This document shows, piece after piece, positions 1-21,463 of a stretch of 21,463 nucleotides of DNA (position 1 is the first letter of the stretch; every line of letters starts with the position of its first letter). Origin of the DNA: a virus; the IMG/VR virus record IMGVR_UViG_3300038825_000583, positions 1 to 21,463 of that record; one strand, given 5' to 3'. Position numbers and translations under genes: made by a program. The notes beneath the pieces were generated by a model. That model was not told where the DNA came from, did not search any database, and saw only the letters and a program-made list of their open reading frames with translations.

Positions 1-2
1 AT

Positions 3-59
3 GGTATAATACTTACAGAAGATGGATTATTAAATTATTTAACAGTACTGGAGATATAA
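3..59 (+). CDS. C-terminal end of an upstream structural gene (partial)
   Basis: Reading frame 3 is open from the window edge to a TAA at 57-59 and encodes the 18-residue tail GIILTEDGLLNYLTVLEI. The stop sits just before the next gene's ATG at 61, and that gene's GGAG ribosome site (50-53) lies inside this tail, as expected for tightly packed phage genes. In T7 order the gene before gp14 belongs to the tail-tube/gp13 region, so a tail tubular protein is a reasonable guess, but 18 residues cannot identify it. Frame 2 is also open to position 73 and would overlap the next gene. I prefer frame 3 because of the stop/start spacing. Confidence 0.45.
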   Translation, partial: GIILTEDGLLNYLTVLEI

Positions 60-60
60 C

Positions 61-693
61 ATGGGTAAAGTAGTAAAAAAAGTAGCACCAATTGCAATTG
101 GAATAGGATTAGGTTATGCTACAGCAGGAACATCTACTGCTGCTTGGGGTTCATATGGCGGTTTGGGTAGTATAGGTGCAGCAGGTGTAGGTGGTGGATT
201 ATCAATGGGTACAGTATTATCTGCTGGTGGTCTTGCAATGCAAGGTTATAGTGCTATACAAAGTCAAAAATATCAGAGAAAACAAGCTGGTTTTCAACGA
301 CAACAGGTAGAAGAACAGAATAAGGCTGAAGCAGCTAGAAATAGATATAATCAATTACTACAAAAACGAAGTAGATTACAAACGTTAAGACAAGCTAGAA
401 TACAACAAGGACAAATTGCAGGTTCTATGGGAGGTACTCTAGGTGCTGGTGGTACTTCAGGTTATGTTGGTTCTGTAGGTAGTATTGGTACACAAGCATC
501 AACAAACTTAGGTAATATTAATGTAGCAGAAGATGTAGGTAATCAAATTACTGCATTAAATGCTAGAGCAGCTAACTTTGGTAGCCAAGCAAATACAGCT
601 GGTTCTAGAGCTACTGGTTGGCAAAGTATGTCTACACTAGGTGGTAACCTCTTTGCGCAAAAAGACGAAATTGCAAATATATTTAAAGGGTAA
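61..693 (+). CDS. Internal virion protein, gp14-like
   Basis: A 210-residue protein. Residues 1-60 are rich in Gly and Ala and weakly hydrophobic (PIAIGIGLGYATAG, GAAGVGGGLSMGTVLSAGGLAM), with a basic start (MGKVVKKV). Residues about 64-120 form a charged, Gln-rich helical stretch (QSQKYQRKQAGFQRQQVEEQ). A Gly/Ser/Asn-rich C-terminal half follows. This layout is typical of T7 gp14-type core proteins, which are ejected with the DNA and insert in the outer membrane to start the cell-envelope channel. Its place immediately before a giant ejection protein matches gp14-gp15-gp16 order. The start has GGAG seven bases upstream. The assignment rests on layout and context, not on a diagnostic motif. 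Confidence 0.7.
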   Translation: MGKVVKKVAPIAIGIGLGYATAGTSTAAWGSYGGLGSIGAAGVGGGLSMGTVLSAGGLAMQGYSAIQSQKYQRKQAGFQRQQVEEQNKAEAARNRYNQLLQKRSRLQTLRQARIQQGQIAGSMGGTLGAGGTSGYVGSVGSIGTQASTNLGNINVAEDVGNQITALNARAANFGSQANTAGSRATGWQSMSTLGGNLFAQKDEIANIFKG

Positions 694-696
694 TAA

Positions 697-3600
697 ATGG
701 TAGATAAAGTTACTAATGGTACTCCTGTAGCACCTTTTAATAAAGGTGTATCTGAAGCTCCATCTAATACTAAAGAAGCTTTTTATATAGCAGCTACTAG
801 TGGTAGTGAAGACCCTGTAGGTGTATATCAACAGATTCTAAATGAATTAGATATTAATGGTTATTCTCAAACTATATTAGATGCACAATTAGATTGGCAA
901 AAAGAACAAGATGTAGTTAAAAAAGCTTATTTAGAAAATGTTATTTCTGACCCTCAGTTAAGTAAAGAAGAAAAGAAACAAGTATTAGATGATTATAAAA
1001 AATCTGATATTATGTCTCATACTTTACAAGATAAGTATTTTCAAAACTTATCTCAAGATGAAATCATGTCAAATAATTGGGATGCTTCTAATCAAGATTT
1101 AGTATCTTATGAAGTACAATTAAATCAAATTAAAGTACAACAAGATTTTGGTAAAGTTCTAGATGTAGCTGGTAAAGTTCTTAAAGGAGAAGTAGTAGAA
1201 ACAAATCCTGAAGAACGTACTACTATTGCTCAACGTATACAACAAGTAAAATCAATAGAAGAACTAGGAGATACTGGTGGTATATTACCATTAGGTTTAG
1301 ATGCAGAATTCCTAGCGTATACTAGAATGATACTAGGTGAAACTCCTATATGGTTAGATAATATAATTGATTTGTTTTTGTATGATAATCCAGAAGGAGA
1401 TGAAAAGAAAACTTGGGGTGAAATTATGGAAATAGTTTCAGCTAATAATCAAGAAAACTGGACTGGAGAATGGCAAGAAGCTTTTGATGATATGCTTCTT
1501 AAGATGGGCTATAATACAGAAACTATTAATGGTACATTTGTTAATAAAGCATTAACAACAGTTGGTGAATATATACAAACTGCAGCTGAATTTATTAATC
1601 CAGAAGACCCTACTAAACCAGCAGTTATATTAGAATTAGTTACTGCTTTTGCTCCTGTAGCTTATGGACTAAAACGTTCTAGTGCTAAAAGAAAAGCTAA
1701 AGATACTGTTGATAAAATCATGGAAGAAAATGATAAGATTGTTAAAAAAGAAGTTAAGAAAGAAAGAAAAAAATCTAAAGTAAAAAACAGTACTCCAGTA
1801 GACCCTAATTCTCCTATGGTAACTACTGTAGCTACTAATAAAAAAGCAGGGAAAGATTTAATAGATGACTCTCTTGAAAACTTTGATGGACAACTATTAA
1901 AAAGTAGTGGTTTTAATATACCACAATTAATACAATATTTAACAGACCCTATGGGAGATATTGTTAAAACACTTGACTTTGGATGGCATGTAGATGCTGC
2001 TAGAATTAAAGAATTAAATGTTAACATGCAAAGAGCAAGAGAATTACAAATACTTAATCCTGCATTTGCTGATTTAGCACAAAGAAAACAATACTTAGGT
2101 GATATAGTTACTAAATTAAATGGTGTTATACCTACTGTACCTATGGTTATTTCTAATACATTTAGTATATTTAATCCTACTAAGAATGGATTTAATACTG
2201 AATTAGCTTTTAGAAAAACAACTACATCAGATTATAAGTTTAGAGAAGCTAATAATGCTTCTAAACAATTAAGAGAATCAGTAGGTCCAGATGCTGAAAT
2301 AACTATTCAAGAGATAACACCTAATGGTAAATTAGTAAATGAATGGAATACTAAAGATAAAGTTAAAATAAAAGCTTCTCAAGTAAATGGATATAGAGTA
2401 GTATGGAAAAATGATGTTACACTATATGATGGATTCTTTAGTGAGTTTGGTAAAACTGTATCAGAAAGATTTAAAGATTCTTCTCCTGTAGGTAGATATT
2501 TACAAACTAGACTATTTGGTGGCTCAGCAGTTAGTAAAAAAACAGGACCAGCTTCTGAATGGTTTGCAGCTTATGGGTCTTTAGCTAGAAATGCTGAGTA
2601 TAGATTAAATGTATCTAACTTATTAAAACAATCTTTTTTATCTAGACAACGAGAAATTTTATTACGTGATGTAATGGGATTAAAAGGAAAGTCAAAACAA
2701 GTTTTTGCTGATGCTTTAGAATATCAAGATAAATATGGTGTAGACTTTTTAGATGCTAATACTATTAATCAAATTGCAGGGGAATCATTAGACCCTAAGT
2801 TACTTAGTAAAATACAAACAGGACTTTATCAATACAGAAGATTTGATAAAGAACTACATTATTATGATAATGTAACATATAAGAATATGTTAATGGAAGC
2901 TGGATATACAACAGCTTTTGTAGTTGATGATGTACCACATGCTGTAAAACCAGACTTTACTGTAAATAAAGTAGAAGGACCAGACCCTTTTCCTGTTGTA
3001 AAACTATGGGATTTTGAAAATAATGTAGAAATATCTACAGTATTAAGACCTGGAGATAAAACACATTATGTATATGATAAAGATGGTAAACCTGCAGGAC
3101 AAGTATATAGATTAGCTAAACAAAAAAGAGATGGTTCTAGAGTATATAACTATGCTACTTTTGGTAAAACTAAATCACAGTCTTTACCTAATAACATGTT
3201 ACCAGAAAGACCAGGACACGTACCTAGACTACATGATGAAGCTTATACTGTTACTGCTTATCCTAAATATATAGAAATAGATGGACGAAAAGTAGACTTA
3301 CGTAGTTTAGATACAGGTCCTACTGCAGTAATAGATGTAGAATTAGCTACTACTAAAGTATCTCCAGAAAAGTTTACAAAAGAAATGTCAACAAATAAAG
3401 CAAATGTTTTACAACAAATGCGTGCTTTTGGTCAAGTTGTAGCTATGAGAAACTCTAAACGAGAAGCTTATACTTATGCTGGTGAAAAGATTAGACCACA
3501 AAAAGATATGATATATGTAGTAGAAAAAGCTAATGAACTACAAACTAATCAATTATCTGATTATTATATTATGCAAGATAGAGCTGTTACTGGAGCTAAA

Positions 3601-5886
3601 TTAAGAGCAGATGATATAGATTTTAAAATTAAGTCTGACCCTTTTGCTACATTAATGGAAAACTTATATACTTCTGGTTCTAGAGGATTAGACCAATTAG
3701 CTATAGACCAGTTTAAAATGGAATGGGTTAAAACTTTTGTAGATAATCCTAACATTAAAATACTTCCTAATGCTGAACCAGGTCAATTACTAACTGAAGG
3801 TATGCCAGAAATAAGTACTACTTTAAAATCAGAAGCTAAAACAAATAGTAAATTTCCTGTAAGAGTAGAACAAATACAAAAGATGCCTGATAATAAAGAA
3901 TTTTATGATGCTGCTATTCAATCTTGGAATAAGATATATGTTAAAGAAATGGGATATGCTCCAGGTTCTTTATCTACTGCAGCAAGAGCAGTCTTAGATA
4001 AACTAGGAGATGCTACTGAGGGTAAACAAGCTTTTGGTATTGCTAAATTAAATAAAGTAATTAGAGAAGGACAGAAACGACCAGGTAGTGTTGTCTCTAT
4101 ACCTCTTAAAACAGTTACTCAATTTAGGATTATGTTTAATACTATTAAACAATTAATCTTGCAACCTATGGCTGCTTTAGGACCATTACTTACTGTATCA
4201 AATGGTAATCCATTAGCTTTTGCTAGAAACATAAAAGATGTAGCAGGATTAGCTACTGTTTATTATAAAGAAACAGGTATGTTTAAAAAGAAAGTAAAGA
4301 AAGATATGGATTCTATAGTTGATGCTTTATGGACTGAGGATGGTATTGCTACTACATTACCTCAAGCTAAAGGTGGATTACAAAGAAGAGATTATCAAAT
4401 ACTATTACAAGCTGCTAAAGAACAAGGTTTATTAGATGTATCAGACCACCAATTTGCTAAAGGTATTTTTGTAGATAGAATACGAAGATTAGATGATAGT
4501 GATAGTGTATTATCTAATGTAGGTTCTAAAGGAGCAGAACTATTACAAGAATTTGGTTTTAGTGCTGGTGAATTAATGAACAGATTTGGGATGACTATTA
4601 CTGCTTTACGTAACTTTGAAGCTAAAAATCCAGGAAAGAACTGGAGAACTCAAGCTAATTTAAATCAAATTATGTATGATGCATATCAATTATCTGGTGG
4701 TATGACTGATGTAACTGCATATGGATGGCAACGTAGTACTCCTATGAGATTTATAGGACAGTTTGCATCCTTTGGTATGAAGATGAATGAAGCTGCTTGG
4801 AATGCTTCTGCTACACCTTTTAACATGAAACAACGTATACAGTTAGCATCATGGAATGTAGCTATGTGGGGAACTGCTCCATATTCTTTATATAGTCTAT
4901 ATGAATGGATGTCTCAAGTGTGGGATGGTAGTGAAGAAGCTAAAGAGTTAGGTAGACAATTAGAAAAGTTACCTATTAGTTATTGGTTGTCTAATTATTT
5001 TGGTGATTATATCTTTGGTACAGAAAGAGATGAAAATGGTGATATAATTAGGTCTGAAACATTACCAGGAGAAATATTTGGTCCTTATGGTATGGAACCA
5101 TTAGGTGTATATGGTGTTTTATTTAAGAATATGATGGGTATTTGGAATGATAACTTTAGTACCAATGATATGGGAGCTACTATTAACTTTTGGAAAGGGA
5201 CTACACAAGCATTTAATTTTATGGCAGATGTATATCGTAATCCTTGGAATTTTTCTCATAGTGAAAGAGTAGAGTTAGTAGCTGAAAAAACTTTAGAGTT
5301 AATTCCTGTAGCTAAAGGTATAGCAAGAACAGTTATACAATTAAATCATGATTCAGCAGGACGTTCTAAAACAGGACAAGAAGTATTTGGAGGACAGACT
5401 ACATGGGAAACGCTATCTCAAAACTTTTTAGCTATTCCTAATAGAGCACAAAGAGATACTTATGAACAATTTAAAAAGAATAAAGATACTTCAGAATTTA
5501 TAAGAGAGTATGCTAAATCATATATGGAAGCAGTATATAGATTAAATCCTAGTTTAACTATTATGGATTTAAAAAAACATATAGTTAGTGCTAAAGTACA
5601 TTTAAACGGAGTAGAGTTTGGTTTCCGTACTCAAGAATGGCATGAAGTTACTGATGAAATCTTAAGACAAGCACTACGTCAAAGAGAAAGTATGGCAGAA
5701 GTTTTATATACAAGTTTTAGAAAAGATATGAGAAAACAAAATGTATATAGAGATTCAGAAATACAAAGAGCTAGAGAATTAGCTGATGTATTAAAAAGAG
5801 AAAATCCAAAAGGAGCTGTTTGGTTAGACCAACAAGTTCGATATATGGAAGAAGTTAATGAAACGTATAAAAAGGAAAATAAATAA
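697..5886 (+). CDS. Giant internal virion / DNA-ejection protein, gp16-like, without a lysozyme domain
   Basis: A 1729-residue protein, larger than T7 gp16 (about 1318 residues). The N-terminal 300 residues are acidic and helical. Residues about 305-370 combine a hydrophobic patch (LELVTAFAPVAYGL) with a very Lys-rich coiled segment, which looks like a hinge or nucleic-acid-contacting linker. The middle, about residues 500-900, is mixed alpha/beta. The C-terminal third is helical with Trp-rich hydrophobic stretches near residues 1340-1410 (FASFGMKMNEAAWN, YSLYSLYEWMSQVW), as seen in ejection proteins that form the periplasmic/inner-membrane tube. No transglycosylase motif is seen; a candidate enzyme is encoded separately two genes later. 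The start at 697 has AAAGGG upstream and lies three bases after the previous stop. The stop overlaps the next ATG (TAATG). Function is inferred from size, position and helical character. Confidence 0.72.
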   Translation: MVDKVTNGTPVAPFNKGVSEAPSNTKEAFYIAATSGSEDPVGVYQQILNELDINGYSQTILDAQLDWQKEQDVVKKAYLENVISDPQLSKEEKKQVLDDYKKSDIMSHTLQDKYFQNLSQDEIMSNNWDASNQDLVSYEVQLNQIKVQQDFGKVLDVAGKVLKGEVVETNPEERTTIAQRIQQVKSIEELGDTGGILPLGLDAEFLAYTRMILGETPIWLDNIIDLFLYDNPEGDEKKTWGEIMEIVSANNQENWTGEWQEAFDDMLLKMGYNTETINGTFVNKALTTVGEYIQTAAEFINPEDPTKPAVILELVTAFAPVAYGLKRSSAKRKAKDTVDKIMEENDKIVKKEVKKERKKSKVKNSTPVDPNSPMVTTVATNKKAGKDLIDDSLENFDGQLLKSSGFNIPQLIQYLTDPMGDIVKTLDFGWHVDAARIKELNVNMQRARELQILNPAFADLAQRKQYLGDIVTKLNGVIPTVPMVISNTFSIFNPTKNGFNTELAFRKTTTSDYKFREANNASKQLRESVGPDAEITIQEITPNGKLVNEWNTKDKVKIKASQVNGYRVVWKNDVTLYDGFFSEFGKTVSERFKDSSPVGRYLQTRLFGGSAVSKKTGPASEWFAAYGSLARNAEYRLNVSNLLKQSFLSRQREILLRDVMGLKGKSKQVFADALEYQDKYGVDFLDANTINQIAGESLDPKLLSKIQTGLYQYRRFDKELHYYDNVTYKNMLMEAGYTTAFVVDDVPHAVKPDFTVNKVEGPDPFPVVKLWDFENNVEISTVLRPGDKTHYVYDKDGKPAGQVYRLAKQKRDGSRVYNYATFGKTKSQSLPNNMLPERPGHVPRLHDEAYTVTAYPKYIEIDGRKVDLRSLDTGPTAVIDVELATTKVSPEKFTKEMSTNKANVLQQMRAFGQVVAMRNSKREAYTYAGEKIRPQKDMIYVVEKANELQTNQLSDYYIMQDRAVTGAKLRADDIDFKIKSDPFATLMENLYTSGSRGLDQLAIDQFKMEWVKTFVDNPNIKILPNAEPGQLLTEGMPEISTTLKSEAKTNSKFPVRVEQIQKMPDNKEFYDAAIQSWNKIYVKEMGYAPGSLSTAARAVLDKLGDATEGKQAFGIAKLNKVIREGQKRPGSVVSIPLKTVTQFRIMFNTIKQLILQPMAALGPLLTVSNGNPLAFARNIKDVAGLATVYYKETGMFKKKVKKDMDSIVDALWTEDGIATTLPQAKGGLQRRDYQILLQAAKEQGLLDVSDHQFAKGIFVDRIRRLDDSDSVLSNVGSKGAELLQEFGFSAGELMNRFGMTITALRNFEAKNPGKNWRTQANLNQIMYDAYQLSGGMTDVTAYGWQRSTPMRFIGQFASFGMKMNEAAWNASATPFNMKQRIQLASWNVAMWGTAPYSLYSLYEWMSQVWDGSEEAKELGRQLEKLPISYWLSNYFGDYIFGTERDENGDIIRSETLPGEIFGPYGMEPLGVYGVLFKNMMGIWNDNFSTNDMGATINFWKGTTQAFNFMADVYRNPWNFSHSERVELVAEKTLELIPVAKGIARTVIQLNHDSAGRSKTGQEVFGGQTTWETLSQNFLAIPNRAQRDTYEQFKKNKDTSEFIREYAKSYMEAVYRLNPSLTIMDLKKHIVSAKVHLNGVEFGFRTQEWHEVTDEILRQALRQRESMAEVLYTSFRKDMRKQNVYRDSEIQRARELADVLKRENPKGAVWLDQQVRYMEEVNETYKKENK

Positions 5887-7703
5887 TGGCAGAATTTGAC
5901 ACAACTAAAATGACACAGAATGCTCCAGGGCTTACCTATGCTACGCCTAAAGCAATGCCTGCTAAGTATAGTTCTTTAGCTGGTGCAGCTTCTCTTGTAG
6001 ATACTGCTGTTAAATCTGCTGTAGCTTTTGATAAAGCTAATGTACTAGAAGATGCTAGAGAAGAAGCAGCAGAACTTTCTAAAATGTATAAAGATGGTAG
6101 TATAACTAATCAACAATTTTTATTACAACAGAAAGAAGAAACAGAAGCTAATTTAGCTACTGCACCTAGTGGTGAAAAACAACAATATCAAATAGAATTA
6201 GATGAGATTAATGATAAACTTAGTTTAATGAAAGAACAAGGTGTAATTAGTCCTGAAGAATTTAAAATGAGATTGTTAACAAAAACTACAGAATTAACTA
6301 ATAATAATCCTGTATATGCTAATGAAATAGCTAAAGAAGTATCTAGTATTATGGGTAATACTGGTATTAATGATTTAATTTCTATGGATTCATCATACTA
6401 TACTGCTCAAGCAAAAGCTCAAGCAGCACAAATGAAGGTTATAGATGATACATTAAAAGACTATGGTATTTCTGTTCTTTTACCTACTGAAACTAAAATT
6501 GCTTTGTATCAACAAATTACAGATGTAACATCAAAAGTAGCAGGATTAAAACTAATGTCAGAAAGTAGTGAAGCTATTAGTTCCTATGAGTTTGAACAAA
6601 GTATGATAGAAGATGGTGGTATACATGTAGTAGGTGGTCAAGTAAAACAAGATTATTATGGTAAAATGCAAAGAAATATAAATGACCCAAATAAATCTGA
6701 AGCTGAAAAACAAAAAAGACATATAGAATTAGTTGCAGAAGCTCGAAATATATTATCAGCTACTTTATCAAAACTACCAGTTAAACCTCAATATACTGCA
6801 TATTTTAATCAAGCAATACAAGATTTAACTGATATGGAAACAGATTTAAGTAAGGTATTGTCTGGAGAGTTTGAAAAAAATTACTTTGCAAATCAAGCAG
6901 CTACTGCATCAGCTAAAGCACAATTACAAGAACGTCTTGAGGGTAGAAGTCCTGAGAAAATTGAAAATATAGAAAAATTATTAGGAACTTTATATACAGT
7001 AATAGATAGTAAATACCTAGCTGATGATGCAGGGGCATTGAAATTATACGAAAGTAATACACAAGCTTTGATAGATGCTATTAATAGTCGTGGTGGAAAA
7101 TCTAATATTAATCTTAACTATAATCAACCTCGTATGAATTCTAATTTAACAGGTAGTTTACCACTCTTAAATACAGAAGGATTAAAATTAATAGATGCTG
7201 GAGAAAATTTAGATGCTTTAGGTACTGAATATAATGATATTTTACAACAAAGTACAATGATTACTAATCTTAATGATAGATTACAAGATTTAGATGTTAG
7301 ATTAAACAAATTAGCTTTAACTACAGATAGTAAAATATTTGAAAATTTATTAAATACTAATCCAGATTTTAGAGAATTAAATGCTGATGCAATTAATACT
7401 TATACTGTTGGTATATTACAAGAAGCAGAATCATATCCTGATGTTATTAATAAATTAATGGTAAATAAAAACACAGGAAGAGTTAGAACAACAGATTTAC
7501 AAGATAGTTTAGGTAATGTAGTTAATAGATTAAATGTATTAATTCAATATGAATCTAAATTACTTGGAAAAAAACCTGGTGAAACTGCTGATGAAGTAAT
7601 TAATAGATTATTTAAAGTAAAAGATATAGAAAATGTTACTTCTTCTAGTACGGTAGAAGCTATTACAGATGATGAACAAGCAGTTTTAGATAAGTATAAA
7701 TAA
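5886..7703 (+). CDS. Helical internal virion protein, probably gp15-like
   Basis: A 605-residue, mostly alpha-helical, acidic protein with no membrane segment or catalytic motif that I recognise. After an N-terminal segment with an Ala-rich stretch (SSLAGAASLVDTAVKSAVAF, residues 29-48), most of the chain is heptad-like charged helix (EDAREEAAELSKMYKDGS, then repeated Glu/Gln/Lys stretches). T7 gp15 (747 residues) is a helical tube protein lying between gp14 and gp16 in the core. This protein has similar size and composition but follows the gp16-like gene instead of preceding it. The start overlaps the preceding stop as TAATG with AAAAGGA upstream, so translation is probably coupled. It could also be another core or tail-interior protein. 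Confidence 0.55.
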   Translation: MAEFDTTKMTQNAPGLTYATPKAMPAKYSSLAGAASLVDTAVKSAVAFDKANVLEDAREEAAELSKMYKDGSITNQQFLLQQKEETEANLATAPSGEKQQYQIELDEINDKLSLMKEQGVISPEEFKMRLLTKTTELTNNNPVYANEIAKEVSSIMGNTGINDLISMDSSYYTAQAKAQAAQMKVIDDTLKDYGISVLLPTETKIALYQQITDVTSKVAGLKLMSESSEAISSYEFEQSMIEDGGIHVVGGQVKQDYYGKMQRNINDPNKSEAEKQKRHIELVAEARNILSATLSKLPVKPQYTAYFNQAIQDLTDMETDLSKVLSGEFEKNYFANQAATASAKAQLQERLEGRSPEKIENIEKLLGTLYTVIDSKYLADDAGALKLYESNTQALIDAINSRGGKSNINLNYNQPRMNSNLTGSLPLLNTEGLKLIDAGENLDALGTEYNDILQQSTMITNLNDRLQDLDVRLNKLALTTDSKIFENLLNTNPDFRELNADAINTYTVGILQEAESYPDVINKLMVNKNTGRVRTTDLQDSLGNVVNRLNVLIQYESKLLGKKPGETADEVINRLFKVKDIENVTSSSTVEAITDDEQAVLDKYK

Positions 7704-8302
7704 TGGCTACACTTAAAGAAATAGCAACAGCTGCTGAAAAAGCTGATAGAGCAGGTAATACTGAAGATGCTAAAAAATTAGTTAATCTTTATTTTAGAAT
7801 GATGGAAAAAAACATAAAGAAAGAAACTACTAGTCCATCTCTTACAGATAAAGATGTAAAGTTAAAAGAATCTAGTAATAATCCTTTAGCTCAAAATCCT
7901 AATACTTCTGCTTCAGGGCTATATCAAATAACAGATGCTGCAAAAAAAGATGCTGAAGCTTTTGATAGTACTTTAGTAGGGTCTGATTATAGTAAACCAG
8001 AAGTACAAGAACGATATAGAAAAGCATATAAATCAGTTTTATCTAAACAATTAAAATCAAAAGGTGTAGAAGATAGTATTGATAATATTAATAGAGCTTG
8101 GGTAATTGGTGCTGGTGGAATGAGTTTGCTTAATAAAGCACAACCTGAACAAATGTTAATAGATGTATTACCTGAGAGTTATTTTAAGAAAAATAAAGAA
8201 GGTAATTTTATAAATCCTAATCTAATAAATAAGTCAGTAGATGATTTTATGAATGACCCTGACCCTTATTCTCGAAAAATAGATACAATAAAAAGTTTAT
8301 AA
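7703..8302 (+). CDS. Stand-alone lytic transglycosylase-like peptidoglycan hydrolase of the virion
   Basis: A 199-residue protein. Residues 4-30 (KEIATAAEKADRAGNTEDAKKL) form a short helical hairpin of the kind found in many phage ejection proteins. Residues 56-77 hold the transglycosylase signature: Glu56 followed by SSNNPLAQNP and then SASGLYQIT. This matches the pattern in which the catalytic Glu precedes an NP...(S/G)A.GL.Q core. The rest (residues 95-199) is helical. In T7 this activity is the N-terminal domain of gp16 and opens the cell wall during DNA ejection. Here it would be a separate chain encoded downstream of the ejection proteins. The start is coupled to the preceding stop (TAATG) and has no clear Shine-Dalgarno site. 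A role in host lysis is the alternative. Confidence 0.68.
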   Translation: MATLKEIATAAEKADRAGNTEDAKKLVNLYFRMMEKNIKKETTSPSLTDKDVKLKESSNNPLAQNPNTSASGLYQITDAAKKDAEAFDSTLVGSDYSKPEVQERYRKAYKSVLSKQLKSKGVEDSIDNINRAWVIGAGGMSLLNKAQPEQMLIDVLPESYFKKNKEGNFINPNLINKSVDDFMNDPDPYSRKIDTIKSL

Positions 8303-8452
8303 ATGGTTAAATCAGTAATTATTCATATTGTTACAATAACATTAGCAGTACTAGGGGGAGATTACATTGACCCCCTAGCATTAGATGATAAAGATGTAAT
8401 TAAAGTTATCTATGAAGACTGCTATGTTACCAGACAAATTTCACAACATTAA
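8303..8452 (+). CDS. Small protein with hydrophobic N-terminus, last gene of the structural arm
   Basis: A 49-residue open frame whose ATG directly abuts the TAA of the preceding gene. Residues 4-19 (SVIIHIVTITLAVLGG) look like a short signal peptide or membrane anchor; the rest (DYIDPLALDDKDVIKVIYED) is acidic. There is no clear Shine-Dalgarno site, as for the gene before it, so translational coupling is likely. Its end overlaps the convergent minus-strand gene by 26 bases (8427-8452), and a perfect inverted repeat lies inside it. I do not recognise the family. A small envelope-directed peptide is possible. The frame could also be fortuitous, but its position and hydrophobic start favour a real gene. 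Confidence 0.55.
   Translation: MVKSVIIHIVTITLAVLGGDYIDPLALDDKDVIKVIYEDCYVTRQISQH
8351..8378. repeat. Perfect 8-bp GC-rich inverted repeat at the convergent junction
   Basis: CTAGGGGG (8351-8358) and CCCCCTAG (8371-8378) are perfect reverse complements with a 12-base loop. It is an unusual run of five G and five C in an AT-rich genome. It lies inside the 49-codon plus-strand gene, about 50 bases before the end of the opposing gene. No U-tract follows on either strand, so it is not a standard Rho-independent terminator. A role in ending or stabilising the convergent transcripts is inference. Confidence 0.6.
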
Positions 8453-8795
8453 CAGGTATTTCTAGCTTCTGAGCATATCTAATCGCATACTGCGTACCAT
8501 GACTTTTAGTATCCCATAAAGCTAATACATGGTCAGCATTGTTTATAATTTGTTTAGTACGTATAAAGAAATGTTTACTATCAAAGTTAGCTACGGGGTC
8601 TAATAGATGATAAGGTAAGAACCTTACTAAATCTATATCATGAGACTCTGCATAATGACTAATAGCAGCATCAGGACCTTTAGCTGCGCCCATTAGAATA
8701 CAAGTAGGATTAAGTTCCTTTACTGCTTTGTCTACTGTTTTAAGAGTCCAGGCATCATCTTCAATACTTCTACTTCCTATAATAGCTAACTTCAT
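8427..8795 (-). CDS. SLOG-fold (DUF2493/YspA-like) nucleotide-binding protein
   Basis: A 122-residue Rossmann-like protein. The first strand and turn read MKLAIIGSRS, the GSR nucleotide-binding start of the SLOG/DUF2493 group. Residues 34-43 (LMGAAKGPDA) match the second glycine motif, usually GGA.G.D. Residues 86-95 (NADHVLALWD) and 98-101 (SHGT) match the later strand and GT turn. Members of this superfamily bind nucleotides or nucleotide-derived ligands, and some act in nucleotide signalling or conflict systems; the ligand here is unknown. I start it at ATG 8795 because it overlaps the TGA of the upstream gene (ATGA) and begins right at the first strand. A GTG at 8805-8807 would add four residues. 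It is the last gene of the minus arm, downstream of ribonucleotide reductase, which suits a nucleotide-linked role. Confidence 0.72.
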   Translation of the reverse strand: MKLAIIGSRSIEDDAWTLKTVDKAVKELNPTCILMGAAKGPDAAISHYAESHDIDLVRFLPYHLLDPVANFDSKHFFIRTKQIINNADHVLALWDTKSHGTQYAIRYAQKLEIPVNVVKFVW

Positions 8796-8932
8796 TGTGG
8801 ATACCACGCAATCTGTAATCTAACAACAAACAAATCAATTAGTAGATACTCTACTTGTTCTCTGTCTATTACTCCATTAGTAAACTCGAAACCCAAATGG
8901 ATTCCGAGTATAGGATAGTAACTAAATTTCAC
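8792..8932 (-). CDS. 46-residue protein between ribonucleotide reductase and the SLOG gene
   Basis: A short gene starting with GTG at 8932-8930, inside the last codons of the reductase gene. GGAGG at 8942-8938 lies five bases before the start. It ends in TGA at 8794-8792, overlapping the ATG of the next gene as ATGA. The product is VKFSYYPILGIHLGFEF followed by TNGVIDREQVEYLLIDLFV and a short VRLQIAWYPQ end. It is mixed beta then amphipathic helix, with no Cys and no signal peptide. The family is not recognised. Overlaps at both ends and the strong ribosome site make it convincing, and it fills what would otherwise be the only gap near this end of the operon. Confidence 0.7.
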   Translation of the reverse strand: MKFSYYPILGIHLGFEFTNGVIDREQVEYLLIDLFVVRLQIAWYPQ

Positions 8933-10784
8933 AAGAACCTCCAGTACACGCTAGAGTTTGACTTCCTTCAGTGTTATCATCTTCTTCAATGAATGTAGTC
9001 CAGTCAATACTTTTAGGTGTTTTCTTAAGTAATTCATTATATTCTTCTTTAGTAGCATCTTGATATGGTGCTTGTACGTATGTATGGTCACTATGTGGTA
9101 AGAATGATATACCTGATATCTCATCAAAGTATCTCCATACCCATGCACCTACATCCATCCACTCATCATCTTTAACACTAATTGTTACAGAAGGTTTATG
9201 TTCACACCAATGTCTTTGATATACTAACCAATTTTCCATTTGCTCTATGGCTGTCATATCATTACGAGTAATAGCTCCTTTAGGAGACTTCATTGGGAAA
9301 CTAAATACTGCAGTACTATCAGGTCTATACTGCTCATCTTCTACTTGTACTCCCTTATCTTTTAAGAAATCATAGATAGGGTCTTTCTTATCCATACGGA
9401 TAGTTCTTATGTAGTGCTCAGCGTGGCGAGCATGTATACCGCTAGCACTATCAACAAGCTGAGAAACAGTCCCAGAAGGTTTAACACACGTAATACTTGT
9501 GCTTCTTGGGATGTCAAGTTTGTCTGCGTATTTGTGATTGGTTCTTCTAGCATGGTCTCTCATCTCCTCTAAAAATTTAGGGTCAGGTTTAGATGTTATC
9601 TTAGCATCCATAATACCTGTTAGTGATACACCAAGTAATCTTTCTTCTACTGTGTTCTTAGTCCATTCATGAGACAAGAACTGAAAGTTAGTTAGATTAG
9701 ATTGTAATGTACCAAGTATTGTAGCTAGTCGTACTTTGTTAAGTAGACTCTCTTTAGTATCACCATTTCTTACAACTACTTCTGTTAAGTTACAAAACTG
9801 TTTATCACGTAGAATAATTTCACTACATGGATTTGTTCCGTAAGTTAATGTTTCATCACGTCTTTTCCATTTAGCAGCTTGTTTTTGTGCTGCAATTCTG
9901 TTAAATATACCACGTTCACCTGACTTAGATTTAACTAATGATACCCATTCATCCATGAATGTTTCCATATCAGGTTTTTCTGTATAAGCAACTGAGTTAT
10001 TAGCTAGTCCACGCCATGCAAAATCATTGTACCAGGCACCCATTTTAGCCTCTCTCATGCGTTTATCTGTAAGATTTGATAGTGAGATAAGGGCAGAACG
10101 TCTAACACCACCAACGACTACAATTTCACCTACCATACAGATTATATCATGTACCTCTAACGAGGTTAGTTTACGACCTGTTGCATTCTTAAATGACTCT
10201 ATCACGAAATCAAACAATCTCTTTAATGGTTCAGGACCACTAGCTCTACCACCAAATGTTTTAAGTCTAGCTCCAGCTGGTCTTACATGTGAGTAATCAA
10301 TCTTGGGTATATCACCTTCCCATAAGGAAGATAATAGTTTCTTAAACGCCTTCGCCCATCCAAGTTTGCTGTCGCCAACCACAATAGAATCATCAGTACT
10401 ATGAAGTACTTCTGGTATTTCAGGTAACTTACTAATTTCTTGTCTTTCACAACTAAATCCTACTCCTGTTCCATTCATTAATATATATAAAGCCTCTGAA
10501 AAAGCTCGTTTATTATTAATAGCGAGGTAAGAACAATTGTAAGCCGCAATATTGTCTCGTTCACAAGCCTCTCCTGCTGACATCATAAGCCTCATACTAG
10601 GCATGATTTCTAAATTAAGTACTGCTTCTCTTATCTCTTTAAATTCTTTATCAAGTCCTTTGTTCTTAGACTTGAGGTAGTTAACCATTCTGTCTACTGT
10701 TTCTTCCCACGTCTCACGTCGCTTAAGCTCTGGTATAAAACGTGCGTATCTACTTGATGCTATTACCGATTGGTAAATATCCAA
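8922..10784 (-). CDS. nrdJ: Class II (adenosylcobalamin-dependent) ribonucleotide reductase
   Basis: A 620-residue enzyme that reduces ribonucleotides to deoxyribonucleotides for phage DNA synthesis. Visible landmarks are Cys84 (AAYNCSYLA) and Cys331 (FCNLTE), the expected redox pair, and Asn318-Pro-Cys320-Ser-Glu322 (TNPCSEI) for the thiyl-radical Cys and its Glu. MNGTGVGFSCERQEI lies at 103-117. The C-terminal CxxxxC (Cys613, Cys618 in ACTGGSCEI) is the swinging dithiol pair. This arrangement fits the monomeric B12 type of Lactobacillus leichmannii (739 residues), here shorter. No separate radical-generating subunit gene is in the window, consistent with class II. Translation starts at TTG (10784-10782), with AGGAGA seven bases upstream and no nearby ATG. 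Its position downstream of DUF3310 supports a nucleotide-supply block. Confidence 0.92.
   Translation of the reverse strand: MDIYQSVIASSRYARFIPELKRRETWEETVDRMVNYLKSKNKGLDKEFKEIREAVLNLEIMPSMRLMMSAGEACERDNIAAYNCSYLAINNKRAFSEALYILMNGTGVGFSCERQEISKLPEIPEVLHSTDDSIVVGDSKLGWAKAFKKLLSSLWEGDIPKIDYSHVRPAGARLKTFGGRASGPEPLKRLFDFVIESFKNATGRKLTSLEVHDIICMVGEIVVVGGVRRSALISLSNLTDKRMREAKMGAWYNDFAWRGLANNSVAYTEKPDMETFMDEWVSLVKSKSGERGIFNRIAAQKQAAKWKRRDETLTYGTNPCSEIILRDKQFCNLTEVVVRNGDTKESLLNKVRLATILGTLQSNLTNFQFLSHEWTKNTVEERLLGVSLTGIMDAKITSKPDPKFLEEMRDHARRTNHKYADKLDIPRSTSITCVKPSGTVSQLVDSASGIHARHAEHYIRTIRMDKKDPIYDFLKDKGVQVEDEQYRPDSTAVFSFPMKSPKGAITRNDMTAIEQMENWLVYQRHWCEHKPSVTISVKDDEWMDVGAWVWRYFDEISGISFLPHSDHTYVQAPYQDATKEEYNELLKKTPKSIDWTTFIEEDDNTEGSQTLACTGGSCEI
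8938..8942 (-). promoter_or_regulatory. Shine-Dalgarno site deciding the GTG start at 8932
   Basis: The minus strand reads GGAGG, five bases upstream of GTG. It is embedded in the Gly-Gly codons of the reductase C-terminal redox motif. This site is the main reason to accept the 46-residue gene. Confidence 0.65.
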
Positions 10785-10790
10785 TTGCTA

Positions 10791-10796
10791 TCTCCT
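10791..10796 (-). promoter_or_regulatory. Shine-Dalgarno site deciding the TTG start of ribonucleotide reductase
   Basis: The minus strand reads AGGAGA at 10796-10791, ending six bases before TTG at 10784-10782. It overlaps the stop codon of the preceding gene. It supports the rare TTG start because the next in-frame ATG is far inside the protein. Confidence 0.7.
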
Positions 10797-10992
10797 ATTC
10801 TTCGTCGTTAAATGTAAAGTCTAATTGTTTAGTATGTTCATCTAAATCATTAGATAGTTCTTCGAGGTTGTCCTCGATTTTGTCTTGGAATTTATTAACG
10901 ATATCTTCAGATGTAATATCTAGAATTTCTAATAGAGTAGTTTCATCTATCTTAGTTAACTCTTCGCAGACTTCTTTGAATGATAGAGCCAT
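10795..10992 (-). CDS. Small acidic helical protein, function unknown
   Basis: A 65-residue protein with a strongly acidic, helical composition (EELTKIDETTLLEILDITSEDI, then KFQDKIEDNLEELSNDLDEHT) and an acidic end NDEE. There is no Cys, membrane segment or enzyme motif. It starts two bases after the stop of the 54-residue gene and ends two codons before the reductase ribosome site, so it is co-translated within the nucleotide block. The reductase ribosome site overlaps its TAG. It might be a partner or inhibitor of a neighbouring protein, but nothing in the sequence shows this. Confidence 0.78.
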   Translation of the reverse strand: MALSFKEVCEELTKIDETTLLEILDITSEDIVNKFQDKIEDNLEELSNDLDEHTKQLDFTFNDEE

Positions 10993-10994
10993 AG

Positions 10995-11159
10995 TTATGA
11001 CCGACCTTTCGGTTTCTTTTTGACCTTATCAAATTGTTTATCATTGGGTTTAGAACCAAAGATTCTGTCCCAACTATCTCTGTACTTATCATTAGGCACA
11101 CTAGTTTTTAGTTTAGCACCAGTGATTTCATAATCATTAGTATCATTAGGTCCTGGCAT
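10995..11159 (-). CDS. 54-residue basic-tailed protein, function unknown
   Basis: A short gene encoding MPGPNDTNDYEITGAKLKTS, then VPNDKYRDSWDRIFGSKP and a Lys-rich tail ending KKKPKGRS. AAAGGA lies six bases before the ATG, inside the last codons of the preceding gene, and the stop is two bases before the next ATG. The acidic start and basic tail suggest a soluble protein, perhaps binding nucleic acid or a partner, which is inference only. The family is not recognised. The tight spacing on both sides and the good ribosome site make the gene call solid despite its length. Confidence 0.72.
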   Translation of the reverse strand: MPGPNDTNDYEITGAKLKTSVPNDKYRDSWDRIFGSKPNDKQFDKVKKKPKGRS

Positions 11160-11161
11160 GA

Positions 11162-11533
11162 TTAATCCTTTGTAAAATTAAATTGTTGTACACCAACAAA
11201 GCCACATGATTGTGGCGTAGTTATATCAAAAGTAAATAATTCTGAGTCAGAAGGATGATTGTCAGGCATATTGCTATACTCTTTTAACAAACAACTAGCT
11301 GCTTTATAATTAATACAATGTTCATTATAATATTTTATAGCTTTATCACAGTTATTAAAGTATCCAACAAATTCTAAATCTTCATAGTTACCACTTTTAC
11401 TAACAGTTAAAACAAAATTACCTTCTGTTAAAGGTTCTGCTTTTGTAAAAGATATAGCTAATAAGAAATATAAACTAATAAGAACAACCACAATAATTAA
11501 ATGTCCTATGGTTGTTGTAAATAAGTTTTTCAT
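11162..11533 (-). CDS. Membrane-anchored or secreted protein with four cysteines
   Basis: A 123-residue protein. Residues 10-29 (GHLIIVVVLISLYFLLAISF) are a strong hydrophobic segment after a short basic start. It is a signal anchor or a signal peptide with a possible cut near KAEP. The remainder carries Cys62, Cys73, Cys81 and Cys110, suggesting disulfides in the periplasm. I start it at ATG 11533, which overlaps the TGA of the zinc-ribbon gene (ATGA) and has GGAGGAG five bases upstream. A longer frame from a TTG at 11554 would contain that ribosome site and is unlikely. The function is unknown; an envelope role during infection, such as excluding other phages, is speculation. Confidence 0.72.
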   Translation of the reverse strand: MKNLFTTTIGHLIIVVVLISLYFLLAISFTKAEPLTEGNFVLTVSKSGNYEDLEFVGYFNNCDKAIKYYNEHCINYKAASCLLKEYSNMPDNHPSDSELFTFDITTPQSCGFVGVQQFNFTKD

Positions 11534-11676
11534 TTCTTCTCCTCCTTTTTGCAATATCCTCGCATATTCATAGTACCTATGCTTGTTTCAATAGAACACC
11601 ACCACTGTTCTTTATCCCAGATTTTAGCAGGTTCTTTGCATTTATTGCAAATTCGTTTTGTTTTAAGTTTTACCAT
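11530..11676 (-). CDS. 48-residue zinc-ribbon-like peptide
   Basis: A short gene encoding MVKLKTKRICNKCKEPAKIW, then DKEQWWCSIE, then TSIGTMNMRGYCKKEEKK. Cys10 and Cys13 form a CxxC knuckle, with Cys27 and Cys42 as possible second-half ligands, so a small zinc-binding fold is likely, although the second pair is not a classic CxxC. It is basic overall. It overlaps the DUF3310 gene by 14 bases upstream, and its TGA overlaps the next ATG as ATGA. The function is not known; small phage zinc peptides often bind nucleic acid or host polymerase, but that is not shown here. Confidence 0.66.
   Translation of the reverse strand: MVKLKTKRICNKCKEPAKIWDKEQWWCSIETSIGTMNMRGYCKKEEKK
11539..11547 (-). promoter_or_regulatory. 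Strong Shine-Dalgarno site deciding the start at 11533
   Basis: The minus strand reads AAGGAGGAG at 11547-11539, five bases from ATG 11533. It lies within the Lys/Glu-rich end of the upstream zinc-ribbon gene, and it rules out the TTG start at 11554. Confidence 0.75.
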
Positions 11677-11878
11677 TATGGTATAATTCTTTTAATAGTT
11701 CGATATAATGTATACATTTATCTAAATCTTGTATACCATTCTTATCTTTGTATCTTAACAGATACTTAATAACATTACCCTCAATGAAGGGTATATTATT
11801 TTGTGTAATAAATTCAATAGGTTGTATCTTATACTTCATGTAATGTTTACCACCTACTTGTTTCTTATTTGCTTTCAT
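11663..11878 (-). CDS. DUF3310 protein, related to the T7 gp1.7 nucleotide-kinase domain
   Basis: A 71-residue protein with the DUF3310 signature in order: KKQVGGKHYMKYKIQPIEFI, then the IPFIEGNVIKYLLRYKDKNG core, then DLDKCIHYIELLKEL. DUF3310 is the small domain found in T7 gp1.7, a nucleotide kinase, and in many phage proteins. This copy is the bare domain. I start at ATG 11878. An ATG at 11896-11894 is also in frame but lies upstream of the predicted transcription start, overlapping the promoter. No Shine-Dalgarno site precedes 11878, and the A of the ATG falls seven bases after the -10 box, so the message is probably leaderless. As first gene of the block that ends in ribonucleotide reductase, it fits nucleotide supply. 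Confidence 0.82.
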   Translation of the reverse strand: MKANKKQVGGKHYMKYKIQPIEFITQNNIPFIEGNVIKYLLRYKDKNGIQDLDKCIHYIELLKELYHNGKT

Positions 11879-11884
11879 AATAAT

Positions 11885-11913
11885 ATTATAGCACATATTG
11901 AATAAAAAGTCAA
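11885..11913 (-). promoter_or_regulatory. Sigma-70-type promoter P1 for the nucleotide block
   Basis: The minus strand reads TTGACT (11913-11908), a 17-base spacer, then a perfect TATAAT (11890-11885). Transcription is expected to start near 11878, which is the first base of the DUF3310 ATG. It sits in one of the only two real gaps of the minus arm, just after the metallophosphoesterase stop. The -35 and following bases resemble P2. It is recognisable by host RNA polymerase. Confidence 0.8.
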
Positions 11914-11914
11914 G

Positions 11915-12682
11915 CTATTTTCTATACTTTCTTTTTAAGTAATGTAATGGTATAGCACATTCATCAAATGAACCATCCTCCACATTGTGTAACATGTACA
12001 ATCCTCTCCAATGTTGATTAGTTTGATGAGACAAATAATCCTCATCGTGCACATAACAACTACCACTAATGATAGATGTCATCTGTTTGCCATCTGCTCT
12101 CATTCCGTATGCTATGTCATGACCTTGCTGATGACCTGCAACACAAGACATATGCTTCTTAGTTAAAAGAGCCCTAGCTGAAGTAACCGGTCTACCCATG
12201 ACACCACTAGCAAAATAGTGAGAATAAGCCACCCCGTCAACGCTAACGACATCCAGAAAAGGATAAACATCCCAACCAGCTTCTTCATATTTTAAATCCT
12301 CAAATGATATAAGACCATCTAGTTTTCTGTCATACTCAATAGCTGTGTTGATACGTTGCTCATGGTTACCCATAGTAAGTATCATCTTAGGTTTGTATAA
12401 CTTTTTCTTAGCTTTAGCTAGTCTCTTGTTAAGTTCTCTCATAGGTGTTAGCAATGCATCCATGCCCTTATGAGCAGCTTTAATATCTGCTTTGTAAGTT
12501 CTACCTTCAAAAGATTTTTTACCCACGTCGTAGGATGATAAGCTAGGCATATCTGCAAAGTCACCAATCATTACAATTACATCAGGTTGTTTGTCAACAA
12601 TATACTTACCTATCCATGTTAAGTACGAAAGGGAAATCCCAGGCTTAACCTGGGTATCTCCAATAACTAAATGTTTCTTCAT
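11915..12682 (-). CDS. Metallophosphoesterase (calcineurin-like) of phage type
   Basis: A 255-residue enzyme of the binuclear metal phosphoesterase superfamily. The motifs appear in order: GDTQ at 8-11, GDFAD at 40-44, GNHE at 105-108, the His-containing SHYF near 154-157, and GHQQGH at 183-188. The first motif usually reads GDxH; here Gln replaces the His metal ligand, so metal binding at that site may differ. The substrate is unknown; nucleotides, cyclic nucleotides or nucleic-acid ends are all possible. It starts at ATG 12682, overlapping the previous TGA as ATGA, and is the last gene before promoter P1. No signal peptide is present, so it acts in the cytoplasm. Confidence 0.85.
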   Translation of the reverse strand: MKKHLVIGDTQVKPGISLSYLTWIGKYIVDKQPDVIVMIGDFADMPSLSSYDVGKKSFEGRTYKADIKAAHKGMDALLTPMRELNKRLAKAKKKLYKPKMILTMGNHEQRINTAIEYDRKLDGLISFEDLKYEEAGWDVYPFLDVVSVDGVAYSHYFASGVMGRPVTSARALLTKKHMSCVAGHQQGHDIAYGMRADGKQMTSIISGSCYVHDEDYLSHQTNQHWRGLYMLHNVEDGSFDECAIPLHYLKRKYRK

Positions 12683-12867
12683 TGCATTGTCTCCATTGGA
12701 AGGTCTACTTCAGTTTCAGCGAACTCTTCCTCTGCTGTTTTAATTATACCCTCACGCATGAGAGCTTTGATAGCAAACGATAACAAGAACTCTGTCTCTC
12801 GTTTGTCAACTTTAAAATCAAAGTCAACGCTGCCATCACTATTTTCTGATAAGTTTTTTATAATCAT
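12679..12867 (-). CDS. Small acidic protein, function unknown
   Basis: A 62-residue protein: a beta-like start (IIKNLSENSDGSVDFDFKVD), a helical middle (KRETEFLLSFAIKALMREGI) and an acidic end. There are no Cys or catalytic motifs. AAAGGA precedes the ATG by nine bases. It overlaps the endonuclease I gene by 29 bases upstream and the phosphoesterase ATG by four bases downstream (ATGA). That double overlap and the good start support a real gene. I do not recognise the family. Confidence 0.75.
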   Translation of the reverse strand: MIIKNLSENSDGSVDFDFKVDKRETEFLLSFAIKALMREGIIKTAEEEFAETEVDLPMETMQ

Positions 12868-13219
12868 TTATCCAATCCTTTCTAAAGTCTAGCCACATGA
12901 ACCCTTCTTTCTCAGCCCATTGCCAGTACGTTGTTTTGCTGCGTTTGGTTATCTTGTTATCGGGATTCATAAACAAGAATATTATGGTGACTTCAGGATT
13001 ACATTGTTTAAACCAAACCATTTTTTGCCTAGTAGCTAAATCTAGTTTACCCTTTGCTTCTATGTATACATTCTTTGCCATCTTAAAATCAGGATTATAT
13101 TTCCGTGACTTAACTGGTTGTATGTATTCTATAACATCAGGTTCATACTTAACTCTTGGGAAGTTTTGTTTGAGTACCTTCCAAGCACTAGCTTCTAGCT
13201 TACTTTTGAATGTAGGCAT
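12839..13219 (-). CDS. Endonuclease I, Holliday-junction resolvase (T7 gp3-like)
   Basis: A 126-residue nuclease that cuts branched DNA and, in T7, also degrades host DNA and resolves replication intermediates before packaging. The four catalytic positions of T7 endonuclease I are visible: Glu9 (FKSKLEASAW), Asp44 (YNPDF), Glu54 and Lys56 (YIEAKG). The Asp-Glu-Lys spacing of 10 and 2 is the same as T7's Asp55, Glu65 and Lys67. T7 gp3 is 149 residues, so this one is slightly shorter. I start at ATG 13219, which has AAGGAAAG upstream and begins MPTFKSKLEA. A longer frame to 13276 would run deep into the exonuclease gene. It overlaps the exonuclease by 20 bases, so expression is coupled. Confidence 0.9.
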   Translation of the reverse strand: MPTFKSKLEASAWKVLKQNFPRVKYEPDVIEYIQPVKSRKYNPDFKMAKNVYIEAKGKLDLATRQKMVWFKQCNPEVTIIFLFMNPDNKITKRSKTTYWQWAEKEGFMWLDFRKDWINDYKKLIRK

Positions 13220-13898
13220 TAAATCTTTCCTTCCATATGTCCTCCTCATGTTGCATAATCCATAGTACTGATGCATTCATAATGAACTCATCATCATTAC
13301 CATAAGCATCACGGACAACATCAAACATCTGTTGTCCAGTGACACAATCTGCAAGCATGGACTTAGCTCGTTTGTTACCTATCTTTTCGATACCTTTGAT
13401 ATTATCTGCAGTATCACCTTTAAGACATTGCTCAAAGAATAATCTAAGACCTTCTAGCTCTGTCTGTTCAGTAAACTTATCGGGCTTTGTCCATCCTCTA
13501 CCACTAATCTCCCATGAGAAGTGCTTACCTGGAACCATTAGTAAATCTTTATCTAATGATACAATCATAGTATCATCAGTCTGATTAATGCCTAGGGCAT
13601 CATCAGCCTCTAATGTATCAGGTGCAAGCTCCGCATTCTGTTTGTCTAGAGCATATTCTCGTAGAGCTTCTAGATGCACGGGCTTAGGCGCAGTACGATT
13701 AGCTTTGTACTCAGGATAGATAGTCTTACGAAAGTTAGACTTACCTGATAAGAATGCACGATAGCTATCTGCTCCAGTCTTAGTTAGCAACTCATCAAGC
13801 AATGCTTCTGCTCTATAGATTGCTATATTAAGACCATCATTCTCTGCAGATGCTGCACATCTAAACACAACTAAATCATGGTCAATTAATGCTTGCAT
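13200..13898 (-). CDS. 5'-3' exonuclease (T7 gp6-like, FEN/PIN fold)
   Basis: A 232-residue flap-type nuclease for primer removal, host DNA breakdown and recombination. Acidic metal-binding residues are seen in order: Asp6 and Asp8 (LIDHD), Glu97-Ala-Asp99-Asp100 (LEADDAL), Asp116 and Asp118 (SLDKD), then the helix-hairpin-helix style motif GDTADNIKGI (161-170) with Asp162 and Asp165. T7 gp6 is about 300 residues, so this is a compact version. The region YPEYKANR (61-68) matches the DNA-binding arch entry of the family. GGAGATAGGT immediately precedes the ATG at 13898. It lies between a small membrane protein and endonuclease I, the pair that completes host DNA degradation in T7. Confidence 0.9.
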   Translation of the reverse strand: MQALIDHDLVVFRCAASAENDGLNIAIYRAEALLDELLTKTGADSYRAFLSGKSNFRKTIYPEYKANRTAPKPVHLEALREYALDKQNAELAPDTLEADDALGINQTDDTMIVSLDKDLLMVPGKHFSWEISGRGWTKPDKFTEQTELEGLRLFFEQCLKGDTADNIKGIEKIGNKRAKSMLADCVTGQQMFDVVRDAYGNDDEFIMNASVLWIMQHEEDIWKERFNAYIQK

Positions 13899-13907
13899 AC
13901 CTATCTC

Positions 13908-14126
13908 CTATATAATTGGAGGTATATCAGGAAGATGACTACCATCCTCTGTTACTGGAGGTAAGTCATCAACCGTTGGATTATTATAAGGTAATATCTC
14001 ATCAAGTATTACTTCTTCACCTAAATCAATATTACTATACACATGGTTATCATAGTAAGCTAATACACCGAGGAATACAAAGAGTATCCCTACGGCTAGA
14101 ATATTAGCTAACAATCTAGTATCCAT
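13908..14126 (-). CDS. Small single-pass membrane protein
   Basis: A 72-residue protein with one membrane segment at residues 5-25 (LLANILAVGILFVFLGVLAYY) and an acidic, Pro-rich tail (LGEEVILDEILPYNNP, then DDLPPVTEDG). Its ATG overlaps the SSB stop (TAATG). With an N-terminal anchor the tail could face the periplasm. Spanin, holin-like and superinfection-exclusion roles are all possible, but the tail lacks a lipobox Cys and only one membrane helix is present. Its place among replication genes suggests early expression, not lysis. The family is not recognised. Confidence 0.72.
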   Translation of the reverse strand: MDTRLLANILAVGILFVFLGVLAYYDNHVYSNIDLGEEVILDEILPYNNPTVDDLPPVTEDGSHLPDIPPII

Positions 14127-14665
14127 TAGAATGGTATATCTGATTCAAGGTCATCAATACTAGATGCTGATGATTCTTGTCCCAAGACATACCCCTCATA
14201 TAATTTAGCAAGACTAATTACATCATTAGCTGATGCTTTGCTCCCCTCTATTGCTAGGGTCGCAACTGCATTACTCAATGACGATTGACGGACTATCATT
14301 ACTTGCCTGTCGGCACGCTCTTCTTTTGTTTCATAGTTACTACCTGAAACTCTAGTCGCTGCCTTAGCTTGAGTAGGTGCTGCTGTTGCAGTGTCACCAC
14401 GGTTGTCTGTAGTGGTCTCTGCTGTTCCTACTGCTGTCCATTGCCAATATCCATTTGCATCTTTTTCTGTAGATACATGTACTACATCACCCTTTGCCCA
14501 GTCTTGAGCTGCCTTGAATACTGCAGGGTTTGCAAAGGACATTAGTTTTTTAGACTGTGCTTGTCCTTGCTCATTCTTATACATCACTTCGATAGATTGA
14601 TATTGTCTACCATTCTTAGCTTGGTGAGTGTTTAAGCTTGATACATCTACGACATTTACTTGCAT
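14126..14665 (-). CDS. ssb: Single-stranded DNA-binding protein with acidic tip
   Basis: A 179-residue protein. Residues 1-80 look like a beta-barrel OB fold (MQVNVVDVSSLNTHQAKNGR, then the YQSIEVMYKNEQGQAQSKKL strands and a WQWTAVGTAE strand). A Thr/Ala-rich linker follows (about 85-108), then a helical segment (EERADRQVMIVRQSSLSNAV). The C-terminus DDLESDIPF is the acidic tip with terminal Pro-Phe that bacterial and phage SSBs use to recruit partner proteins. It would coat exposed single strands during replication. AAGGAG is well placed before the ATG, overlapping the polymerase stop region. Placement next to the polymerase is as in other T7-like phages. The helical region after the linker is not standard for host SSBs. 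Confidence 0.82.
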   Translation of the reverse strand: MQVNVVDVSSLNTHQAKNGRQYQSIEVMYKNEQGQAQSKKLMSFANPAVFKAAQDWAKGDVVHVSTEKDANGYWQWTAVGTAETTTDNRGDTATAAPTQAKAATRVSGSNYETKEERADRQVMIVRQSSLSNAVATLAIEGSKASANDVISLAKLYEGYVLGQESSASSIDDLESDIPF

Positions 14666-14674
14666 ATTTTCTCC

Positions 14675-15385
14675 TTATATGTCAGTTAAGTTACCCCATG
14701 TATTTCCTACTTGTATATCAACCCTCATGGGTAGGTTGAATTCTTTACCAAACAAATGTTTAAAGTTTGCTGGTACATTTTCAAAAGACTCTTTAACTAT
14801 TTGTACTATACTATTAGTATAACATACCTTTGGGTCAAAGTCAAGCATGATAGAATCATGTACTGTATTAATAAGTTTAACACCTTCCATCTTTGCTATT
14901 TTGTTATACAAACTAATACGAGCTATTGTCATAAGGTCAGCACCGAGTCCTTGCACTGGGTAGTTAAGGATTCGTGTGCGTGGATACTTGACATTACCCA
15001 TACTGTTTGTTTCAGGTAAGTACTTGTAAGTTCTGCCAGTTGGCATAATAAGTTGATTTGTTTTCTTTACATCAAACATTAACTTATCGTGCCAAGCTTT
15101 AAGACCTGTATACTTATTGTAGAATTGGTCAATGACATTTTGCCAATAGGATTCATTACCAATATCTTTGAAGTTAGGGTCATTAGCATAACTAAAAGCA
15201 CTACCACCATAGATTAGACGGAAGACAAAAGTCTTAGCAATTAATCTAGATGGTAGTCCAAACCTGTTTTGATTGTCCGTATGTTGGTCAATCTCATTAT
15301 GTATTTCTTTATGTGCTGTCTTATCTTGTGATAAGAAAGATGCACACACCCATTCCAGGGCTTTAGCATCTGCATTTAGTATCAT
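14675..15385 (-). CDS. DNA polymerase family A, catalytic C-terminal half (split gene)
   Basis: A 236-residue chain holding the palm and fingers of a family A DNA polymerase. Motif A is DAKALEW with catalytic Asp6 and Glu11 (T7: DASGLE). Motif B, the O-helix, is R47...K51TFVF55...Y59G60, with Phe at the sugar-discriminating position. NYPVQGLGADL is at 141-151. Motif C is VHDS with Asp177. The chain starts exactly at motif A (MILNADAKALEW), so nothing of the palm core seems lost. The exonuclease/thumb half is a separate gene (15617-16786), separated by a 77-codon gene. TAGGAT precedes the ATG. Both halves are intact and well-started, which argues against decay, so the two chains probably assemble into one enzyme. 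Confidence 0.9.
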   Translation of the reverse strand: MILNADAKALEWVCASFLSQDKTAHKEIHNEIDQHTDNQNRFGLPSRLIAKTFVFRLIYGGSAFSYANDPNFKDIGNESYWQNVIDQFYNKYTGLKAWHDKLMFDVKKTNQLIMPTGRTYKYLPETNSMGNVKYPRTRILNYPVQGLGADLMTIARISLYNKIAKMEGVKLINTVHDSIMLDFDPKVCYTNSIVQIVKESFENVPANFKHLFGKEFNLPMRVDIQVGNTWGNLTDI

Positions 15386-15386
15386 G

Positions 15387-15620
15387 TTATAATCCTACAG
15401 TTTCTATTAATCTATGATGATATTCATTTAAAAATTTACTTCTTAATTCACCTACTGCATCTTCTGTTAAAAATGATAATGCATGTGAAGGTCCAAGATG
15501 TTCAACCATATGACTAAACTCAGTACCTGTAAAATGATGATGAGCTTCTTCTTGTGCTTGTTGTTCTTCAGCTGAATTTAGCTCGTTTTCTTGTGCTGCT
15601 AATATATCATCTCTGCTCAT
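15387..15620 (-). CDS. 77-residue protein inserted between the two polymerase halves
   Basis: An acidic, His-containing small protein (EEQQAQEEAHHHFTGTEFSH, then MVEHLGPSHALSFLTEDAVG and a basic-acidic helix to the end). No homing-endonuclease motif (LAGLIDADG, HNH, GIY-YIG) or zinc motif is visible. Its ATG overlaps the stop of the first polymerase half as ATGA, and its TAA is one base before the ATG of the second half. It is therefore translated in line with them. It may be a scaffold or subunit joining the halves, or simply the cargo of the insertion that split the gene. The family is not recognised. Confidence 0.8.
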   Translation of the reverse strand: MSRDDILAAQENELNSAEEQQAQEEAHHHFTGTEFSHMVEHLGPSHALSFLTEDAVGELRSKFLNEYHHRLIETVGL

Positions 15621-16786
15621 GTTGTTTCTCCGTATCGTGATAAAAAGAGAGTTTTAATCTCTCCGTCAAAGTTTTGCAGGTTAGGATTACTACTACTTAA
15701 CCTACCTGTTTTAGTTCTACATTGATTCAGTTGACCATGTATCTTACTATCTTTCCAGTTCATTGAATCAATTAGTTCAGGCACACCATGATAGTATGTT
15801 GTCATACGTTTTTGCATGGTAGCTCGTGCCAATATCGCTGCTAGTATTTCTTTACCAGCATTTGTTTTAGGTTTAAGTTTACGTAAGGTCTCTTCGTTTG
15901 TACTGTAGAAACCTTCTTTCTTAAGTTCTGTGTTAGGTAAAGGATTTATTTGTCTTTCGAAGACTTTATCTCTTTCATCCCATTTATACTTAACTTCGCC
16001 TGCACGTACGCCAGTTTTAAAATGTCCGATGGGGCGTTGAAAACGCTCTTTAATAGTCCCACCATAAAGAAAAGCAGAAAGATGCTCCCCAGAATTGGGA
16101 TTAAAACTATCGTAAGCATGATAGTTAAAAAGCTTTTGGTTAAGTTTGTCGATTTGTTCATGTAATTCATCTCCTAATACTTTAGATTTATCATAGTCGT
16201 ATATCATACCATTGAATTCCATTTCTTGTAGTACGAGTACGTCTTGATTCTGTAAAGATATCAATCGTTTCAAATGAGGAAGTTCATTGATTCTTTCCAT
16301 TTGTTTTTTCATTACTTTTTCTGTAAGTTCCACATCTTGCTTCAGGTAATCAGCAAGTATTTCTTGTGGTACTTTATCAGTATCAATACCATTCTTCCAA
16401 TAGTTCTCTTTAACTTCATCAAGCTTACTTCCCAGTTCATAATACTCTGCAGTACCATTCAAGGATGGGTAAGCTAGGTCTTGGTTGTTAAGTATATATT
16501 CTACTACTTGACAATCCCAGATGCGTTTACCAGTAAAGTTAATGCCATACCTGCGTAGCCAATGCAAGTCAAACTTTATGTTAAACCCTACAAGCACATC
16601 GCACTTATCCACGGCTAATTGGATTCGTTCTAGTGATTCCTTGTAGGGGTCAACGGAGTATTCTATATCATATACTACATACTCTTCAGGTGTAAGTAAT
16701 CCTACCATGCATAGCTTGTTGTTCTTATCGAACGGATTACCTTTATTACTAATAGTTGTTTCTACATCTAATACTAAATAACTCAT
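15617..16786 (-). CDS. DNA polymerase family A, 3'-5' exonuclease and thumb N-terminal half (split gene)
   Basis: A 389-residue chain. The proofreading exonuclease motifs are complete: LDVET (Asp7, Glu9), GFNIKFD (Asn69, Asp73) and DYLKQD (Tyr147, Asp151). Next come the thumb region (about 165-300, with FNPNSGEHLSAFLYGG) and the first palm segment TGRLSSSNPNLQN at 360-372. The chain stops at LFLSRYGETT, just before where motif A would begin; motif A opens the separate chain encoded at 14675-15385. Together they total 625 residues, near T7 polymerase (704). The ATG overlaps the helicase stop (ATGA). Alone this chain could excise nucleotides but lacks the polymerising Asp residues. Confidence 0.9.
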   Translation of the reverse strand: MSYLVLDVETTISNKGNPFDKNNKLCMVGLLTPEEYVVYDIEYSVDPYKESLERIQLAVDKCDVLVGFNIKFDLHWLRRYGINFTGKRIWDCQVVEYILNNQDLAYPSLNGTAEYYELGSKLDEVKENYWKNGIDTDKVPQEILADYLKQDVELTEKVMKKQMERINELPHLKRLISLQNQDVLVLQEMEFNGMIYDYDKSKVLGDELHEQIDKLNQKLFNYHAYDSFNPNSGEHLSAFLYGGTIKERFQRPIGHFKTGVRAGEVKYKWDERDKVFERQINPLPNTELKKEGFYSTNEETLRKLKPKTNAGKEILAAILARATMQKRMTTYYHGVPELIDSMNWKDSKIHGQLNQCRTKTGRLSSSNPNLQNFDGEIKTLFLSRYGETT

Positions 16787-18018
16787 AGTTCTTCATACCT
16801 CGCTATGTTAGGTTTAATCATGACTTGTTGATTGCCATGACGTAGGTCAGGTAATGTATCAGCATCACCTAACAGTTTGTTTTTACTAATGTTAAGATAC
16901 CTCATGTTGCTAGTGTTATCTTGTTCTTTACCAATACCAAGTATCCAGTCAGCTTCACCTTGCTTCGCAGTCTTGCTGCTGTCTACATCATCCATTGTTA
17001 ACCACAGCTTACCTTCACCAGTACCACCAGCTTGAGATACTGCAATGACTGGTGCATATAGTTTAGCCATTTCTCTAGCCCATTGATATAACTTCTTTAA
17101 CTCCAGGTCATACCTGTCGTTTTTAAAACCACGAACCTTATCAATCTGGTCAAAGATAATTAATGATGGATTAGTATTTTTGATAATAGATTCAATACGA
17201 CTAACAGAACTACTATCTTCATAATCATATATCTTAATCCTATCACCTACTTTTTGTCTGTATTCATCAGCATTGATTTCTTTCTCTTCAAATAACTCTT
17301 TGTTTGTTACACCAAACAGAGCTTGGAAACATCTGACTGCTACCTTCTTACCCTGCTCTTCGTTATTAAACCAGAGTATATCACCATCCGTTTGTGATAC
17401 CATATGGGTCATCTCTGATGCTAAGAAGGTAGTCTTACCTGTCTCTGGTCTAGCAAAGATAAAACCAAAGTCACCTTTGCGTAATGAACCTAGTGATTTG
17501 TTTAGCCAATTTAAACGCCATCGTAGTCCAGGCGTTTGTATTTGTGATTCATATATCTCATGTAAGTCCATGTTGACAGGCTTAGCCTCTTCTATCTGTG
17601 TATCTTCATGGTCTAACTCATTAAATTTTTCTAGTAACTCCTCTACTTTAGCCGAACCATCTTCTACATCTAATGCAAGTTTAGCCACTTCTCCTGCAAT
17701 ACATCGCTGCTTGTGTGCATTAAGATAAGTATACACATTTTGCTCTGTTAACTCAAGGTCTAGTATTCTATCTAATAGATTTGATAGCTCAGTTCTTTCA
17801 CTATCTTCTAGTAAATAGTTACTATGGTATGCTAATTCTAAGTCAGCTTTACTAATAGAAGTCTTGTCAGACTTATCATAGTAACTATGAATTACAATAA
17901 ACAATTTATATAAACTAACAAAGTTAGTTTTAATATAACTTAAGTTAAGATGCTTGTAGAATCTATCGTATGCCGTTCGTTCAGTCATGAACAACTTAAT
18001 GATTAACTCTTCAACCAT
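16783..18018 (-). CDS. Replicative DNA helicase (DnaB/T7 gp4B-like RecA fold)
   Basis: A 411-residue helicase. An N-terminal helical domain (1-140) precedes the RecA-type motor. The Walker A loop is ARPETGKTT (189-197), and WFNNEE (216-221) carries the catalytic Glu. Walker B is SLIIFDQID (285-293), VSQAGGTGEGK (328-337) is the H3 region, and ADWILGIGK with YLNISKNK (356-381) forms the C-terminal strands and likely Arg/Lys finger area. It would unwind DNA ahead of the polymerase as a ring. In T7 this motor is fused to the primase; here the primase is a separate upstream gene overlapping by 16 bases. GAGGAG sits eight bases before the ATG. Confidence 0.9.
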   Translation of the reverse strand: MVEELIIKLFMTERTAYDRFYKHLNLSYIKTNFVSLYKLFIVIHSYYDKSDKTSISKADLELAYHSNYLLEDSERTELSNLLDRILDLELTEQNVYTYLNAHKQRCIAGEVAKLALDVEDGSAKVEELLEKFNELDHEDTQIEEAKPVNMDLHEIYESQIQTPGLRWRLNWLNKSLGSLRKGDFGFIFARPETGKTTFLASEMTHMVSQTDGDILWFNNEEQGKKVAVRCFQALFGVTNKELFEEKEINADEYRQKVGDRIKIYDYEDSSSVSRIESIIKNTNPSLIIFDQIDKVRGFKNDRYDLELKKLYQWAREMAKLYAPVIAVSQAGGTGEGKLWLTMDDVDSSKTAKQGEADWILGIGKEQDNTSNMRYLNISKNKLLGDADTLPDLRHGNQQVMIKPNIARYEEL

Positions 18019-18710
18019 TGTAATATCTCCTCTTTGTTATATTCTTTAGGGTCTAGCTTACTAATAATAGCCTTACTAGTTTTACCAGATTGTCGTATAG
18101 TGTTGCGTATACGAATAGCTTGTTTAGCTTTGTCTCTATCTAACCAAACATATATAGACTCATATTGTTTAGTTAACTGGGCGAGAACTTGCTTGCTCAG
18201 AGAGCTGCCAAGCAAAGGCGTAGCACAATATCCTTCACCTCTACATCTTGCTATTTTAATAGCAGACAAAACATCTTCTACTACTATTATTATATCACCT
18301 TCACCATATATTGTCAAGGGTTTCATACCTTGTGATGCATACTTATAGTTACCAAAGCCAAAGTTACGGGCTTGCCAGTAGCCTTTGTCTTGTAACAATA
18401 CTAACAACTGTCTACTTGCATTCCAACATATACCATACTTTTTTATTTCGGCTGGTGTTATGTTGTATTTAAGTAACCATTGCATACCTTTTTGTGGTAT
18501 ATCTTTTACTGTTTCAAGTAAAGATGACACATTCTGCACACTTTGTTGCGTTCGCTGCTTGATGCGCTCTCGCAACGAAGCAGTGTCAGTTTTAGAATCA
18601 TACTTACCACAACTAAAGCAATAATAATTATCAGCATACTCACCCCTAGCATCACTAGAACCACAGTGAGGGCAAGGTCCTAGTTTTATAAAGTTACTCG
18701 TCATATTCAT
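18003..18710 (-). CDS. DNA primase with zinc-binding and Toprim domains (T7 gp4A N-terminal half-like)
   Basis: A 235-residue primase that makes RNA primers for lagging-strand synthesis. The zinc module is Cys13-x2-Cys16 and Cys31-x2-Cys34 (GPCPHCG, YYCFSCG), matching T7 gp4's four-Cys template-reading finger. The Toprim catalytic core shows Glu145 (IIVVEDVLSA) and Asp191-x-Asp193 (VWLDRDKA). GFGNYKYASQG (118-128) fits the RNA-polymerising domain. The start is ATG 18710 or the in-frame ATG 18704. Neither has a strong ribosome site, and both overlap or follow the end of the 58-residue gene, suggesting coupling. It ends inside the helicase start, so primase and helicase are made together and may associate as two chains. 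Confidence 0.9.
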   Translation of the reverse strand: MNMTSNFIKLGPCPHCGSSDARGEYADNYYCFSCGKYDSKTDTASLRERIKQRTQQSVQNVSSLLETVKDIPQKGMQWLLKYNITPAEIKKYGICWNASRQLLVLLQDKGYWQARNFGFGNYKYASQGMKPLTIYGEGDIIIVVEDVLSAIKIARCRGEGYCATPLLGSSLSKQVLAQLTKQYESIYVWLDRDKAKQAIRIRNTIRQSGKTSKAIISKLDPKEYNKEEILQWLKS

Positions 18711-18870
18711 CTTCTACATGACGTAAGTCTTCTCGTTCATCTATGTCAATAACATCACTTTGTATAGTACCAAAGCATTTGTTACATAGGTCTACAAACT
18801 CACCTGACTCATGATGTTTACGAGTAGACTCAAAGTCAGATAAGTTTTTATCACAAGCTCTACATCTCAT
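18694..18870 (-). CDS. 58-residue zinc-ribbon protein
   Basis: A short gene encoding MRCRACDKNLSDFESTRKHH, then ESGEFVDLCNKCFGTIQSDV and an acidic end. Cys3/Cys6 and Cys29/Cys32 make two CxxC knuckles, a clear small zinc ribbon. The start is an ATGA overlap with the preceding gene, and the end overlaps the primase start by 17 bases. Proteins of this form are common in T7-like marine phage replication regions, but I know of no assigned function. Its place directly before the zinc-dependent primase suggests it may assist DNA or polymerase binding, which is inference. Confidence 0.75.
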   Translation of the reverse strand: MRCRACDKNLSDFESTRKHHESGEFVDLCNKCFGTIQSDVIDIDEREDLRHVEDEYDE

Positions 18871-19001
18871 TTACAATTTCCTTGTTGTTGTTCTTCTTCT
18901 TCTTTCTTACGTAACCACATGTCATCATTGTCTGAATCATAATCAGGTTCGTAATCATCCTTCTCATCTTCATCACCATAACACTCGTTAGTTCCCTCCA
19001 T
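18867..19001 (-). CDS. Very acidic 44-residue protein
   Basis: An open frame starting ATG 19001 (MEGTNECYGDEDEKDDYEPD, then a Met-Trp containing helix and an EEEEQQQ run ending GNCK). The start has GGAGG eight bases upstream. An in-frame ATG at 19007 is only two bases from that site, so 19001 is preferred. It overlaps the upstream gene by 14 bases and the downstream ATG by four (ATGA). Such an acidic chain could mimic DNA, as several phage inhibitors do, but composition alone does not prove it. The family is not recognised. Confidence 0.62.
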   Translation of the reverse strand: MEGTNECYGDEDEKDDYEPDYDSDNDDMWLRKKEEEEQQQGNCK

Positions 19002-19116
19002 TTGCATTACCTCCATCTTGTAACCATTCATCAATTGACTCTGTTATATCTTCGGGTAATGTACTAACTTTAATCTCATCACCCGACGCTGTTTCTACTA
19101 CAATATACCATTTCAT
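18988..19116 (-). CDS. 42-residue protein, first gene after promoter P2
   Basis: An open frame encoding MKWYIVVETASGDEIKVSTL, then PEDITESIDEWLQDGG and NANGGN. It is a beta-hairpin-like start with an acidic helix. TAAGGAG lies seven bases before the ATG and just downstream of the predicted P2 start site, giving a leader of about 15 bases. It overlaps the next gene by 14 bases. The family is not recognised. Its strong ribosome site and first position in the replication transcript suggest high early expression. Confidence 0.7.
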   Translation of the reverse strand: MKWYIVVETASGDEIKVSTLPEDITESIDEWLQDGGNANGGN

Positions 19117-19137
19117 TTTCTTTCTCCTTACATAAAT

Positions 19138-19166
19138 ATTATATCATACTTTTGACTAAAAGTCAA
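19138..19166 (-). promoter_or_regulatory. Sigma-70-type promoter P2 for the replication block
   Basis: The minus strand reads TTGACT (19166-19161), 17 bases, then TATAAT (19143-19138). Transcription is expected near 19131, so the leader to ATG 19116 is only about 15 bases and is mostly ribosome site. The -35 box overlaps the end of the amidotransferase coding region and one arm of an inverted repeat. The hexamers and spacer length match P1. Confidence 0.8.
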
Positions 19167-19167
19167 A
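19151..19167. repeat. 7-bp perfect inverted repeat overlapping the P2 -35 box, possible operator
   Basis: TTTGACT (19151-19157), AAA, AGTCAAA (19161-19167) is a perfect palindrome. One arm is the P2 -35 hexamer, the other lies in the spacer, and the stop codon of the amidotransferase is inside it. P1 has a weaker version, TTGA and TCAA around its spacer start. This geometry suits a repressor or activator site, though it may also form an RNA hairpin at the end of the upstream message. There is no U-tract. Confidence 0.5.
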
Positions 19168-20031
19168 TGATTGATTGTAACTATATGTTTCAGCATCATA
19201 CCATAAATTTACTACTGACATAGGAATATTAGAATAAACTACTGGGTCTCGATAAGAACCATCTACTAGTGTACATGTTTTATTTTTTTCATCAATTGAT
19301 TCTAATTCAAGCCATTCACCTTTCTTAATTACTATTGATGAATCGCCTATACCATAGTCATAGTCTTCGTTACAAACAACCCAATCACCAACAGCAAAAG
19401 AGCAGGAGCTTGAAGCTGCCGTGGGCAGCATCGTGCGATGCGTATTTTGCTTACCATAATTCATATATGGATATGTAATACTTTTAACTGGTTCAGGTTT
19501 CTTGTAGCTATTGTTACTATACCATACACCATTGTTCCAATGACCTTTCTCTTCATTCATAATACGATAGTTACCATGTCTGTCAAGAAAGACTAGCTTA
19601 CTATAGCCGATAACATTTTCAATAAGCTCAACAACTGGGTCTTCAAATAGTCCTATGTTGCCATGTTTATTTACTATCTTTTTGAGGATAGCGTTGTTGA
19701 ATTGTATGGTATCGGATTGCTTATCATCACCGTAACCAGAGATGATGCCATTATGAATAAAGCCAAGACCATTATTAACAAGGAACGGGTGGCAATTGTT
19801 TTTATCAATTGGACCGTGCGTTTTAATACGAAAGTGTAAAAGTACCTGTTTGTTCTCATGTGGTTTATACTCCTTGTAAAATTCTTTGAAAGTAAAGTAA
19901 CCTTTCTTCACATGTAGTTCTTTATCTTCTGCAAACATAAAGCCTGCACCATCTGGATTAGCATCATAACATCTTTGTAATGTAGTTTTACTAATCTTTT
20001 TGTTTTCTGATTTCATTATTGCTATGCACAT
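19156..20031 (-). CDS. Class II glutamine amidotransferase (Ntn-hydrolase), partner of the amidoligase
   Basis: A 291-residue protein of the N-terminal-nucleophile amidotransferase family, which frees ammonia from glutamine. The catalytic Cys2 follows the initiator Met (MCIAIM). Other active-site landmarks are NPDGAG (25-30), LLHFRIKTHG (64-73, with Arg68), NNCHPF (78-83), GFIHNGII (90-97) and SDT (106-108). The enzyme domain ends near residue 180. After a Ser/Thr-rich linker, a beta-rich C-terminal domain (FAVGDWVVCNEDYDYGIG, then KKGEWLELESIDEKN) looks SH3-like. GGAG precedes the ATG by eight bases. It overlaps the amidoligase gene by 10 bases. This pairing is known from phage amidoligase clusters and points to amide transfer onto a protein, peptide or cell-wall carboxyl group. 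The target is not visible. Confidence 0.84.
   Translation of the reverse strand: MCIAIMKSENKKISKTTLQRCYDANPDGAGFMFAEDKELHVKKGYFTFKEFYKEYKPHENKQVLLHFRIKTHGPIDKNNCHPFLVNNGLGFIHNGIISGYGDDKQSDTIQFNNAILKKIVNKHGNIGLFEDPVVELIENVIGYSKLVFLDRHGNYRIMNEEKGHWNNGVWYSNNSYKKPEPVKSITYPYMNYGKQNTHRTMLPTAASSSCSFAVGDWVVCNEDYDYGIGDSSIVIKKGEWLELESIDEKNKTCTLVDGSYRDPVVYSNIPMSVVNLWYDAETYSYNQSFDF
19407..19441. repeat. Three contiguous overlapping perfect palindromes in a GC-rich island
   Basis: AGCTTgAAGCT (19407-19417), GCTGCCgtgGGCAGC (19415-19429) and GCATCGtgCGATGC (19428-19441) follow one another with two or three shared bases. All are perfect. They lie in the amidotransferase's inter-domain linker codons, in a short GC-rich patch inside an AT-rich gene. 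Serial hairpins in the mRNA, a protein-binding site or a replication-related element are possible. Confidence 0.6.
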
Positions 20032-21461
20032 ATTGTTGACTCCTTAATGTAGTTATATAATTCTTTAAAGTCTTTCTTAGTGTTGGTTAACCATGATACA
20101 AAAGATTTAAAGTGGGTTTGTTGCTTCAATGATACACTATGTATTGCTGGTTTGCAATACTCAATCATTGCTTTTACAAATTGCATGCGTATGTTGAACT
20201 GTACTTTGTTAGCAGGAGTTGCAAAGATACGCAATTCAATTGTCTTTTTGTTGTTAAGATTAACAAAGTTATATCTACCAACATATCTATCTTTATATGC
20301 TTGACGATAAGGTGTCTTGATATCATAGTTAGGGTCAGAAGTTTGATAGTTAGTAGAACCACGACCAGCTATCAGTTTAACAAACTCTTTGTTATCTTCA
20401 CGATTCATAAACTCAACAAGTTTACCAGCACCTAGTTGTGTAAATGCTGTACGACTGATGTGTACATGCATACCACATGATATATGTGGATGTATATACT
20501 CTGGTAAGTCAGTCAAGAATGAATCGTATCGTGCTAGATGAGATGTATAACCTGCTGGTCTAGATACTAATTCAAAACCACCTCTTATACTACCATCATC
20601 TTTCATTAGAGCATGACCAAACATATTATCACCAACATACAATCGACCAGCTCTACGCTTGTCTACTTGAAACTCCATTTCAATACCAAGATAAGGTTCT
20701 GACTTAAGTTTCTGTCTATCAAAGCCTAATGTTTCTTCTACTCTGTGAGAATAATTATGTATTCTGTAATCACGACCACAACACTCAACGCATAAACCAT
20801 CTCTGGTTTCTTCTTCGACACATTTTACATCACATTCAGTGCAGCGAACTATATTAACAGTGCGTTCATCATAACAACTACCATCAATCATTACTTCATG
20901 TTCAAGTAAAAATGTATGATTATTTATATCATACTTATAACCATACTTTGATTCTAGTATTTCAGAGTTCATAGATAATTCACAGTGTTCTATTTTACCA
21001 GATAAACTAAATTGAGTCATCATGCTTTGGTAGTTTATTACTTTGGTAAGTGGACATTGATATAATCTAACTTCATTATCAACAAACTCTTTAGCTTTAT
21101 CAATCAGACTTGGATTAAACAAGTCATCTTGATAATTACTAGATAAGTAATCAAGCAATGTCTTTAACATTACTTGTGTAGTGTTACTACTTTTAGCAAA
21201 GCCCTTGATTCTACGAATCAAATGATTCTTGAATCCAGACTTTAACCTACCATCTTTGTATTTCATTTCTAATGGATTTATTGTGTAATATATAGCATCA
21301 AACATAGAACGATTATCATGATACTTACCTTGTATATACTCATGTGCATATTTGTTTATGCTTTGATTACGATAGACATATATATCCTCATCATCCCATA
21401 CCATTAGAGATAACTCAGGTTGGTCTTGTAAAGCTCTAGTTTCACTAAACTCTTCAGACAT
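20022..21461 (-). CDS. Amidoligase of the COOH-NH2 ligase type with internal zinc ribbon
   Basis: A 479-residue protein. Residues 1-200 are a helical N-terminal region not recognised. Residues 207-228 hold a zinc ribbon (CTEC, DGLCVECC). The C-terminal half carries the amidoligase (glutamine-synthetase-like) motifs: LGIEMEF (258-264) for metal binding, DDGSI (288-292), GFELVSRP (295-302), SCGMHVHIS (328-336), RYNFVNL (396-402) and TIELRIF (407-413). The family joins a carboxyl to an amine using ATP. With the overlapping glutamine amidotransferase it could amidate or link peptides on protein, peptidoglycan or a metabolite. The zinc ribbon probably helps bind the target. The ATG at 21461 is two bases from the window edge, so an earlier start outside cannot be excluded. 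Confidence 0.84.
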   Translation of the reverse strand: MSEEFSETRALQDQPELSLMVWDDEDIYVYRNQSINKYAHEYIQGKYHDNRSMFDAIYYTINPLEMKYKDGRLKSGFKNHLIRRIKGFAKSSNTTQVMLKTLLDYLSSNYQDDLFNPSLIDKAKEFVDNEVRLYQCPLTKVINYQSMMTQFSLSGKIEHCELSMNSEILESKYGYKYDINNHTFLLEHEVMIDGSCYDERTVNIVRCTECDVKCVEEETRDGLCVECCGRDYRIHNYSHRVEETLGFDRQKLKSEPYLGIEMEFQVDKRRAGRLYVGDNMFGHALMKDDGSIRGGFELVSRPAGYTSHLARYDSFLTDLPEYIHPHISCGMHVHISRTAFTQLGAGKLVEFMNREDNKEFVKLIAGRGSTNYQTSDPNYDIKTPYRQAYKDRYVGRYNFVNLNNKKTIELRIFATPANKVQFNIRMQFVKAMIEYCKPAIHSVSLKQQTHFKSFVSWLTNTKKDFKELYNYIKESTICA

Positions 21462-21463
21462 AA

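Follow-up and report, generated by a model that had tools for sequence, protein, structure and literature searches.

Two overlapping genes at the end of a marine phage sequence are best explained, on motifs, conserved residues and structural models, as a two-subunit glutamine-dependent amidoligase that would amidate a carboxylate, probably on a glutamyl or peptide substrate, and that would form the minimal core of a larger phage cassette. We give this reading a probability of about 0.6. The stretch of DNA analysed, here called the window, comprises the first 21,463 bases of an IMG/VR record of 22,168 bases. Its virus is a relative of the OM43 (Methylophilales) phages MEP401 and MEP402, with DNA identities of 94% to MEP402 and 87% to MEP401 over about two thirds of the window. 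Both of these phages are in culture and have complete genomes, and their host, FZCC0133, is also in culture (PMC10580990).

Earlier work on this phage group contains both the pair and the cell-wall/superinfection idea: it describes an amidoligase and a glutamine amidotransferase (GATase) in MEP401 and MEP402 and in more than 30 genomes related to them, classes the two genes as auxiliary metabolic genes and cites a superinfection hypothesis (PMC10580990). The main interest of the pair is therefore as a known cassette in its minimal form. What we add is a corrected gene, a test of folds and active sites, the obligate pairing, a nested dependency among cassette genes and an exchange of zinc ribbons with SH3-like domains; we found no earlier account of the last two in the papers compared, the founding 2009 study lying outside the comparison. 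As a preliminary description of this DNA had said, the two genes overlap; both are minus-strand reading frames, and they share 10 nucleotides. The features discussed below are:

20022–21461, minus strand: amidoligase (Amidoligase_2-like, predicted glutamine synthetase (GS) fold), 479 residues in the window, 5' end beyond it
20877–21461, minus strand: fast-diverging N-terminal region of the amidoligase, residues 1–195, extending upstream beyond the window
20781–20843, minus strand: amidoligase zinc ribbon, C207 C210 C224 C227, invariant in one of the alignments
20022–20711, minus strand: predicted catalytic GS-like ligase domain, residues 251–479, its catalytic residues unchanged or almost unchanged across 72 relatives, with Foldseek matches
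20022–20031, minus strand: 10-nucleotide gene overlap, ATGTGCATAG, possible translational coupling
19156–20031, minus strand: class II (Ntn) GATase, 291 residues
19498–20031, minus strand: predicted Ntn glutaminase domain, residues 1–178, with GlmS, PurF and EgtC fold matches and conserved residues
19198–19389, minus strand: SH3-like C-terminal domain, about residues 215–278, with Foldseek SH3 matches
18694–18870, minus strand: stand-alone 58-residue zinc-ribbon protein with a CxxC...CxxC pattern, encoded between primase and pair

The pair stands at the head of the replication module, in the orientation opposite to the structural genes, and is followed on its 3' side by the zinc-ribbon frame, a primase, a helicase and a split DNA polymerase, in that order. 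Relatives retain the overlap ATGTGCATAG even where amidoligase identity has fallen to about 37%. Most phages of the lineage conserve the 58-residue zinc-ribbon gene next to the pair, and its relative at locus L040 matches PF24734 (DUF7685) under the cut-off. The gene is at most a candidate member of the amidoligase/GATase system. Its product is similar to zinc ribbons inside some relatives of both the amidoligase and the GATase. Elsewhere in the window, the DNA polymerase region (14675–16786) is divided into two frames, 15617–16786 and 14675–15385, separated by a 77-residue frame that belongs to no known family; the OM43 phage group is already known to have split polymerases (PMC10580990). A calcineurin-like metallophosphoesterase (phrog_221) at 11915–12682 is likewise known from that group.

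Gene models, active sites and folds

The 479-residue reading of the amidoligase is a fragment, because the window ends inside the gene. In the parent record the frame runs upstream past the window edge and across a run of 38 N; the start lies some 60–70 residues beyond position 21463, for a full product of about 539 residues, compared with 548 in MEP402 gp06 and 540–570 in relatives.

All the motifs quoted for the two proteins were present: GIEMEF, DDGSI, CGMHVHIS and TIELRIF in the amidoligase, and Cys2, HFRIKTHG, CHPF and HNG in the GATase. The catalytic set of the ligase domain consists of E261xE263, D289G290S291, E297, H332xH334 and E409xR411, and residues E261, E263, D289, E297, H332, H334, E409 and R411 were invariant in an alignment of 72 amidoligases. 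The invariant residues among 64 GATase relatives include C2, R68, H93, N94, G95 and D107, which we take to be nucleophile, substrate-binding and oxyanion residues, as in GlmS and PurF; the class II signature (Cys after Met, Arg, oxyanion Asn-Gly, Asp) is thus present throughout, and the loss of Cys2 that had been looked for in homologues was seen in none of the 64. Both genes are under purifying selection (dN/dS 0.2–0.44). The motifs are not chance resemblances, since the catalytic residues are invariant, dN/dS is low and fold searches return the expected enzymes. The amidoligase also ends in an invariant CA, which we rejected as a sign of function because the conserved overlap ATGTGCATAG dictates both residues.

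The profile search that the preliminary description had proposed gave a divided answer. The window proteins themselves scored just under the curated cut-offs, the amidoligase, which lacks its N-terminal residues here, at 15.7 bits against 22 for PF12224 (Amidoligase_2) and the GATase at 18 bits against 23 for PF13230 (GATase_4). Their relatives matched in most cases, 61 of 72 amidoligases (E ≤ 0.01) and 54 of 64 GATases, and the amidoligase of locus L086 lay above the cut-off at 35.4 bits.

Structure prediction, set beforehand as the test of the assignment, found a GS-like fold; the ATP/metal site is read from conserved residues. The amidoligase was represented by the model of a full-length relative (L007, 82% identical to the window protein; pLDDT 92.6), for which the top Foldseek matches in the PDB were YbdK, glutamine synthetase, Dop and PafA. 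The TM-scores of these matches are low (0.17–0.36), so the assignment combines motifs with fold rank. A sequence profile search of solved structures with the amidoligase as query gave chance-level zinc-ribbon matches only, and it was the fold search alone that placed the protein. YbdK, glutamine synthetase and PafA/Dop have the GS-like carboxylate–amine ligase fold in common with the amidoligase at 8–14% identity; to our knowledge, they function without a class II glutaminase partner. A methylotroph gamma-glutamylmethylamide synthetase, considered as a clue to host metabolism, was rejected as one of many GS fold matches. Taken together, the model and the alignment predict that the amidoligase is a GS-like fold with an acidic/His/Arg catalytic set.

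The GATase model (pLDDT 81.6) matched GlmS, PurF and EgtC in Foldseek, and by sequence, NCBIfam and fold the best matches were the glutaminase domains of GlmS and PurF. The additional SH3-like end ascribed to this protein was recovered as well (Foldseek E about 6e-3, probability 1.00; pLDDT of the block about 69–83), and the protein is accordingly modelled as a class II Ntn glutaminase fold plus an SH3-like end.

Pairing across loci and the larger cassette

Viral contigs were scanned with both proteins and their alignments, and with four annotated phage loci this gave 89 deduplicated loci. Wherever both flanks were in view, amidoligase and GATase were neighbours, mostly overlapping or tens of bases apart. 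The order is reversed in L061, L062 and L064; in L134 the genes lie 1.5 kb apart; and in the seeming exception, L123, a C-terminal piece of the amidoligase frame lies directly ahead of the GATase. Pairing is essentially universal in well-viewed loci, and the proposal of a dedicated pair of GS-fold amidoligase and class II glutaminase was borne out by folds, by residues and at every such locus. No fusion of the two proteins occurred among loci L001–L136. The two genes also co-diversify: the distance matrices of their cores have a correlation of r = 0.82, and none of 1000 shuffles exceeded 0.21; the shared descent of neighbouring genes accounts for part of this correlation.

Clustering of the neighbours revealed two recurrent extra genes, an ATP-grasp ligase and a gamma-glutamyl cyclotransferase (GGCT). 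In a sister group the ATP-grasp ligase is the next gene, or nearly the next, downstream of the GATase, and its family is related to RimK glutamate ligases (NCBIfam, 1e-8). A profile of it built without phiEco32 or LUZ24 matched phi32_80 of phiEco32 (7e-56) and gp21 of LUZ24 (6e-45). The GGCT (PF06094, above cut-off) is directly downstream in L032, L034, L038 and L039, which are closer relatives of the window; in L087 it separates the amidoligase from the GATase. Downstream sequence reached 3 kb or more in 65 pair loci. The pair stood alone in 45 of these, with the ATP-grasp ligase in 13, with GGCT in seven and with both in none, so that 52 of the 65 have no ATP-grasp ligase. In a scan from the ATP-grasp side, 53 of 55 fully viewed loci had amidoligase and GATase next to the ATP-grasp gene, a fraction biased by the seeding of that scan from pair-adjacent loci. 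This one-sided dependency suggests that the ATP-grasp ligase needs the product of the pair, presumably by acting on it, and that the converse does not hold. The nested gene content would then imply a sequence of action, with the pair first and the ATP-grasp ligase on its product.

The closest precedents are phage cassettes of the type described by Iyer, Aravind and colleagues, as the preliminary description had recognized and as they are cited in PMC10580990 and PMC5498523. Cell-wall modification by the cassette of phiEco32, LUZ24 and RIO-1 is a hypothesis in that literature (PMC5498523, PMC3890496). In these phages, as in the window, an amidoligase adjoins a class II GATase, and the ATP-grasp ligase and GGCT of the sister loci are homologues of the phiEco32/LUZ24 ones. 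A second COOH-NH2 ligase is annotated in LUZ24 and phiEco32. This ligase, the ATP-grasp ligase and GGCT are, in contrast, missing from the complete genomes of MEP401 and MEP402, and tblastn with the second ligase gave no match in MEP401, MEP402 or the window. For the ATP-grasp ligase and GGCT, absence is read from the complete MEP401/402 genomes, the window record being a 22-kb fragment. Since those genomes lack both genes, we read the window pair, by its gene content, as the minimal core of the phiEco32/LUZ24/RIO-1-type cassette. MEP401 and MEP402 have the same genes, order, overlap and place before the primase; sequence divergence is the sole difference (amidoligase/GATase identities of 86.7%/89.0% to MEP402 and 70.0%/80.1% to MEP401). 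The pair gp105/gp106 of mycobacteriophage Marvin likewise has two genes in the same order, at about 27% and 31% identity, but differs in its N-terminus and its mycobacterial host.

Proposed reaction, accessory regions and rival readings

In the reading we prefer, the class II Ntn subunit would hydrolyse glutamine through Cys2 and release ammonia, and the GS-fold subunit would use ATP and a metal ion to activate the carboxylate of a substrate and would then join it to the glutamine-derived nitrogen to give a carboxamide. In larger cassettes the RimK-like ATP-grasp ligase, GGCT and the second COOH-NH2 ligase would contribute extra steps. It is because related cassettes carry RimK-like, gamma-glutamyl and COOH-NH2 ligase genes that we favour a glutamyl or peptide compound as substrate, most likely a peptidoglycan precursor peptide or a protein. 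We infer what the product and target are, when the reaction takes place and what benefit it brings, as well as the passage of ammonia from one subunit to the other. Amidation of a host or virion component early in infection, as the preliminary description proposed, is one form that this reading may take. The sequence carries no pointer to peptidoglycan; were a peptidoglycan precursor the substrate, an altered wall might block superinfection. PADLOC returned no match to a defence system.

These cassettes have been noted for more than ten years, and their target is not shown in the literature compared. The pair probably amidates some cell-wall or protein target: a wall target would provide a chemical route to superinfection control, and a protein target a new phage modification of host proteins. 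The window-type pair is the smallest natural form of the cassette and is found in two phages that, like their host, are in culture, so in MEP401/402 on FZCC0133 the core reaction is accessible without the ATP-grasp and cyclotransferase steps.

The internal zinc ribbon claimed for the amidoligase is present as C207 C210 C224 C227, and its first CxxC, just ahead of the ligase domain, is kept in 70 of 72 relatives. The N-terminal region was modelled confidently in full-length L007, with no convincing known fold of its own among the PDB matches listed. Identity to close relatives is 75–93% in the ligase domain and 40–80% in the amidoligase N-terminus, 90–97% in the Ntn domain and 59–86% in the SH3 end. 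All four regions have dN/dS below 1. dS is unequal between domains too, a pattern that suggests recombination as one cause of the uneven divergence. In the GATases of L086, L088, L115, L126, L139 and L140 a zinc ribbon stands in place of the SH3-like domain. These patterns suggest that the N-terminus, the SH3 end and the zinc ribbons are exchangeable binding modules that vary target recognition. The idea that recognition may be new thus gains modest support, both from the fast divergence of the N-terminus and SH3 end and from the zinc-ribbon arrays that replace both elsewhere. The arrays themselves form the N-terminal halves of three amidoligases, with 15–17 CxxC motifs each (L063:5581–6828, L086:2219–3856 and L088:4927–6570).

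Of the alternatives, the one that fares best keeps the amidation chemistry, and so overlaps with our preferred reading, while making the target specifically a host or virion protein recognized by the zinc ribbon, N-terminus and SH3-like end. The accessory regions outpace the catalytic cores in divergence, some relatives have 15–17 CxxC motifs or have a zinc ribbon where the SH3 would be, and the GS-like fold includes PafA and Dop, enzymes that work on a protein tag. Rapid divergence also fits loose constraint or recombination, however, because dS varies by domain, and we regard a specific protein target as possible, at somewhat under one chance in three. More doubtful is a fuller version, a post-translational amidation machine whose glutaminase–ligase core swaps SH3-like, N-terminal and zinc-ribbon modules to track a changing host protein, with the ATP-grasp ligase acting only on the product.

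Slightly less likely again is a make-and-trim system like EgtA/EgtC. Here the ligase would couple a small molecule or peptide to a gamma-glutamyl or amino-acid unit, and the Ntn enzyme, instead of supplying ammonia, would cleave a gamma-glutamyl amide by hydrolysis. A protein with the class II glutaminase fold can also work as a gamma-glutamyl hydrolase, as EgtC does, and EgtC gave one of the significant fold matches to the GATase. The closest solved fold to the ligase is YbdK, a gamma-glutamyl ligase-like protein, and sister loci have GGCT, an enzyme that acts on gamma-glutamyl amides. The GATase is nevertheless closest to true glutaminase domains, and thiol or ergothioneine genes are not annotated in MEP401/402.

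We consider it improbable that the pair is a general metabolic one that shifts the host pool of glutamine, glutamate and ammonia with no specific target. Although the genes are filed as auxiliary metabolic genes (PMC10580990), a free-standing glutaminase would have no need of an obligate overlapping ligase, and the accessory recognition domains are retained and diversified.

Amide chemistry is used in other phage base modifications and the pair lies directly upstream of primase, helicase and polymerase genes, but a role in the hypermodification of phage DNA bases, the least probable reading, was rejected because no companion gene was found (thymidylate-synthase-like, hydroxymethylase, DNA glycosylase or nucleotide-kinase) in the annotation of MEP401/402 or among the scanned window proteins, and the genes that recur beside the pair encode enzymes of peptide and glutamyl chemistry.

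Unusual arrangements in other loci

The amidoligase followed by the GATase is found in the actinobacterium Virgisporangium. At L141:1–12612, from Pseudonocardia spinosispora, an open frame of more than 4,200 residues, open at both ends, has an amidoligase domain near residues 2001–2217, repeated PLSG-TP-like motifs and membrane-like segments; it looks like a giant multidomain protein, and the locus gave no GATase match. L032:3237–5066, on a contig shared with L013, holds a GATase, a cyclotransferase, a zinc-ribbon gene and part of a primase; a second C-terminal half of a GATase and a further primase come next, and the arrangement may be an assembly chimera. We considered whether that C-terminal half is a separate SH3 partner and set this aside, as the contig resembles a partial tandem duplication or chimera. 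Upstream of its GATase, a Flavobacteriaceae MAG contig (L140:1982–7304) seems to carry a second, divergent amidoligase; the GATase is followed by two small SH3-like frames, an amidoligase and a RimK-like ATP-grasp ligase. Finally, L087:3299–7696 has two amidoligase/GATase pairs in tandem, with the cyclotransferase between the first two genes.
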